Source: Agrococcus terreus
GTDB lineage: Bacteria > Actinomycetota > Actinomycetes > Actinomycetales > Microbacteriaceae
DNA: 64,000 bases
NCBI RefSeq assembly: GCF_014645235.1
Contig: NZ_BMLM01000002.1
Location: 356,696 to 420,695, forward strand
Reading direction: 5' to 3'
Position numbers and translations under genes: made by a program. Every line of letters starts with the position of its first letter. Positions within the stretch are counted from its first letter, which is position 1. Shown one piece after another: positions 1-64,000 of the stretch. A model generated the notes under the pieces. That model saw only the letters and a program-made list of their open reading frames with translations, searched no databases and was not told the DNA's origin.

Positions 1-96
1 TTCGAATCCCCCATCCTCCGCCAGCGCGTCCGCGCGCACCCCCAGCTCCACGGCCGCCGCGTGTACGGTGGTCGTCAGGCCAGATCGACTCGTCAC
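1..96 (-). CDS. Possible 5' end of an unidentified protein (partial)
   Basis: A minus-strand reading frame runs off the left edge from a GTG at 96. It gives 32 residues beginning VTSRSGLTTTVHAAAVELG with strongly GC-biased third positions, and GGGGG lies 9 nt upstream of the start. The composition looks protein-like (short helical, acidic) and would make this gene divergent from the response regulator at 156. A competing reading is a + frame open from base 1 to a TGA at 157-159 that overlaps the next start, but its product is arginine-rich, as shadow frames in GC-rich DNA usually are. No family can be assigned. Confidence 0.35.
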   Translation of the reverse strand, partial: MTSRSGLTTTVHAAAVELGVRADALAEDGGFE

Positions 97-155
97 GTTG
101 GAGCCCCCATGCGCCCAAGCAGTCGTCCGCGCTCGTCCGGCAACGAGGTGCGCGC

Positions 156-511
<356 letters not shown>

Positions 512-515
<4 letters not shown>

Positions 516-1480
516 TCACGCCCCTGCCCGCCGAGTTCCTGTGGGTGGTGCTCATCGCGTCGTCCGCGCTCATCGTCGGGTCGCTGGCCGCGCTGCTCCT
601 GCAGCGCACGCGCCGGCACGCGCGGGCCCGCCGGCGCGAGGCGCTCGACGCGCAGCTGCGCCCGCTCGTGCTCGAGGCGACCGTCGCCGAGGGCGACGAG
701 ATCGACGACGTGCTCGAGCGCGTGCGCGCGCTCGCGCGCGTCGAGCGCGAGCACATCGGCCGCACGGCGTACCAGATGCTCCGCGACATCACGGGCGAGG
801 CCGCCACGAACCTGCGCGCCGTCGCCGACGCGGCGGGGCTCGTGCCGCGCGTGGTCGCCGACACCCGCAGCCGCGACGCGGTGATCCGGGCGGACGCCGC
901 GGAGGCGCTCGGCCTCCTCGCGCCGGAGGGCGCGCTCGAGCGCCTCCGCGAGCTCGCCCGCGACCCCTCCCCCGAGGTGCGGACGGTCGCCGTGCGCGCG
1001 CTCGGCGGCTTCGACGACGACGCCGCGGTGCGCAGCATCGTGGCGGCGCTCGCCGCCGACTCCGGCGTCCCCGCGACCGTCGCGACCACCGCGCTGCTCC
1101 AGCAGGGCTGGGCGGCGGGCGACCGCGTGCGCCTCGCGCTCGAGGACGAGGACCCGAGCGTGCGCCGCGGCGCCGCGCGCGTCGCCGGCATCCTCCAGGC
1201 CCCCGGATCCGCGGAGCGCCTCGTCGCGCTCGTCGACGATCCGCTGGAGTCGGTCCGGATCGCCGCCATGCGCTCGCTCGAGCGCGTGCCGAGCCGCGAC
1301 GCCGTCGGCCCGCTCGTCCGCGCCGCGCTCGAGGGCGGCGTGCTCGGCGAGGCCGCCGCCACGACCCTGCTCGCGATGCCGGGCGCCTGGACGCGCGAGG
1401 CGATCGCGCGCATCGACCACGAGGCCGAGCCCGGCGTGCGCCGCGCCGCCGGCCTGCGACGCAAGGAGGCGGCGGCATGA
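512..1480 (+). CDS. Membrane-anchored HEAT-repeat protein
   Basis: The 322-residue product begins MITPLPAEFLWVVLIASS. It has one hydrophobic segment at about residues 9-29, followed by a basic stretch (QRTRRHARARRRE), so the bulk should be cytosolic. From about residue 100 to the end it is built of repeated alpha-helical units of HEAT/PBS-lyase type, for example AVIRADAAEALGLL, PEVRTVAVRALGGF, PSVRRGAARVAGIL and ESVRIAAMRSLERV. Such scaffolds bind other proteins. The start overlaps the upstream receiver stop, and the stop overlaps the downstream glycosyltransferase start. The likely role is an adaptor between phosphorylated receiver and membrane glycosyltransferase; this is inference from operon structure. 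A much longer upstream extension of the frame is rejected because it reads through the receiver gene out of frame. Confidence 0.85.
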
Positions 1481-2943
1481 GCTGGGACTGGCTGCGCGAG
1501 GCCCTGACGACGTTCTTCGCCGTCACGATGTGGCCGACGGGCATCTACTTCCTGCTCGCGAACACGGCGATGCTCGTGCTCATCGTCATCGCCGCGCGCC
1601 ACTTCTCGCGATACCTGCGCCGCAGCGAGCACCGCGGCGAGGACGCGATGGCCGGCTCGCCCGTGAGCCTGGGCGTCAGCGTGATCATGCCCGCCTACAA
1701 CGAGGAGGCGGTGATCCGCACGAGCGTGCGGTCGGTGCTCGACCTGCGCTACCCCGACCACGAGGTCATCGTGGTGAACGACGGCAGCGCCGATGCCACG
1801 ATGCAGGTGCTCAAGGACGCGTACGGCCTGGTGCTCGACGACCGCGACGTGCCCGGCCGCATCCCCGTGCGCGGCACGATCCGCGGCATCTGGCGCGCCC
1901 CCGACGGGGCCGTGCCGCTGACCGTCGTCGACAAGGAGAACTCCGGCCGCTCCGACTCCGTCAACGTCGGCCTCGACCTCGCGAGCAAGGACCTCGTGGT
2001 GATGGTCGACGCCGACTCGATCCTCGAGCCGGACTCGCTGCTGTCGGTGTCGAAGCCGTTCGCCGACGACCCGGAGCGCGTCGTCGCGACCGGCGGCGTC
2101 GTGCGCATCGTCAACAACAGCCGCGTGCAGGGCGGCCGCATCGTCGACGTGCGGATGCCGAAGCAGACGATCGCGCGCATCCAGGTCGTCGAGTACCTGC
2201 GCGCGTTCCTCCTCGGGCGCACCGCGTGGTCGGACCTGGGCGCGCTCATCCTCATCTCGGGCGCGTTCGGCATGTTCCGCCGCGACGTGCTCATCGATGT
2301 CGGAGGCCTCGACCCCGATTCGATCGGCGAGGATTTCGAGCTCGTCATGCGGATCCAGAAGTGGATCAAGGAGGGCAAGCGCGACCTGCGGGTCGAGTTC
2401 GTCGCCGAGCCCGTCAGCTGGACCGAGTGCCCCTCGACCGTGAAGGTGCTCGCGCGCCAGCGCCGTCGCTGGCACCGCGGCCTGTGGGAGGTCCTCTGGG
2501 GCTACCGCGCGATGCTGCTGAACCCGAAGTACGGCAAGGTCGGCATGGTCGCCCTCCCCTACTACTGGCTGTTCGAGCTGTTCGCGCCGCTCGTCGAGAT
2601 CGCCGGCATCATCCTCGTGCCGCTCGGCCTGTTGCTCGGCGTCGTCGACCCCGCCTTCGCGATCCTGCTCATCGTCGTCTCGTACGTCTACGGCACGCTC
2701 GTCACGCTCGCGGCGGTCGTGGTCGAGGAGTCGTCGTTCCACCGCTACGAGCGCTGGAGCGACCTGGGCGCGACGCTGTGGGCCGTGATCGCCGAGAACT
2801 TCGGCTACCGCCAGCTCACCGCCATCTGGCGTCTGCAGGGCTGGTGGGCCGGCCTCACGAACCAGAAGCAGGTGTGGGGCGAGATGACCCGCGCGGGCTT
2901 CTCGGAGGAGGCCGACGAGCCGACGGGCACGCCCGCCCGCTGA
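1477..2943 (+). CDS. Membrane-embedded GT2 family glycosyltransferase
   Basis: A 488-residue processive family-2 glycosyltransferase. Residues 12-42 are hydrophobic. The GT-A domain begins VSVIMPAYNEE (residues 68-78), continues through VVNDGSAD and reaches the metal-binding DAD at 178-180 (VMVDADS). The acceptor-site ED lies in IGEDFELV (about 283-290), and the processivity motif is QRRRW at 328-332. Hydrophobic segments after residue 350 form the C-terminal membrane bundle. This domain order matches hyaluronan/cellulose synthase-like and poly-GlcNAc synthase-like enzymes that polymerise and export a polysaccharide. The sugar cannot be named from the sequence. The ATG overlaps the HEAT gene stop (ATGA). 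The gene ends 18 bp from the convergent kinase gene. Confidence 0.9.
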   Translation: MSWDWLREALTTFFAVTMWPTGIYFLLANTAMLVLIVIAARHFSRYLRRSEHRGEDAMAGSPVSLGVSVIMPAYNEEAVIRTSVRSVLDLRYPDHEVIVVNDGSADATMQVLKDAYGLVLDDRDVPGRIPVRGTIRGIWRAPDGAVPLTVVDKENSGRSDSVNVGLDLASKDLVVMVDADSILEPDSLLSVSKPFADDPERVVATGGVVRIVNNSRVQGGRIVDVRMPKQTIARIQVVEYLRAFLLGRTAWSDLGALILISGAFGMFRRDVLIDVGGLDPDSIGEDFELVMRIQKWIKEGKRDLRVEFVAEPVSWTECPSTVKVLARQRRRWHRGLWEVLWGYRAMLLNPKYGKVGMVALPYYWLFELFAPLVEIAGIILVPLGLLLGVVDPAFAILLIVVSYVYGTLVTLAAVVVEESSFHRYERWSDLGATLWAVIAENFGYRQLTAIWRLQGWWAGLTNQKQVWGEMTRAGFSEEADEPTGTPAR

Positions 2944-2961
2944 GCCCCGGAGAGCCGGCGG

Positions 2962-4620
2962 TCAGCGCTGCGCCGCCGCCGGCAGGCTGAAGGTCGCCGT
3001 CGAGCCGACGCCGCGCCGGCTCGTGAACCGGAGCGACCCGCCGTGGGCCTGCGAGATCATGCTGCAGATCCAGAGGCCCAGGCCCGCGCCCTGCACACCG
3101 GAGGCGCGCGCCTCGGCCGACCGGAAGAAGCGCTCGAAGACCCGCGCGGCCTCCTCGGGCTCCATGCCGATGCCGTCGTCGCTCACCGCGATCGTCGGCC
3201 CGTCGCGGTCGTCGGTCACGACGACCTGCACGGAGCCGTCGTCGCGCGTGTACTTGATGCCGTTCGAGATGAGGTTCTCGATCACCTGCGCGATGCGGCG
3301 CGGGTCGCCGTCGGCCCAGGCGCTCGGGCCGTCGACGAGCTCGAGGCGCACGCCGCGGCGTCGCGCGCGGTGCGCGAGGAGCGCGACGGCATCCTGCGCG
3401 AGCTCGCGCAGGTCGATGCGCTCCACCTCGAGCCGCAGCTCGCCCCGCGCCATCTCGCCGACGATGAGGAGGTCCTCGACGAGCGCGCGCAGGCGCGCGG
3501 TGTTGCGGCGCATCGTGTGCAGCCAGCCGACCACGTGCTCGGGGAGCTCCTCGTCGAGCACGAGCTCGAGGTAGCCGCCGATCGACGTGAGCGGCGTGCG
3601 GAGCTCGTGCGAGACGAGGGCGACGAACTCGTCGCGGTCCTCGAGCATCCGCATGTAGCTCGTGACGTCGTCGACGGCGACGATCGAGCCTCGGAAGTCG
3701 CCGTCGACCATGAGCGGCCGGGACGACACGGTGATCGCGATGAGGTCCTGGCCGGGGCGCTGCGCCCAGACGACGTCGTTGTCGAACGACTCGCCGCGCG
3801 CCGCGCGCACGAACGGCGTCTCCGGCCGCCGGATGGGCCGCCGGCTCTCGAGCTCGAGGAACGTGGCGTCGAGCATCGCGGCCCGCGCGCCGGAGCCCTG
3901 CATCGCGGGGTGGTCGCGCAGCGTCGGGTTGATGCGCTCCACCTTGCCCGAGGCGTCGATGAGCACCAGGCCGATGCGGACCGTCTCGAAGATGGCATCG
4001 AGCAGGATGCCGTCGGCGGCGTGCTGCTGCAGCAGCGCGCCGCGCTCCTGCTCGCGCTGGAGCAGCGCGGCCTGCTGCCGCTCGAGGTGCTCCGTGTATC
4101 GCTGCGCGAGCCAGGCCGCACCGATGAGGCTCACGGGGATCAGCACGGCGCCGACCGAGTTCGCGGTCAGCACCACGCCCTCGGTCGAGGGGATCCGCAG
4201 CGCCATCCCCGCTCCGAGGACCAGGCCTGCGATCGCGGTGATGACGAGGCCGCGGCGGCGCTGCGAGAAGCCGAGCCAGAACGCGGGGAAGCAGGCGAGC
4301 AGGCCGACGTTGCGGGGGATCTCCGCATCCGCGTGCAGCACGACGACGGCGAGCAGGTCGAGCACGGGCACGAGCGGCAGCGAGGCAGGAGCGAGCCGAG
4401 ACCCGAGGCGACCGGATCCGAGCGCGATGAGTGTCGCGAGCGCGATCAGTCCAACGGCGGCAGGCACCCAGGGCCTGACCCACAGCTCGGGCGCGGACAG
4501 CGAGGCCACCCCGAGCACGGCGAGCGCCGCGCCGGCGAACACGAGCTGGAGGCGCCGGCCCTCGCGGGCGGGGCTCGACGACGCGGTCGAGGAGGGCCAT
4601 CCGCGCGCTGACACGCTCAC
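2962..4620 (-). CDS. PAS-containing membrane histidine kinase
   Basis: The 552-residue sensor kinase has about six hydrophobic segments between residues 25 and 172, then a short helical linker and a PAS-like domain (about 203-320). The HisKA domain has H338 in [15 protein letters not shown]. The HATPase_c domain shows the N box ENLISNGIKYT, the G1 box SDDGIGM, an F box (VFERFFRS) and the G2 box GAGLGLWI. It lacks a large extracellular sensor, so it may sense through the membrane bundle or the PAS pocket. The GTG start overlaps the stop of the HerA-like ATPase gene upstream (GTGA), so the two are co-translated. No response regulator follows. The nearest orphan receiver is the convergent one at 156-515, which makes a kinase/receiver pairing plausible. 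Confidence 0.9.
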   Translation of the reverse strand: MSVSARGWPSSTASSSPAREGRRLQLVFAGAALAVLGVASLSAPELWVRPWVPAAVGLIALATLIALGSGRLGSRLAPASLPLVPVLDLLAVVVLHADAEIPRNVGLLACFPAFWLGFSQRRRGLVITAIAGLVLGAGMALRIPSTEGVVLTANSVGAVLIPVSLIGAAWLAQRYTEHLERQQAALLQREQERGALLQQHAADGILLDAIFETVRIGLVLIDASGKVERINPTLRDHPAMQGSGARAAMLDATFLELESRRPIRRPETPFVRAARGESFDNDVVWAQRPGQDLIAITVSSRPLMVDGDFRGSIVAVDDVTSYMRMLEDRDEFVALVSHELRTPLTSIGGYLELVLDEELPEHVVGWLHTMRRNTARLRALVEDLLIVGEMARGELRLEVERIDLRELAQDAVALLAHRARRRGVRLELVDGPSAWADGDPRRIAQVIENLISNGIKYTRDDGSVQVVVTDDRDGPTIAVSDDGIGMEPEEAARVFERFFRSAEARASGVQGAGLGLWICSMISQAHGGSLRFTSRRGVGSTATFSLPAAAQR

Positions 4621-6506
4621 CGTCGTCGGTTGCCCAGGATGCCGCGGACGATCTCGCGGATGATGGTCTGGCCGGTGCGCGATCCGATGAAGTCGGTGAC
4701 GACGCTGCCCCCGCCGCGCGACCCGCCCGAGCGGCTCCCGCCCGACCGCGAACCGCGGTTGGCGCGCGCCTCGCGCTCGAGGCGTGCGGCCTCCTCCTCG
4801 GCGGCCTTCCGCGACTCCTCGTCCTGCTGCGCCTCCTGCGCCGCCGCGAGGCGGGCCTGCAGGATCTCGTAGGCCGACTCGCGGTCGATCGCCGGGCCGT
4901 AGGTCGCGAGCAGCGGCGAGGCGTCGACCGCCTGCCGCATGGTCGCCTCGGGCGTCGGGTCCATCGAGCCCTGCGGCGCGCGCAGGCGGGTCCAGGCGAC
5001 GGGCGTCGGCGCGCCCTGCTCGCCCATCACCGTGACGATCGCCTCGCCGATGCCGAGCGAGGTGAGCACCTGCTCGAGGTCGTAGCCAGACCTGGGGTAG
5101 GTGCGCACGGTGGCGCGCAGTGCCGTCGCGTCGTCGGGCGTGTGGGCGCGCAGCTGGTGCTGCACGCGCGAGCCGAGCTGCGCGAGCACGTCTCCCGGCA
5201 CGTCCTTGGGCGTCTGCGTGACGAAGACGATGCCGACGCCCTTCGAGCGGATCAGTCGCACGGTCTGGGTGATGGCGGACAGGAAGTCCTTCGAGGCGTC
5301 CTTGAACAGGAGGTGCGCCTCGTCGAAGAAGAACACCAGCTTCGGCTTCTCAGGATCGCCGACCTCCGGCAGGTCCTCGAACAGGTCGGCGAGCAGCCAC
5401 ATGAGGAAGGTCGAGAAGAGGGCCGGCTGGCTCGCGACCCCCGGCAGCTCGAGCAGGCTCACGACCCCGAGGCCATCGGGGGTGGTGCGCAGCAGCTCTC
5501 GCGTGTCGAACTCCGTCTCGCCGAAGAACGCGTCGGCGCCCTGCTCGCTGAACGCCGTCAGCTCCCGCAGGATGACGCCGGCGGTCTGCGTCGAGATGCC
5601 GCCGAGCCGCTTGAGCTCGGGCTTGCCCTCGTCGCCCGTGAGCCACAGCAGCAGCTCGCGGAGGTCCTTGAGGTCGATGAGCGGCAGCCGCTGCTCGTCG
5701 GCGTAGGCGAAGACGATGCCGAGGCTCGACTCCTGGGTGTCGTTGAGGCCGAGCACCTTCGCGAGCAGCGTCGGGCCGAACGAGAGCACCGTCGCGCGGA
5801 TGGGGACCCCGATCCCCCGCCCGCCGAGGGCGTAGAACTGGGTCGGGAACGCCTTCGGCTCCCACGCCTGGCCGATGCCGGCGGTGCGGGCGAGCAGCTT
5901 CTCGCCGGACTCGCCGGGCGAGGCGAGGCCCGAGAGGTCGCCCTTGATGTCGGCGGCGAACACGGGCACGCCGGCGGCCGAGAGCTGCTCCGCGAGGCCC
6001 TGGAGCGTCTTCGTCTTGCCCGTGCCGGTCGCGCCCGCGATGAGGCCGTGGCGGTTGAGCATGCGCAGCGGGATGCGCACCTGCGTCTCGGGGTCGGGGT
6101 CGCCGTTGACGAGCGCCCCCATCTCGAGCGACGCGCCCTCGAACGCGTAGCCCTCGCGGATGGCGACGACCTCCGCGGGCGTCAGCGGCCCCTCGGCGTC
6201 CTTCGGCTCGACGACGGCGCCCGGCTCGGCCGGCTCGTCGGGGTCGGCCGGCACGGCGCCGTCGACCGGCGCCTCGACGACGCCGTCGACCGGCGGCTCG
6301 TGCTCAGGGACGGGCTCGGCGGTGCGAGGGTTGGTGGCGGCCGCCTCCGCGGCCGCCGCAGCGACCGCCGGATCGTGGGCCGGATCGGCGGGGCCGGGTT
6401 CGACGATCCCCGCCTCCTGGAGCTCCGCGAGGCGCGCCTCGGCCTCCGCCTGCGCCTTGCGCGCGGCCTCGACCGCGGCCCGCGCCTCCGCCAGCTCGTC
6501 GCTCAT
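4617..6506 (-). CDS. HerA-like (DUF853/YjgR-type) ATPase
   Basis: A 629-residue P-loop ATPase. Residues 1-32 form a charged, Ala/Glu-rich coiled-coil segment, followed by a low-complexity Pro/Glu/Asp linker to about residue 105. The ATPase core has Walker A GATGTGKT at 158-165 and Walker B within LVFFFDEAHLLF, and downstream a HerA-like arrangement (IVFVTQTPKDVPGDVLAQLG). This matches the DUF853/helicase-HerA-like family, whose cellular role is poorly defined. The C-terminus has Gly/Ser/Arg repeats followed by a hydrophobic/basic tail (IIREIVRGILGNRRR). The gene is the first of a two-gene minus unit with the PAS kinase, which overlaps its stop. Confidence 0.88.
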   Translation of the reverse strand: MSDELAEARAAVEAARKAQAEAEARLAELQEAGIVEPGPADPAHDPAVAAAAAEAAATNPRTAEPVPEHEPPVDGVVEAPVDGAVPADPDEPAEPGAVVEPKDAEGPLTPAEVVAIREGYAFEGASLEMGALVNGDPDPETQVRIPLRMLNRHGLIAGATGTGKTKTLQGLAEQLSAAGVPVFAADIKGDLSGLASPGESGEKLLARTAGIGQAWEPKAFPTQFYALGGRGIGVPIRATVLSFGPTLLAKVLGLNDTQESSLGIVFAYADEQRLPLIDLKDLRELLLWLTGDEGKPELKRLGGISTQTAGVILRELTAFSEQGADAFFGETEFDTRELLRTTPDGLGVVSLLELPGVASQPALFSTFLMWLLADLFEDLPEVGDPEKPKLVFFFDEAHLLFKDASKDFLSAITQTVRLIRSKGVGIVFVTQTPKDVPGDVLAQLGSRVQHQLRAHTPDDATALRATVRTYPRSGYDLEQVLTSLGIGEAIVTVMGEQGAPTPVAWTRLRAPQGSMDPTPEATMRQAVDASPLLATYGPAIDRESAYEILQARLAAAQEAQQDEESRKAAEEEAARLEREARANRGSRSGGSRSGGSRGGGSVVTDFIGSRTGQTIIREIVRGILGNRRR

Positions 6507-6547
6507 GGGTGCATCCTATGGGCGGGCGCCCGAGGAGCGGGCGCGGC

Positions 6548-7768
6548 TCACTCGATCGGCGCCACCCGCCTGGGCTGCACGACGAGCCACAGGGCGCACG
6601 TGGCGAGCACGCCGCACGCGAGCATGACGACACCCATGGGGATCGCGTTCTCGATGCGGAAGAGACCGACGACGGGGCTGATGAGGCCCGCGATCGACAT
6701 GTTGAGCGCGCCGAGGAGCGACGCCGCCGTGCCCGCCTCGCGCGCGTGGTTCGCGAGCGCGAGCGACTGCACGCACGGCATCGACAGCCCGAAGGCGAAG
6801 GCGTAGAGGATGAGCGGCGGCACGAGGCCCGCGACGCCGCCGCCGGCGAGGTCGAGCGTGACGATGAGGATGGCCGCGACCACGAGCAGGCCGGTCGAGA
6901 CCGAGAGCACCCACTGCGGGCCGACGCGGTTGGCGGCGCGCCCCGCGGTCTGCGTGCCGGCGAGGACACCGAGCGAGCAGAGCGCGAAGATGAGGCCGAA
7001 CTCCCCCGCCGAGAAGCCGTAGACCTCCTGCAGCAGCAGCGACGAGGTGGAGAGGTAGGCGAACATGCCGCCGAAGATGCTCGCGCCGATGATCGCGACG
7101 CCCACGAACACGCGGTCGGTGAGCACCGCCCGGTAGCGCTGCCGGAGCGTGGAGTGGCCGGGCAGGGTGCGGAGCTGCTTCGGCAGCGTCTCGCGCAGGA
7201 ACACGACCTGCAGCACGATGACGAGCACGGCGTAGCCGGCGAGTACCCAGAACAGGCCGCGCCAGTGGAGGATGCCGAGCAGCCACGAGCCGAGCACCGG
7301 CGCCGCGATGGGCGCGAGGCCGATGACGAGCGCGAGGCGCGACAGCGCCGTGACGAGCCGCTTGCCGCTGAAGAGGTCGCGCACCATCGCCATCGCGACG
7401 ACCGTGCCGGCCGCCGCGCCGAACCCCTGCAGCACGCGCAGCGCCAGCAGCGACGCGATGTCGGGCGCGAGCGCGACCCCGACGCTCGCGATCACGTGCA
7501 CGCTCGTCGCGACGAGCAGCGGGCGGCGCCTGCCGACGCGGTCGGAGAGCGGGCCGACGATGAGCTGGCCGAGCGCGAAGCCGAGCGTCGTCGCCGAGAG
7601 CGTGAGCTGGACCGTCGCGTCGGTGGTCGCGAACTCGTGCTTGAGCTCGGGGAACGCCGGCAGGTACAGGTCGATCGTGAAGGGGCCGAGCCCGGCCAGC
7701 AGGCCGAGCACGACGAGGGTCGTGATGCGGCGGCTGCGGGTGAGCTGGTCTCCGGGGTGGCCGGTCAC
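6548..7768 (-). CDS. Bcr/CflA-type multidrug efflux MFS transporter
   Basis: A 406-residue, twelve-helix major facilitator. Near the N-terminus it has GPFTIDLYLPAFPEL, the signature of the DHA1 Bcr/CflA group, and loop 2-3 carries the MFS motif A-like GPLSDRVGRRRPLL. Motif C-like residues (LGLAPIAAPVLGS region) mark it as a drug:H+ antiporter rather than a uniporter. It should export small hydrophobic drugs, or sulfonamide, bicyclomycin or dipeptide-like substrates; the true substrate is unknown. The GTG start overlaps the stop of the amidohydrolase gene by GTGA, so transporter and hydrolase are translationally coupled. The substrate could therefore be related to a metabolite processed by that hydrolase. 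Confidence 0.88.
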   Translation of the reverse strand: MTGHPGDQLTRSRRITTLVVLGLLAGLGPFTIDLYLPAFPELKHEFATTDATVQLTLSATTLGFALGQLIVGPLSDRVGRRRPLLVATSVHVIASVGVALAPDIASLLALRVLQGFGAAAGTVVAMAMVRDLFSGKRLVTALSRLALVIGLAPIAAPVLGSWLLGILHWRGLFWVLAGYAVLVIVLQVVFLRETLPKQLRTLPGHSTLRQRYRAVLTDRVFVGVAIIGASIFGGMFAYLSTSSLLLQEVYGFSAGEFGLIFALCSLGVLAGTQTAGRAANRVGPQWVLSVSTGLLVVAAILIVTLDLAGGGVAGLVPPLILYAFAFGLSMPCVQSLALANHAREAGTAASLLGALNMSIAGLISPVVGLFRIENAIPMGVVMLACGVLATCALWLVVQPRRVAPIE

Positions 7769-8985
7769 CGGGCGGCGGGCGCGTCGAGCGCGAGCGGGAC
7801 GTCGGCGCGGTCGGCCACGCGCTCCTCACCGGTCGCGGCGTCGTGCTCGAACACGACCCGGCCGTCGATGAGCACGGTGCGCGGGCGGGCCATCGGGTCC
7901 ATCCAGTCGCCGCCCCAGACCACCAGGTCGGCGCGCTTGCCGGGCTCGAGCGAGCCCACCTGGTCGGCGATGCCGAGCACCTTCGCCGGGTTGATCGTGA
8001 TGGCGCGGAGCGCCGTCTCGCGATCGAGCCCCTCGCGCACCGCGAGCGACGCCTGGAGCACGAGGAACGAGATCGGGATCACCGGGTGGTCGGTGATGAT
8101 CGAGAGCTCGACGCCCGCCTTCGCGAGCTTGCCGGGGTTCGCGATCGAGCGCTTGCGCAGCTCCATCTTCGACTTCGTCGTGAAGAGCGGGCCGATGAGC
8201 ACGGGCACGCCGCGCTCGGCGAGGAGGTCGGCGACGACGTGCGCCTCGGTGCCGTGGTCGATGACGAGGTCGTAGCCGAACTCCGCCTGGATGCGGAGCG
8301 CCGTGACGATGTCGTCGGCGCGGTGGGCGTGCTGGCGCCACGGGATCTCGCGGCGCAGCACCTTGCCGAGCGCCTCCATGGTGAGGTCGACCTCCGCCGG
8401 CTTCTCGGGGTCGGCCTGGCGGGCCGCGTAGTTCTGCGCGGCGACGAAGGCGTCGCGGATGATCTTCGCGGTGCCGAGGCGGGTCGACGGCGTCTGCTTC
8501 TTCTCGCCGTAGACGCGCTTGGGGTTCTCGCCGAGGGCCGACTTCACGCCGGCGGGCTCGCGGAGGACCATGTGGTCGACGATGCGTCCGTGCGTGTGGA
8601 GGGTGGTGGCCTGGCCGCCGATCGGGTTGCCGGAGCCCGGGTTGACGTTGACGGTCGTGACGCCGCCCGCGAGCGCGAGGTCGAAGCCCTCGTCGAAGGG
8701 GTCGATCGCGTCGATGGTGCGGACCCCGGCGGTGTTGGGGTTCGTCATCTCGTTCGTGTCGTTGCCGGCCGAGCCGTCGCCCTCCGGGTGCACGCCGAGG
8801 TGCACGTGCGCGTCGACGAGACCGGGCGTGACCTGGGCGCCCGCGACGTCGAGGACCTCCGCGCCCTCGGGCGCCTGCACGTCGGCGCCGAGCGCCTCGA
8901 TGCGGCCGTCGCGGACGACGATGGTGCCCTCGAACTCCTCGCCCTCGACGGGGACGACGCGGGCGTTGACGATGGCGAGCAGCAT
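7765..8985 (-). CDS. Imidazolonepropionase-like amidohydrolase
   Basis: A 406-residue metal-dependent amidohydrolase. The start chosen is the ATG at 8985 (MLLAIVNARVVPVEG) because AGAGGGA sits 5-6 nt upstream; an in-frame ATG at 9051 would add 22 residues without family character. HVH at residues 60-62 follows the typical TPGLVDAHVHLG entry strand. Further candidate metal ligands are seen in WRQHAHRADD, VIDHGTEAH and IITDHPV. The C-terminal composite beta domain has GSLEPGKRADLVVWGG and VLIDGRVVF. It resembles the imidazolonepropionase-like/prolidase-like cluster, enzymes that hydrolyse cyclic amides or peptides. No hut genes are nearby, so histidine degradation is not supported. The downstream efflux gene overlaps its stop. 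Confidence 0.85.
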   Translation of the reverse strand: MLLAIVNARVVPVEGEEFEGTIVVRDGRIEALGADVQAPEGAEVLDVAGAQVTPGLVDAHVHLGVHPEGDGSAGNDTNEMTNPNTAGVRTIDAIDPFDEGFDLALAGGVTTVNVNPGSGNPIGGQATTLHTHGRIVDHMVLREPAGVKSALGENPKRVYGEKKQTPSTRLGTAKIIRDAFVAAQNYAARQADPEKPAEVDLTMEALGKVLRREIPWRQHAHRADDIVTALRIQAEFGYDLVIDHGTEAHVVADLLAERGVPVLIGPLFTTKSKMELRKRSIANPGKLAKAGVELSIITDHPVIPISFLVLQASLAVREGLDRETALRAITINPAKVLGIADQVGSLEPGKRADLVVWGGDWMDPMARPRTVLIDGRVVFEHDAATGEERVADRADVPLALDAPAAR

Positions 8986-9093
8986 GGAGTCCCTCTTCGT
9001 ATCTGATTCCGTGCTCCCCAGCCTACGCCTCCTTAGCCCGGCGAACGACATGCGATCCGCGGGGATCCGCGGCGGCAGGCTCCGGGGCGCGGC

Positions 9094-9570
9094 TCAGGGG
9101 CAGGCTGCGGGGAGGTGCGCGAGCGTGTCGCGCCAGCCGACCTCGTAGTCGGCGGCCGCTGCCTCGCGGGTCTCGTGGCGCACCGTCACGAGGGTGCCGA
9201 CCGCCTGCGCGGCGGCGCGCGGTTCCTCCGCTGCGCCCGTCGCGGCAGACCCCGCGTCGTCGGCGTCGACCGGCTCGTCCGTGAGCAGCACCTCGACGAC
9301 GTCGACCTCGGCCTCCGGCTCGCCGTCGTCGATCCAGCGCCACGTGAGCACGATGCGGTCGTGCGGCTCGAGCGCCCGGTACTCCCCCGTCGCGCCCCAG
9401 CCGGCCGCCGCGTCGAAGCGGTACGCGCCGCCGACCCGCGCATCCGCGGCGATCCTCGTGCCGGGCAGCTCGTGCCACCACCAGCGCGCGATCGCCTCGG
9501 GGTCGGTCCAGGCCCGCCAGACCGCCTCGCGATCCGCGGCCACCCGCTGCTCCACCACCAGCTCCACCAT
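9094..9570 (-). CDS. SRPBCC/AHSA1-domain protein
   Basis: A 158-residue START-like domain of the Aha1/AHSA1 group. The recognisable pattern is an N-terminal strand VEQRVAADREAVWRAWTDP, the tryptophan cluster IARWWWHEL, then DARVGGAYRFD, a central VLTWRWIDDG and a C-terminal helix (YEVGWRDTLAHL). The domain forms a hydrophobic cavity for a small ligand. An Ala/Gly/Glu-rich insertion (about residues 103-125) interrupts the central sheet and is unusual in length. It is one of three AHSA1 proteins in this window (also at 19141 and 58998). It stands alone between the amidohydrolase and the sugar transporter operon. The ligand is unknown. Confidence 0.85.
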   Translation of the reverse strand: MVELVVEQRVAADREAVWRAWTDPEAIARWWWHELPGTRIAADARVGGAYRFDAAAGWGATGEYRALEPHDRIVLTWRWIDDGEPEAEVDVVEVLLTDEPVDADDAGSAATGAAEEPRAAAQAVGTLVTVRHETREAAAADYEVGWRDTLAHLPAACP

Positions 9571-9629
9571 CCGCGCCTCCTCGCTCGTGCGGTCAGCGTG
9601 GCAGGCGTCGCTGGGAGCCGCGGACGAGT

Positions 9630-9664
9630 CGACGGCCCCGGCGCGCGGAGCGCCGAGGCCGTCG
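9630..9664 (-). terminator. Hairpin at the end of the ara/mms operon
   Basis: CGACGGCC (9630-9637) pairs with GGCCGTCG (9657-9664), and an inner GGCGC/GCGCC extends the stem. It lies 11 bp past the mmsB stop in the direction of transcription. There is no clear T-run, which is common for GC-rich actinobacterial terminators. Confidence 0.6.
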
Positions 9665-9675
9665 GGTCGGAGGGG

Positions 9676-10923
9676 CTACCCCAGGGAGCGGGCGCGCCGC
9701 TTGTTGTAGACGTCGAACGCGACGGCCAGCAGCAGCACGAGGCCCTTGATGAACTGCTGGTAGTCGGTCGAGACGCCCATGAGCGACATGCCGTTGTTCA
9801 GGACGCCCATGATGAGGCCGCCGGTGATGGCGCCGATGACGGTGCCGATGCCGCCCTGCACCGCCGCGCCGCCGATGAACGCCGCCGCGATGGCGTCGAG
9901 CTCGAACAGGTTGCCGGCGCCGGGGCCCGCGGAGTTCAGGCGGCCGGCGAACACGATGCCGGCGAGCGCCGCGAGGATGCCCATGTTCACGAAGAGCATG
10001 AAGTCGATGCGCTTCGAGCGGATGCCCGAGAGGTCGGCCGCGTGGCGGTTGCCGCCGACCGCGTAGATGTGGCGGCCGAAGCGCGTGCGCGTCATCACCA
10101 CGGTGTACGCGACCACGAGCACGCCGAGCACCACGAGCACGATGGGCGTGCCGCGCGAGCCCTCGGCGAGGCCGAGCAGGTACGTGATGAGGACGATGAG
10201 CAGGATGCCGAAGCCCGTGCGGGTCCAGAACCACCAGGCCGGCTCGCCCTCGACGCCCAGCTTCGTGCGCTTCGCGCGACCGCGCAGCTGCGACGAGACG
10301 AACAGCACGAGCGTGAGCACGCCGAGTCCCACCGTGATCCACTCCGCCGGGCTCGTCGATGCCGGGAACAGCTGCGGGAACAGGTACCCGCCTCCGAGCT
10401 GCCGGTACTCGGTGGGGAACGGGGTGATCTGGGTGTTGCCGAGCGTGATCTGCGTGAGGCCGCGGAAGATCAGCATGCCCGCGAGCGTCACGATGAACGC
10501 CGGGATCCCGACCACCGCCACCCAGAAGCCCTGCCAGGCGCCGACGATGGCGCCGAGGAGGATGCCGACCAGGATGCCGGCCCACCACGGCCAGCCCCAC
10601 TGCACGATCATCACGCCGGTCGCGGCGCCCACGAAGGCGGCGACCGAGCCGACCGAGAGGTCGATGTGCCCGGCGATGATGATCATCACCATGCCGATCG
10701 CGAGGATCAGGATGTAGCTGTTCTGGACGATGATGTTCGCGACGTTGCCCGCCGTGAGCAGGCGTCCGCCGGTCAGGCCCTGGAACAGCAGGATGATCAC
10801 GACGAGCGCGATGAAGATGCCGATCTGCTGCACGCGCGAGAGCAGGAACGAGCCTGCCGTCCGCAGCTGCGACGGCGCGAGGTCCTTCGCGGCGTCGCGC
10901 TTCGTGTCACTGGGCGAGGACAT
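9676..10923 (-). CDS. mmsB: Monosaccharide ABC transporter permease (MmsB/GguB type)
   Basis: A 415-residue, roughly ten-helix permease of the carbohydrate-uptake-2 (ribose/xylose RbsC/XylH-like) family. The conserved EAA-like region reads [15 protein letters not shown], followed by [14 protein letters not shown], and a late helix has [16 protein letters not shown]. These are typical of sugar permeases that work with one fused double-domain ATPase. It is the last gene of the araB-araD-araA-chvE-mmsA-mmsB unit, and its start overlaps the mmsA coding region by 17 bp. With chvE and mmsA it should import L-arabinose, and perhaps galactose, glucose or xylose as known ChvE-type systems do. Location: cytoplasmic membrane. 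Confidence 0.92.
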
Positions 10924-12457
10924 GGTCCGACTCCTTCTCCTGGGTCATGCGCTGCATGAGGGCCTCCGGGGTGGCCTCGGCGATCGGGAACTCGCCCGTG
11001 ATCCGGCCCTCCGAGAGCGTGTAGATGCGGTCGCAGATGCCGAGCAGCTCCGGCAGCTCCGACGAGATGACGACGACGGCCTTCCCGTCGGCGACGAGCT
11101 GGTTGATGATCGTGTAGATCTCGTACTTCGCGCCGACGTCGATGCCGCGGGTGGGCTCGTCGAGGATGAGCACCTCGGGGTCGGTGAAGAGCCACTTCGA
11201 GAGCACGACCTTCTGCTGGTTGCCGCCCGAGAGCTTGCCGACCACGGCGCCGACGTTCGGCGTCTTGATCCGCATGCTCTTCCGGTATCCCTCGGCGACG
11301 ATCGTCTCCTCGTCGCCATCGACGAGCCCGCCCTTGACGAGCTTGCGCAGCGCGGCGGCCGAGATGTTGCGCTTGATGTCCTCGATGAGGTTGAGGCCGT
11401 ACGCCTTGCGGTCCTCGGTCGCGTACGCGAGGCCCGCGGCGATCGCGGCGGGCACCGAGCGGAGGTCGGCCTCCTTGCCGTGGATGAACGCGCGGCCCGT
11501 GATGCGCGAGCCGTAGGAGCGGCCGAAGACGCTCATGGCGAGCTCGGTGCGGCCGGCGCCCATGAGGCCGGCGATGCCGACGACCTCGCCGGCGCGCACC
11601 GTGAGGTTCGCGTCGTGGATGATCACGCGGTCGGCCTCGGTGGGGTGGTGCACGCGCCAGTCCTCGATGCGCAGCACCTCGTCGCCGATGCTCGGGGTGC
11701 GCTCGGGGTAGCGCGACTCGAGGTCGCGGCCGACCATGCCCTTGATGATGCGGTCCTCGGAGACGTCGTCGTGGACGAGGTCGAGCGTCTCGATCGTGCG
11801 GCCGTCGCGGATGACCGTGACCTTGTCGGCGATCGCCTTGATCTCGTTGAGCTTGTGGCTGATGATGATCGACGTGATCCCCTGGCCCTTGAGGTGCCGG
11901 ATCAGGTCGAGCAGGTGGGCGGAGTCGTCGTCGTTGAGCGCCGCCGTCGGCTCGTCGAGGATGAGCAGCTTCACGTCCTTCGAGAGCGCCTTCGCGATCT
12001 CGACGAGCTGCTGCTTGCCGACGCCGACCTCGTTCGCCTTGACGGCCGGGTTGTCTCCGAGGCCCACGCGCGCGAGCAGCTTCTGCGCCTCGACGTTCGT
12101 CTCGTGCCAGTCGATGAGGCCGCCGCGGCCGACGCGCTCGTTGCCGAGGAAGATGTTCTCGGCGAGCGACAGGTGCGGGCTGAGCGCCAGCTCCTGGTGG
12201 ATGATCACGATGCCGCTGCGCTCGGAGTCGTTGATGGAGTGGAACGCGACGGGCTCGGCCTCGTACACGATCTCGCCCTCGTAGGTGCCGTGCGGGTACA
12301 CGCCCGAGAGCACCTTCATGAGGGTCGACTTGCCTGCGCCGTTCTCGCCGCAGATCGCGTGCACCTCGCCGCGCTCGACCGTGAGGTTCACGTCGGAGAG
12401 GGCCTTCACGCCCGGGAACTCCTTGGTGATGCCCCGCATCTCGAGGATCGCCGTCAT
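10907..12457 (-). CDS. mmsA: Monosaccharide ABC transporter ATPase, duplicated NBD (MmsA/GguA type)
   Basis: A 516-residue protein with two ABC domains in tandem, as in AraG/XylG/MglA. The first has Walker [10 protein letters not shown] (about 36-44) and [15 protein letters not shown]. The second has the degenerate Walker [10 protein letters not shown] normal for this family, then signature LSGGNQQK and Walker [15 protein letters not shown]. The gene lies between chvE and mmsB; a 93-bp spacer with two hairpins separates it from chvE, and it overlaps mmsB by 17 bp. It should energise uptake of the sugar bound by ChvE. Expression is expected to follow the arabinose regulator at 18042-19049. Confidence 0.95.
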
Positions 12458-12481
12458 GGCGCCCTCCCTTCCCTGCGTCGT

Positions 12482-12538
12482 GCCGGCTCGCGCCGGCGGT
12501 GGGTGGCGGAGGGGGCGGGACCCAGCGGGCCCCGCCCC
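12482..12538 (-). promoter_or_regulatory. Tandem hairpins between chvE and mmsA
   Basis: Two stems lie between the binding-protein gene and its ATPase: GCCGGC-TCGC-GCCGGC (12482-12497) and GGGGCGGG (12512-12519) with CCCGCCCC (12531-12538). Such stems after a binding-protein gene commonly stabilise its mRNA or partly terminate transcription, giving more binding protein than membrane components. That role is inferred here. Confidence 0.55.
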
Positions 12539-12550
12539 GACCGGTGCTGG

Positions 12551-13675
12551 TTAGAGCTCGTCCTCGGTGTAGTACCCGGACTCGACGAGCACCTCCTCGT
12601 AGTTGTCGATCGTGACGATCGTCGACTCGAGCAGGTAGGAGGGCACGATCTTGTTGCCGTTGTCGTACGACTCGGTGTCGTTGACCTCGGGCTCCTCGCC
12701 GTGCATGAGCGCGTCGACCATGGCCACGGCCTGCTCGGCGAGCAGTCGCGTGTCCTTGAAGATCGTCGAGTACTGCTCGCCCGCGATGATCGACTGCACC
12801 GAGCCGACCTCGGCGTCCTGACCCGTGATGACGGGCAGGGCGTCGGTCGCGTAGCCGCCCGAGGTCAGCGCCGAGATGATGCCGATCGAGAGGCCGTCGT
12901 AGGGCGAGAGCACGCCGTCGAGCTGCGTGTCGCCGATGACGGTGAGCAGGTTCTCCATGCGGGCCTGCGCCGTCGCGGGCAGCCAGCGGAGGATCGCCGC
13001 CTGCTCGAACTCGGTCTGGCCGCTGGGCACCTCGAGCACGCCCTCGTCCATGTAGGGCTGGAGCGTGTCCATCGCGCCGTTCCAGAAGAACGTCGCGTTG
13101 TTGTCGTCGGGGCTGCCCGCGAAGAGCTCGACGTTGAAGGGGCCGGTCTCGCCGGTCTCCTCGCCGTTCTCGTCGAGCACGCCCAGGCCCGTCAGCAGGC
13201 TCGTCGCCTGCTGCACGCCCACCTGGTAGTTGTCGAACGTCGTGTAGTAGTCGACGTTCTCCGTGCCGTTGATGAGGCGGTCGTAGGCGATGACGGGGAT
13301 GTCGGCGTCGCCGGCCTGCTGCAGGACGTCGGTGAGCGTCGTGCCGTCGATCGAGGCGATGATCAGGGCCTCGGCGCCCGAGGAGATCATGTTCTCGATC
13401 TGCGAGACCTGGGTGGGGATGTCGTCGTTCGCGTACTGCAGGTCGACGGTGTAGCCCATGTCCTCGAGCTGCTGCTTGACGTTGTCGCCGTCGGCGATCC
13501 AGCGCTCCGACTGCTGCGTCGGCATCGCCACGCCCACGATCTGGCCCTGGCCGCCCGGCTCTGCAGCGCCGTCGCTGCCGGCCGGCTCTGCGGTGCCGCC
13601 GCGACCGCAGCCGGTCGCGACGAGCGCGATCACGCCTGCGGCGGCGACAGCGCCGAGGATGCGGTGCTTCTTCAC
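12551..13675 (-). CDS. chvE: Monosaccharide-binding lipoprotein (ChvE-like)
   Basis: A 374-residue periplasmic-binding-protein type 1 lipoprotein. The GTG start at 13675 is preceded by a strong AAGGAGAGG site. The signal peptide ends in the lipobox LVATGC with the lipidated cysteine at about residue 23, followed by a Gly/Ala/Glu-rich linker. The fold markers are [34 protein letters not shown] and [13 protein letters not shown], matching the ChvE/multiple-monosaccharide group, which binds arabinose, galactose, glucose or xylose. Its place directly after araA in the same operon argues for L-arabinose as a main ligand. A 71-bp spacer with a short hairpin (13717-13732) separates it from araA. Confidence 0.92.
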
Positions 13676-13716
13676 TGTGGTTCCTCTCCTTGGTGCCGCG
13701 GAGCGGCTGGGGTGGT

Positions 13717-13732
13717 GCGACCGGGAGGTCGC
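13717..13732 (-). other. Short tetraloop hairpin between araA and chvE
   Basis: GCGACC (13717-13722), loop GGGA, GGTCGC (13727-13732): a perfect 6-bp stem in the 71-bp spacer downstream of araA and upstream of the strong chvE ribosome site. It may be a processing or attenuation site; it is too short to be a confident terminator. Confidence 0.4.
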
Positions 13733-13746
13733 CGCACGGGCTCGGC

Positions 13747-15267
13747 TCAGCCGAGGCCCTGTGCGAGTCGGTGGTAGGCGGCGTTCCAGCGCACCTCGCG
13801 CTCGAAGCCCTGGACGGTGGTGCCCTCGTGGATCTCGAGGAGCTCGATGCCGGACTGGCGGGCGAGCTCGCGGAAGGCGTCGATGCCGACCTGGGTCGAC
13901 ATGACGGTGTGGTGCGCGGCCCCCGCGGTGAGCCACGCGGCCGCGGAGGTCGCGAGGTCGGGGGCCGGGCGCCAGACGGCGTGCCCGACGGGCAGCTTGG
14001 GCATCGGCTCGGGGAGCGCGACGTTCTCGACGACGTTCGCGACCATCCGGAACCGCTCGCGCATGTCGCTGAGCGCGACGACGACGGCGGGGCCGGGGTC
14101 GGCCGTGAACACGAGCCGCACGGGGTCGTCCTTGCCGCCGATGCCGAGCGGGTGCACCTCGAGGCGGGGCCGATCGGTCGTGAGGCTCGGGCTGACCTCG
14201 AGCATGTGGGCGCCGAGGATGAGCTCCTCGCCGTCGACGAGGTGGTACGTGTAGTCCTCCATGAGGCTCGCGCCGCCCGGGAGGCCCGCGCCCATGTGCG
14301 CGGCGGCGTGCACCAGGATCGCGGTCTTCCAGTCGCCCTCTGCGCCGAAGCCGTAGCCGTCCGCCATCAGGCGCTGCACGGCGAGGCCGGGCAGCTGGCG
14401 GAGGCCGCCGAGGTCCTCGAAGCTCGTCGTGAAGGCGCCGAAGCCGCCCGCCTCGAGGAAGCCGCGCAGGCCCGCCTCGATGCGCGCGCCGTCGCGGAGC
14501 GAGCGGTGCCGCTCGCCGCCGGGGCGCAGCTCCTCGGCCACGTCGTAGGCGTCGAGGTACTCGGCGACGAGCGCGTCGACCGCGGCCTCGCCGACGGCGT
14601 CGACCGCCTCGGCGAGCTCGGTGACGCCCCACGTGTTGATCTGCGCACCGAGCTTGATCTCGGCCTCCGTCTTGTCGCCCTCCGTGACCGCGACGAAGCG
14701 CATGTTGTCGCCGAAGCGGGCGACCTTGAGGCCGCGCAGCGCCGCGGTGCCGAGCGCGGCGCGCGACCAGGTGCCGACCTCGGCGCGCACGCGCGGGCTC
14801 GCGGCGTGGCCCACGACGATCGTGCGGGGCGTGCCAAGGCGCGCGGCGATGTAGCCGAACTCCCGATCGCCGTGCGCGGCCTGGTTGAGGTTCATGAAGT
14901 CGAAGTCGATCTCGCCCCACGGCAGCTCGCGGTTGTGCTGCGTGTGGAGGTGGAGGAGCGGCTTCTGGAGCGCCTCGAGGCCCGAGATCCACATCTTCGC
15001 GGGGCTGAACGTGTGCATCCAGGCGACGACGCCCACCACGCGGTCGTCGGCGTTCGCCTCGAGCGCGGCTCGGCGGATCGCGTCGGGCGAGGTGAGTACG
15101 GGGCGGTGCTCGACGGTGACGGGGATCTCCTCGGCGTCCGCGAGCAGGCCGGCCACCTCGCGCGACTGCGCGGCCACCTGCGCGAGCGTCTCCTCGCCGT
15201 AGAGGCCCTGGCTGCCCGTGAGGAACCAGACGACCTTCGTGGCGGGGTCGGGGATGATGCTCGTCAC
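13747..15267 (-). CDS. araA: L-arabinose isomerase
   Basis: A 506-residue protein of the usual AraA length. It opens with [21 protein letters not shown], the standard N-terminus of bacterial AraA, and continues with [35 protein letters not shown] and [19 protein letters not shown]. Catalytic glutamates and metal histidines occur in the expected contexts ([30 protein letters not shown]). It converts L-arabinose to L-ribulose in the cytosol. The GTG start overlaps the araD stop (GTGA at 15267-15264). Its product feeds AraB and AraD encoded just upstream. Confidence 0.98.
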
Positions 15268-15974
15268 TGCTGGGCCTCCTGGGCGGGGGTCTCGGCGGCC
15301 GGCTGGCCGTACACGTTCTGGTAGCGGTCGAAGAGGCTGTCGAGGTGCGCCTGCTCGATGGGGATGGTCGCGCCGCCCTGGCGGGCGAGGTGCATCGTGC
15401 GGGCGACGTCCTCGCACATGACGGCGGCCTTCACGGCGTCGCGCGCATCGCGGCCGATGGTGAAGGGGCCGTGGTTCTGCATGAGCACGGCGCGCGAGCG
15501 GTGGCCGGAGAGCGTGTCGACGATGCCGCGGCCGATCGAGTCGTCGCCGATGATCGCGAACGGGCCGACCGGGATCTCGCCGCCGAACTCGTCGGCCATG
15601 GCGGTGATGTGGCACGGGATCGCCTCGCCGCGCGCCGCCCAGGCGGTCGCGTACGTCGAGTGGGTGTGCACGACGCCGCCGACCTCGGGCATGTGGCGGT
15701 ACACGTAGGCGTGCGCGGCGGTGTCGCTCGAGGGCGAGCGCTCCGAGCCCTCGGAGCCGGGCACGACGGCGCCGTCGAGGTCGCAGAGGATCATCGACTC
15801 CGGCGTCAGCTCGTCGTACGAGACGCCCGAGGGCTTGATGACGAAGAGGTCCTCGCCGGGCACGCGGCCCGACACGTTGCCGCCGGTCCACACGACGAGG
15901 CCGTAGCGGATGAGCTCGCCGTGCAGCGACGCGACCTCCTCGCGGACCCGGCGGATCGCATCCTCGCGGCTCAT
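15264..15974 (-). CDS. araD: L-ribulose-5-phosphate 4-epimerase
   Basis: A 236-residue class II aldolase/AraD family enzyme. Key motifs are [22 protein letters not shown] near the N-terminus, DLDGAVV, the zinc ligands in [13 protein letters not shown], and QNHGPFTIG. It converts L-ribulose 5-phosphate to D-xylulose 5-phosphate for the pentose phosphate pathway. ATGA overlap with the araB stop (15974-15971) and GTGA overlap with araA show tight translational coupling of the three catabolic genes. Length and motifs are as expected and nothing looks broken. Confidence 0.97.
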
Positions 15975-17701
15975 GCCGTGGCCTCCTGCGGCTGCGGCGC
16001 GGCGGCCGGCGCGGCCGCGCGGGCCTCGCGGCGGATGGCCTTGAGGCGCCGCATGACGTCGCTGCCGCCGCGGCCGAACAGGTCATGCAGCTCGCGGTAC
16101 TCGCGGTAGAGCGCGTCGTACGGGGCGGCATCCGGGCCCGGCACGTACGCCTCGTGGACCACGTTGCCCATCGCGTCGCCCGCGACGACCGCATCCGGGT
16201 ACGCGCCCGCGGCGACGGCCGCGTGGATCGCCGAGCCGAGCGCGGGGCCCTGCTCGCTGCCGATGACCGAGATGGGCATGCCGAGCACGTCGGCGTACGT
16301 CTGCATGAGGCGGCGGTTCTTGAGCAGGCCGCCGGCGGCGAAGAAGCGCTCGACCGGCACGCCGGAGGCGCCGAAGGCCTCGACGATGACGCGGGTGCCG
16401 AAGGCCGTGGCCTCGACGAGCGCGCGGTAGACCTCCTCGGGCCGGGTGGCGATCGTCGTGCCGACGAGCAGGCCCGAGAGGCTCGCGTCGACGAGCACCG
16501 AGCGGTTGCCGTTGTGCCAGTCGAGGGCGACGAGGCCGTGCGCGCCGACCGGCTCGGCCCACGCGAGCTCGGTGAGGTGCTCGTGCACGCTGCGGCCCGC
16601 CGCGCGCGCCTCCTCGTGGATCGCCGGCGGCACCTGGTTGGCGACGTACCAGGCGAGGATGTCGCCGACGCCCGACTGGCCGGCCTCGTAGCCCCAGAGC
16701 CCTGCGACGATGCCGCCGTCGACGACGCCGCACATGCCGGGCACCTCGGTGAGCGTCTCGCTCGACATGACGTGGCACGTGCTCGTGCCCATGATCGCGA
16801 GCATGTCGCCCGGCGCGGTCGCCTTCGCGGCCGGCGCCGTCACGTGCGCGTCGACGTTGCCGACGGCGACGGCGATGCCGGCGGGGAGGCCCATGAGGGC
16901 GGCGGCCGCGTCGCTGAGCGTGCCGGCGCTGTCGCCGAGCTGGCCGATGGTGGCGTCGAGCTTGCGCTCGAAGTCGGCGAAGCCGGGGTTGAGCGCGGCG
17001 AGGTACTCGCGGCTCGGGTAGGCGCCGTCCTGCAGGATGCCCTTGTAGCCGGCGGTGCAGGCGTTGCGCACGTAGGTGCCGGTGAGCTGCCAGACGATCC
17101 AGTCGGCCGCCTCGACCCACTTGTCGATCCGGGCGTAGACCTCCGGGTCCTCCTCGAGGATCTGCAGGGCCTTCGCGAACTCCCACTCGCTCGAGATGGC
17201 GCCGCCGTAGCGCGCGAGCCACGGCTCGCCGCGCTCGGCCGCGAGGGCGTTGATGCGGTCGGCCTGCGCCTGGGCGGCGTGGTGCTTCCAGAGCTTCGGG
17301 TAGGCGTGGGGGCGGCCGCCGAGGCCGTCGACGCGGCAGAGCGGCGTGCCGTCGTCGGTGACGGGCATCGGCGTGGAGGCCGTGAAGTCGGTGCCGACGC
17401 CGATGACGGTCGCCGGGTCGATGCCGGAGTCGCGCACGGCGGCCGGGACGGCGCGGCGCAGGACCTCGAGCCAGTCGTTCGGCTCCTGCAGCGCCCACTC
17501 GGGCGCGAGGCGCTCGCCGGTGGCGGGGAGGCGGTCGTCGATGACGGCGTTGGCGTACTCGTGGACGGCGGTGCCGAGCTCGGCGCCGTCGGCGACCCGG
17601 ACCACGATCGCGCGGCCGGAGAGCGTGCCGAAGTCGATGCCGATCACGTGCTGGTCGCCGGGGGCGGCCCCCTGCGCGCTCGGTGCGGCGCTCTCTCGCA
17701 T
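15971..17701 (-). CDS. araB: Ribulokinase
   Basis: A 576-residue FGGY-family sugar kinase. The phosphate-binding entry [14 protein letters not shown] lies at about 22-35, followed by [14 protein letters not shown], the SEWEFAK segment and the C-terminal ATPase motif [21 protein letters not shown]. It phosphorylates L-ribulose to L-ribulose 5-phosphate. It is the first gene of the arabinose operon. The ATG is preceded by a 114-bp promoter region with the 15-bp candidate operator at 17754-17768 and then the repeat array at 17815. The first roughly 18 residues (Ser/Ala/Gly-rich) lie outside the conserved domain; a later start is possible. Confidence 0.97.
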
Positions 17702-17753
17702 GCTGACTCCGTCGTCTCGTGCGGCTGCTGCCGCGGTGCAGTGCGGCCACTGT

Positions 17754-17768
17754 ATGCGAAACGGTCAC
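17754..17768. promoter_or_regulatory. Candidate LacI-family operator upstream of araB
   Basis: ATGCGAAACGGTCAC lies 53 bp upstream of the araB start. Its exact reverse complement occurs at 19110-19124, upstream of the LacI-family gene. The site is an imperfect dyad TGnGA-N5-TCnCA (17755-17769). Sharing between the two promoters is direct sequence observation; binding by the regulator is inference. Confidence 0.75.
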
Positions 17769-17814
17769 AACTTCGCCACTCCGTGATCGATTCGTGATGT
17801 CTGACCGGCTCCTG

Positions 17815-18037
17815 TCGCTGGTCGAGGAGCGCGCGGCGCAGCCGCACGCGCCTCGAGACCACCCCGCTTCGCTGGTCGAGGAGCGCGCGGCGCAGCCGCA
17901 CGCGTCTCGAGACCACCCCGCTTCGCTGGTCGAGGAGCGCGCGGCGCAGCCGCTCGCGCCTCGAGACCACCGCCGCGACTCGCTGGGTGGTCTCGAGACG
18001 GCGGCGCCCTGCGGGCGCGGCCTCCTCGACCAGCGAG
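17815..18037. repeat. 54-bp tandem repeat array ending in an inverted copy
   Basis: The 340 bp between araB and the LacI gene (17702-18041) hold the araB promoter plus this array. Three units begin TCGCTGGTCGAGGAGC at 17815, 17869 and 17923, an exact 54-bp period, each ending in CTCGAGACCAC. An inverted unit follows (about 17983-18037): GGTCTCGAGACG ... CTCCTCGACCAGCGA. Unit interiors differ by single bases. The same termini recur at 21048-21386. It may act as the LacI-gene terminator and as a repeated extragenic palindrome. Confidence 0.9.
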
Positions 18038-18041
18038 GGGA

Positions 18042-19049
18042 CTAGCGGACGCGCGCCGTCGAGCCGCGCTCGACGAGCGTCGGCGGGATGCGCAGGTGCA
18101 CGAGCCCGGCGCGGCCCGCGAGGTCGTCGAGCAGCACGCGCATCGCGGCGGCGCCGACCTCCTCGAACTCCTGCCGGATCGTCGTGAGCGCCGTCGGGTA
18201 GTGAGGCGCCTCGGGCACGTCGTCGAAGCCGACGACCGAGCGGTCCTCCGGCACGCGGAGCCCCGCGTCCCGGCACGCGTGCAGCAGTCCGAGCGCCATC
18301 TGGTCGTTGCCGACGGCGATGCCCGTCGCGTCGAGCGCGAGCACGTCCGGCCCGCGCTCGTAGCCGGAGCGCGGCGTCCAGTCGCCCTCGACGGTGCCGA
18401 CGAGCTCGAGCCCGAGCTCGGCCGCGCGCTCCTCGACGCCGCGGGCGCGGGCGCTCGCGTCGATCGAGCCGCGCGGGCCGCGCAGCTGCGCGATGCGCCG
18501 GTGGCCGAGCGCCGCGAGGTGGTCGACGGCCATCCGCGCGCCGAGCCGCTGGTCGATGGCGACGCTGTGCCCGAACGCGAGGCCGGTCGGCTCGAGCGTG
18601 ACGTACGGGACCTCGACGCGCAGCTGCCCGAGCGCCTCGAGCACCGCCGTCTCGGCGACGCTCACGACGAGGGCGTCGACGTTCGTCTCGCGGAGGAACG
18701 TGAGGCCCGCGGCGAGGTCCTCGACGCTGCCGGAGGCCGCGTTGGTCAGCGCGATCCGGTAGCCGGCGTCGCGCGCGGCCGTCTCGATCGCGATCTGCTG
18801 GGTCTGCGGGCCGTAGTCGGTCGTCGGCAGCGTGAGCAGCCCGATGGTCTGCGAGCGCTGCCGCACGAGCGCGCGGGCCGCGGCGTTCGGGCGGTACCCG
18901 AGCTCGACGATCGCCGCCTCGACCTTCGCGAGCGTCGCGGCCTTCACGTTCGGGTGCCGGTTCAGGGCGCGCGAGACGGTCTGGTAGCTCACGCCGGCGC
19001 GCGCCGCGACGTCGCGGATGTTGGGCCGCCGCTCCCGCTCGCTCGCCAT
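18042..19049 (-). CDS. LacI-family transcriptional regulator (probable arabinose regulator)
   Basis: A 335-residue LacI/GalR regulator. The helix-turn-helix and hinge are NIRDVAARAGVSYQTVSRAL, near residue 10, followed by the AARALVRQRSQTIGLL entry to the sugar-binding domain. That domain carries VVSVAETAVLEAL, AVGNDQMALGLLHA and VVGFDDVPEA. I chose the ATG at 19049, with GGGAGG 4 nt upstream; an in-frame ATG at 19088 also has GGGAGG and would add 13 residues. The gene lies upstream of araB on the same strand, and both promoters share the operator motif. It should therefore repress the ara/mms operon and itself, with an arabinose-pathway sugar as effector (inferred). Confidence 0.92.
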   Translation of the reverse strand: MASERERRPNIRDVAARAGVSYQTVSRALNRHPNVKAATLAKVEAAIVELGYRPNAAARALVRQRSQTIGLLTLPTTDYGPQTQQIAIETAARDAGYRIALTNAASGSVEDLAAGLTFLRETNVDALVVSVAETAVLEALGQLRVEVPYVTLEPTGLAFGHSVAIDQRLGARMAVDHLAALGHRRIAQLRGPRGSIDASARARGVEERAAELGLELVGTVEGDWTPRSGYERGPDVLALDATGIAVGNDQMALGLLHACRDAGLRVPEDRSVVGFDDVPEAPHYPTALTTIRQEFEEVGAAAMRVLLDDLAGRAGLVHLRIPPTLVERGSTARVR

Positions 19050-19109
19050 CGTGCCTCCCGGTGCGCGCATCTCGCGCCCTGACAGCATCCCACCTCCCGG
19101 TCACGGATG

Positions 19110-19124
19110 GTGACCGTTTCGCAT
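19110..19124. promoter_or_regulatory. Second copy of the candidate arabinose operator
   Basis: GTGACCGTTTCGCAT is the exact reverse complement of 17754-17768 and lies 22 or 61 bp upstream of the LacI gene, depending on the start used. It would allow autoregulation. The only other 15-bp match I noticed is the araB copy. Confidence 0.75.
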
Positions 19125-19140
19125 GAGCGTGCCGCGGGCG

Positions 19141-19581
19141 TCACCAGCCGTCGGCGAGCTCCTCGAGGCGCGTGAGCGAGTCCTGCCAGCCGTCGCGGAT
19201 GTCGTCGACCTCGTCGAGCGGCGCCGACTGCTCGACGCGCACGAGCGTGCCGCCGTCGCGCTCCGAGAGCCGCACCTCGACGAGCTGCTCGGCCCGCGCG
19301 CCCTCCGCGGCCATCCAGTCCCACGAGAACACCAGCCGCCGGCCCTCCTCGACCGCGACGTAGCGGCCCTGCACGCCGACGCCGCCGGAGGCGGTGCGGA
19401 AGCGGTACCAGCCGCCGACCCGCGCATCCGCCTCGTACCGCGCGTCGTCGAACATCGGCCACCACCAGCGCTCGAGGCCCGCCGGTGTCGTCCACAGCTC
19501 CCACACCTCGTCGACCGGGGCGTCCACCCACGCGTCGACGACCGCGCGCTCCTCGCCGTCGGCCCCGCTCCAGTCGCTCAT
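19141..19581 (-). CDS. SRPBCC/AHSA1-domain protein
   Basis: A 146-residue AHSA1-type START-fold protein. It shows the expected landmarks: VVDAWVDAPVDEVWELWTTP, the tryptophan cluster LERWWWPMF, DARVGGWYRF, LVFSWDWMAAEG and the terminal helix IRDGWQDSLTRLEEL. It is clearly related to the protein at 9094-9570, sharing the WWW and DARVGG(A/W)YRF blocks, so the two are probably paralogues. It lies just upstream of the LacI gene on the same strand with a 52-92 bp gap, so read-through into the regulator is possible. The ligand and role are unknown. Confidence 0.85.
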   Translation of the reverse strand: MSDWSGADGEERAVVDAWVDAPVDEVWELWTTPAGLERWWWPMFDDARYEADARVGGWYRFRTASGGVGVQGRYVAVEEGRRLVFSWDWMAAEGARAEQLVEVRLSERDGGTLVRVEQSAPLDEVDDIRDGWQDSLTRLEELADGW

Positions 19582-19683
19582 CCCGCCACCGTATCCGCCC
19601 GTCGCATCCCGACGCCGCGCGGCCCCGCACTATCGTGGCCGAGAGGGCGCACGGTCCCGCGCCCCGCCACGAGAGGCCACAGC

Positions 19684-21030
19684 ATGACCGCCCTCCCCCC
19701 TGCCGACGGCCTGACGCGCGCCGAGCGCCTCGACCGCCTGCCCTTCACCCGCCGCCACGGCCGCCTGCTCGGCACCTCCGGCATCGGCTGGGCGCTCGAC
19801 GCGATGGACGTCGGGCTCGTCTCGTTCGTCATCGCGGCGCTCGCCCAGCAGTGGAGCCTCGACCGCACCGAGACCAGCTGGATCGCGTCGATCGGCTTCG
19901 TCGGCATGGCGATCGGCGCGACCGTCGGCGGCCTGCTCGCCGACCGCATCGGCCGCCGCAGCGTCTTCGCGCTCACGCTCCTGGTCTACGGCCTCGCGAC
20001 AGGCGCCTCGGCGCTCGTCGGCAGCCTCGCGGCGCTGCTCGTGCTGCGCTTCGTCGTCGGCCTCGGGCTCGGCGGCGAGCTGCCCGTCGCGTCGACGCTC
20101 GTCAGCGAGTTCGCGCCCAAGCGCATCCGCGGGCGGGTCGTGGTGTGGCTCGAGGCGTTCTGGGCGGTCGGCTGGATCGCCGCCGCCGTCATCGGCACCT
20201 TCGTCATCGGCGCCTCCGACGACGGCTGGCGGTGGGGCCTCGCGATCGGCATGGCGCCGGCGCTGTTCTCGATCGTCGTGCGGCTCTCGACGCCCGAGTC
20301 GGTGCGCTACCTCGAGTCGCGCGGCCGCTTCGTCGAGGCGGAGCGCACCGTGCGCGGCTTCGAGGAGTCGGCGGGCGTCGCGGCGCCGCGCGACGAGCCC
20401 GCTGACGCGGCAGCCGCGGCCGCGCCCGCGGCGGCGGACGGCGAGCGCCCGTCGATCTGGTCGAAGGCGCTGCGCGGCCGCACGATCGCGCTGTGGACGG
20501 TGTGGTTCTGCATCAACTTCTCGTACTACGGGGCGTTCATCTGGATCCCGTCGCTGCTCGTCGAGCAGGGCTTCACGCTCGTGCGGTCGTTCGAGTTCAC
20601 GCTCATCATCACGCTCGCGCAGCTGCCCGGCTACGCGGTCGCCGCGTACCTCATCGAGCGCTGGGGCCGCAGGCCCACGCTGACGCTCTTCCTCGTGGGC
20701 TCGGCGCTCGCCGCGGGCTGGTACGGCACGGCGGATGCGGAGGCGGCGATCATCGCGGCCGGCTGCGCGCTGTCGTTCTGCAACCTGGGCGCCTGGGGCG
20801 CGCTGTACGCGATCGGGCCGGAGCTGTACCCGACGGACGTGCGCGGCACGGGCACGGGCGCCGCGGCGGGCTTCGGCCGCATCGCGTCCATCCTCGCGCC
20901 GCTCGCGGTGCCGCCGCTGCTGGGCATCGGCGGGACGCCCGTGCTGTTCGGGGTGTTCGCGGCCGCGTTCGCGATCGCCGCGATCGCGGCGTGGCGCATC
21001 CCGGAGCTGCGCGGCACGGCGCTGCAGTAG
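19684..21030 (+). CDS. MFS porter, NiaP/sugar-porter-like
   Basis: A 448-residue twelve-helix MFS protein. The start at 19684 has GAGAGG 7-8 nt upstream. The first helix reads GIGWALDAMDVGLVSFVIAAL, closely resembling niacin porter NiaP and related aromatic-acid/metabolite:H+ symporters. Loop 2-3 has GLLADRIGRRSVF, helix 4-5 has VGLGLGGELPVASTLVSEF, and the second half has IERWGRRPTL and GPELYPTDVRGTGTG, all typical of the sugar-porter/NiaP branch. An Ala-rich cytoplasmic loop (about 235-255) separates the two halves. No NAD biosynthesis gene is adjacent, so niacin as substrate is a family inference. It is convergent with galK across the repeat cluster. Confidence 0.85.
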   Translation: MTALPPADGLTRAERLDRLPFTRRHGRLLGTSGIGWALDAMDVGLVSFVIAALAQQWSLDRTETSWIASIGFVGMAIGATVGGLLADRIGRRSVFALTLLVYGLATGASALVGSLAALLVLRFVVGLGLGGELPVASTLVSEFAPKRIRGRVVVWLEAFWAVGWIAAAVIGTFVIGASDDGWRWGLAIGMAPALFSIVVRLSTPESVRYLESRGRFVEAERTVRGFEESAGVAAPRDEPADAAAAAAPAAADGERPSIWSKALRGRTIALWTVWFCINFSYYGAFIWIPSLLVEQGFTLVRSFEFTLIITLAQLPGYAVAAYLIERWGRRPTLTLFLVGSALAAGWYGTADAEAAIIAAGCALSFCNLGAWGALYAIGPELYPTDVRGTGTGAAAGFGRIASILAPLAVPPLLGIGGTPVLFGVFAAAFAIAAIAAWRIPELRGTALQ

Positions 21031-21047
21031 GCCGCTCCCCCGCGCGC

Positions 21048-21386
21048 TGTGGTCTCGAGACGCGGCCGGCTCCGCCGGCAGCTCCTCGACCAGCTGAGGG
21101 AGCACCCGCCGGTCGAGCCGCTCCGCCGCCGCACCTCCGCTGGTCGAGCCGCTCCGCCGCTGCAGGCGGCTGAGCGAGTCGAGACCACAGCATGGCGAGC
21201 TGCTCGCCGCGCTGTGGTCTCGAGACGCCGCCGGCTCCGCCGGCAGCTCCTCGACCAGCGGAGGGGGCGCCACCTCGCTGGTCGAGGAGCGCGCGGCGCA
21301 GCCGCACGCGTCACGAGACCCGCCCCGCCGACCGGTCTCGTGACGGCAGCGCCCTTCGGGCGCGGGCTCCTCGACCAGCGGAGGGA
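21048..21386. repeat. Cluster of alternating-orientation palindromic elements
   Basis: The 381-bp gap between the convergent porter and galK genes (21031-21411) is almost filled by five units related to those at 17815. Forward units start GGTCTCGAGAC(G) or GGTCTCGTGACG and end CTCCTCGACCAGC (21051-21094, 21216-21259, 21334-21380). Reverse units start with GGTCGAG and end in CGAGACC (about 21111-21187 and 21279-21320). Interiors carry GCCGGCTCCGCCGGC or GCGCCCTTCGGGCGC stem-loops. The orientation of successive units alternates. Confidence 0.88.
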
Positions 21387-21411
21387 GAGCGGCGCCTCGA
21401 CGGACGAGGGC

Positions 21412-22557
21412 CTACGCCTCCGGGTCGCGGCGCGCGCCCTGCGACGCGTGCACCGCGAACACCACCGGGCGCGCGTGCCCGGCGGCCTCCACCGCATCCG
21501 CCACCTCGCGCTGGATGCGCGGCGACGCCGCCACGTCGACGAGCGCGATCGCGGCGCCGCCGAAGCCCCCGCCCGTGAGCCGCGCGCCGAGCGCACCCGC
21601 CGCGACCGCCGCATCCACCGCCGCGTCGATCGCGGGCACCGAGTCCTCGAAGTCGTCGCGCTGCGACCGGTGCCCGTCGGTGAGGATCGGCCCGATCTCC
21701 CGCGGGCGCCCCGCACGCACGAACCCGGCGACGCGCGCCGCTCGATCGGTGTCGGTCACGACGTGCCGGAGCCGCCGGTGCACGGCCGCGGGCATCCGCC
21801 CGGCCCACGCCTCGACGTCGTCCACCGCGATCTCCCGCAGCGTCGGCACCCCGGCGATGCGCGCGGCCTCCTCGCACTCGCGCCGGCGCTCGCCGTAGCC
21901 GCCCGTCGCGTGGTCGTGCCGCACGAGCGAGTCGATCACGAGGATCTCGAGCCCCGCGGCCTCGAAGCCGAGCGGCACCTGCTCGGCGGTCCCCGCCCGG
22001 AAGTCGAGCAGCACCGCGTGGTCGCGCTCGGCGAGCAGCACCGCCGACTGGTCGAGCGTGCCCGTCGGCGCGCCGACCACCTCGTTCTCGACGAGCTGCC
22101 CCAGCCGGATCATCGCCCGGCGCTCCACGCCGAGGCCCCACAGCTCGTCGAGCGCGACGAGCACCGCCGACTCGAGCGCGGCCGACGACGAGACGCCGAC
22201 CCCTACCGGCACGTCGCTCGAGACCAGCGCGTCGAAGCCGGTGCCGGGCACGCCCAGCTCGCGGCGCAGCACGTGCGCGGCGCCCAGCACGTAGCGGCTC
22301 CAGCCGCTCGCCTGGGCCGCGCGGTCGAGCGTCGTCTCGACGACGCCGCCGGCCTGCGCATCCGCGAAGTCCGAGGCGACGCGCACGACGTGGTCGTCGC
22401 GGAGGCGCACCGCCACGCGCGTGCGCCGGTCGATGCCGAAGGGCAGCGCGAGGCCGCCGTTGTAGTCGGTGTGCTCGCCGATCAGGTTGACGCGGCCGGG
22501 CGCCGACCAGATGCCCGCCGCCTCGGCGCCGAACGCCACCGCGAACGCCTCACGCAC
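21412..22557 (-). CDS. galK: Galactokinase
   Basis: A 381-residue GHMP kinase. The galactokinase signature GRVNLIGEHTDYNGG lies near residue 22, the ATP-binding GVGVSSSAALESAV near 120, and the third GHMP motif GARLTGGGFGGAAI near the C-terminus. It phosphorylates alpha-D-galactose to galactose 1-phosphate, the substrate of GalT. The GTG start overlaps the galT stop by 8 bp, so galT-galK is one minus-strand unit. Control by the divergent DeoR-type protein at 23762 is likely. No galE is seen in this window. Confidence 0.96.
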   Translation of the reverse strand: MREAFAVAFGAEAAGIWSAPGRVNLIGEHTDYNGGLALPFGIDRRTRVAVRLRDDHVVRVASDFADAQAGGVVETTLDRAAQASGWSRYVLGAAHVLRRELGVPGTGFDALVSSDVPVGVGVSSSAALESAVLVALDELWGLGVERRAMIRLGQLVENEVVGAPTGTLDQSAVLLAERDHAVLLDFRAGTAEQVPLGFEAAGLEILVIDSLVRHDHATGGYGERRRECEEAARIAGVPTLREIAVDDVEAWAGRMPAAVHRRLRHVVTDTDRAARVAGFVRAGRPREIGPILTDGHRSQRDDFEDSVPAIDAAVDAAVAAGALGARLTGGGFGGAAIALVDVAASPRIQREVADAVEAAGHARPVVFAVHASQGARRDPEA

Positions 22558-23704
22558 GCTGCACCTCCTGCCACGGCAGGGCCTCGACGGGCCGCTGCTC
22601 GTCGGCCCGCGCGATCGCGTCGCGCAGCCGCGCCGCGCCGTCCTCGGGTGCGATGTCGCCCACCCAGGCGCCCATCGCCGCCTCGCTGCCGGCGAGGAAC
22701 TTCAGCCGGTCGGCCGCGCGGCGGGGGCTCGTCACGTGCCAGGTGAGCCGGATGTCGTCGCGGTGCGCGTCGACGGGCGCCTGGATCCAGCCGGCGATGT
22801 ACGGCAGCGGCGCGTCGTAGAGCGCGTCGAGGCCGCGCGCGATGCGCAGCGTGAGGCGGGCGAGCTCGTCGCGCTCGGCCGGGGTCGTCGCGGCGAGGTC
22901 GGCGACCTGCCGGTGCGCCATGAGCTGCACCTCGACGGGCCAGCGGGCCGCGTAGGGCACGAAGGCGGTGAAGTGCTCGCCCTCGAGCAGCACCCGCGGG
23001 CCCTGCCGCTCACCCTCGAGCACCTCGGCGAAGAGGTCGCCGTCGTGCGCCTCGACCGACTGCGCGATGCGGCGGATGCGGGGCGGCACGTACGGGTAGC
23101 CGTAGATCTGGCCGTGCGGGTGGTGCAGCGTGACGCCGATCTCGACGCCGCGGTTCTCGAACGGGAAGACCTGCGCGATGCCCGGCACGGCCGAGAGCGC
23201 GCGCGTGCGCTCGGCCCACGCCTCCACGACGGTGCGCGCGCGGAGCGTCGACTGGGTGCCGAACGAGCCCTCGCGGTCGGGGCTGAACGCGACGACCTCG
23301 CAGCGGCCGACCGCGGGCCGTGCGGCGCCGATCGCCTGCTCCCCCGCTGCGTCGGCGCCCTCCGGCGCCGGCACGTCGTCGAGGGTGGCGGGGCCGAAGG
23401 AGGGCGAGCGGTTCTCGAACACCGCGACGTCGTAGTCGTCGGGGATCTCGCTCGGGTTGCCGGCGCTCTGCGGCGCGAGCGGATCGGCGTCGGCCGGCGG
23501 CAGGTGCACGCGCGACTGGCGCGCGGTGGCGACCGTGATCCACTCGGCGCTCAGCGCGTCGAAGCGCATGGTCGGCGTCGCGGGGCGCGGGTCGAGCGCG
23601 CGCTCGTCGGCGCGACGCGCCCGCTCGGGCGTGCCGGCGTCGTCGAAGTAGACGAGCTCGCGGCCGTCGGCGAGCCTCGTCGAGGTCTGGCGGATGCTGG
23701 TCAC
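22550..23704 (-). CDS. galT: Galactose-1-phosphate uridylyltransferase
   Basis: A 384-residue HIT-superfamily nucleotidyltransferase. The catalytic HPH is in GVTLHHPHGQIYGYPYVPP. FENRSPSFG, a CEVVAFSPDREGSF block and a later MAHRQVADLA helix match GalT. It transfers UMP between UDP-glucose and galactose 1-phosphate (Leloir pathway). The GTG start gives VTSIRQTSTRLADGR. The 57-bp gap to the divergent DeoR gene contains helically phased repeats expected to be the operator. It overlaps galK by 8 bp. Confidence 0.95.
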   Translation of the reverse strand: MTSIRQTSTRLADGRELVYFDDAGTPERARRADERALDPRPATPTMRFDALSAEWITVATARQSRVHLPPADADPLAPQSAGNPSEIPDDYDVAVFENRSPSFGPATLDDVPAPEGADAAGEQAIGAARPAVGRCEVVAFSPDREGSFGTQSTLRARTVVEAWAERTRALSAVPGIAQVFPFENRGVEIGVTLHHPHGQIYGYPYVPPRIRRIAQSVEAHDGDLFAEVLEGERQGPRVLLEGEHFTAFVPYAARWPVEVQLMAHRQVADLAATTPAERDELARLTLRIARGLDALYDAPLPYIAGWIQAPVDAHRDDIRLTWHVTSPRRAADRLKFLAGSEAAMGAWVGDIAPEDGAARLRDAIARADEQRPVEALPWQEVQRA

Positions 23705-23732
23705 CCGTCGATCATGCCGCAGGGCGTGCGTG

Positions 23733-23764
23733 CATGCGCGAATCTGTGCGAAGGTGTGCGCATG
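23733..23764. promoter_or_regulatory. Helically phased repeats in the galT/DeoR divergent promoter
   Basis: Three consecutive 10-bp repeats occur: TGCGCGAATC (23735), TGTGCGAAGG (23745) and TGTGCGCATG (23755). The outer ends CATGCGC (23733-23739) and GCGCATG (23758-23764) are inverted. A 10-bp period puts all copies on one DNA face, as expected for an oligomeric DeoR-type repressor. The last copy covers the DeoR start codon, so autoregulation is likely (inference). Confidence 0.65.
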
Positions 23765-24610
23765 GATCCGCAGCGCACAGCGTCGCCGAGCACTGGCGAC
23801 GCCCGCGCTGCTGGCGGCCCCCGAGCATCCGGCGCGCCGGCGCTCGAGGCGGGCCTGCACGACGTCGAGCGCCGCGAGCGGATCGTCGCCGCGCTGCGCG
23901 ACGGCGGCGTCGCCCGCGTGGCCGACCTCGCCGCGGCGCTCGGCGTCTCGGCCATGACCGTGCGCCGCGACGCCGACCGGCTCGAGGCCGAGGGCGTGCT
24001 CGAGCGCGTGCGCGGCGGCGTGCGCCGGGTGCGGCCGCCGCTCACCGAGGAGCCCGCCCCGCTCGCGAAGGCCGCGCTGCACCGCGACGAGAAGGCCCGG
24101 ATCGCCGCGGCGGCCGCCCCGCTCGTGCGGCCGGGCACCGCGATCGGCATCGGCGCGGGCTCGACGGCGCTCGCGCTCGCGCGCCTCGTCGCGGACGCGC
24201 CGGGCGTCACGATCGTGACGAACTCGCTGCAGGTCGCGCTCGCGCTCGAAGGCCGCGACGGCGTCGTGCTGACGGGCGGCGAGCGCACGCGGTCCGATGC
24301 GCTCGTCGGCCCGGTCGCCAACCGCGCCGCCGCCTCCATCGGCCTCGACGTGCTCTTCCTCGGCGCGCACGGCATCGACGCGGCACGCGGCTGCACGGCG
24401 CCGAACCTCGCGGAGGCCGAGACGAACCGGGCGCTCATGGCCTCGGCGCGCCAGGTGGTGGCGCTCGTCGACGCGTCGAAGTGGGGCGAGCAGGCGCTCG
24501 CGACGTTCGCGGCGCTCGACGAGCTCGACGTGCTCGTCACCGACGCGTCGCTGCCCGCCGCGGCGCGCCGGGCGGCGCGCGCCGGCGTCGGCCGCCTCCT
24601 CCTCGCCTGA
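23762..24610 (+). CDS. DeoR/GlpR-family regulator of galTK
   Basis: A 282-residue DeoR-family repressor. After a Ser/Ala/Gly-rich 30-residue leader comes the winged helix: ERRERIVAALRDGGVARVADLAAALGVSAMTVRRDADRL (split here as ERIVAALRDGG, VADLAAALGVS, AMTVRRDADRL). The sugar-phosphate-binding domain has GTAIGIGAGSTALALARLV, TIVTNSLQVAL, FLGAHGIDAARGCTAPN and LVDASKWGEQAL. These are the normal DeoRC landmarks. The start at 23762 has GAAGG 8 nt upstream; an in-frame ATG at 23715 lacks a better site. It is divergent from galT, and galactose 1-phosphate or a related sugar phosphate is the probable effector (inferred). Confidence 0.92.
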   Translation: MDPQRTASPSTGDARAAGGPRASGAPALEAGLHDVERRERIVAALRDGGVARVADLAAALGVSAMTVRRDADRLEAEGVLERVRGGVRRVRPPLTEEPAPLAKAALHRDEKARIAAAAAPLVRPGTAIGIGAGSTALALARLVADAPGVTIVTNSLQVALALEGRDGVVLTGGERTRSDALVGPVANRAAASIGLDVLFLGAHGIDAARGCTAPNLAEAETNRALMASARQVVALVDASKWGEQALATFAALDELDVLVTDASLPAAARRAARAGVGRLLLA

Positions 24611-24644
24611 CCCGCTCCGCTTGTCCGACACGCTCCCCACGTCG

Positions 24645-24845
24645 TGTGGTCAGAGATGGCCCTCCGCTGGCTCGCGCGAGGGCCATCTGTGACCACAGCC
24701 TGAGCCGCGATCGCTCGGTGTGGTCACGAACGGCCCCTCTCGCGTGCCCGAAGGGGCCATCTGTGACCACAGCCGGCGCTGCCGCAGCGGGATGTGGTCA
24801 CGAACGGCCCCTCGCGGGCGCGCTGGAGGGCCGTTCGTGACCACA
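24645..24845. repeat. Three 53-nt hairpins at an exact 74-bp period
   Basis: The 317-bp gap 24611-24927 is filled by this array and the element at 24871. Each unit runs from TGTGGTCA to TGACCACA: 24645-24697, 24719-24771 and 24793-24845. Arms carry GATGGCCCTC/GAGGGCCATC or CGAACGGCCC(T)/GGGGCCAT-type complementary segments. The two spacers are both exactly 21 nt and unlike each other. No cas genes are present, and two spacers with self-complementary repeats are not a CRISPR array. Confidence 0.9.
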
Positions 24846-24870
24846 GCGGATGCGGCGGCACGGATGCCTG

Positions 24871-24909
24871 CCAGGTCCGGCCAGGTCCGGCCAGGTCCGG
24901 CCTGGCCGG
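24871..24909. repeat. Triple 10-bp direct repeat with hairpin
   Basis: CCAGGTCCGG is repeated exactly three times (24871-24900). The last copy forms a stem, CCGGCCAGG (24887-24895) with CCTGGCCGG (24901-24909) around loop TCCGG. It sits 18 bp past the metB stop and probably ends that transcript; the DeoR gene converges from the other side. Confidence 0.7.
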
Positions 24910-24927
24910 GGCCGGAGCGGCGCGGCG

Positions 24928-26078
<1,151 letters not shown>

Positions 26079-26079
<1 letters not shown>

Positions 26080-27449
26080 CATGCCTCCTTCGCGAGGAAC
26101 GTCAGCAGATCGGTGCGGGTGACGACGCCGATGGGCTTCGCCTCGTCGAGCACGAGCAGGGCGTCGGCGTCGCGGAGCGCTGCCTGCAGCGCCTCCGACC
26201 CCTCGCCCGCGCCGATGCGCGGCAGCTGGGCGCCGAGGTGCTCGGCCACCGGGTCGGCGAGCCGCGCGCGGCCCGCGAAGACGGCGTCGAGCAGGTGCCG
26301 CTCGTCGATCGAGCCGGCGACCTCGCCGAGCACGACGGGCGGCTCGGCGCGCAGCACGGGCAGCTGGCTCACGCCGTACTCGCGCATGATCTCGATCGCG
26401 TCGTGCACGGTGTCGGTCGGATGCGCGTGCACGAGGGCGGGCGCGCTCGCGCCCTTCGCGGCGAGCACGTCGCGCACGGTCGTGCCCTCGGCCGCGTCGG
26501 CGAAGCCGTGGGCGCGCATCCACGGGTCGGAGTAGACCTTCTGCAGGTAGCCGCGGCCGGAGTCGGGCAGCACGACGACGACGACCGCGTCGGCCGGGAG
26601 CTCGCGCGCGACGCGCAGCGCGACGACGACGGCCATGCCGCTCGAGCCGCCCACGAGCAGCCCTTCTTCGCGAGCGAGGCGGCGGGTCATCGCGAACGAC
26701 TCGGCGTCGTCGACCGCGAGCACCTCGTCGATGACGGACGGGTCGTAGTTGCCGGGCCACATGTCCTCGCCGACGCCCTCGACGAGGTACGGCCGGCCGG
26801 TGCCGCCCGAGTAGATCGAGCCCTCGGGGTCGGCCCCGACGACGCGCACGGCGCCCTCGGACGCGCGCTTCAGGAACCGCGCGGTGCCGGTGATCGTGCC
26901 GCCCGTGCCGACGCCGGCGACGAAGTGCGTGATGCGGCCGTCGGTGTCGCGCCAGATCTCCGGACCGGTCGTCGCCTCGTGCGCGGCGGGCGCGGCGGGG
27001 TTGAAGAACTGGTTCGGCTGGAACGCGCCCTCGATCTCGTCGGTGAGGCGGTTGGCGACGCCGTAGTACGACTCGGGGCTGTCGGGCGCGACGGCGGTGG
27101 GCGTCACGACGACCTCGGCGCCGTAGGCGCGCAGGGTCGCCCGCTTGTCCTCGGCGACCTTGTCGGGGCAGACGAAGACGCAGCGGTAGCCGCGCTGCTG
27201 CGCGACGAGCGCGAGGCCGACGCCCGTGTTGCCGCTCGTCGGCTCGACGATCGTGCCGCCGGGCCGCAGCAGCCCGCGCTCCTCGGCGTCGTCGATCATC
27301 GACTGCGCGATGCGGTCCTTGACGGAGCCGCCGGGGTTGAAGAACTCGACCTTCGCGAGCACGGTCGCGGCGATCCCCTCGGTGACCTTCGACAGCCGCA
27401 CGAGCGGGGTGTCGCCGATGGTCTCGAGGATCGACTCCGCGTAGCGCAT
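26079..27449 (-). CDS. cbs: Cystathionine beta-synthase
   Basis: A 456-residue fold-type II PLP enzyme with a C-terminal CBS-domain pair. The PLP lysine is in FFNPGGSVKDRIA, the substrate loop is PTSGNTGVGLAL and the phosphate loop is GVGTGGTITG; GGSSGMAVVVALR follows. Two CBS repeats cover about residues 325-455 (DTVHDAIEIMREYGVSQLPV and GVVTRTDLLTFL). The CBS pair distinguishes it from plain cysteine synthase and may bind adenosyl ligands. It condenses serine and homocysteine to cystathionine. metB follows at once. The homocysteine could come from the S-adenosylhomocysteine hydrolase-like enzyme at 60094. The start is 31 bp from the divergent alkyltransferase-like gene. Confidence 0.95.
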
Positions 27450-27480
27450 CGCCCCAGCCTATCGGCGCGCCTGCGGCAGG

Positions 27481-27855
27481 ATGGGGGCCGTGGACGCACG
27501 CCGGGAGCTCATCGTGGAGCGCGTGCTGCGCGCCGTCGAGCTCGTGCCGCCCGGCCGCGTCGCCTCGTACGGCACGATCGCGCGCATCTGCGGCATCGGG
27601 CCCCGCCAGGTCGGCTCGATCCTGCGCCACTGGAGCGACGGCCTGCCGTGGTGGCGCATCACGAGCCACGCGGGCGACTTCGGCGGCGACCTCCTGCAGC
27701 GCGCCCTCCCCCACTGGGACGAGGAGGGCATCCGGGTGAAGCCGAACGGCCTCGGCTGCCGCTACGCCGACTACGCCGCCGACGCGGACGAGCTCGAGCG
27801 GCGCTGGCGGGAGGCGGTCGCCGACCTGCCGGACCCGGACGACGTCGAGGGCTGA
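27481..27855 (+). CDS. Alkyltransferase-like (ATL/MGMT DNA-binding domain) protein
   Basis: A 124-residue protein equal to the C-terminal DNA-binding domain of O6-methylguanine-DNA methyltransferase. PPGRVASYGTIARICG and RQVGSILRH supply the winged helix and arginine finger. The PCHR/PCHRV active-site motif is absent: LPWWRITSHAGDF occupies its place, so there is no acceptor cysteine. That matches alkyltransferase-like proteins, which bind O6-alkylguanine and hand it to nucleotide excision repair. It starts at ATG 27481 or GTG 27490. It stands alone between divergent cbs and the convergent ABC exporter, 17 bp from the latter's stop. Confidence 0.88.
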   Translation: MGAVDARRELIVERVLRAVELVPPGRVASYGTIARICGIGPRQVGSILRHWSDGLPWWRITSHAGDFGGDLLQRALPHWDEEGIRVKPNGLGCRYADYAADADELERRWREAVADLPDPDDVEG

Positions 27856-27872
27856 CCCCGGACGCCGCCGCC

Positions 27873-29729
27873 TCAGTCGCGCGCCTGCTGCGCGAAGAGC
27901 GAGGCGTAGGTGCCGCCGCGGGCGATGAGCTCGTCGTGCGTGCCGCGCTCGACGATGCTGCCGCCGTCGACGACGTGGATGACGTCGGCGTGCCGGATGG
28001 TCGAGAGCCGGTGGGCGATCGCGAGCGTCGTGCGGCCGCGGGCGGCCGTGTCGAGCGCCTGCTGCACCACGCGCTCCGAGACGGTGTCGAGCGCGCTCGT
28101 CGCCTCGTCGAGGATGAGCACCTCGGGGTCCTTGAGCAGCACGCGGGCGATCGCGAGGCGCTGCTTCTCGCCGCCCGAGAGCCGGTAGCCGCGCTCGCCG
28201 ACGATCGTGCCGTAGCCGTCGGGGAAGCCGGCGATGGTCTCGTGGATGCTCGCGGCGCGGGCCGCGGCCTCGAGCTCGTCGTCGGTGGCGTCGGGCTTCG
28301 CGTAGCGGAGGTTGTCGGCGATGGAGGCGTGGAAGAGGTACGGCTCCTGGCTGACGATGCCGATGTGGTCCGAGAGCGACGAGGGCGCGAGCTCGCGCAC
28401 GTCCGCGCCCGCGAACCGCACCGAGCCGTCGGTGGCCTCGTAGAGCCGCGGCAGCAGGTAGCCGATCGTGGTCTTGCCGGCGCCGGAGGGGCCGACGAAC
28501 GCGGCGAAGGTGCCCGGCTCGAGCCGGAACGAGACGCCGTCGAGCGTGCTGCGCTCCTCGTCCTTCGCGTCCGGGTAGCGGAAGACGACGTCGTCGAACT
28601 CGACCTCGCCGAGCCGCGACTCGTCGAGGGGCACCGGCCGCGCCGGCGGCTCGATCGCGGGCTGCAGGTCGAGGTACTCGAAGATGCGGGCGAACAGGGC
28701 CGAGGAGGTCTGCAGGTCGAGCGCGACGCGCAGGAGGCCCATGAGCGGCATGAGCAGGCGCGCCTGCACCGTGGTGAACGCGACGATCGTGCCCGCGGTG
28801 ACGAGGCCGTCGCCGCCGGCGATGAGGTAGCCGGAGATCAGGTAGACCATCGACGGCAGGATCGAGATGAACACCGAGACCACGGCGAAGAACGTCTGGC
28901 CGCTCATCGTCAGCCGCACCTGCAGGCGGATCTGCTCGTCGTTCTCGGCGCCGTAGCGGCGCAGCTCGTCGTCCTGCCGGCCGAACGCCTTCGCGAGCAG
29001 GATGCCCGAGACCGAGAGCGACTCCTGCGTGATCGCGCTCATCTCGGAGAGCGACTCCTGCGTCTTCGTGGCGATGCGGGCGCGCACCTGGCCGACGCGC
29101 CGCTGCATGAGCACGATGAGCGGCAGCAGGATCACCGAGACGATCGTGAGCTGCCACGACAGGATGAGCATCGTCACGAGGCTCGCGATGACCGTGACGA
29201 CGTTGCCGACGATCGACGAGATCGTGTTCGAGAGCACGCCAGCGACGCCGCCGACGTCGTTCTGGAGCCGCGACTGGATGACGCCCGTGCGCGTGCGGGT
29301 GAAGAACGCGAGCTCCATGCCCTGCAGGCGGTCGAAGAGCTTCGTGCGGAGGGCGCCCATGACGGTGTTGCCGACCCGGGCCGTCAGCCACGTCTGCCAG
29401 ACGCTCAGCGCGTTGGCGACGATCCAGAGCCCGACCATGGTGAGCACGAGGATCCACAGCAGCTGCAGGTTCGCCACGCCCTCGGGCGGGAAGAGCGCCT
29501 CGTCGAACACGCGCTGGATGAGCAGCGGCGGGATGACCGCGATGGCCGCCTCGAGCAGCACGAGGCCGATCGTCAGCGAGATGACGCCCTTGTGCGGCGC
29601 GAAGAGCGCCATGACGCGCTTGCCGAGGTCCGGGACGCGCGGCGCGTCCTCGTTCGCGGCGCGCTGCGCCGACTCGTCGCGCATCGCGACCCGACCCCCG
29701 CGGCGGGGCCCCCCGCCCATCATGCTCAT
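27873..29729 (-). CDS. ABC exporter, fused membrane and ATPase domains
   Basis: A 618-residue ABC half-transporter. A cytosolic N-terminus (MSMMGGGPRRGGRVAMRDES...) precedes six helices between about 65 and 350, and then the nucleotide-binding domain: Walker A GPSGAGKTT, Q-loop VSQEPYLFHASIADNL, signature LSGGEKQR, Walker B VLILDEATSALD and H-loop LAIAHRLST. It should dimerise and export lipids, peptides or drugs. The start at ATG 29729 is chosen because this glycine-rich leader is common in actinobacterial members; ATG 29684 is an alternative. It is monocistronic and convergent with the ATL gene. Confidence 0.92.
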   Translation of the reverse strand: MSMMGGGPRRGGRVAMRDESAQRAANEDAPRVPDLGKRVMALFAPHKGVISLTIGLVLLEAAIAVIPPLLIQRVFDEALFPPEGVANLQLLWILVLTMVGLWIVANALSVWQTWLTARVGNTVMGALRTKLFDRLQGMELAFFTRTRTGVIQSRLQNDVGGVAGVLSNTISSIVGNVVTVIASLVTMLILSWQLTIVSVILLPLIVLMQRRVGQVRARIATKTQESLSEMSAITQESLSVSGILLAKAFGRQDDELRRYGAENDEQIRLQVRLTMSGQTFFAVVSVFISILPSMVYLISGYLIAGGDGLVTAGTIVAFTTVQARLLMPLMGLLRVALDLQTSSALFARIFEYLDLQPAIEPPARPVPLDESRLGEVEFDDVVFRYPDAKDEERSTLDGVSFRLEPGTFAAFVGPSGAGKTTIGYLLPRLYEATDGSVRFAGADVRELAPSSLSDHIGIVSQEPYLFHASIADNLRYAKPDATDDELEAAARAASIHETIAGFPDGYGTIVGERGYRLSGGEKQRLAIARVLLKDPEVLILDEATSALDTVSERVVQQALDTAARGRTTLAIAHRLSTIRHADVIHVVDGGSIVERGTHDELIARGGTYASLFAQQARD

Positions 29730-29856
29730 CGAGGTCAACGGTACTGCCGCGCGCCCACGCGGCTGGCCGCGTTCGCCGAGGGCGCGCCGCAGGCCGGCGC
29801 GGCAGCCGGATGCGTCGTCGCGGGACCGTCGCAGGCCGATGCGGCACGATGGCGGC

Positions 29857-30330
29857 ATGCGCGACTGGATGCCGGCGCTGCGGCCGGTGACGATCCTCGG
29901 CGACGACGGCCGCCCGATCCCCTTCGGCGAGCGCTGGGGCGCGGCCGGGCCACCGGACGACGCGTACTCGCGCGTGACGCATCCGGAGCGCTACGCGCAG
30001 CTGCACGAGGTGGCGGATGCGCTGCTCGCGCACCTGCTGGCGACCTACGAGTGCGAGGCGGTCGAGGATCGCGAGCTGCGCGCCGAGGACCGCGAGCTGC
30101 GCGCCGTGGTCGTGCGGGCAGCACCAGGCACGTGGCCGCTCCGGCTGTCCTGGACCGCGTTCCCCGGTGCGCTCGCCGAGGTCGGCGACGACGTGCCGGC
30201 CGGTGGCCCGATCTGCGGCTGCGACGCGTGCGACGAGACGCTCGAGCGCGCGGTGGACGCGCTCGTCGTCCCCGTGCTCGACCTCGCCGCCGGCCGCGGT
30301 CGGGGGCTGGCCTGGCCCGAGCGCCCCTAG
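29857..30330 (+). CDS. DUF6226-like protein
   Basis: A 157-residue soluble protein beginning MRDWMPALRPVTILGDDGRP. The arrangement fits what I recall of the actinobacterial DUF6226 family: IPFGERWGAAGPPDDAYSRVTHPERYAQLHEVADALL (quoted here only as a region, about 22-58), then a C-terminal ICGCDACDE cysteine cluster. The function is unknown. Residues 69-82 contain a perfect duplication (EDRELRA twice) made by a 21-bp tandem repeat at 30064-30105 with one base difference, which looks recent. Its stop overlaps the convergent hydrolase stop within CTAG (30327-30330). Confidence 0.7.
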   Translation: MRDWMPALRPVTILGDDGRPIPFGERWGAAGPPDDAYSRVTHPERYAQLHEVADALLAHLLATYECEAVEDRELRAEDRELRAVVVRAAPGTWPLRLSWTAFPGALAEVGDDVPAGGPICGCDACDETLERAVDALVVPVLDLAAGRGRGLAWPERP

Positions 30331-31013
30331 ACGCGGCGGCGCCGGTCGCCGAGCAGCGCCCGGTGGTGCGCGAGCCGCTCGTGGCCGCACGGGTCGCCGT
30401 GACCCGGCACGAGCAGCGGCTGCGCGTGAGCCGCGAGCGCGTCGAGCGCGCGCAGCCAGCCGGCGATGTCGGTGGAGTCGTCGGCCTGCGGGTCGTCGGC
30501 GGTCTCGACGAGGTCGCCGACGATGGAGGCGCCCGCGGTCGGCACGTGCACGACGAGGTCGCCGCCGGTGTGGGCCGGCCCGAGCGGGTCGAGCCCGACC
30601 TCGATGCCGCCCACCCGCAGCGCGCGCCGAGACGGCACGGGCGCGTCGGGCAGCACGATCGGCAGGGCGCGCACCGCCTCGGCGGTTGCCGGCCCCGCGA
30701 AGCCGAGTACCGCCGCCCGCTGCGCCTCGCCGTGCTCGCGCAGCTCGTCGATCGCGGCGGGATGCGCGAGCATCGGCAGCCCCGCGAACGCCGAGAGCGC
30801 GAAGCAGTGGTCCCAGTGGGCGTGCGTGATCGCCACGGCGACGACGCGGTCGCCGCGCGCCTCGATCGCGGCGCGCAGCTCGGCGGCGCGCGCGGGCAGC
30901 GTGCCGGGGTCGACGACCAGCGCCTCCCCCGCGTCCGCGACCACGACGGCGCTCATCGACGCCTCCGGCATGACCCAGCGGTCCACGCCGGGCGCGACGC
31001 GCTCGAGCGTCAC
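30327..31013 (-). CDS. Metallo-beta-lactamase-fold hydrolase
   Basis: A 228-residue protein of the metallo-beta-lactamase superfamily. The HxHxDH zinc motif is THAHWDHCF, followed by further ligand positions in LGPAHTGGDLVVHVP, SIVGDLVETADDP and LLVPGHGDP. Length and order fit glyoxalase II/quinolinase-like MBL hydrolases; the substrate is not apparent. The GTG start at 31013 overlaps the stop of the small HhH protein gene (GTGA), so the two are coupled. A longer in-frame extension upstream is rejected because it runs through the HhH gene in another frame. Confidence 0.85.
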   Translation of the reverse strand: MTLERVAPGVDRWVMPEASMSAVVVADAGEALVVDPGTLPARAAELRAAIEARGDRVVAVAITHAHWDHCFALSAFAGLPMLAHPAAIDELREHGEAQRAAVLGFAGPATAEAVRALPIVLPDAPVPSRRALRVGGIEVGLDPLGPAHTGGDLVVHVPTAGASIVGDLVETADDPQADDSTDIAGWLRALDALAAHAQPLLVPGHGDPCGHERLAHHRALLGDRRRRV

Positions 31014-31222
31014 GGTCCGAGCTCGGCGCCCTGCTCGCGCAGCGCCCGCCGCAGCAGCTCGACCGCCTTCGGCCCCACGCCGTGCATCGCGAGCAGCTCG
31101 CGCTCGCCGAGCGCGGCCACGCCCATGAGCGTCGTGGCGCCGCGGGCGATGAGGGCGCTGTTCGCCGGGCGCCCGATCGGTGGCAGGTCGCCGATCTGGG
31201 CCGGCACGTCCTTCGTCGACAT
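31010..31222 (-). CDS. Small helix-hairpin-helix protein
   Basis: A 70-residue protein beginning MSTKDVPAQIGDLPPIGRPA. The second half, LGERELLAMHGVGPKAVELLRRAL, is a helix-hairpin-helix motif with the HGVGPKA turn, as in the C-terminal domain of RNA polymerase alpha and in DNA-repair proteins. The preceding SALIARGATTLMGVAAL helix belongs to the same fold. It probably binds nucleic acid or protein. It has no clear ribosome site at ATG 31222; the frame stays open further upstream, but that part covers the rplL-side repeats. It is coupled to the MBL hydrolase by GTGA. Confidence 0.7.
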   Translation of the reverse strand: MSTKDVPAQIGDLPPIGRPANSALIARGATTLMGVAALGERELLAMHGVGPKAVELLRRALREQGAELGP

Positions 31223-31273
31223 GCGACGAGCATCGCAGTCCCGGCTGGAGACGGGCAGGGCCGGATCCGTCGG

Positions 31274-31334
31274 GCATGACGAAGGGCCGCATCCCCAAGG
31301 GGTCCGGCCTGGCATGACGAAGGGCCGCATCCCC
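31274..31334. repeat. 23-bp direct repeat ahead of the rplL terminator
   Basis: GCATGACGAAGGGCCGCATC plus CCC occurs at 31274-31296 and exactly again at 31312-31334 (38-bp offset). The first copy is followed by AAGGGGTCCGGCC, which forms a poorer hairpin than the second copy. It looks like a duplicated terminator in which one copy has decayed. Confidence 0.75.
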
Positions 31335-31349
31335 GAGGGGATGCGGCCC
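31322..31349 (-). terminator. rplL: rplJL terminator
   Basis: A perfect 13-bp inverted repeat GGGCCGCATCCCC (31322-31334) / GGGGATGCGGCCC (31337-31349), 22 bp beyond the rplL stop in transcription direction. The minus strand continues TTCGTC, a weak U-tract. Confidence 0.8.
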
Positions 31350-31370
31350 GACGTGCAGGTGCGGGGAACG

Positions 31371-31757
31371 CTACTTGAGCGTGACCGTCGCGCCGGCCTC
31401 CTCGAGGTCGGCCTTGGCCTTCTCGGCGTCCTCCTTCTTCGCGCCCTCGAGCACGTTCGAGGGAGCGCCGTCGACGAGCGCCTTGGCCTCGCCGAGGCCG
31501 AGCGACGTCAGGGCGCGGACGACCTTGATGACCTGGATCTTGGCCGAACCGGCCGACTCGAGGACGACGTCGAACTCCGTCTTCTCCTCGACCTCCTCGG
31601 CGGCAGCGCCACCGGCGGCGGGGGCCGCGGCGACCGCGACCGGAGCGGCGGCGGTGACCTCGAAGGTCTCCTCGAAGGCCTTCACGAACTCGCTGAGCTC
31701 GATGAGGGTGAGCTCCTTGAACTGCTCGAGCAGCTCCTCAGTCGACAGCTTTGCCAT
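31371..31757 (-). CDS. rplL: 50S ribosomal protein L7/L12
   Basis: A 128-residue stalk protein. The N-terminal dimerisation domain ([20 protein letters not shown]) is followed by an Ala/Gly/Val hinge (about 38-54) and the C-terminal factor-binding domain, [39 protein letters not shown]. It recruits translation GTPases. It lies 33 bp downstream of rplJ, as in most bacteria, and ends at the strong hairpin 31322-31349. Normal length and sequence. Confidence 0.98.
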
Positions 31758-31790
31758 CGTCTTCTCCTTGTTTCTGGTACCGACCGGGCC

Positions 31791-32309
31791 TTACTCGGCC
31801 GCGGACTCCTGCTTGACCCGCAGCGCGTCGACCGCGCGAGCGGCCTGGGCGAGCGGGGCGTTGAACATGTAGGCAGCGCCGAACAGCGAGGCCTTGAAGG
31901 CACCGGCCAGCTTCGCCAGCAGCACCTCCCGCGACTCGAGGTCGGCGAGCTTGTTGACGTCGTCGGTCGAGAGCGGGTTCCCGTCGAAGAAACCGTTCTT
32001 GACCACGAGCGCCGGGTTCGCCTTGGCGAAGGCACGCAGCTCCTTCGCGACGGCGACAGGGTCGCCGTGCACGAATGCGATCGCCGACGGGCCGACGAGC
32101 GAGTCGTCGAACGCGTCGATGCCAGCCTTGTTGGCGGCGATCTTGGTGAGCGTGTTCTTCACCACGGCGTACGTCGCGTGCTCACTGATCGAACGGCGCA
32201 GCGTCTTCAGCTGGCCGACGGTGAGACCGCGGTACTCGGTCAGCAGGACGGCGTTCGAGGTCTCGAAGAGGTTCGAGAGCTCGGCGACCGCAGCTTCCTT
32301 GTTCGCCAT
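31791..32309 (-). CDS. rplJ: 50S ribosomal protein L10
   Basis: A 172-residue protein starting [19 protein letters not shown]; the ATG at 32309 has AAGGAG 5 nt upstream. [18 protein letters not shown] and the [18 protein letters not shown] block are standard L10. It anchors the L7/L12 dimers to the ribosome stalk and autoregulates the operon by binding its own leader. That leader appears to be present upstream (32345-32489). The open frame continues upstream to 32468, but that part is the leader RNA, not protein. Confidence 0.97.
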
Positions 32310-32344
32310 GGTGCTCCTTGCTTCAATGCTGGCTGCCCTGGCCC

Positions 32345-32489
32345 GAACATGGGAAAGAGCTCCGGCGCACGCGCACGGAGCTCTGGGATCTCGACGGATC
32401 TTCGGCACCTGCGCGGGACGACGCTCTTCGAGCGAACCTTCGGCCGGCGCATTCCCTCTCGGGCGCACGCCAGCGACCAGCGGTCTTTG
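32345..32489 (-). ncRNA. Ribosomal protein L10 leader
   Basis: The 220-bp gap between rplJ and the kinase gene holds a 5' UTR. On the minus strand it begins AAAGACCGCTGGTCGCTGG (about 32470-32488), which resembles the conserved L10-leader block that mimics the L10 site of 23S rRNA. Downstream lies a 9-bp stem AGAGCTCCG/CGGAGCTCT (32356-32364 with 32376-32384), followed on the RNA by UUUCCC, which may act as an attenuator. Boundaries are approximate. Confidence 0.65.
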
Positions 32490-32529
32490 GTATGCGGCAA
32501 CTGTAGCGGGCGCGCAGGGTGCCGCGCAA

Positions 32530-34029
32530 CTACACCGCGGACTGCAGCGGCGACTCCGCGCCGCCCTCCGCCGCCGGCGCCGCGACCTCGGCCCACAGCG
32601 GCAGGCGAATCGTGAATGCCGTGCGCCCCGGCTCGCTCTCGAGCAGGATCGATCCCTGGTGCGCCTCGACGAGCGCCTTCACGATCGCGAGGCCGAGCCC
32701 GGAGGATCCGGTGGCGCGCGACCGCGACGAGTCGCCGCGGGCGAACCGCTCGAACACCGAGCGCTGAAGGCCGTCCGGGATGCCGGGGCCAGCGTCGACG
32801 ACGTCGACGACGGCGTGGTGCTCCTCGGCCCGCAGGCGCACGTCGATCGGCGTGCCGTCGGGCGTGTGCACGCGCGCGTTCGCGAGCAGGTTCGCGATCA
32901 CCTGCTGCAGCCGCAGCAGGTCGCCCGCGACCACCACCGGCTCCTCCGGCAGCTCGAGCGCGATGGGATGCTCGCGCCCCGCCGCCTGCGCGTCGGCGAC
33001 CGCCTCGACGACGAGGAGCGAGAGGTCGACCTCGCGGAGATCGACGTCGCGGCCCTCGTCGAGGCGCGCGAGCAGCAGCAGGTCGTCGACGAGCGCCTGC
33101 ATGCGGTGCGCGGCCGCCTCGATGCGCTCGAGCGACTCCTTCGCCTGCGGCTGCAGCGTCGTGTCGTGCTTGCGGGTGACCTCGGCGTAGCCGCGCACGG
33201 CGGCGAGCGGCGTGCGCAGCTCGTGCGAGGCGTCGGCGACGAACTGCCGCACGCGGCGCTCGCTGAGCGCCCGCGCGTCGAACGCCTCCTCGATGTGCGT
33301 GAGCATCCGGTTCATGCTCTCCTGCACGCGGCCGACCTCGGAGGCCGGCTCCTCGATGCGCACGCGGTTCGTGAGCTGCACGTCGCCGGAGGCCAGCGGC
33401 AGCTGCGAGATGCGCTCGGTCGTGGCGATCATCGCCGTGAGCGGCCGCAGCGCGCGGCGGATGATCATGTCGCCGAGCATGAGCACGAGGATCACGGCCG
33501 CGAGCGCCGAGACGGCGATGATGAAGGCCAGCGCGGCGAGCGTCTGGTTCGTCTCGCCCATCGAGAGGCCGACGATGACGCGGACGTCGCCCACGTCGTG
33601 CGCGACCACCCGGTAGGCGCCGTAGGTCGGCAGCGTGACGTTGGCGCGCCGGTCGCTCTCGAGGCCGACGAGGTCCTGCTTGCCCGCGACGGGCAGCGCG
33701 AGCTGCGAGCCGAGGTGCGTGATGATCTTCGCCTCGGTGATCTCGCCGCCCTGCTCGATGGCGAAGAGCGCGCCGGTGGGCGTGGTGCGCGGGTCGACGA
33801 GCGCCTGCCCACCGGTCTCCACCGCGCGCTGCACGTCGACCGCCGTGCGGTCCGCGAGCTGCATGAGCTGCTCGTCGACGCGGCTCTCGAGCACGAACCG
33901 CATCGTCATGACGCTCGCGATCGCGACCGCCGCCGTGAGCAGCGCGAAGAGCGCGGCCACGACGACCAGCAGCCGTCGTCGCAGCGACCACGACGACGGC
34001 TTCTGGATGCGGCGCGCCTGCTGCGTCAC
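32530..34029 (-). CDS. HAMP-containing sensor histidine kinase
   Basis: A 499-residue kinase. TM1 is about 20-42 ([20 protein letters not shown]), an extracytoplasmic sensor lies at about 43-168, and TM2 at about 170-190. HAMP begins [20 protein letters not shown]. HisKA has H in [19 protein letters not shown], and HATPase_c has [31 protein letters not shown] and [10 protein letters not shown]. It resembles the TrcS/TcrS class of actinobacterial OmpR-partner kinases. The GTG start lies 15 bp after the stop of the response regulator gene upstream, so they form one operon. The sensor domain gives no clear ligand. Confidence 0.95.
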
Positions 34030-34044
34030 CCGGTGCGGCCCCCG

Positions 34045-34797
34045 CTACTCGGCGGCGCGCAGCTGGTAGCCGACGCCCCGCACGGTGTGGATCATGGCCG
34101 GCCCGAGCGTGTCGATCTTCTTGCGCAGGTACGAGATGTAGAGCTCGACGACGCTCGCGCGGCCGCCGAAGTCGTACGACCACACGCGATCGAGGATCTG
34201 CGCCTTCGACAGCACGCGGCGCGGGTTGCGCATGAGGTAGCGGAGCAGCTCGAACTCGGTGGCGGTGAGGTCGACCTGCGTGCCGCCGCGGCGCACCTCG
34301 TAGGAGTCCTCGTCCATCATGAGGTCGCCCACCCAGAGCACGCTCGACTCCTCGGCGGCTGCGGCGGTGCGGCGGATGAGGCCGCGGAGGCGCGCGACGA
34401 CCTCCTCGAGGCCGAAGGGCTTCGTGACGTAGTCGTCGCCGCCGGCGGTGAGGCCCGCGACGCGGTCGTCGAGCGAGTCCTTGGCGGTGAGGAAGAGCAC
34501 GGGCACGTCGAAGCCGGCCGAGCGCATCCGCTGGAGCACGGTGAGGCCGTCGAAGTCGGGGAGCATGATGTCGAGCACGACCGCGTCGGGACGGAACTCG
34601 CGCACCGCCTGGAGCGCCTGCTGCCCGTTCGCGGCCGTCTTGACCTCCCAGCCCTCGTACTTGAGGCCCATGGCGACGAGGTCGGCGAGGCTCTGCTCGT
34701 CGTCGACCACGACGATCCGGATCGGCGAGCCGTCCGGACGCGTGAGGCGGGGCTGCGCACGCAGCTGCTGCTGAGCGGTGTCGGTCATGCCATCCAT
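34045..34797 (-). CDS. OmpR/PhoB-family response regulator
   Basis: A 250-residue regulator. Residues 1-26 are a variable leader, then a receiver IRIVVVDDEQSLADLV with phospho-acceptor in AVVLDIMLPDFDG, switch FLTAKDS and lysine YVTKPFGLEE. The winged-helix output has LTATEFELLRYLMRNPRRVL, VVELYISYLRKKID and IHTVRGVGYQLR. The ATG at 34797 has AGGAGG 10 nt upstream; ATG 34788 is a possible alternative. The adjacent downstream kinase at 32530 is its partner. The arrangement resembles TrcR/TrcS-type systems, and the regulon is unknown. Confidence 0.95.
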   Translation of the reverse strand: MDGMTDTAQQQLRAQPRLTRPDGSPIRIVVVDDEQSLADLVAMGLKYEGWEVKTAANGQQALQAVREFRPDAVVLDIMLPDFDGLTVLQRMRSAGFDVPVLFLTAKDSLDDRVAGLTAGGDDYVTKPFGLEEVVARLRGLIRRTAAAAEESSVLWVGDLMMDEDSYEVRRGGTQVDLTATEFELLRYLMRNPRRVLSKAQILDRVWSYDFGGRASVVELYISYLRKKIDTLGPAMIHTVRGVGYQLRAAE

Positions 34798-34915
34798 TGC
34801 GCCAGAGCCTCCTATGCGTGGCGCACGCGCCGGCCTTTGCGGTTCCTGTGCGTCGCCTGTCCCCCGTGCATCCTGCCGCATCCGGTCTGCTCGCGCCCCG
34901 GTTCGGGCCCCCGGC

Positions 34916-35911
34916 TCAGGCAAGGGCGCGCGTGAAGACCCCGGTGCGCAGCCAGTGCTGCAGGCGCGCGAGCGAGACCTGCGCGTAGTCGACGGCCTGC
35001 GCGCGGAGGTCGGCGGTGCTCGACGTGAGCACGGCGTTGAGGAGCAGCAGCTGCCGCGCGGCAACGAGCGCCTCGTGGTCGGCGGGGTCGAGCTCGGGCA
35101 GCGGCGCGACCTCGGCGTACCCGGCGCGCAGGGCCGGCTCGAGGGCGTCGTCGCCGCCGCGCAGGTAGAAGGCGGAGATCGCCAGGTCGAGGGCGGGGAT
35201 GCCGAGCCCCGCGTCGTCGAAGTCGAACACCGCGATCCGGCCGTCGTGCCACTTGAGGTTGCCGCCGTGGAGGTCGGCGTGGAGCGCCCGCAGCGAGGCG
35301 CCGCGGTGCAGGCGCTCGAAGGCCTCGCCGGCGCGCTCGCGCGCGGCCGCGAGCGCCGCGCGACCCTCGCGGTCGAGCCCGGGCGCCTCGCAGAGCGCGT
35401 CGCGGTCGCCGAAGAGCGGCTCGACGAAGCGGGTGAGCGTGCCGTCCTCGGGCACGCGCCACCCCTCGGCCTGCGCGTGGAGCGCCGCCATCGCCCGCCC
35501 GAGGGCGTGGGCGGCGTCGACGTCGAGCACCTCCGCGTCGGGGCCGTCGAGCCACGAGGAGGCCGTGACGAGGAGCGGGCGGCCGACGGCGTCGTTGTCG
35601 ACCTCGACGCACCACTCCCCCGCCGGCGTCGCGAGCGGCACCGGCACCCGCACGTCGGTCTCGGCCGCGATCGCGCGCTGCCACGCCTGCTGCGCGATCG
35701 CGTGCTCCCGCGTGCTCTGCGAGTTCGTGCCGACGCGCAGCGCGAAGCGGCGGCCGTCGGCGGCGTGCAGCCCGAAGGTCGTGTTGTAGCCGTGCAGGAC
35801 GAGCTCGAGCCGCGCGACCTCGAGGCCGAGCTCGGCCGCCGCGAGCAGCGCGGTGGGGCGCAGCGCCTCGACCTGCTCGGCCTCGCTGCGCTCGTCGTAG
35901 GGGATGCCCAT
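34916..35911 (-). CDS. Aminoglycoside phosphotransferase-fold (APH) kinase
   Basis: A 331-residue protein of the APH/choline kinase-like fold. The Brenner motif LHADLHGGNLKWHDG contains the catalytic aspartate and the metal Asn, and FDFDDAGLGIPALDLA supplies the second metal-binding aspartate. Upstream, LVLHGYNTTFGLHAADGRRFALRV is the glycine-rich ATP entry with its lysine replaced by arginine. Homologues include homoserine, fructosamine or Ser/Thr kinases and resistance enzymes; nothing here points to antibiotic resistance. The start at ATG 35911 (MGIPYDERSEAEQ) has only a weak ribosome site. It is separated by 118 bp from the regulator gene downstream and is divergent from yqaJ. Confidence 0.85.
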   Translation of the reverse strand: MGIPYDERSEAEQVEALRPTALLAAAELGLEVARLELVLHGYNTTFGLHAADGRRFALRVGTNSQSTREHAIAQQAWQRAIAAETDVRVPVPLATPAGEWCVEVDNDAVGRPLLVTASSWLDGPDAEVLDVDAAHALGRAMAALHAQAEGWRVPEDGTLTRFVEPLFGDRDALCEAPGLDREGRAALAAARERAGEAFERLHRGASLRALHADLHGGNLKWHDGRIAVFDFDDAGLGIPALDLAISAFYLRGGDDALEPALRAGYAEVAPLPELDPADHEALVAARQLLLLNAVLTSSTADLRAQAVDYAQVSLARLQHWLRTGVFTRALA

Positions 35912-35985
35912 CCGGTCATCGAAGCACGGCGGCACGCCCGGCGCGCACGGCATGCCGGGTCGGTCGTGCGTGGGACGATGGAGGC

Positions 35986-36585
35986 GTGGACCTGCAGCTC
36001 GACATCTTCGGCGACGAGGCGGTGCGGAACGCGCACACGAGCCGCATCGTCGCGCGGTCGAGCGACCGGATCGCGTGGCTGCGGGCCCGCTCGCGCGGCG
36101 TGACCGCGACCGACGCGGCGAGGCTCAGCACGGAGCGCTCGGTGCGCGCGGTCGCCGAGGAGAAGCGCGGGTTCGGCCCGCTCTTCGGCGGCAACCGCTT
36201 CACCGACCACGGCCGCGCACGCGAGCCGCACATCGCGCGCTGGGTGCACGACCACTTCTCGCTCGCGCCCTCCGACGCGCTCTTCCACTCCGTCGCGCAG
36301 CGGCTGCACCTCGCGACGCCCGACTGCATCAGCGACGACGGCGCGACGCTCGCCGAGATCAAGACGACCTCGAAGCCGTTCACGGGCATCCCGAAGCACT
36401 ACCTGCGGCAGATCTGGTGGCAGCAGCACGTGCTCGGCGCCGAGCGCACCCTCTTCGTCTGGGAGCAGCACGTCGAGTTCGTGCCGATCGGCCGCCCCGA
36501 GCACGTGTGGGTCGAGCGCGACGAGCGCGAGATCGCGGCGCTCGTCGACCGCGCCGATCAGCTGCTCGAGCTGCTCGCCCGCTGA
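35986..36585 (+). CDS. YqaJ-type nuclease domain protein
   Basis: A 199-residue protein with a lambda-exonuclease/YqaJ fold. VTATDAARL (the entry RxxxVTASDAA-type motif), HGRAREPHIARW (conserved glutamate), TPDCISDD (conserved aspartate), AEIKTTSKP (E-x-K) and YLRQIWWQQHVLGAERTLFVW are the active-site framework. YqaJ proteins are usually phage recombination exonucleases; here there is no phage context. GTG start with GGAGG. Its TGA overlaps the ATG of the hydrolase gene (TGATG), so they are co-expressed. Possible roles are DNA processing or repair of its own kind; the substrate is unknown. Confidence 0.85.
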   Translation: MDLQLDIFGDEAVRNAHTSRIVARSSDRIAWLRARSRGVTATDAARLSTERSVRAVAEEKRGFGPLFGGNRFTDHGRAREPHIARWVHDHFSLAPSDALFHSVAQRLHLATPDCISDDGATLAEIKTTSKPFTGIPKHYLRQIWWQQHVLGAERTLFVWEQHVEFVPIGRPEHVWVERDEREIAALVDRADQLLELLAR

Positions 36586-37328
36586 TGCTGCTCGCGATCC
36601 ACGGCCTCGGCGGCGACCGCGGCTCGATGCGCGCGTACCTCGAGGGGGCGGTGCCGCCCGGCGTGCAGGTGCTCGCGCCCGACCTGCGCGCCCACGGCGC
36701 GAGCCCGCTCGTGGGCGAGCCCGACGACTTCGCGCTCGAGGCGCTCGCCGCCGAGGTGGCGGACGAGCTGGTTCGGGTCGGCGACGGCTCGCCCGTGACG
36801 ATCGTCGGCGTCTCGCTCGGCGCCGCGATCGCCACGTCCATCGCCCGCTCCGGGCGCTTCCCGCTCGACCGCGTCGCGCTCGTGCGGCCCGCCTTCACCG
36901 ACGTCTCGCTGCCCGACCACCTGGGCGTCTTCCCGGTCATCGGTCGGCTCCTCGGCGAGCGCAGGCCCGCGCGCGCCTGGGAGGAGCTGCAGCGCACCGG
37001 CGCATGGCGGGCGATCGCGCACGAGTCGCTCGCCCACGCGAACGCCCTCGAGCTGCAGCTCACCCAGCCGCTCGCCGCGGATCGCCGCATCCGGCTCATC
37101 GAGGCGCCGCGGAACGCCGCCTATCGCCCGGGCGAGCTGCGCATCCCCGCCCCGACCGTCGTGCTCGCGAGCCCGCGCGACCCCATCCACCCACTCCACG
37201 TCGCCGAGGCGTGGCGCGACGAGCTCGGCTGCCGGATGCTCGTCTCGCCGCCGCGAGACGCGGGCGAGGAGGCCATGTACGCCTGGTTCCGGCAGCAGCT
37301 CGGCAGCTTCCTCGTCGGCATCCGCTGA
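36585..37328 (+). CDS. Alpha/beta-fold hydrolase
   Basis: A 247-residue alpha/beta hydrolase. LAIHGLGGDRGSM is the HG oxyanion motif, IVGVSLGAAIATSIA the nucleophile elbow (G-V-S-L-G), ASPRDPIHPLHVAEAW carries the acid aspartate and the following histidine. A catalytic His toward the C-terminus is not certain (LVSPPRDAGEEAM). The substrate is unknown. It overlaps the YqaJ gene by one base, an unusual pairing of nuclease and esterase that is repeated by no other locus here. It is followed by the convergent DUF998 gene after 35 bp. Confidence 0.85.
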   Translation: MLLAIHGLGGDRGSMRAYLEGAVPPGVQVLAPDLRAHGASPLVGEPDDFALEALAAEVADELVRVGDGSPVTIVGVSLGAAIATSIARSGRFPLDRVALVRPAFTDVSLPDHLGVFPVIGRLLGERRPARAWEELQRTGAWRAIAHESLAHANALELQLTQPLAADRRIRLIEAPRNAAYRPGELRIPAPTVVLASPRDPIHPLHVAEAWRDELGCRMLVSPPRDAGEEAMYAWFRQQLGSFLVGIR

Positions 37329-37363
37329 CGCCTCGGTCGTCCGCGACCTCTGTCCTCGCCGGC

Positions 37364-38080
37364 TCAGTCCTTCGCGGCGTCGGGAGCCAGCCCGAGGGCG
37401 GCGCCGCGCGGCAGTCCGCCGCCGGCCGCTGCGGCGCGGGGCCGCGCGGGCGCGGCGTGCGGGATGGCGTGCACGACGACCATCGCAAGCATCCACACCA
37501 CCCCGAGGCCCGCGGCGACGTACTCGAGGGTCGAGCCGACGTCGGTGTTGCCGCGCGCGAGCGAGATGATGCCGCCGATCGCGGCGACGACGCCGACGAC
37601 GACGCCGCCGACGGTGGAGAGCCGGGCGACCCAGCGGTCGCTCGCGGTCGCGAACTGCAGCATCGCGACGCAGCCGGCGACGAAGGCGAGCACCGCGGCG
37701 GCGATGTGCACGAGGTCGCGCCACTCGGCGCCGTCGGCGAGCAGCGACGGGCAGCCGGGGCTGCAGGGCACCGCCGCGGCGACCGCGAACAGCGCGGCCG
37801 CGACCACGAGCGAGGCGGCGGGCGCCCAGCGCCGCAGCAGCGGCAGCGTCGTGCGCTGGTCGCGCACGACGACCGCGACGAGCAGGATGCCGACCACCAC
37901 CAGGCAGAAGCCCACCTGGAACAGCGGCGCCGACAGCATGTACTGCGCCCCGAGCTCCGAGATGTACAGGTAGCGGTCGACCATCGCCCGGGCGCGGCCG
38001 ATGAGGGCGGCGCCCGCGACGAGCGTCGCGACGGCCAGCAGGGCGACGACCAGCTCGCCCGCACGGGGTCCGGTGCGCAC
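37364..38080 (-). CDS. DUF998 family membrane protein
   Basis: A 238-residue protein with about six or seven hydrophobic helices (ELVVALLAVATLVAGAAL; PLFQVGFCLVVVGILLVAV; AASLVVAAALFAVAAAV; LVHIAAAVLAFVAGCVAML; GVVVGVVAAIGGIISLA; AAGLGVVWMLAMVVVHAI). The ISELGA and the DLVHIAAAV blocks, with the conserved polar residues HxxxA and D, agree with DUF998. Its function is unknown. The C-terminal 35 residues are Ala/Pro/Gly-rich. It is monocistronic, convergent with the hydrolase gene and divergent from the quinone reductase gene, with a 118-bp intergenic gap there. Confidence 0.82.
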   Translation of the reverse strand: MRTGPRAGELVVALLAVATLVAGAALIGRARAMVDRYLYISELGAQYMLSAPLFQVGFCLVVVGILLVAVVVRDQRTTLPLLRRWAPAASLVVAAALFAVAAAVPCSPGCPSLLADGAEWRDLVHIAAAVLAFVAGCVAMLQFATASDRWVARLSTVGGVVVGVVAAIGGIISLARGNTDVGSTLEYVAAGLGVVWMLAMVVVHAIPHAAPARPRAAAAGGGLPRGAALGLAPDAAKD

Positions 38081-38198
38081 GCGACGACGCTACCGCGCTT
38101 CGCCCGCGCATCCGCACCCGAGCCGTCGTCACATGTCTTCTCGCGGCAACCGGCCGGACACATCCCTGCGATAGCGTCGAGCAGGACGAGGAGGTGCC

Positions 38199-39152
38199 AT
38201 GCAGGCAGTGCTGGTGCGGGCGTTCGGCCCGACAGACGGGGTCGAGGTCGGCGAGATCGAGCCGCCGCTGCGGCTGGGCACCGAGGTGATCGTCGACGTG
38301 CACGCCGCGGGCATGAACCCGATCGACTGGAAGACGGTCGCCGGGAAGGGCGCCGCGAAGGCCGTCGCACCGCTCCTGCCGTGGGTGCCGGGCGGCGACG
38401 TCGCCGGCGTCGTGGCGGAGGCGCCCTACGAGGCCCACGACCTCCAGGTCGGCGACGCCGTCTACGGCATCGCGAACCACTGGCGCACGCGCGGCTCCTT
38501 CGCCGAGCAGGTGACCGTGCCGAGCCTGGCGCTCGCGCCGAAGCCCGAGTCGCTGAGCTTCGAGCTCGCCGCGGCCGTGCCGTGCGCGGCGCTCACCGCC
38601 TGGGACGCCGTCGTGCGCATCGCCAAGGCGCGGGCCGGTCAGCGCATCCTCGTGCACGCCGGCGCGGGCGGCGTCGGGCACTTCGCCGTGCAGTTCGCGA
38701 AGTACTTCGGCGCGCACGTCGCCACCACCGTCTCCGGCCGCAACGTCGACTTCGCCCGATCGCTCGGCGCCGACGAGGTCGTCGACTACACGCGCGACCG
38801 CTTCGAGGACGTGCTGCAGAAGGTCGACGTGGTCGTCGACCTCGTCGGCAACGTCTCGGACGACACCGGCACCCGCTCGCTCGACGTGCTCAAGCACGGC
38901 GGCCTGTACCTCAACGTGCCCACGGGATCGTGGCCCGAGTACGCCGCCGCGAGCGCCGAGCGCGGCCTGCGCTCGTCGTCGGTGAAGGTCGAGGCCGACG
39001 GCTCGAACCTCGGCATCATCGGCCGGCTCATCGACGCCGGCGACGTGCGGGTCGAGCTGCAGCACGCGTACCGGATGGACGAGGTGCACGAGGCGTTTGC
39101 CGAGCTGCAGGGCGGCCACGTGCGCGGCAAGCTCGTGCTCAAGGTGCGCTGA
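38199..39152 (+). CDS. NADPH:quinone reductase-like (zinc-independent MDR) enzyme
   Basis: A 317-residue medium-chain dehydrogenase/reductase. It has the GroES-like domain entry VLVRAFGPTDGVEV, AAGMNPIDWKTVAG, GGDVAGVV, and the Rossmann motif LVHAGAGGVGHFAVQFAKYFGA. The zinc ligands of alcohol dehydrogenases are missing, as in the quinone oxidoreductase/enoyl reductase branch. It should reduce quinones or activated alkenes with NADPH in the cytosol. The following peptide transporter ATPase gene begins 26 bp downstream on the same strand, so the two may be co-transcribed without a shared function. Confidence 0.9.
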   Translation: MQAVLVRAFGPTDGVEVGEIEPPLRLGTEVIVDVHAAGMNPIDWKTVAGKGAAKAVAPLLPWVPGGDVAGVVAEAPYEAHDLQVGDAVYGIANHWRTRGSFAEQVTVPSLALAPKPESLSFELAAAVPCAALTAWDAVVRIAKARAGQRILVHAGAGGVGHFAVQFAKYFGAHVATTVSGRNVDFARSLGADEVVDYTRDRFEDVLQKVDVVVDLVGNVSDDTGTRSLDVLKHGGLYLNVPTGSWPEYAAASAERGLRSSSVKVEADGSNLGIIGRLIDAGDVRVELQHAYRMDEVHEAFAELQGGHVRGKLVLKVR

Positions 39153-39178
39153 CGGCCCGAGCCGTGCAGGATGGGCGC

Positions 39179-40825
<1,647 letters not shown>

Positions 40826-40835
40826 CGCGCTGCGC

Positions 40836-40877
40836 ACGACGAGGGCCCCGGATCCGCGGATCCGGGGCCCTCGTCGT
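40836..40877. terminator. Bidirectional terminator, 42-bp perfect palindrome
   Basis: The segment 40836-40877 is a perfect palindrome with no unpaired centre: left arm ACGACGAGGGCCCCGGATCC plus G, right arm its reverse complement. It lies 10 bp after the ATPase stop and 3 bp before the oppC-like stop, so it serves both convergent transcripts. Confidence 0.9.
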
Positions 40878-40880
40878 CGC

Positions 40881-41825
40881 TCAGCGCTTGCGCGTGCGCG
40901 GATCCATCGCCTCGCGGAGGCTCTCGCCGAGCAGCGTGAACCCGAGCGCGGTGATCATGATGCAGATGCCCGGCAGGAACGCGAGGTGCGGCGCGATCGC
41001 CAGCTCGGTCTGCGCGTAGGTGAGCATGCGCCCCCACTCGGCCGTCTCCGGCCGGCCGCCGCCGAGGCCGAGGAACGACAGCGCCGCCGCGTCGATGACG
41101 GCGGTCGCGAGCGTCAGCGTGCCCTGCACGATGACCGGGCCCACCGAGTTCGGCAGCAGGTGCGTCATCGTGATGCGGCCCGTGCCGAGGCCGAGCGTGC
41201 GCGCTGCCAGCACGTAGTCCGACTCCCGCTGCTGCAGCATCGACGACCGCAGCAGGCGGGCGAAGATCGGGATCTGCGCGACGCCGATGGCGATCATGAC
41301 GGCGAGCGGCGTGCGGCCCAGGATCGCGGCGATCGACACCGCGAGCAGCAGGTGCGGCACCGAGAGCAGGATGTCGACGACCCGCATGATGAGGGTGTCG
41401 ACCCATCCGCCGAACGCGCCGGCGATCGCGCCGAGCACCATGCCGCCCAGCAGGCCGAACATCGTCGAGACGATGCCGATGACGAGCGAGGCGCGAGCGC
41501 CCCAGATGAGCTTCGAGACGACGTCGCCGCCGAAGCGGTCGATGCCGAGCGGGAACTGGGCGAGCTCGCCGATGCCCGGCAGCGCCGTCGGGCGCAGGAA
41601 CTCGCGGCCGGGCGACGAGAGCTCCGGGTAGGGCGCGAGCCACGGCGCCAGCAGCGCCACGAGCACGAAGATGCCGACGACCACCGCGCCCGCCCACGCG
41701 GCGGGGTTGCGGCGGAGGCGGCGGAGGACGTCGCCCCAGAACGAGCCGGAGCGTGGCGCGGCCGTGGGGCTCTGGTTCGCGTCGCCCGGGCCGGAGGCCG
41801 GGGGCAGCACGTCTGCGGCGGTCAC
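40881..41825 (-). CDS. Peptide ABC transporter permease (OppC/DppC type)
   Basis: A 314-residue permease with an N-terminal cytosolic stretch (about 1-38), TM1 near 40-62 (AGAVVVGIFVLVALLAPWLAP) and a further five helices. The EAA motif reads LAARTLGLGTGRITMTHLLPN. The extended N-terminus with the PYPELSSPGREFLRP loop is typical of OppC/DppC. The ATG-region overlaps the oppB-like stop by 4 bp. It works with 41822-42826 and the ATPase encoded at 39179. Substrate probably short peptides; nickel is less likely given the binding protein. Confidence 0.93.
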   Translation of the reverse strand: MTAADVLPPASGPGDANQSPTAAPRSGSFWGDVLRRLRRNPAAWAGAVVVGIFVLVALLAPWLAPYPELSSPGREFLRPTALPGIGELAQFPLGIDRFGGDVVSKLIWGARASLVIGIVSTMFGLLGGMVLGAIAGAFGGWVDTLIMRVVDILLSVPHLLLAVSIAAILGRTPLAVMIAIGVAQIPIFARLLRSSMLQQRESDYVLAARTLGLGTGRITMTHLLPNSVGPVIVQGTLTLATAVIDAAALSFLGLGGGRPETAEWGRMLTYAQTELAIAPHLAFLPGICIMITALGFTLLGESLREAMDPRTRKR

Positions 41826-42826
41826 TGGACCCTCACTCTCGGATCGATGAAGCTGTACGAGACGTCGACGAGCAGGTTGATGAGCGCGTACGCGACGGCG
41901 ATGAAGAGCACGAAGCCCTGCAGCACGGGGAAGTCGCGCGCGAAGATCGCGCTCGCCAGGAAGGCGCCGATGCCGGGGAAGGCGAACACCGTCTCGGTGA
42001 GCACCGCGCCGGAGATCAGCAGGCCCGCCTGCAGGCCGATGGTCGTGACGACGGGCAGCATCGCGTTCCGCAGCACGAAGCGGTTGCGGATGACGCCCTG
42101 CGAGACGCCCTTCGCGCGGCCGGTGCGCACGTAGTCGGCGTTCACGACCTCGAGCACCGAGGCGCGCGTGATGCGCACGATGATCGCGAGCGGGATCGTC
42201 GAGAGCGCGAGCGCCGGGAGGATGAGGTGCACGACCGCGTTGAGCGCCGCGTCGAGCTCGCCCGTGAGCAGCCCGTCGAGCACGTAGAACCCCGTCGCGT
42301 GCGTCGCGTCGACCGAGCGGTCCTGCCTGCCGGTGGTGGGCAGCCAGCCGAGCTGCACCGCGAACACGTACTTGAGGATGAACGCGAGGAAGAACACCGG
42401 GATGGTGATGCCCACGAGGCTGCCGCCGACCGAGAGGTGGTCGATGAGGCGGCCGTGGTTGCGCGCCGCCCAGTAGCCGAGCGGGATGCCGACGCCGACG
42501 GCGATGATGAGCGCCATGACGGCCAGCTCGACGGTGGCGGGGAAGCGGTTGGCGAACTCCTCCAGCACCGGCCGTCGGGTCTCGATGGAGTTGCCGAAGT
42601 CTCCCTGGATGAGGCGGCCGAGCCAGGTGACGTACTGCTCGGGCAGCGGCCGGTTGAAGCCGTAGGCCTCGTTGATGCGCTCGATCGCCTCCGGGGTCGC
42701 GCGCTCGCCGAGGAGCGCCGCGGCCGGCCCTCCCGGGAGCGCCCGCACCCAGAAGAAGAGCAGGACGGTCAAGCCGAACAGGGTCGGGATCAGCAGCAGC
42801 AGGCGCCTGCCGATGGTTCGCAGCAC
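41822..42826 (-). CDS. Peptide ABC transporter permease (OppB/DppB type)
   Basis: A 334-residue permease, N-terminal TM in RLLLLIPTLFGLTVLLFFWV followed by a periplasmic segment with ALPGGPAAALLGE, and the EAA loop YVRTGRAKGVSQGVIRNRFVLRNAML. These features are specific to OppB/DppB proteins. The region between TM3 and TM4 (about 165-205, with VFAVQLGWLPTTGRQDRSVD) is longer than in many relatives. It is expressed with the downstream oppC-like gene (4-bp overlap), 115 bp after the binding-protein gene. Location: cytoplasmic membrane. Confidence 0.93.
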   Translation of the reverse strand: MLRTIGRRLLLLIPTLFGLTVLLFFWVRALPGGPAAALLGERATPEAIERINEAYGFNRPLPEQYVTWLGRLIQGDFGNSIETRRPVLEEFANRFPATVELAVMALIIAVGVGIPLGYWAARNHGRLIDHLSVGGSLVGITIPVFFLAFILKYVFAVQLGWLPTTGRQDRSVDATHATGFYVLDGLLTGELDAALNAVVHLILPALALSTIPLAIIVRITRASVLEVVNADYVRTGRAKGVSQGVIRNRFVLRNAMLPVVTTIGLQAGLLISGAVLTETVFAFPGIGAFLASAIFARDFPVLQGFVLFIAVAYALINLLVDVSYSFIDPRVRVQ

Positions 42827-42941
42827 GTGGTCGTCTCTCGGGTCGGGGCGGGGGCGGCGCGCGCGGGTCGCGCGGGCGCCGGGGTCCGGACGGGGCGGAT
42901 GCCGCGGGCCGGGTGGGCCCGCGGCATCCGCGATCGGCTCG

Positions 42942-44609
42942 CTACTCGCTGAGCTCGATCATGTTGAACACCTCGTCGTTCACCGGGCTGGCCGGGTAGG
43001 AGGTGACCCGCGGGTCGAACGCCAGGGAGGGCGCCGGGTGCGCGAGCGGGATGCCGGGGATGAACTCGGCGATCTGCTCGTTGATGGCCTCGTACGCGGT
43101 CGCGGCCTCCTCGGGGTCGGGGATCTGCCGCGCCTCGGTCAGCGCCGAGAACAGCTCCTCGTTCTCGAAGCCCCACTCGTTCGAGTAGCCGTTGAAGAAG
43201 ACGCCGACGAAGTTGTCGGTGTCGTTGTAGTCGCCGGTCCAGCCGAGCAGGTGGATGCCGTGGTCGTCCGTGCCGCGCATCCGGTCGAGGTAGTCCGTCC
43301 ACTCGTCCGAGACGGGCTCGACCGTGATGCCGACCTCCTCGAGCTGCGACGAGAGGGCCGAGAAGATCTCCTCGGGGTTCGGCATGTACGGGCGCGAGAT
43401 GTTGACCGGGTAGTTGAACTGCAGCTCGAGGCCGTCCTCGTAGCCCGCCTCGGCGAGCAGCTCGCGGGCGCGCTCCGGGTCGTACTCGTAGTCGGTGACC
43501 GAGTCGTTGTAGCCGTTCACGACCGGCGGGATGAACTGCGACGCGACCTCGGTGCCCTCGGGGAGCACCTGCGTGACGAGCGCCTCGCGGTCGATCGCGT
43601 GGGCGATCGCCTCGCGCACGAGCGGGTCCTGCAGCTCCGGCACCGTCTGGTTCATGCCGAGGTAGAGGATCGTGAACGGGTCGCGCTGCATCACGTTGAA
43701 GCCGGCGTCCTCGAGGGCGGCGGTGTCGGCCGGCGCGACGAGGTCGTAGCCGTCGATGTCGCCCGCCTCGAGCGCCTGGCGGCGCGCGGTGGGCTCGTCG
43801 ATCACGCGGAAGACGATCTCCTGCACCTGGCCCTGCTCGCCCCAGTAGTCGGGGTTCGCGGAGAGCACGACCTCGCTGCCGGGCGACCACGACTCGAACA
43901 CGAACGGGCCGGTGCCCGTCGGGTGCGCCTCGCCGTACTCGCTGTACTCGGGGGCCTCCTCGCTGCCGCCGACGTCGTCGGCGCCGTACTCCTCGAGCGC
44001 CGTGGGCGACTGCATCGAGAACGCCGGGAGCGAGAGCGCGGCGATGAAGCCCGAGAACGGGCGGGTGAGGTTGACGGTCGCGGTGCTCGCGTCGTCGGCC
44101 GAGCACGACTCGTAGAGCGCGTTCTCGTCGCCGGCGAAGCCGCCGAAGAGCGAGCCGTAGTAGTACGAGAGGCTCTCGGTGGCGGTGAGGCCGGTCCAGT
44201 TGTACCAGCGGTCGAAGTTGGCGCAGACGGCCTCGGCGTTGAACTCGCTGCCGTCGTGGAAGGTCACGCCCTCCTGCAGGGTGAACGTGTACGAGGTGCC
44301 CTCGTCGTTCGAGGTCCACTCCGTCGCGAGCAGCGGCGCCGGGTCGGCGGAGCCGGGCTCGACGCCCACGAGGCCCTCGAAGATCTGCCGCGAGATGCGG
44401 AAGGTCTCGCCGTCGGAGGCGAAGGCCGGGTCGAGGCCCGAGGGGTCGGAGGAGGCGGCGAAGACGAACGTCGAGTCGACGTCGCTGGGCGCCGCGGAGT
44501 CGCCGCCGTCGTCGCTTCGCTGGCTCTGGATGCAGCCGGTGAGGGCGAGCGTCGCTGCGGATGCCGCCGCGACGCCGACGAGCATGCGCCGTCGTGCTGA
44601 GGTGTTCAC
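42942..44609 (-). CDS. Peptide-binding lipoprotein (ABC type 5, OppA/DppA-like)
   Basis: A 555-residue extracellular solute-binding protein. The signal peptide ends in LALTGC with the lipidated cysteine at about 26. It has the family-5 landmarks DPAFASDGETFRISRQIFEGLV, LQEGVTFHDGSEFNAEAV, ELQDPLVREAIAHAIDREAL and LLAEAGYEDGLELQF. Peptides are the usual ligand of this family. It is the first gene of the minus oppABC-like unit. The gap of 222 bp to the divergent kinase gene should hold both promoters; I see no clear operator there. Confidence 0.93.
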   Translation of the reverse strand: MNTSARRRMLVGVAAASAATLALTGCIQSQRSDDGGDSAAPSDVDSTFVFAASSDPSGLDPAFASDGETFRISRQIFEGLVGVEPGSADPAPLLATEWTSNDEGTSYTFTLQEGVTFHDGSEFNAEAVCANFDRWYNWTGLTATESLSYYYGSLFGGFAGDENALYESCSADDASTATVNLTRPFSGFIAALSLPAFSMQSPTALEEYGADDVGGSEEAPEYSEYGEAHPTGTGPFVFESWSPGSEVVLSANPDYWGEQGQVQEIVFRVIDEPTARRQALEAGDIDGYDLVAPADTAALEDAGFNVMQRDPFTILYLGMNQTVPELQDPLVREAIAHAIDREALVTQVLPEGTEVASQFIPPVVNGYNDSVTDYEYDPERARELLAEAGYEDGLELQFNYPVNISRPYMPNPEEIFSALSSQLEEVGITVEPVSDEWTDYLDRMRGTDDHGIHLLGWTGDYNDTDNFVGVFFNGYSNEWGFENEELFSALTEARQIPDPEEAATAYEAINEQIAEFIPGIPLAHPAPSLAFDPRVTSYPASPVNDEVFNMIELSE

Positions 44610-44831
44610 GGTGCGTGGACCTTTCCTTCTGGGAGCAAGGACGCATGCCGCGCGGCTCGACCGTGAGGCTGCGTAGGGACAACCTAGCGACTTCCCGGAG
44701 GCCTGGACGCGTCGGGAGGGTTACGGATGTGTTGCGATGGCTCCGCCCGCCGGGCGGCCCGCCTCGTCCCCGAGGACGAGATCCGGTGGATCCTTGCGTG
44801 CGGGGGCATCGCGCGCCGTTAGCCTCCGAGC

Positions 44832-46277
44832 ATGACCTCCTCGACGATCGTGCGGTTCCTGCGCTCCTGGTGGCCCGCTCCGGTCGCGGCCGCCGTGGCC
44901 CTGGTCCTGGCCGCCGTGCTCCCCGTCTACACCGCCCTGGTGCTCGTCGCGCTGCTGATCGTCGCCGGCGCCCTCGCGATCGCCGTGCGCTTCCCGCTGC
45001 CCGCGGCCGGTGCGGCGGCGGTCGGCGCGCTCGTCGCCGCGAACGCCGAGAGCGACCCGACCTGGGCGCTCCTGCTCGTCGCCTACGGGGCCCTGCTCGT
45101 GGCGACGTGGCGCTTCGAGCCCGCCCTGCTGCGGGCCCTGAGCGTCGTGCCGGTGGGGCTCCTGATGGGCATCGTGCTCGCCGCGTACTCGACCACGCAG
45201 GAGCGCAGCCCGTTCGGCTCGGCCTTCCAGAACACCGAGGGCCTCGTCGCCTGGATCGTGCTGATGATGGGCTGGGGCATCGTCATCGGCACGCGCGCCC
45301 TCCGCGACGCGGCGCGCGCCGAGCAGGTCACCGAGGTGGCGGTCGCGCGCACGACCGTCGTCGAGTCGGAGCTGCGCGACGAACGCCTCCGCGCCGACCT
45401 CACGCACGACTTCCACGACGTGATGGCGCACTCGCTCGCGGTGCTCGCCGCGCAGGCCGAGGGCCTCCGGCTCTCGTACGAGCGGCATCCCGAGCGCATC
45501 GGCCCGGTGCTCACGACCATCTCCGACACCGCGCGGCTCGCGCTCGTGGAGGTGCGGCAGCTGCTCGAGCGGGTCGACGACGACGCGCGGCGCCCCCAGC
45601 CGACGAGCGCCGACATCCCGGGCCTCGTCGCGCAGCTGCGCTCGGCCGGCCCGTCGGTCGTGCTGCACGACAGCGGCACGCACGGGCACCTGTCGCGCAT
45701 CGCCGACATCGCCGCCTACCGGATCGTCCAGGAGAGCCTCACGAACGCCCTGCGCCACGGCGGGCCCGACGTCGACGTCGTGGTGGCGCTCACCTGGACC
45801 GGTCCCGGGCTCACGATCGCGGTCTCCTCCCCCATCGGCGAGCGCGAGGCGCTGCGGCCGGCCGGGCGCGGCATCGCGGGCATGCACGAGCGCGCCCGGG
45901 TCGCGGGCGGCTCGCTCGAGATCGACGCCGAGGGCGACCGCTTCGTCGTGAGCGCGCACCTGCCGTACGAGCCACTCCCGGCGGGGCCCACCGCGCCGCT
46001 CGGCGAGGACCAGCTGGCGACGCTGCCGGTGCCGGTGCAGCCGGAGGCCGTCGTCGCGCCCTGGATCGTGGAGGCGACGCGGCGGGCCGAGGAGCGCGCC
46101 CGCGCGCGCCGCCACGCCGACGCCGCCGGCTGGTCGACCGCGACCACGATCGACCTCGGCGAGGGGCTGCGGCCGCCGTCGGCACCGTCACCCGGCGGGA
46201 CGTCGGCGCCGGGCCCGGACGGGCGCGTGCCGAACCCGATGGCTCCGCCGCGGCCGCCGCACGGGGCGGGGGGATGA
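44832..46277 (+). CDS. NarL-type sensor histidine kinase with proline-rich tail
   Basis: A 481-residue kinase. Residues 10-165 form about five or six membrane helices. The phosphotransfer helix is DLTHDFHDVMAHSLAVLAAQ: the histidine is present, but the usual ER-x-ARELHD context is replaced (F for L and T-H-D before it). The ATPase domain has RIVQESLTNALRHG (N box) and GRGIAGMHERARVAGGSLEI (G2-like). There is then a disordered, Pro/Ala-rich tail of about 100 residues (about 380-481) that is not part of the kinase fold. It is co-translated with the LuxR-type regulator (ATGA). This class often senses cell-envelope stress or is a nitrate-type kinase. Confidence 0.9.
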   Translation: MTSSTIVRFLRSWWPAPVAAAVALVLAAVLPVYTALVLVALLIVAGALAIAVRFPLPAAGAAAVGALVAANAESDPTWALLLVAYGALLVATWRFEPALLRALSVVPVGLLMGIVLAAYSTTQERSPFGSAFQNTEGLVAWIVLMMGWGIVIGTRALRDAARAEQVTEVAVARTTVVESELRDERLRADLTHDFHDVMAHSLAVLAAQAEGLRLSYERHPERIGPVLTTISDTARLALVEVRQLLERVDDDARRPQPTSADIPGLVAQLRSAGPSVVLHDSGTHGHLSRIADIAAYRIVQESLTNALRHGGPDVDVVVALTWTGPGLTIAVSSPIGEREALRPAGRGIAGMHERARVAGGSLEIDAEGDRFVVSAHLPYEPLPAGPTAPLGEDQLATLPVPVQPEAVVAPWIVEATRRAEERARARRHADAAGWSTATTIDLGEGLRPPSAPSPGGTSAPGPDGRVPNPMAPPRPPHGAGG

Positions 46278-46924
46278 TCCGGGTCGCGCTCGTCGACGAC
46301 CAGCCGCTGTTCCTCGAGGGCCTCGCGATGATCCTCGAGGCGCAGGACGGCATCGAGGTCGTGGGCACCGCCGCCGACGGCGCCGACGCGGTCGCGCTCG
46401 TGCGCGGCACCGCCCCCGACGTCGTCCTCATGGACATCCGCATGCCGGGCGTCGACGGGATCGCCGCGACGGCCGCCATCCGGCACCAGCTGCCGGCGCC
46501 GCCGCCGCACGTGGTGGTGCTCACCACCATCCGCCAGGACCGCGCCGTGGTGGATGCGCTGCGCGCGGGCGCGAGCGGGTTCCTGCTCAAGGACGCCCGG
46601 CCCGAGTTCCTCGTGCAGTCGATCCGCGCGGTCGTCGACGGGCAGCAGGTGATCGCGCCCGCCGAGACGTTCGACCTGCTGCGCGCCTTCGCGCCCGTGC
46701 GCGAGGCCCCCGACATGTCCGTGCTCGAGCCGCTCACCGAGCGCGAGCGCGAGCTGTTCCTGCTCGCCGCGCGGGGCCTGCCGAACGCCGAGATCGCGCA
46801 GCGGCTGTGGGTCGCCGAGACGACCGTGAAGACGCACATGCGCGCGATCCTCGCGAAGCTCGGCGTCGCGAGCCGCGTGCAGCTCGTGGCGCTCGCGCAC
46901 GAGCACCGCCTCATCGAGCACTGA
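46274..46924 (+). CDS. LuxR/NarL-family response regulator
   Basis: A 216-residue regulator. Receiver: IRVALVDDQPLFLEG, acceptor aspartate in VVLMDIRMPGVDG, switch LTTI and lysine FLLKDARPEF. Output: LTERERELFLLAARGLPNAEIA with the recognition helix VAETTVKTHMRAILAKLGV. It should be phosphorylated by the kinase just upstream, with which it shares ATGA (46274-46277). It ends in front of a very strong hairpin cluster (46944-47077) that separates it from the convergent nucleotidase gene. Targets are unknown. Confidence 0.95.
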   Translation: MIRVALVDDQPLFLEGLAMILEAQDGIEVVGTAADGADAVALVRGTAPDVVLMDIRMPGVDGIAATAAIRHQLPAPPPHVVVLTTIRQDRAVVDALRAGASGFLLKDARPEFLVQSIRAVVDGQQVIAPAETFDLLRAFAPVREAPDMSVLEPLTERERELFLLAARGLPNAEIAQRLWVAETTVKTHMRAILAKLGVASRVQLVALAHEHRLIEH

Positions 46925-46943
46925 CCCGCGGCGCGCGATCGCG

Positions 46944-47077
46944 GACCCCGTCGCGCATCCGGGACCCGCACGACGGGGTCGCGGATGCGCGGAGGGGTCC
47001 CGGATCCGTGCGCAAGGCGGACCCGATCGCACGGACCGGACCCCGCACGCGGGGTCCGGTCCGTGGCATCGGGTCCG
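46944..47077. terminator. Nested palindromes between convergent genes
   Basis: The 160-bp gap holds two hairpins. First, GACCCCGTCG (46944-46953) with CGACGGGGTC (46971-46980). Second, an outer stem CGGACCCGAT (47018-47027) / ATCGGGTCCG (47068-47077) with an inner 16-bp stem ACGGACCGGACCCCGC (47031-47046) / GCGGGGTCCGGTCCGT (47049-47064) and a 2-nt loop. It serves the kinase-regulator and nucleotidase transcripts and is larger than a terminator needs to be. Confidence 0.85.
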
Positions 47078-47084
47078 GGAGGGG

Positions 47085-49118
47085 CTACGCGCGGCGCGCG
47101 CGCCGGGCCGCGATCGCACCGCCGCCGAGCAGCAGGAGCGCGAGCGCGAGCAGCAGCAGCGAGGGCGCCGCGCCCGTCTCCGGGAGCGAGCCGCCCGCCC
47201 CCGGCCCGGCCGCGTCGCCGCCGACGCCGCCGGCGTCGTCCGTCTCCACGGGATCCGTCTCGACGGGATCGGTCTCGGACGGGTCGGTCTCGACCGGGTC
47301 GGTGCCGGGCTCGCCCGGGTCGGGCGCCTCGTCGACGAGCGGCGTCGTCGTGAGCGTCCAGTTCACCTCTGCGAAGTCGCCCGGGTCGAGGACGCCGCGG
47401 TCCACCGAGTAGTCGATGAGCAGCTGCCGCAGCTCGAGCAGGCCGTTCCAGACGACCGGCGCGTCGACGACGTGCGGGTAGCCCGAGCCGCCGGACTGGC
47501 GGTAGTTGTTGATGCCCATGACGAACGCGTCGTCGTCGGCGATCGGCGTGCCGTCCGCCTGCTCGAAGCGCACGAGCCGCTCGCCGACCGGCTGCGAGAT
47601 GTCGAACGCGTACTGGATGCCGTCGACCACGTCGTAGGAGTAGTCGGGGATCGGGCGGTTCGCCGCCGGGTCGAACGCGCCGGCGACGTCGGCGGTGATC
47701 GGGGCGCCCTCCTCCTGCTGGATGAAGTAGCGCGCCGAGTGCTCGAGGTAGTCGCGCAGCTGGGCGCCCGTCAGCTCGACCGCGAGCAGCGTGTTCTCGT
47801 AGATGTAGAGGGCTGCCATGTCGCGCACGGTGACCGGGCCCTCCTCGACGACCACGTCGCGGTTGAAGGGCGACGCCTGCGAGATGACCGTCGCGTCCTC
47901 CCACTCCGTGCCCGCGAGGCCCGCGCGCACCGTCTCGGTCTGGACGGCGTTGACGAAGTCGATGAGGGCCGTGTCCTCGTAGCGGCTCGTCGCGCCCGAC
48001 ATCGTCGCGGTCGCGGTCGCGATCTCGGTGTTCACGTACGCGACGGTCGCGTCGTGCTGCGCCTGCACGGCGGCGACGACTCCCGGGTGCTCGGCGACGT
48101 CGCCGGCGGTGTAGCGCTGCACCGCGGTCGGCGCCGCACCGTCGCTCCAGTCGACCTCGAAGCCGTCGCCCGAGGGCACGAGCGTGAGCTGCAGGTCCGA
48201 GACGCTGCGGCCCCAGTAGTACGGCTGGGTGATGATGGCGCGACCGCCGTCGGCCTGCTCGACGACCGTCTGCGGCTCGTCCTGGTGCGAGTGGCCCGCG
48301 ACGACGACGTCGACGCCGGGGACGCGCGCGACGGAGGTCGCGAGGTTCTCCTGGAGCGCGGTCGGGTCGTAGGTCTGCGCCTCGGGGTCGAGTCCCGTGT
48401 GGGCGAGCACGACGACGAGGTCGGCGCCCGCCGCCTCGAGCTCGGGCACGTACCGCTCGACGGCCCGCACCTGGTCCTGGAACTCGAGGACGCCCTCGAC
48501 GATCTGGCGGTCCCACACGCGCACGCCGGGGGTCACCACGCCGACGACGCCGATCTGCACGGTCTGGCCGTCGATGGTGCGCTCGAGCATCGTCGTCGGC
48601 GGCAGCACGGGCTCGCCCGTGGTCGCGTCGACGGCGTTCGCGCCGAGCAGCGGCGCCTCGAGCTGCCGGTCGTACGTCTCCAGCAGGTCGAGCCCGTAGT
48701 TGTACTCGTGATTGCCGACGACGGCGGCGTCGTAGCCGAGCTCGTTGAAGCCGGCCGCGATCGGATGGGTGTCGCCGGTCTCGGCGACGGGCTCGCGCAC
48801 GCCCGTGAGGTACGTGAGCGGCGTGCCCTGGATGGCGTCGCCGTTGTCCATGAGGAGCACCGACTCCGCGCCGCGCTCGGCGCGCACGTCGTCGATGATC
48901 GTGCCGGCGCGGGCGAGGCCGAGCTCCTCGCCGGCCGGGTACGGCGCGTCGGCGAAGTAGTCCCAGTCGAGCAGGTGGCCGTGGATGTCGGTGGTGCTCA
49001 GGAGGGTGAGCTCGATCGGGTCGCCGGGCGCGGCGGTGGCGGCGGTCGTCGGCGCGATGAGCGCGGCGGCGACGACGAGCGCGCCGCCGGTGAGCGTGAG
49101 TGGTCTGCGTGCGGGCAT
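47085..49118 (-). CDS. LPXTG-anchored 5'-nucleotidase/cyclic phosphodiesterase
   Basis: A 677-residue secreted nucleotidase. The ATG at 49118 has GAGGAAG 8 nt upstream; the signal peptide ends ATAAPGD near residue 31. The metallophosphatase part has LLSTTDIHGHLLDWDYF, NGDAIQGTPL, VVGNHEYNYG, VVLAHTGLDPEAQ and VVVAGHSHQ, the calcineurin-type ligands. The 5'-nucleotidase C-terminal domain follows (NREV/FNRDVVVEEGPV, GINNYRQSGG). Then comes a spacer with repeated D-P-V-E-T units (about 600-630) and the sorting signal SLPETGAAPSL with a hydrophobic helix and RRARRA tail. It probably releases phosphate and nucleosides at the cell surface and needs a sortase. Confidence 0.92.
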   Translation of the reverse strand: MPARRPLTLTGGALVVAAALIAPTTAATAAPGDPIELTLLSTTDIHGHLLDWDYFADAPYPAGEELGLARAGTIIDDVRAERGAESVLLMDNGDAIQGTPLTYLTGVREPVAETGDTHPIAAGFNELGYDAAVVGNHEYNYGLDLLETYDRQLEAPLLGANAVDATTGEPVLPPTTMLERTIDGQTVQIGVVGVVTPGVRVWDRQIVEGVLEFQDQVRAVERYVPELEAAGADLVVVLAHTGLDPEAQTYDPTALQENLATSVARVPGVDVVVAGHSHQDEPQTVVEQADGGRAIITQPYYWGRSVSDLQLTLVPSGDGFEVDWSDGAAPTAVQRYTAGDVAEHPGVVAAVQAQHDATVAYVNTEIATATATMSGATSRYEDTALIDFVNAVQTETVRAGLAGTEWEDATVISQASPFNRDVVVEEGPVTVRDMAALYIYENTLLAVELTGAQLRDYLEHSARYFIQQEEGAPITADVAGAFDPAANRPIPDYSYDVVDGIQYAFDISQPVGERLVRFEQADGTPIADDDAFVMGINNYRQSGGSGYPHVVDAPVVWNGLLELRQLLIDYSVDRGVLDPGDFAEVNWTLTTTPLVDEAPDPGEPGTDPVETDPSETDPVETDPVETDDAGGVGGDAAGPGAGGSLPETGAAPSLLLLALALLLLGGGAIAARRARRA

Positions 49119-49237
49119 GGCTGTGCTTCCTCGGTGTCGGGTACGGTCGCGCTCGTGGCGCGCCGATCCCACCCAACCGCAGATCGGTGTCGCGGACCAG
49201 CGTTCCGGATGAACGTCCTGTGACATCTGCGCAGACG

Positions 49238-49269
49238 ACGAAGGCCCCGCCGTGCGGCGGGGCCTTCGT
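49238..49269 (-). terminator. rplA: rplKA terminator
   Basis: A 15-bp perfect stem, ACGAAGGCCCCGCCG (49238-49252) / CGGCGGGGCCTTCGT (49255-49269), 10 bp after the rplA stop. On the minus strand it is followed by CGTCTGCG, a weak U-tract. The sequence between it and the nucleotidase start contains no gene. Confidence 0.85.
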
Positions 49270-49279
49270 GGTGCGGGTC

Positions 49280-49969
49280 TCAGATCGCGGTCACGTCGAC
49301 CGGGATGCCGGGGCCGAAGGTCGTCGAGACCGTGGCCTTCTGCACGTAGCGGCCCTTCGAGGACGACGGCTTGAGGCGGACGATCTCGTCGAGCGCGGCG
49401 CGGATGTTGTCGCCGAGCTGCTCCTCCGAGAACGAGGCCTTGCCGACGATGAAGTGCACGTTGGCGTGCTTGTCGACGCGGAACTCGATGCGGCCGCCCT
49501 TGATGTCCGTCACGGCCTGCGCGACGTTCGGGGTGACGGTGCCCGTCTTGGGGTTGGGCATGAGGCCGCGCGGGCCGAGCACCTTGCCGAGACGACCGAC
49601 CTTGCCCATGAGCTCGGGGCTCGCGACGGCGGCGTCGAACTGGGTCCAGCCCGCCGCCACCTTCTCGATGAGCTCGTCGGAGCCGACCTCGTCGGCGCCC
49701 GCCGCGATGGCGGCCTCGGCCGCGGGGCCCTGCGCGAAGACGATGACGCGAGCGGTCTTGCCGGTGCCGTGAGGAAGAGAAACGGTACCGCGGACCATCT
49801 GGTCAGCCTTGCGGGGGTCGACGCCGAGCTTGAGCGCGACCTCGACCGTGGCGTCGGTCTTCGCCGAGCCGGTCTCGCGCGCGAGGGCCACGGCCTCGGC
49901 GGGGGTGTACTGCTTGCCGGCCTCGAGCTTCTCAGCTGCGGCGCGGTAGGCCTTGGACTTCTGTGCCAT
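49280..49969 (-). CDS. rplA: 50S ribosomal protein L1
   Basis: A 229-residue L1. [24 protein letters not shown] at the N-terminus, [33 protein letters not shown] and [17 protein letters not shown] are universal L1 motifs. It forms the L1 stalk and can autorepress by binding its own mRNA. The gene follows rplK by 92 bp and is the last of secE-nusG-rplK-rplA. rplJ and rplL, usually next, are 17 kb away in this window. Confidence 0.98.
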
Positions 49970-50061
49970 GTTCTTCTCCTTGTCAGAGTTCGCGGTGCGC
50001 GCCTGGCTGGCGCTCCCACTGGTGAGCCCTGGGGCTCGGATGCTGCGGTGCAGCGTCGAGG

Positions 50062-50493
50062 TCAGCCCTCGACCGTGATGCCCATGGAGCGGGCGGTGCC
50101 GGCGACGATCTTCTTCGCGCCCTCGATGTCGTTCGCGTTGAGGTCGGGCATCTTCTGCTGCGCGATCTCCTCGACCTGCGCCATCGTCAGCTTGCCGACC
50201 TTCGTCGTGTGCGGGACGCCGGAGCCCTTCTTGACGCCGGCGGCCTTCTTGATGAGCTCGGCGGCCGGCGGGGTCTTCAGCACGAAGTCGAACGAGCGGT
50301 CCTCGTAGACCGTGATCTCGACCGGGATGACGTTGCCGCGCTGCGACTCCGTCGCGGCGTTGTACGCCTTGCAGAACTCCATGATGTTGACGCCGTGCTG
50401 ACCGAGCGCCGGGCCGACAGGCGGGGCGGGGTTCGCGGCGCCGGCCTGGATCTGCAGCTTGATCAGACCCGTGACCTTCTTCTTGGGTGCCAT
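50062..50493 (-). CDS. rplK: 50S ribosomal protein L11
   Basis: A 143-residue L11, [20 protein letters not shown] then [25 protein letters not shown] (two conserved blocks), [14 protein letters not shown] and the C-terminal rRNA-binding [25 protein letters not shown]. It binds the GTPase-associated centre, and thiostrepton acts there. It is 66 bp downstream of nusG with hairpin-rich DNA between them. Normal length. Confidence 0.98.
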
Positions 50494-50559
50494 GTCTCTT
50501 CCTTCTCGATGTTCGCGGCGCGCGACAGCGCGCGCACCGCTCCTAGCCCCTGGCGGGGA

Positions 50560-51252
50560 CTAGAGCTTGCTGACCTGACCGAAGCCGAGCTCGACCGGAG
50601 TCTCGCGCTCGAACAGGCTCACCAGGACCGTGAGCTTGCGGCTCGCCGGCTGGATCTCGCTGATGGTGCCGGGGAAGCCCGCGAACGAGCCCTCGGTGAT
50701 GGTGATCGTCTCGCCGACCTCGAAGTCGACCTCGACGGCCACCTGGTTCGGCTGCGGCGACGGCGAGGCCTTCTGCGCCTCGGCGAGCTGCTCGTCGGCG
50801 ATGGGCTTCAGCATCGTGAAGGCCTCGTCGAAGCGGAGCGGCGCGGGGTTGTGGGCGTTGCCGACGAAGCCGGTGACGCCGGGCGTGTGGCGCACGACCG
50901 ACCAGGTGTCCTCGTCGAGGTGCATGCGGACGAGCACGTAGCCGGGCACGCGGACGCGGTTGACGCGCTTCGCCTGGCCGTTCTTCGTCTCGAGCACGTC
51001 CTCGGTGGGCACCTGGATCTCGTAGATGCCGTCGACCTGCATGTTCTCGGCGCGCGAGGCGATGTTCGCCTTGACCTTCTTCTCGTAGCCCGCGTACGAG
51101 TGGATGACGTACCAGCGGCCCGGCTTCGAACGCAGCTCGCGCTTGAAGTCCTCGTAGGGGTCGGCCGCGGGCTCGGTCTCGCTCTCGTCGACAGGCACGA
51201 GCTTGTCGAGCGCCTCGTTCAGCTCGATGTCGAGGTCGTTGACGTCAGACAC
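50560..51252 (-). CDS. nusG: Transcription termination/antitermination factor NusG
   Basis: A 230-residue NusG with the long actinobacterial acidic N-terminal extension (about 1-45). The NGN domain has [51 protein letters not shown] and the KOW domain [21 protein letters not shown]. It links RNA polymerase to Rho and the ribosome. GTG start. It sits between secE and rplK as in most bacteria. All features are normal. Confidence 0.98.
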
Positions 51253-51285
51253 AGTCCACCTTCTCCTTCAGTCGCCGGGTCGGGC

Positions 51286-51555
51286 TCAGCCGCCGAGGCC
51301 GAACATCGGCAGGTCGCCGAAGACCCAGCCCACGAACGAGCCGAACAGGAGGTCGAGGCCGGACACCAGCAGCATCATGATCACGACGAACACGAGCACG
51401 ACGAGGGTGTAGCGGATGAGCTCGCGGCGCGTCGGCGTGACGACCTTGCGGAGCTCCACAAGGACCTCGCGCAGGAACGTCATGAGGCGCACGAACGGGT
51501 TGCGAGACGCACCCTCGCGCGTGCGGGGTGCCTCCTCGATCGCGTTCTCAGCCAC
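51286..51555 (-). CDS. secE: Preprotein translocase subunit SecE
   Basis: An 89-residue single-pass membrane protein. The cytosolic amphipathic part is FVRLMTFLREVLVELRKVV with the conserved PTRRELIRYTLVV segment leading into one TM helix (VLVFVVIMMLLVSGLDLLFG). The GTG at 51555 has GAAGGG upstream and gives VAENAIEEAPRTREG. An upstream in-frame ATG at 51651 is rejected since it reads into the tRNA. SecE is part of SecYEG. It starts 45 bp after the tRNA-Trp hairpin and precedes nusG by 33 bp. Confidence 0.95.
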   Translation of the reverse strand: MAENAIEEAPRTREGASRNPFVRLMTFLREVLVELRKVVTPTRRELIRYTLVVLVFVVIMMLLVSGLDLLFGSFVGWVFGDLPMFGLGG

Positions 51556-51600
51556 GGTGACCCTTCGATTCGTTCGGCCCGGCGTGCGCCAGGGCCCATC

Positions 51601-51620
51601 AGGCGCCCTTCCGGGCGCCT
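51601..51620 (-). terminator. Hairpin after tRNA-Trp
   Basis: AGGCGCCC-TTCC-GGGCGCCT, a perfect 8-bp stem with tetraloop, 4 bp past the tRNA 3' end. It may terminate or help process the tRNA transcript, or lie in the secE leader; there is no U-tract. Confidence 0.6.
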
Positions 51621-51624
51621 CGAG

Positions 51625-51697
51625 CAGGGCGGACAGGACTCGAACCTGCAACCTGCGGTTTTGGAGACCGCTGCGCTACCAATTGCGCCACCGCCCT
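51625..51697 (-). tRNA. tRNA-Trp (CCA)
   Basis: A 73-nt cloverleaf on the minus strand: acceptor AGGGCGG / CCGCCCT with discriminator G, D-arm GGCGCAATTGGTAGCGC, anticodon loop CTCCAAA giving CCA, and T-arm GCAGGTTCGAGTCCTGT. CCA is not encoded in the window at the 3' end. Placement just upstream of secE-nusG matches other actinobacteria. Confidence 0.97.
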
Positions 51698-51875
51698 GGG
51701 CGGGTGGAAGCCATCCCGACCTGCCCTCGTCGGGCATGGGTCAGCATGGCGGTTGTCAACCACCAAGGGTCAAGACTACGCCGTCCGGGCACCTGCTGTC
51801 CACCTGGCGGCGCGCCCCTCCCCCACGGGGCCAGGATCCGCCTCCCGGCGCGCGTCGCTCACTACGCTGAGCACC

Positions 51876-53072
51876 GTGAACCGCATCGCCGCTCGCATCG
51901 CCGCCATCAACGAGTCCGCCACCCTGAAGGTCGACGCCAAGGCCAAGGCCCTCAAGGCCGAGGGCCGCGACGTCATCTCGTACGCCGCCGGCGAGCCCGA
52001 CTTCGCGACGCCGCCGAACATCGTCGAGGCGGCGCAGCGCGCCCTGGCCGACCCCAAGAACTACCGCTACACGCCCGCCGCCGGCCTGCCGGAGCTGCGC
52101 GAGGCGATCGCCGCGAAGACGCTGCGCGACTCCGGCCTCGAGGTCGCGCCGAGCCAGGTGCTCGTGACGAACGGCGGCAAGCAGTCGGTGTACCAGGCGT
52201 TCCAGACGATCCTCGACCCGGGCGACGAGGTGCTCGTGCCGACGCCGTACTGGACGACCTACCCCGAGGCGATCGCGCTCACCGGCGCCCGCCAGGTCGA
52301 CGTGTTCGCCGGCGCCGAGCAGCGCTACCTCGTCACGGTCGACCAGCTCGAGGCGGCCCGCACCGAGCGCACGAAGGCGCTCCTCATGGTGAGCCCCTCG
52401 AACCCCACCGGCGCCGTCTACTCCGCCGAGCAGGTGCGCGAGATCGCCGAGTGGGCCGACGCGAACGGCCTGTGGGTCGTGAGCGACGAGATCTACCAGA
52501 ACCTCGTCTACGACGGCGCCCGCGCGGTATCGGTCGTGGAGGCCGTGCCGGCGCTCGCCGACCGCACCATCCTCGTGAACGGCGTCGCGAAGACCTACGC
52601 GATGACCGGCTGGCGCGTGGGCTGGATGGTCGGCCCGGCCGACGTCATCAAGGCCGCCGGCAACCTCCAGTCGCACCTGACGAGCAACGTCAACAACGTC
52701 GCGCAGCGCGGCGCGATCGAGGCGCTCACCGGCCCGCAGGACGCGGTCGCCGACATGCTCGGCGCCTTCGACCGCCGCCGCAGGACGATCGTCGAGGAGC
52801 TCTCGCGCATCCCCGGCGTCTCGGTGCCGACGCCCGAGGGCGCGTTCTACGCCTACGCCGACGTCACGGGCCTCCTCGGCCGCGAGTGGCACGGGGTGAC
52901 GCCGACGACAAGCCTCGAGCTCGCCGACCTCATCCTCGAGCAGGCGGAGGTCGCGGCGGTGCCCGGCGAGGCCTTCGGCCCCTCCGGCTACCTGCGCCTG
53001 TCGTACGCGCTCGGCGACGACCAGCTGCTCGAGGGCGTGCAGCGCCTGCAGCGGCTCTTCGGCACGGCCTGA
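51876..53072 (+). CDS. Class I/II aminotransferase (aspartate aminotransferase type)
   Basis: A 398-residue PLP fold-type I enzyme. The motifs are [14 protein letters not shown] near residue 35, [26 protein letters not shown], and the PLP lysine in [17 protein letters not shown]. These are the I-gamma aspartate/prephenate aminotransferase pattern. It transfers amino groups between aspartate (or another amino acid) and 2-oxoacids. GTG start at 51876 chosen since homology begins [15 protein letters not shown]; an ATG at 51753 would read through lower-quality sequence and into the tRNA side. The following hydrolase gene starts 17 bp later. Confidence 0.93.
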
Positions 53073-53088
53073 TCGCAGCGGCCTGATC

Positions 53089-53994
53089 GTGGACGCGGAG
53101 CGCATCGACCCGACGCTCCGCTCGCTGCTGGGCGGGCCACGGCTCGACCTCTCGCGACGCGCGGTGCGCATCGCGGGGCGCATCGGGCCGCGACTCATGC
53201 GGGCGCCGCGCGTGACGGGCGTGCGCATCCGCGGCGGCCGGCTCGGCGGCGTGCGCGTGCGCCGGTACGAGCCGGCGACGCGGCGCTCCGAGGCGCGGCT
53301 GCTGTGGGCGCACGGCGGCGGGATGGTGATCGGCGCGCCCCGCATGGACGACCTGCTGCTCGGCGAGCTCGCCGCGGAGCTCGGCATCCGCGTCGTGAGC
53401 GTCGACTACCGGCTGGCGCCCGAGCACCCGTTCCCCGCGCCGCTCGACGACCTCGCGGCGGCCTGGACGGGGCTCGTGGCCGAGGCGGCGGGCGCGCCCG
53501 TCGCGATCGGCGGGCAGAGCGCCGGCGGCGGCCTGGCGGCGGCGCTCGCGCAGCGGGTGCTGGCGGAGGGCGGCCCGCAGCCGGCGGCGCAGCTGCTGCT
53601 GTGCCCGATGCTCGACGACCGCACGGCCGCCGACCGCTCGCTCGACGCGGTCGACCACGCGGTCTGGCGCAACTCGAGCAACCTGCTGGGCTGGCGCGCG
53701 CTGCTCGGCCACGAGCCCGGCGCCGAGCGCACGGCACCGTTCGCCGTGCCGGCACGCGCCGACGACCTCGCGGGCCTGCCGCCGACGTGGATCGGCGTCG
53801 GCGACGTCGACCTGTTCCACGACGAGGACGTCGCGTACGCCGAGCGGCTGCGCGCCGCGGGCGTCGAGGCGGAGCTCGTCGTCGTGCCGGGCGCGCCGCA
53901 CGGCTTCGAGACGCTCGTGGCCGACGCGCCGCTCGCGGTGGCCCAGCGGGCGGCCGCGCGCGCGTGGCTCGCCGCGCGCCTCGGCCTCGCCTGA
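53089..53994 (+). CDS. HSL-family alpha/beta hydrolase (esterase)
   Basis: A 301-residue esterase of the hormone-sensitive lipase family (bacterial class IV). The oxyanion motif is WAHGGGMVIG, the nucleophile elbow GGQSAGGGLAAAL, then VDYRLAPEHPFPAPLDD, a defining HSL block. The acid is in GVGDVDLFHDED and the histidine in VPGAPHGFETL. It should cleave short acyl esters in the cytosol. The GTG start is 17 bp after the AspAT stop, so the genes may be co-transcribed. The N-terminal 60 residues (Arg/Gly-rich) are poorly conserved. Confidence 0.92.
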   Translation: MDAERIDPTLRSLLGGPRLDLSRRAVRIAGRIGPRLMRAPRVTGVRIRGGRLGGVRVRRYEPATRRSEARLLWAHGGGMVIGAPRMDDLLLGELAAELGIRVVSVDYRLAPEHPFPAPLDDLAAAWTGLVAEAAGAPVAIGGQSAGGGLAAALAQRVLAEGGPQPAAQLLLCPMLDDRTAADRSLDAVDHAVWRNSSNLLGWRALLGHEPGAERTAPFAVPARADDLAGLPPTWIGVGDVDLFHDEDVAYAERLRAAGVEAELVVVPGAPHGFETLVADAPLAVAQRAAARAWLAARLGLA

Positions 53995-54073
53995 CCCCGC
54001 GCCGCCCGGCTCCCGCATCCGAACCCACCGATCGGTGGATGCCGCGGCGCCCGCGCGGGACGAGCCTGGAGGC

Positions 54074-54928
54074 ATGGAACAGGCACCCGCGGTCGTCGTC
54101 GACCGCCTCACGAAGCGCTACGGCGCACGCACCGCCGTCGACGGCGTCTCGTTCGAGATCGCGCGCGGCGAGACCTTCGCGCTGCTCGGCCCGAACGGCG
54201 CCGGCAAGTCGACCACCGTCGAGATGCTCGAGGGCTTCCGCACCCCCACGAGCGGCACCGCCAGCGTGCTCGGCGTCGACCCCGCCCGCGCCGACCGCGC
54301 CTGGCGCAGCCGCATCGGCGTCGTGCTGCAGACCACCGGGCAGGCCGGCGCGCTCACCGTGCGCGAGGTCGTCGCGCACTTCGCACGCATCTTCCCGGAC
54401 GCGCGCGACGTCGACGAGACCATCGAGGCCGTCGGCCTCACCGAGCACGCCGGCCGCCGGGTCGCGAAGCTCTCCGGCGGCCAGCAGCGCCGCGTCGACG
54501 TCGCGCTCGGCATCATCGGCCGCCCGGAGGTGCTCTTCCTCGACGAGCCGACCACGGGCTTCGACCCGCAGGCGCGCAGGGCCTTCTGGGACCTCATCCG
54601 CGGCGTCGCCGCCGACGGCACGACCATCCTGCTCACCACCCACTACCTCGAGGAGGCGGAGCAGCTCGCCGACCGCGCCGGCATCATCGCCGGCGGCCGC
54701 CTGCTCGCCCTCGACGCCGTCGCCCGCATCGGCGGCGCGGCGGCGCGCACGCCCATCGTCCGCTGGACGGATGCAGGCGGCCGCCACGAGGTGCGCACCG
54801 ACGAGCCCGCCGCGGTCGTCCGCGCCATCGCCGGCGAGCCCGCCGACCTGGAGGTCGTGCGCCCCTCCCTCGAGGACGTCTACCTCTCCCTCATCGCCGA
54901 CACCGAGCCCGAGGAGGCCGCAGCATGA
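54074..54928 (+). CDS. ABC-2 type exporter ATPase
   Basis: A 284-residue ATPase. Walker A LLGPNGAGKSTT, Q-loop GVVLQTTGQAG, signature KLSGGQQRRVDVALG, Walker B VLFLDEPTTGFDP and H-loop LTTHYLEEAE. It is of the drug/polyketide exporter (DrrA-like) group. The C-terminal segment (about 225-284) is the usual ABC-2 accessory tail. Its stop overlaps the permease start (54925-54928, ATGA), and the kinase/regulator pair follows. The ATG at 54074 has GGAGG just upstream, and an ATG at 54035 is an alternative. The whole block 54074-57555 looks like one operon. Confidence 0.93.
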   Translation: MEQAPAVVVDRLTKRYGARTAVDGVSFEIARGETFALLGPNGAGKSTTVEMLEGFRTPTSGTASVLGVDPARADRAWRSRIGVVLQTTGQAGALTVREVVAHFARIFPDARDVDETIEAVGLTEHAGRRVAKLSGGQQRRVDVALGIIGRPEVLFLDEPTTGFDPQARRAFWDLIRGVAADGTTILLTTHYLEEAEQLADRAGIIAGGRLLALDAVARIGGAAARTPIVRWTDAGGRHEVRTDEPAAVVRAIAGEPADLEVVRPSLEDVYLSLIADTEPEEAAA

Positions 54929-55779
54929 GCGCCACCGCCGTCCGCCAGGACACACGTCCGCGCAGCCTGCCCGCCGGGCACGTGCTGCGCTGCGCCGCCG
55001 ATCGCGTGCGCGTCGAGCTGCTGCAGTACGTGCGGCGCAGCGACGCGCTCGTGTTCACGTTCCTCTTCCCCGTGCTGCTGTTCTCGATCTTCGCGAGCGC
55101 CTTCAGCGCCGTGCCGCCGCTCATCGAGATGGGCGGCGAGGCGGTGACGCAGCCGGAGAGCTACCTGCCGGCCATGCTCGCCGCGGGCGTCTTCCTCTCG
55201 GGCGTGCAGAACCTCGGCGTCGAGATCGCGGTGGAGCGCAACGACGGCACGCTCCAGCGGCTCGCGGCGACGCCGCTGCCGGTGCTGTCGTACTTCCTGG
55301 GCAAGGTGGGGCAGCTGCTCGTCACCTCGCTCGTGCAGGCGGGGCTGCTGCTGCTCGTCGCGACGACCGTGTTCGGCATGGCGCTGCCGACGGAGCCGGG
55401 GCGCTGGCTGACGCTCGCGTGGGTCTTCCTCGCCGGGCTCGTCTGCTTCGCGGTGCTGGGCGTCGCCGTCGCGCAGCTGCCGCGCACGGTCGCGAGCGCC
55501 TCGGCCGTGATCATCCCCATCGCGCTCGTGCTGCAGTTCATCTCCGGCATCTACGTGCCCTTCGTGGCGCTCCCCGACTGGCTGCAGACGGTCGCGAACC
55601 TCCTCCCGCTCGCCTGGGTCGGGCACGGGATGCGCGCGGCGCTGCTGCCCGACATCGCCCGCCACCTCGAGGTGGGCGGGGTCTGGGACCTGCAGACCGC
55701 AGCGATCGCCCTCGGCGGCTGGGCGCTCGTGGGTACCGTGGTGGCGGCGGCGACGTTCCGCTGGATCAAGCGCAGCTGA
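54925..55779 (+). CDS. ABC-2 type exporter permease
   Basis: A 284-residue membrane protein with six hydrophobic segments. LVFTFLFPVLLFSIFASAF is the first, followed by FLSGVQNLGVEIAVERNDGTLQRLAATPL, a DrrB-type R-x-G-T-L-x-R-L-x-x-TP signature. PLAWVGHGMRAALLP lies before the last helix. It forms the channel for the ATPase encoded just upstream (ATGA overlap). The substrate could be an antibiotic, lipid or peptide. It is 22 bp upstream of the kinase gene, so it is part of the same transcript. Confidence 0.92.
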   Translation: MSATAVRQDTRPRSLPAGHVLRCAADRVRVELLQYVRRSDALVFTFLFPVLLFSIFASAFSAVPPLIEMGGEAVTQPESYLPAMLAAGVFLSGVQNLGVEIAVERNDGTLQRLAATPLPVLSYFLGKVGQLLVTSLVQAGLLLLVATTVFGMALPTEPGRWLTLAWVFLAGLVCFAVLGVAVAQLPRTVASASAVIIPIALVLQFISGIYVPFVALPDWLQTVANLLPLAWVGHGMRAALLPDIARHLEVGGVWDLQTAAIALGGWALVGTVVAAATFRWIKRS

Positions 55780-55801
55780 GGCTGCCCGACGAGGAGCGAG
55801 C

Positions 55802-56941
55802 ATGAGCGACGCCGCCGTGCGCCGGCCGCCGACGGAGGACCCGCGGATGTGGGACGCCTTCGTCGGCATCGGCCTGGCCGTGCTCGCGGTCGTCGCGTGC
55901 TTCGCGGCGGCGCCGCTGCCGACCGCGCTCGGCATCGGGGCGGTCGCCGTGCTCGCCGCCGCGTACGTCGGGCTCGCGCGCCGCGCGATGCTGCACGACG
56001 TGCCGAGCACGGCCTTCCAGGTGGTCGCGGTGCTCGCCGCGGGCGTCGCCGCGTGGGCCTACGGGCCGATGGGCGCCGTGCAGGCGCTCGTCGCGCCGCT
56101 GCTGTGGGCGACGTCGGGGCCGAGCATCCGCCGCGCGGTGGTCGCGAACGTCGGGCTCTTCGGCGCGGTGTTCGCGGCGTTCGCGCTCGAGGGCGCGGCG
56201 GTGTGGCTGCTCGCCACCACGCAGGCGCTCAGCTTCGCGTTCAGCATGGTCATCGGGCTGTGGATCTCGGGGCTCGCGCGCGCCAACGAGGAGCGCGCGA
56301 GCCTCATCGCCGCGCTCGAGCGCGCCCAGGCGTCCGTCGCGCGGCTCAGCGGCGAGCAGGCGACGGCGGCCGAGCGCGCCCGCATCGCGCGCGACCTCCA
56401 CGACACCATCGCGCAGGACCTCGCCGCCATCGCCATGCTCGCGCAGCGCGGCACGCCGGACGCCGCCGTGCTCGCCGCCATCGAGGAGACCGCGCAGCGC
56501 TCGCTCGCCGAGGTCCGCGGCCTGGTCGCGGCGAGCGCGGGCGTGGGGCTCGACGACGGCCTCGCCGTCGCGCTCCAGCGGCTCGGGGCGCGCTTCGAGG
56601 CCGAGACGAGCATCCCCGTCGCCGTCGAGGCGGCCGCGGTCGACCTGCCCGTCGACGCCGAGGTGGCGCTGCTGCGCACTGCGCAGGAGGCGCTCGCGAA
56701 CGTGCGGAAGCACGCCGAGGCGGCCGGCGTGCGGCTCTCGCTCGCCGCCGAAGGGCCGGATGCGGTGCTCGTCGTCGCCGACGACGGCCGCGGCTTCGAC
56801 CGCGCCACCGTCACGCGCGGCCTCGGACTCGTCGGGCTCGACGAGCGCGTCTCGCTCGCGGGCGGCACGCTCGAGATCCGCTCCTCCGCCGCCGGCACCA
56901 CCGTGACGGCACGCATCGCGGGCGCGGAGGCGGCCCCGTGA
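55802..56941 (+). CDS. NarL/DesK-type sensor histidine kinase
   Basis: A 379-residue kinase. Five or six N-terminal helices (about 16-155) with no large outer sensor. The phosphotransfer motif ERARIARDLHDTIAQDLAAIA is the canonical HisKA_3 form. The ATPase domain has RTAQEALANVRKHAEA, ADDGRGFD and GLGLVGLDERVSLAGGTLEI. It is linked to the LuxR regulator by a GTGA overlap. Because it follows an ABC-2 exporter, a role in controlling that exporter is likely, as with LiaS/DesK-type modules that respond to membrane stress. Confidence 0.93.
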   Translation: MSDAAVRRPPTEDPRMWDAFVGIGLAVLAVVACFAAAPLPTALGIGAVAVLAAAYVGLARRAMLHDVPSTAFQVVAVLAAGVAAWAYGPMGAVQALVAPLLWATSGPSIRRAVVANVGLFGAVFAAFALEGAAVWLLATTQALSFAFSMVIGLWISGLARANEERASLIAALERAQASVARLSGEQATAAERARIARDLHDTIAQDLAAIAMLAQRGTPDAAVLAAIEETAQRSLAEVRGLVAASAGVGLDDGLAVALQRLGARFEAETSIPVAVEAAAVDLPVDAEVALLRTAQEALANVRKHAEAAGVRLSLAAEGPDAVLVVADDGRGFDRATVTRGLGLVGLDERVSLAGGTLEIRSSAAGTTVTARIAGAEAAP

Positions 56942-57555
56942 TCCGCGTCGTCGTCGCAGACGACCACCCCGTGGTGCGGGGCGGCCTCGTGGCGCTGCTG
57001 CGCGAGGCGCCCGACCTGGAGGTGGTGGGCGAGGCCGCCGACGGCGAGGCGCTCGTCGAGGTCGCCCTGCGGCTCGCGCCCGACGTCGTGCTCACCGACC
57101 TGCGGATGCCGCGCGCGGGCGGCGCCGAGGCCACCCGGCGCATCCTCGCCGCGCTGCCCTCGATCCGCGTGCTCGTGCTGACGACCTACGACACCGACGC
57201 CGACATCCTCGCCGCGACCGAGGCGGGCGCCACCGGCTACCTGCTCAAGGCGGCGCCGCCGCTCGAGATCTATGCGGCCGTGCGCGCCGTCGCGCGCGGC
57301 GAGCGCGCGATGGCGCCGAGCGTCGCGCGGGCGCTCGCGGAGCGCGCCGCCGCGCCGTCGCCGGCCGCGCTGTCGACCCGGGAGCTCGAGGTGCTCGCTC
57401 GGATGCGCGCGGGCGAGACGAACGCCGCCATCGGCCGCGCCCTGCACATCGGCGAGGCGACGGTGAAGACGCACCTGCAGTCGATCTTCGCGAAGCTCGG
57501 CGTGCGCGACCGCACGAGCGCGGTGGCGCTCGCGATGGAGCGCGGGCTGCTCTGA
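56938..57555 (+). CDS. LuxR/NarL-family response regulator
   Basis: A 205-residue regulator. Receiver: IRVVVADDHPVVRGGLVALL, acceptor aspartate in VVLTDLRMPRAGG, switch LTTYDTD and YLLKAAPPLE. DNA-binding: LSTRELEVLARMRAGETNAAIG with GEATVKTHLQSIFAKLGV. It pairs with the kinase upstream and probably regulates the ABC-2 operon. It is followed by a palindrome cluster at 57581 that marks the end of the operon. Confidence 0.94.
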   Translation: MIRVVVADDHPVVRGGLVALLREAPDLEVVGEAADGEALVEVALRLAPDVVLTDLRMPRAGGAEATRRILAALPSIRVLVLTTYDTDADILAATEAGATGYLLKAAPPLEIYAAVRAVARGERAMAPSVARALAERAAAPSPAALSTRELEVLARMRAGETNAAIGRALHIGEATVKTHLQSIFAKLGVRDRTSAVALAMERGLL

Positions 57556-57580
57556 GCGGCGGCTCGCCGAGCTTCCACGC

Positions 57581-57677
57581 GTCCGTGAGCGGTCGCGCCC
57601 GCCGGCTCCCCCGCCCGAGCGGTCAGCTGCGGCTGCTCCAGTGCGCCCGCGGCAGCCGCACGTGACCGCTGACGGAC
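57581..57677. repeat. Nested inverted repeats after the exporter operon
   Basis: GTCCGTGAGCGGTC (57581-57594) pairs with GACCGCTGACGGAC (57664-57677) with one mismatch. Inside it, AGCGGTCA-GC-TGCGGCTGC (57618-57636) pairs with GCAGCCGCA-CG-TGACCGCT (57652-57670) around a 15-nt loop. The two structures compete for the same right arm, AGCGGTCA being present twice on the left. It lies between convergent genes (luxR stop 57555, sigma stop 57701). Confidence 0.8.
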
Positions 57678-57700
57678 CGGCGCTCGCCTCGCGGCCGTGG

Positions 57701-58246
57701 TCAGCGGATGTCGGTCGACGGGTCGAGCGCAGCCCGCAGCGTCGCGCGAGCACGCGCATAGCGGCTGCGGATCGTGCCGGCTGGCCGCCTGAGGTGCCTG
57801 GCGACGTCGGCGAGCGAGAAGCCGTCCCAGTGGACGAGGCGGATGATCTCGCCGTCGATCGGATCGAGGTTCGCGAGGGCATCGGCGAGCGACGGATCGT
57901 GCGGCTCGGCGACACCGGGCCGCACGAGCGCCTCGGCGCGAAGGCGGTCGGCGAGCGCGTGCCGTCGCACAGCGCCGCGTCGGCTCGTCGCGAGCACGCG
58001 CCGCGCCACGCCGAACATCCACATCCGAGCCTGCTCGTCGTCCTGGGGGAGCGAGATCGCCCGGCGCCATACGACGAGCAGCGTCTCGCCCAGCAAGTCG
58101 GCGGCGTCCGCTCGGTCGGCGCGGCGCTCGAAGTACGCGAGCAGCGCCGCCGCCTCGCGCCGCACGGCGTCCTCGACGCGCCTGCGCACGGGATCCTCGA
58201 CGCGCGCCGCTTCGGCAGCGTCGGCTCGATCTGCCTCGCCGATCAT
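57701..58246 (-). CDS. ECF-type RNA polymerase sigma factor
   Basis: A 181-residue sigma-70 family protein of ECF size. Region 2 is DAADLLGETLLVVWRRA with the ARMWMFGVARRVLA helix, and region 4 is LDPIDGEIIRLVHWDGFSLADVA with the helix-turn-helix LRRPAGTIRSRYARARATL. The ATG at 58246 overlaps the stop of the upstream membrane protein gene (ATGA). The usual order is sigma first; here the membrane partner comes first. Region 2 starts after a long variable leader (about 1-30). Its target promoters are not known. Confidence 0.88.
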   Translation of the reverse strand: MIGEADRADAAEAARVEDPVRRRVEDAVRREAAALLAYFERRADRADAADLLGETLLVVWRRAISLPQDDEQARMWMFGVARRVLATSRRGAVRRHALADRLRAEALVRPGVAEPHDPSLADALANLDPIDGEIIRLVHWDGFSLADVARHLRRPAGTIRSRYARARATLRAALDPSTDIR

Positions 58247-58806
58247 CCGATGCCCGGCACGCAGGTGACGGCCCACCCGTGGAGCGACGGCGAGCCCTCT
58301 GCCCAGCGGATGCCGGGAAGGGCCGGGTCGAGCTCCGCGAGCAGCTGCACTTGGATGGCGGTCGACTCCGCCGCTTCGGTCTCCGCCGTCATGCGGGCGA
58401 CGACCGCCGAGGCGAAGGCCGTCGGATCCGTGGCTTCCCAGACGGCATCGACCGCAGCTGCCTCCGCGGCGCTCGCGCCGCCGAGCTCGACGTACAGCCG
58501 GCAGTCCTCCCCGCGATCCGCGCCCATCAGCGGCGAGTACGGCAGGCCGTGCGATGTGCGGCTGGTGCCGACGTCGAGGGTCATGAACGGCGGCTGCGAG
58601 AGCAGGTACGCCTCGATGTCCGTCGCGGCGACCGCGACGCCGACGACCGCGACGGCGGTGCCGAGCGCCGCGAGCGGCATCCAGCGACGGCCGCGGGGCC
58701 GCCGCGGCTGAGCGATGAGCGTGTCGATCGTGGCCTCGAGCGTGCGCGGCTGCGCCCCGGCAGGGTCGTTCGCGCGCAGCCGTCGGTCGAGCTCGGTGTC
58801 GTCCAT
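58243..58806 (-). CDS. Single-pass membrane protein, putative anti-sigma partner
   Basis: A 187-residue protein: cytosolic N-terminus (about 1-41, MDDTELDRRLRANDPAGAQP...), one TM helix (WMPLAALGTAVAVVGVAVAA) and an outer C-terminal domain with C98-like and terminal cysteines (EDCRLYVELGG, AVTCVPGIG). There is no zinc-binding HxxxCxxC motif in the N-terminus, so it is not a classical ZAS anti-sigma. The ATG at 58806 has GGAGG 6 nt upstream. Coupling to the sigma gene (ATGA) and topology suggest it controls that sigma factor. Its extracellular part is unassigned. Confidence 0.8.
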   Translation of the reverse strand: MDDTELDRRLRANDPAGAQPRTLEATIDTLIAQPRRPRGRRWMPLAALGTAVAVVGVAVAATDIEAYLLSQPPFMTLDVGTSRTSHGLPYSPLMGADRGEDCRLYVELGGASAAEAAAVDAVWEATDPTAFASAVVARMTAETEAAESTAIQVQLLAELDPALPGIRWAEGSPSLHGWAVTCVPGIG

Positions 58807-58900
58807 GGTGGTCCTCCAAGGGTTCCTACCAGGGACATGGCCGGATGGCCGCGGACCGTTGCGCGACGCGCGCAGCTGTCCTCGAGATCGACCGCGCGAT

Positions 58901-58961
58901 GCACATGTGCAGGAAGTGGCCGTTCTGGCGCGCGCGGAGCAACCACTTCCTGCACATGTGC
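58901..58961. repeat. 19-bp perfect inverted repeat with 23-nt loop
   Basis: GCACATGTGCAGGAAGTGG (58901-58919) and CCACTTCCTGCACATGTGC (58943-58961). The end of each arm contains a second palindrome, GCACATGTGC. It lies upstream of the sigma operon and downstream of an SRPBCC gene. The rest of the 191-bp gap shows no coding signal. Confidence 0.88.
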
Positions 58962-58997
58962 GACCAGGGGCCTCGGTGCGGCGGCGCGGGGCGCGGG

Positions 58998-59522
58998 TCA
59001 GACGTGCGTGGCGTACGAGCGGTAGCGCTCGAGCAGCATCGGCCAGTCGGCGTGGGCGCCGCGGCCGTGCTCGTTGGAGTCGTCCCAGCCGCCGTGCTGC
59101 AGCAGCACCCGGGTGCCGCCGTGCGGCAGGTCGGCGAACGTGAGCGTCACGCGCGACGGGCTGCCGTCGTGCGAGCGCGACAGCGTGTGGCTGAAGCGCG
59201 AGCCGGCCTCGGCCTCCAGCACCTCGCCCCACACGATCTCGCGCCCGTCGCGGGCGTGCTCGACGATCCGGCCGCCGACGTGCGGCTCCAGGTCGATGCG
59301 GTCGAGGCCCGTGCCGCTCGCGGTCGAGCCCTGCGGCCACCACTCGCCGAGCCCCAGCACGTAGGCGTCGTAGGCGCGGGCCCGGCTGACGGGCACGTCG
59401 ACGACGTGCTCGATGGGCGCTCTCGGGTCGTCGTGCAGGCCGACGCCCTGCGAGTCGTGCGGCGCGAGCGGCGCCTGCTCGTGCGGATCGGTGTGCGGCT
59501 GGTCGTCCATGTCGTCCCCCAT
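58998..59522 (-). CDS. SRPBCC/AHSA1-domain protein
   Basis: A 174-residue protein. About 30 N-terminal residues are His/Asp/Pro-rich (HTDPHEQAPLAPHDSQ), then an AHSA1-like fold: IEHVVDVPVSRARAYDAYV, GEWWPQGS, DLEPHVGGRIVEH, IVWGEVLEAEAGSRF, RVTLTFADLPHGGTRVLLQH and a terminal helix with MLLERYRSYA. It is the third family member in the window and more distant from the other two. The start is uncertain among ATGs at 59534, 59522 and 59510. It lies downstream of the VOC gene with a 32-bp gap. The His-rich tail may bind metal. Confidence 0.82.
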   Translation of the reverse strand: MGDDMDDQPHTDPHEQAPLAPHDSQGVGLHDDPRAPIEHVVDVPVSRARAYDAYVLGLGEWWPQGSTASGTGLDRIDLEPHVGGRIVEHARDGREIVWGEVLEAEAGSRFSHTLSRSHDGSPSRVTLTFADLPHGGTRVLLQHGGWDDSNEHGRGAHADWPMLLERYRSYATHV

Positions 59523-59554
59523 CACCTCGACCATCCCACTCGCGCCTGGGAGGT

Positions 59555-60031
59555 TCAACCGTGCGCGGCAGATCCCTCGCCCCGAGCGCCGCTCGTACCG
59601 AAGCCCTCCTGCCCGGATCGCGCATCCGCGGTCTCGAGCTCCTGGAAGAGCGTCAGCGTCAGCCCTGCCGGCGCCTCGAGCCGGGCGTTCCTCGAGCGCC
59701 ACGGCGTCTCGCGCGGCTCGGCGACGACGGTCGCGCCGGCGGCCTCCAGCCTGCGGGTCGTGCCGTCGGCGTCGGCCACCTCGAAGGCGACGCGGATGCG
59801 CGGGCTCTCGAGGCCGTCGGTCTCGACCCGGTCGATGAGGCGGCGCTGCGCGGGGTTCGCGAGCTCGAGCGTGGCGCGGCCGGCGTCGAGGATGACGACC
59901 CGCGCATCCCCCTCGCCCTCGTACGCCTCCTGCTCGGGCAGGCCCAGGGCGTCGCGGTAGAACGCGAGCGCGGCCTCGAAGTCCTCGGCCTCGACGACGA
60001 GGCGGAGCTGGACGGGGGCGTCGGCTGCCAT
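59555..60031 (-). CDS. VOC (glyoxalase/bleomycin-resistance) family protein
   Basis: A 158-residue protein with the vicinal-oxygen-chelate fold: QLRLVVEAEDFEAALAFYRDAL and LGLPEQEAYEGEGDARVVILDAG, then IRVAFEVADADGTTRRLEAAG and a final GLTLTLFQEL with the metal glutamate. Two beta-alpha-beta-beta-beta halves are seen. The final 28 residues (ETADARSGQEGFGTSGARG) are unrelated low-complexity. It starts at ATG 60031 just after the SAHH-like gene stop (62 bp). The enzyme activity cannot be assigned. Confidence 0.87.
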   Translation of the reverse strand: MAADAPVQLRLVVEAEDFEAALAFYRDALGLPEQEAYEGEGDARVVILDAGRATLELANPAQRRLIDRVETDGLESPRIRVAFEVADADGTTRRLEAAGATVVAEPRETPWRSRNARLEAPAGLTLTLFQELETADARSGQEGFGTSGARGEGSAAHG

Positions 60032-60093
60032 GGGGAGCGCAACGCCGCCCGTCCGCGCGCCATTCCGGCGCGCCGCGGCGCAGCGGGCGGGCG

Positions 60094-61323
60094 TCAGCGA
60101 GCGGCGCCCATGGCCGCGAGCATCGCGCGGGCGATGCCGTGCTCGATCTCGACGGGCACGCCCTGCGGGCCCGGCTCCAGCCCGCCGGCCGCGACGCGCT
60201 CGAGCGAGCGCGCCTGCAGCAGGAAGCCCAGATCCATCGACTGGATCGAGTTGCCCTTCGGGTTCGGCCCGGCGAGGTTGAACATGCGGCCCTCGGCGAG
60301 CAGGATCGCGTGCTTCCCGCCGCGCTCGATGCGCTCGATCGCGGGCGCGACCTGCGTCGTGCGGGCGCCCGCGCGCAGCGCATCCACGTCGATCTCCCAC
60401 GGGAAGTGGCCGATGTTGGCGAGCACCGCGCCGTCGGCGACGTGCTCGAGGGCGGATGCGGGCAGCGCGTCGGGGCGGCCGGTGGCGGTGACGACGACCT
60501 CCGCCCACGGCAGCAGCTCCTCGAGCGTGCCGACGCGGTGCCCGTCGAACGCGGCCTCGAGCGCCGTGACGGGATCGCGCTCGACGACGCCGACCTTGCC
60601 GCCGAGGGCGGCGAGGTACTGCGCGACGCCGCGGCCGCACCAGCCGTAGCCGATCACGAGGAAGCGGCTGCCGGGCACCTGCAGGTTCGTGATGCGCATG
60701 AGCGACTCCACGGCGCTCTGGCCGACCGCGTGGCGGTTCTCGCCGATCGCCTTGATGCGGGAGTCGTTGATGACGATGACCGGGAACGGCACGGCGACGC
60801 CCTCCTCGCGCAGCCGGAAGCCGCCGGAGGTGGTCTCCTCGGTGCCGCCGACCACCTCGTGGGCGAAGCCGTGCGCGACGGTGCCGAGCGCGAGGTCGGC
60901 GCCGTTGTCGAGCAGCATGTCGGGGCGGGCGGCGAGGGTGCGCTCGAGGTTGGCGCGGTGGTCGTCGAGCGTATCGTCGCGGCGGCCGAAGAGCTCGATG
61001 CCGGATGCCTGCAGCGCGGCGACCACGTCGTCCTGCGTGGAGCCGTGGTTGCCGGTGCCGACGATGCGGGCGCCGCCGGCGGCGAGCGTCTCGACGAGCA
61101 CGGCCGTCTTCGGCTCGAGGTGCAGCGAGACGCCGATGGTGCGGCCCGCGAACGGCTGCGTCGTGGCGAGCTCGTCGCGGAGGGCAGCGAGCAGCGGCAT
61201 GCGCGAGCGGATCCAGGCGATGCGGGCGGCGCCCTCGGCGGCCGGCCCCGCGGCGGCGTCCGGCCCGGCGCCAGCGGTCGAGGTGTCAGGTTCGACGGCC
61301 GGGTCGATGGTGGGGTCGATCAT
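60094..61323 (-). CDS. ahcY: S-adenosylhomocysteine hydrolase-like enzyme, short type
   Basis: A 409-residue SahH-family protein; canonical bacterial and human enzymes are about 430-490. Present: SLHLEPKTAVLVETLAAG (histidine), LLDNGADLAL (aspartate), GGTEETTSGG (glutamate), VIVINDSRIKAIGEN (lysine, asparagine) and the NAD loop VIGYGWCGRGVA. Absent: the C-terminal HYRY tail and the GHP segment, replaced by NLAGPNPKGNSIQSM. The HLExKTA form resembles archaeal/Thermotoga-type short SahH. It should split S-adenosylhomocysteine (or a related thioether) to homocysteine and a nucleoside, feeding cbs. ATG at 61323 has GGAAGGG upstream; the first 30 residues are low-complexity. Confidence 0.82.
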   Translation of the reverse strand: MIDPTIDPAVEPDTSTAGAGPDAAAGPAAEGAARIAWIRSRMPLLAALRDELATTQPFAGRTIGVSLHLEPKTAVLVETLAAGGARIVGTGNHGSTQDDVVAALQASGIELFGRRDDTLDDHRANLERTLAARPDMLLDNGADLALGTVAHGFAHEVVGGTEETTSGGFRLREEGVAVPFPVIVINDSRIKAIGENRHAVGQSAVESLMRITNLQVPGSRFLVIGYGWCGRGVAQYLAALGGKVGVVERDPVTALEAAFDGHRVGTLEELLPWAEVVVTATGRPDALPASALEHVADGAVLANIGHFPWEIDVDALRAGARTTQVAPAIERIERGGKHAILLAEGRMFNLAGPNPKGNSIQSMDLGFLLQARSLERVAAGGLEPGPQGVPVEIEHGIARAMLAAMGAAR

Positions 61324-61394
61324 GGGGTGGCCCTTCCGCCGCGAGCGCGGCGCTCGGGTCGTCGCGCGGCGGGGCGTCCCGCGTCGGTCGCGAC

Positions 61395-61414
61395 GGATGC
61401 GCATCGTCGCATCC
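61395..61414. other. Small hairpin upstream of the SahH-like gene
   Basis: GGATGCG (61395-61401), loop CATCGT, CGCATCC (61408-61414) in the 170-bp gap between the SahH-like gene and murB. It may be the murB terminator or part of the SahH leader. I saw no recognisable SAM or SAH riboswitch core in this gap. Confidence 0.35.
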
Positions 61415-61493
61415 CGGAGGAGCGGATGTCCCGCACCTGGCGTCGATCCTGCCACGCGGCGCGGCGTCTCCGCGCCGCGCTCAGGCGCCGTCG

Positions 61494-62639
61494 CTAGACG
61501 ACGAGCCCGACGAGCACCGGCTCGGGCACGAGGTGCACGCCGAACTGGTTCTCGACCCGCATCTGCACGTAGCGCGCGAGCTCGGCGACCTCCTCGCCGG
61601 TGGCGCCGCCGCGGTTCGTGAGCGCGAGCGTGTGCTTCGACGAGACGGCAGCGCGCGAGCCGGGCAGCGTGAACCCGCGCTCGATGCCCGCCTGCTCGAT
61701 GAGCCAGGCGGCCGAGAGCTTCACGCGCGGCACGGGGCGGTCGAGCGACGGGACAGGCGTGTCGGCGTCGAGCGGCAGCACGGTGGCCGACGGCTCGGGC
61801 GCCACCGACCATCGGGGTGCGTCCTTCGGCAGCTCGCCCGCGAAGCGCGCCGAGACGACGGGGTTCGTGAAGAACGAGCCGGCGCTCACGGAGTCGGGGT
61901 CGTCCGAGAGCACCATGCCCTTCGCGGTGCGCAGCGCCAGCACCGAGGCACGCACGTCGTCGAGCGGCACGCGCGTGCCGAGGTCGACGCCGAGCGCGGT
62001 CGCGAGCTGCTGGTACGCGACCGGCTGGCTGCGGCGGTCGGCGCTGCGCCGCAGGCGCAGGTCGACCGACAGCACGACGCCGCGGAGGTCGCCGCGCTTC
62101 AGCGCGGAGTCGCGGTAGCCCAGGCGCAGCTCGGCGGCGGGCACGTGCCGCACCTCGAGCGTCTCGGCGTCGAGCAGCTCGATCGCATGCAGCGTCGAGG
62201 CGAGCTCCTGCCCGTACGCGCCGATGTTCTGGATGGGCGCGGCGCCCACCGAGCCCGGGATGCCGCTGAGCGCCTCGAGCCCGGCGAGGCCGTCGGCGAC
62301 GGTGCGGGCGACGAGGGCGTCCCAGCCCTCGCCGGCCTCCACGCGCAGCACGACCGACTCGTCGGCCGGCGGCTCCTCGCCCTCGGGGCGGTGGGGCGCG
62401 GGCGGGGCGGGCAGCTCCTGGATGCCGCGGGTGGCGATGCGCAGCACGGTGCCGTCGAAGTCGTCGCTCGAGGCGACCGTGTTCGACCCGCCGCCGAGCA
62501 GCACGTGCGGCTCGTCGGTCGCGAGCAGCTCTGCGTACGCCTCGACCGCCTCCTCGCGGGTGGTGGCGTCGATCCAGCGCGCGGCCTCGCCGCCGACGCG
62601 CATCGTCGTCGCGTCGGCGAGCGCGCGCCGCTCGCTCAT
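61494..62639 (-). CDS. murB: UDP-N-acetylenolpyruvoylglucosamine reductase
   Basis: A 381-residue type I/II-like MurB. The FAD-binding part has TTMRVGGEAARWI, VLLGGGSNTVASS, LSGIPGSVGAAPIQNIGAYGQ, and the substrate part SAGSFFTNPVVS with the catalytic serine and VKLSAAWLIEQAGIERG; the glutamate is in PEPVLVG. It makes UDP-MurNAc, the precursor of peptidoglycan. The ATG overlaps the hadB-like stop (62639-62636, ATGA). A Gly/Pro/Glu-rich stretch (about 78-95, APPAPHRPEGEEPPADES) is an insertion relative to common MurB. Same order as in many actinobacteria. Confidence 0.95.
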   Translation of the reverse strand: MSERRALADATTMRVGGEAARWIDATTREEAVEAYAELLATDEPHVLLGGGSNTVASSDDFDGTVLRIATRGIQELPAPPAPHRPEGEEPPADESVVLRVEAGEGWDALVARTVADGLAGLEALSGIPGSVGAAPIQNIGAYGQELASTLHAIELLDAETLEVRHVPAAELRLGYRDSALKRGDLRGVVLSVDLRLRRSADRRSQPVAYQQLATALGVDLGTRVPLDDVRASVLALRTAKGMVLSDDPDSVSAGSFFTNPVVSARFAGELPKDAPRWSVAPEPSATVLPLDADTPVPSLDRPVPRVKLSAAWLIEQAGIERGFTLPGSRAAVSSKHTLALTNRGGATGEEVAELARYVQMRVENQFGVHLVPEPVLVGLVV

Positions 62640-63049
62640 CGGTCGGTCGCCACGACGACCTGGGCCTTGCCGAGCACCGTCTGCTCGCCCGCGGTCACGG
62701 TGAGGTCGATGCGCGCCGTGCCCTCCTCGACCTTGCCGACGGTGGCGACGACGCGCAGCGCGGCCCCCGCCTCCGGGTCGACCACGACGGGGCGGGTGAA
62801 GCGCACCTGGTAGTCGAGCACGCGGCCGGGGCCGGCCCAGTCGACGACCGGCTGCACTGCGGCGCCCATGGTGAGCATCCCGTGCGCGAGCACGCCCGGC
62901 AGGCCGACGGCCTCGGCGACGTCGTCGCGGTAGTGGATGGGGTTGAAGTCGCCGGATGCGCCCGCGTACCGGACGAGCGTCTCGCGCGTGAAGGCGAGCT
63001 CGCGCTCGGCGACCACCTGGCCGACCTCGAGGTCCTGCAGCTGCGCCAT
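62636..63049 (-). CDS. MaoC-fold dehydratase (HadB-like)
   Basis: A 137-residue hot-dog protein: LTFTRETLVRYAGASGDFNPIHYRDDVAEAVGLPG in outline (catalytic Asp and His in the SGDFNPIHYRD part), VLAHGMLTMG, and C-terminal GKAQVVVA. In mycobacteria HadB is the catalytic half of the 3-hydroxyacyl-ACP dehydratase of FAS-II mycolate synthesis. Microbacteriaceae do not make mycolic acids, so the natural substrate is a different acyl group (inference). The ATG shares one base with the previous stop (TGATG at 63051-63047). It heads into murB. Confidence 0.9.
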   Translation of the reverse strand: MAQLQDLEVGQVVAERELAFTRETLVRYAGASGDFNPIHYRDDVAEAVGLPGVLAHGMLTMGAAVQPVVDWAGPGRVLDYQVRFTRPVVVDPEAGAALRVVATVGKVEEGTARIDLTVTAGEQTVLGKAQVVVATDR

Positions 63050-63495
63050 CACGCGTCCCCTCCCACGACGAGCGACGACGTGGCCGTGACCACGTGGGCG
63101 CCCTCCGCATCCGTCACGACCGTCTCGCAGGTCACCATGTCGTTGCCGCCGAGCGAGCGCACGCGCGTCACCGTGAGCTGCGCGGTGAGCTCGTCGCCCG
63201 CGACGATCGGCCGCGTGGCGGTGAAGCGCTGGTCGCCGTGGACGATGCGCGAGAGCACGATGCCCGCCTCCGGGTCGTCGAGCAGCTGGTTCCAGGTGAG
63301 CTGCTGGATGACGATCGGGAAGGTGGGCGGCGCGACCACGTCGGCGTGGCCGGCGGCGCGGGCCGCCTCGACGTCGTGGTGCTCCGGGTGGGTCGCCTGC
63401 ACGGCGCGCGCGAACTCGCGCACCTTCTCGCGGCCGACCAGGTACGGGGCCGTCGGAGGGTACTGGCGGCCCTGGATCTCGGGGTTCACTGGCAC
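63049..63495 (-). CDS. MaoC N-terminal-domain protein (HadA/HadC-like)
   Basis: A 148-residue non-catalytic hot-dog partner. MPVNPEIQGRQYPPTAPYLVGREKVREFARAV in outline, then APPTFPIVIQQLTWNQLL, VHGDQRFTATRPIVAGDELTA and SLGGNDMVTCETVV. The catalytic Asp/His of HadB is absent, as in HadA and HadC. It pairs with the next gene (coding regions share one base). GTG start. The order hadA-hadB-murB is recurrent in Actinobacteria, and together with tRNA-Trp-secE-nusG to the left it marks a conserved neighbourhood. Confidence 0.9.
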   Translation of the reverse strand: MPVNPEIQGRQYPPTAPYLVGREKVREFARAVQATHPEHHDVEAARAAGHADVVAPPTFPIVIQQLTWNQLLDDPEAGIVLSRIVHGDQRFTATRPIVAGDELTAQLTVTRVRSLGGNDMVTCETVVTDAEGAHVVTATSSLVVGGDA

Positions 63496-63529
63496 GCGCC
63501 AAGCCTAGCCACCGGCTCGCGCCGCGCGG

Positions 63530-64000
63530 TCAGTGACCGTCGTCGCCGGAGCAGTCGTGCGCGACCGCGATGCCCATCGTCGACGAGCTCACGCCCCGGA
63601 CCGCGCCGGACTCGTTCGCGACGTCCCATCCGACTGCCGTGCCGTCCGCCGCGGCGTCGATCGGCCGGACGCGGACGACGACCATCACCGTCTCGCCCGC
63701 GGGGACGGTCGCCCCTGCGGCCGGGACGCGCTCCCAGGAGCGTCCCGACGCCCACGGATCGGTCACCGCGCCGATGGCGTCCTCCGTCCCGGTGACGACG
63801 GCCTCGACCAGCTCGAGGTTGTCAGCGCCGCGCAGCGCGACGCCACGGATCACGGCGTCGTCGGCGCCGTCGTTCGTGTGCGCGTTGCCGAACCAGAAGT
63901 CGGATCCCTCGTCGAGGGCGGCGGGGATGCACGCGCGCGACCCGCTCGATGCCTCGGCCCAGGGGACCCCCGGCGGGGCCTGCTGCTCGCCGCCTGCGGT
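63530..64000 (-). CDS. Unidentified protein, C-terminal part (runs off the window)
   Basis: An open frame enters from the right edge and ends at TGA 63532-63530, leaving 156 visible residues. A GTG at 63853 could start a shorter version, but the frame upstream is fully open and GC3-biased, so the gene is longer. The visible part begins TAGGEQQAPPGVPWAEASSG and continues with SRACIPAALDEGSDFWFGNA, GVALRGADNLELVEAVVTG, TVMVVVRVRPIDAAADG and ends MGIAVAHDCSGDDGH. Two cysteines, beta-rich composition and a Gly/Pro-rich entry suggest an extracytoplasmic domain. It shows no family I recognise. It is 34 bp upstream of hadA on the same strand. Confidence 0.7.
   Translation of the reverse strand, partial: TAGGEQQAPPGVPWAEASSGSRACIPAALDEGSDFWFGNAHTNDGADDAVIRGVALRGADNLELVEAVVTGTEDAIGAVTDPWASGRSWERVPAAGATVPAGETVMVVVRVRPIDAAADGTAVGWDVANESGAVRGVSSSTMGIAVAHDCSGDDGH

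Follow-up and report, generated by a model that had tools for sequence, protein, structure and literature searches.

The three-unit array and its dispersed copies

In the window, by which we mean the whole 64-kb stretch of DNA that was analysed, three palindromic units of 53 nt, delimited from sequence and fold (24645..24697, 24719..24771 and 24793..24845), alternate with two 21-nt spacers read from the sequence (24698..24718 and 24772..24792). They lie between two convergent genes, on the left that of a DeoR-type regulator (23756..24610, plus strand), which is not thought to be part of the system, and on the right a MetB-like gene for a PLP enzyme of Cys/Met metabolism (24928..26082, minus strand), which marks a place common to the congener G019. 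The description given in the earlier note, three 53-nt inverted repeats with start-to-start distances of 74 and 74 nt and spacers of 21 and 21 nt between convergent genes, was confirmed from the sequence. The units end in TGTGGTC/GACCACA, and their centres and spacers are unrelated to each other. The half-site TGTGGTCANNNANGGCCC has six exact matches in the window, all inside the array, and seven when up to two mismatches are allowed (shuffle mean 0.24, largest 2, in 100 shuffles). Folded as single-stranded DNA, units 1, 2 and 3 reach -25, -19.4 and -26.9 kcal/mol (z -7.6, -5.3 and -7.5). A short tandem repeat of CCAGGTCCGG adjoins the array at 24867-24906.

The differences between the interiors of the units had been taken for compensated changes. 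Among the 27 distinct 53-nt units of the window's genome (G000) and G019, this holds for the ends and an inner patch, as arm positions 1-7 (TGTGGTC) and 15-18 (GCCC) pair in 25-27 of them, but not for the middle, where positions 8-14 pair in only 15-20 of the 27, since the middles of the two arms of a unit may differ, e.g. ACGAACG and ACAGATG in unit 2 of the window. Strict hairpin covariation was rejected on this count. Since the patches pair and the middles vary, the conserved object is an arm of 18 bp that contains two fixed patches and occurs in inverted pairs, more like a dimer half-site than a stem constrained purely by pairing. The suggestion of a structured RNA found no support: stem mismatches near the nuclease genes described below (G-T 51 and A-C 39 on the gene-sense strand) have no clear strand bias and so do not speak for constraint at the RNA level, and the six Rfam matches up to E 1 in the region 24001-25500 were all to miRNA families, far below the gathering scores. 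CRISPR-like, attC-type, iteron and structured-RNA readings, considered from the anatomy, were dropped once the association with a gene emerged; in place of the near-identical direct repeats and unique spacers of CRISPR, the units are inverted arm pairs with variable centres and spacers. Same-orientation arm spacings, which were entered by hand, give no more than a hint of helical phasing (R 0.66; 5 of 10000 random sets, and 326 of 10000 after near-equal spacings were merged). An extra copy of the outer 6-mer was found inside the centre of 18 of 145 palindromes (5.7 expected).

A strict motif search of 24 genomes of the genus gave matches in G000 and G019 only. G000 (2.83 Mb, eight contigs) holds 14 units at eight places, twelve of 53 nt and two of 54 nt, neighbouring units being separated by 20, 21, 22 or 42 nt; according to our gene calls, three of the eight places are convergent, four lie between tandem genes and one is undecided. 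G019 holds 17 units, 16 of them 53 nt long, including a run of five spaced at exactly 74 bp and a run of three spaced at 73 bp, and its triple adjoins the 3' side of metB like the array in the window. With a loose motif, matches were obtained in 11 of 398 genomes of the family, and complementarity of the inner part was seen by eye in three of the 11, namely G000 and two genomes of the genus g51, G142 (15 matches) and G073 (one match), whose units of 52-53 nt have the same ends and a different inside. A third arm lies about 22 nt beyond the palindrome in 10 of 11 elements read in G142. Elements of G142 and G019 (L055, L057, L060-L068) have, next to the basic inverted pair, a third and a fourth arm at constant distances of about 22 or 32 bp, and similar extra arms were observed at the GTGGTCACGACRCGCCG sites of G004, G009, G020 and G002. 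A three-arm pattern was also found in two stretches across genome contigs (Neolewinella and a MAG), in a scan that may skip records near the window's genome, and these were taken as chance; likewise, a loose motif scan of viral contigs gave at least 120 loci, and in the 120 checked for arm complementarity the best value was 15/19, which looks like chance.

According to the earlier note, the array would be a chance duplication if the unit had no second copy; copies are present in its own genome, in the congener and in another genus. Tandem duplication does occur, since units 2-5 of the five-copy array of G019 are alike over most of their sequence. In the window, however, the unrelated centres and spacers and the recurrence of the unit at seven further places of the genome speak against it, and as the full explanation of the array chance local duplication is refuted by the copies elsewhere in G000 and in G019, which leaves it practically no credibility.

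A nuclease-like gene between palindromes

At a second place common to G000 and G019 (L019, L058), units stand on both sides of a gene encoding a protein of about 315 aa, and the gene that follows begins, by eye, like purE. In G000 (C1:832489-833436) there are two units on each side, which together make up four of the 14 units of the genome. At the shared places, arm middles differ between the species and are alike within each genome, a concerted change. Furthermore, at the metB junction of the congeners G007, G008 and G014 we found a different palindrome of 52-54 nt, then a gene for a protein of about 320 aa and then a second copy of the palindrome. Of 20 metB loci read, ten have a convergent MFS gene that faces metB across a gap of about 20 to 280 bp, three (G007, G008 and G014) have the cassette between metB and an MFS gene about 1.2 kb away, and the remaining seven gave no MFS match; occupied and empty sites are too diverged for an exact boundary. 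Further inverted repeats (GCACAACGCAAGCCCG; GAGATGTGCACG) were observed behind metB in other congeners, at L197 (G018), L206 (G017) and L205 (G015), so that palindromes seem to prefer this junction. Other palindromes, with CTGGTCGAGGAGC / GGTCTCGAGAC ends, lie in the window at 21174-21320 and 17841-17891, and a similar GTAGGTCGAGGAG...GTCACGAGACC stretch was seen behind metB in G002 and, as GCAGGTCGAGGAG, behind metB in G004.

The 315-aa gene is homologous to genes of proteins with a Vsr/DUF559-type nuclease end; DUF559 is by its name a family of unknown function. In a profile search of four proteins, P0002 (72% identity to P0001) gave no match to a nuclease family, P0001 matched MTES_1575 with E 0.084, far below the cut-off, the L211 protein (34% identity) matched it at 2.5e-6 and the L210 protein (37% identity) at 5.5e-8, the last being the sole one above the DUF559 cut-off (22.1 vs 20.6). 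Among 25 aligned members, 21 match PF18741 (MTES_1575) and 15 match PF04480 (DUF559) at E up to 0.1. A profile search of PDB gave an endonuclease-like protein (3hrl, 4.4e-5), PvuRts1I (0.036) and a mobile-intron protein (3r3p, 1.2), so that what the profiles suggest is a remote relationship to nucleases. The residues E189, D222, H239 and D249 are invariant in the alignment and fit the name EDxHD; together with the weak match to 3r3p, which we take to be the structure of I-Bth0305I, they suggest that the partner proteins may be of the EDxHD kind. The N-terminal part resembles AbiEi in PADLOC models (8.2e-5 for P0001 and 8.6e-13 for the best member), with matches that are weak and confined to a minority of the members, at most five of 25 for any one PADLOC model; Pfam AbiEi_4 was matched by one of 25, and P0002 gave no AbiEi match. 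Of 148 genomes taken from across the class, 123 contain homologs, often more than one each, and all 24 genomes of the genus have between two and seven homolog matches.

Palindromes at homolog loci and their divergence with the protein

To score the flanks of homologs in the genus, a palindrome was defined as 40-60 nt long with at least 14 of 16 outer pairs and lying within 320 bp of the match; short match fragments were merged with neighbours or dropped, as was L310, the same gene as L244. Of the resulting 88 loci, 30 had palindromes on two sides, 28 on one side and 30 on none (33, 25 and 30 with lengths up to 62). Twenty rounds of dinucleotide shuffling gave no two-sided locus and a mean of 2.8 one-sided loci (largest 8), a background that is understated, because the real 64-kb window holds 20 palindromes of this rule, about 0.2 per tested flank pair. 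Among 27 control loci of the metB family none was two-sided and 11 were one-sided, some of them with dispersed copies of these same palindrome families, so one-sided cases alone are weak. The best control is the internal one, in which windows of equal size 1.0-1.36 kb away from the same loci were scored; one of 30 genus and two of 25 class loci were left out of it for short flanks or length. Palindromes were found there in 4/29 genus, 0/30 family and 1/23 class loci, against 16/29, 22/30 and 22/23 beside the gene (pooled, 5/82 vs 60/82), and two-sided cases numbered 0, 0 and 0 far from the gene vs 10, 15 and 10 beside it.

Over 138 homolog loci, 58 were two-sided, 36 one-sided and 44 without palindromes at the threshold of the scan, which misses weaker ones (L242, scored as none, has six nearby at a looser rule). 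In 52 of the 58 two-sided loci the upstream and downstream arms agree in at least 14 of 20 positions, and the mean agreement of 16.5/20, compared with 8.7 between loci, was reached in 0 of 2000 permutations. Of the other six, L225, L290, L336 and L351 were read as having arms of one type that are shifted in register (in this comparison the scan had mis-set the palindrome upstream of L225), and in L342 and L356 the arms were read as truly different. L362 and L296 are one gene. In 12 other families of the class, at least one palindrome was found at 24 of 25 loci (the exception being L367), a sample made up of the top-scoring places and not of a random draw. The median palindrome length is 56, bounded by the searched range of 40-62. 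GATCAT or ATGATC was seen near the outer palindrome ends at L364, L366, L368-L370, L373 and L375-L377 in the other families of the class, unlike the outer ends in the genus of the window, which are varied. We regard a partnership between gene and palindrome as very nearly certain.

By comparison of sequences, each gene lineage was shown to have its own palindrome, which diverges with the protein. Among 91 proteins, arms agree in at least 14 of 20 positions in 1-2% of the pairs below 40% protein identity and in all nine pairs above 80%. Protein and arm identity are correlated with a rho of 0.156, which is small because most protein pairs are distant and which 0 of 999 Mantel permutations reached; the correlation is higher for the N-terminal third (0.183) than for the C-terminal part (0.083). 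When 87 homologs of the genus were placed in a tree, a single split with a local support of 0.98 united 16 of the 30 palindrome-free loci (L232-L240, L249, L251, L255-L257, L261 and L309), one per genome in 16 genomes. This orthologous branch is a candidate for a settled host gene, perhaps, and, as the same kind of gene in the same genomes without palindromes, it serves as an internal control. Strong hairpins between convergent genes also bring to mind simple bidirectional transcription terminators or boundary hairpins that have no particular partner. Such generic elements would not have the same private sequence on both flanks within one gene family and differ from gene to gene; moreover, no T run follows the units as read from the sequence, and we hold this explanation to be very improbable.

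Where searches were made, genomes with the gene were shown to contain dispersed copies of its palindrome. GAGGTTTTCGGCCC was found in exactly three of the 24 genus genomes (13 sites in G007, six in G008 and 11 in G014), the three whose gene it flanks. With at most one mismatch, GTGGTCACGACRCGCCG was found 55 times in G004, 45 in G020, 28 in G009 and 16 in G002, and 0-1 times in the other 20. In G004 and G020 a gene adjoins the GTGGTCACGACRCGCCG palindrome, the gene of G004 being in two pieces; none of the four homologs of G009 and the five of G002 stands beside the dispersed repeat, which can thus be present without adjoining gene. In the genus g51, the homolog L345 of G073 has a one-sided palindrome with the GGTCAAAAAGTGTCGA arm of the G142 and G073 units, three of the six homologs of G142 were read, none with the unit type of that genome, and two units of G142 that are 1 kb apart have, by eye, no such gene between them. 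The window's own genome has a second gene of the kind outside the window (G000:C2:746535-747455), flanked by CACATGTGCA-type palindromes, of which full copies lie at C1:434471, at C1:992538 and in the window as a 61-nt palindrome with GCACATGTGCAGGAAGTGG arms (58901..58961). The window also contains a perfect 42-bp palindrome at 40836-40877 and two long inverted repeats at 46937-47006 and 47018-47077.

The association might instead reflect operator sites, with the AbiEi-like N-terminus as an autorepressor acting on palindromes around its own gene, the dispersed copies as regulon or decoys, and the nuclease part serving another purpose, e.g. defence. The AbiEi-model matches of the N-terminal part and the 69 loci with a palindrome 5' of the gene are in line with this, as is the binding of AbiEi and Rv2827c to inverted repeats in promoters (PMC7319586). 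However, more loci (83) have a 3' palindrome, where an operator is not expected, the dispersed units in G000 often lie behind genes, and arrays of up to five units behind genes are unlike operators. We consider the operator reading unlikely.

Relation to known systems and a proposed mechanism

Of the explanations offered in the earlier note, the target of a REP-type transposase came nearest, in that dispersed, lineage-specific palindromes flank a gene; its enzyme does not fit, as the partner is nuclease-like and a search for the Y1 transposase (PF01797) was negative in the window's genome (0/1) and positive in 5 of 14 control genomes. In a REPtron, as described in PMC8266576 and PMC3733652, a RAYT gene is flanked by its own palindromes, which have dispersed copies and co-evolve with the enzyme, and REP sequences measure 20-40 bp with a GTAG or CGTC tag at one end (PMC3733652). 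The likeness is one of architecture only, an enzyme gene flanked by palindromes that are also dispersed in the genome, whereas here the partner is of the Vsr/DUF559 type in place of a Y1 (TnpA-REP, HUH) enzyme, and the units have 53 nt and no GTAG or CGTC tag. Insertion sequences and MITEs similarly have a gene between repeated ends and copies without the gene, but each end here is a whole palindrome and the enzyme is different; no target-site duplication was obvious by eye in the unit flanks, and occupied and empty pairs are too diverged to align.

The families PF18741 (MTES_1575) and PF04480 (DUF559) are matched by the C-terminal part of many of the partner proteins; MTES_1575 is named a novel Vsr REase in PMC3710099, and no repeat partner for either was found in the parts of open-licence PMC texts covered by our literature search. 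In some members the N-terminal part is similar to AbiEi, the antitoxin of the type IV toxin-antitoxin system AbiE, with the difference that it is here fused to a nuclease-like part. The EDxHD homing endonuclease I-Bth0305I dimerises on a target of nearly 60 bp according to PMC3943268, a size close to that of the palindromes here; unlike in that case, the gene lies between two whole sites, does not split one, and has no intron.

We favour, as a rather likely reading, that the array in the window consists of clustered, non-autonomous copies of a palindrome belonging to a chromosomal nuclease-like gene, as REP belongs to RAYT, with an unrelated enzyme. The AbiEi-like N-terminal part of each monomer would bind one arm of about 18 bp, so that a dimer would cover the whole unit, and the Vsr/EDxHD-type domain would nick or cut close to the variable centre. 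When such breaks are repaired or replicated, arms and units might be copied to new intergenic places and kept alike within the genome. It is probable that the protein recognises its own palindrome. That nuclease activity drives the spread and the likeness of the palindromes has, in our judgement, an even chance of being right. The broader proposal is equally balanced, namely that there are class-wide, REP-independent nuclease-palindrome pairs, in which a protein with an AbiEi-like part and an EDxHD/Vsr nuclease recognises, cuts and propagates its own palindrome of about 50-60 bp as a dimer, with a co-evolution so fast that the palindrome of each lineage is private and alike within the genome.

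The open-licence PMC texts searched gave no description of palindromes associated with DUF559/MTES_1575 genes, and the gene-and-palindrome pairs look like a system not described before. We place it with the repeat-plus-enzyme kind, with a fair chance that it deserves a class of its own. If true, the way of life of the REPtron would have been invented a second time and independently, and a set of intergenic palindromes outside the RAYT world would gain an enzyme partner; in a 2013 survey (PMC3733652) it was left as an open question whether some palindromic repeats are mobilised by other transposases. Moreover, each protein has a candidate substrate in its flanking palindromes, so that binding and cutting can be tested at once, and protein and site, which diverge rapidly and together, supply many natural pairs for reading a new DNA-recognition code.

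Such rapid divergence of a protein together with its site is common in conflict systems and could point to defence, in which the nuclease would attack foreign DNA and the palindromes would mark, hold or restrain it on the chromosome, and restriction-type PADLOC models are indeed matched by some members (mREase_II 6/25, ZorE 3/25). We regard such self-marking or decoy sites as improbable, since the copies are few and clustered and the viral contigs gave no close relatives: two protein scans were without any relative, and a third gave a single locus that shares the Vsr-like segment only. The protein at this locus on a viral contig (L361, 397 aa) differs in its N-terminus, and its Vsr-like segment is 49% identical to a short part of P0001. 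Among plasmids, relatives were found in two Arthrobacter records, with 31 and 36% identity.
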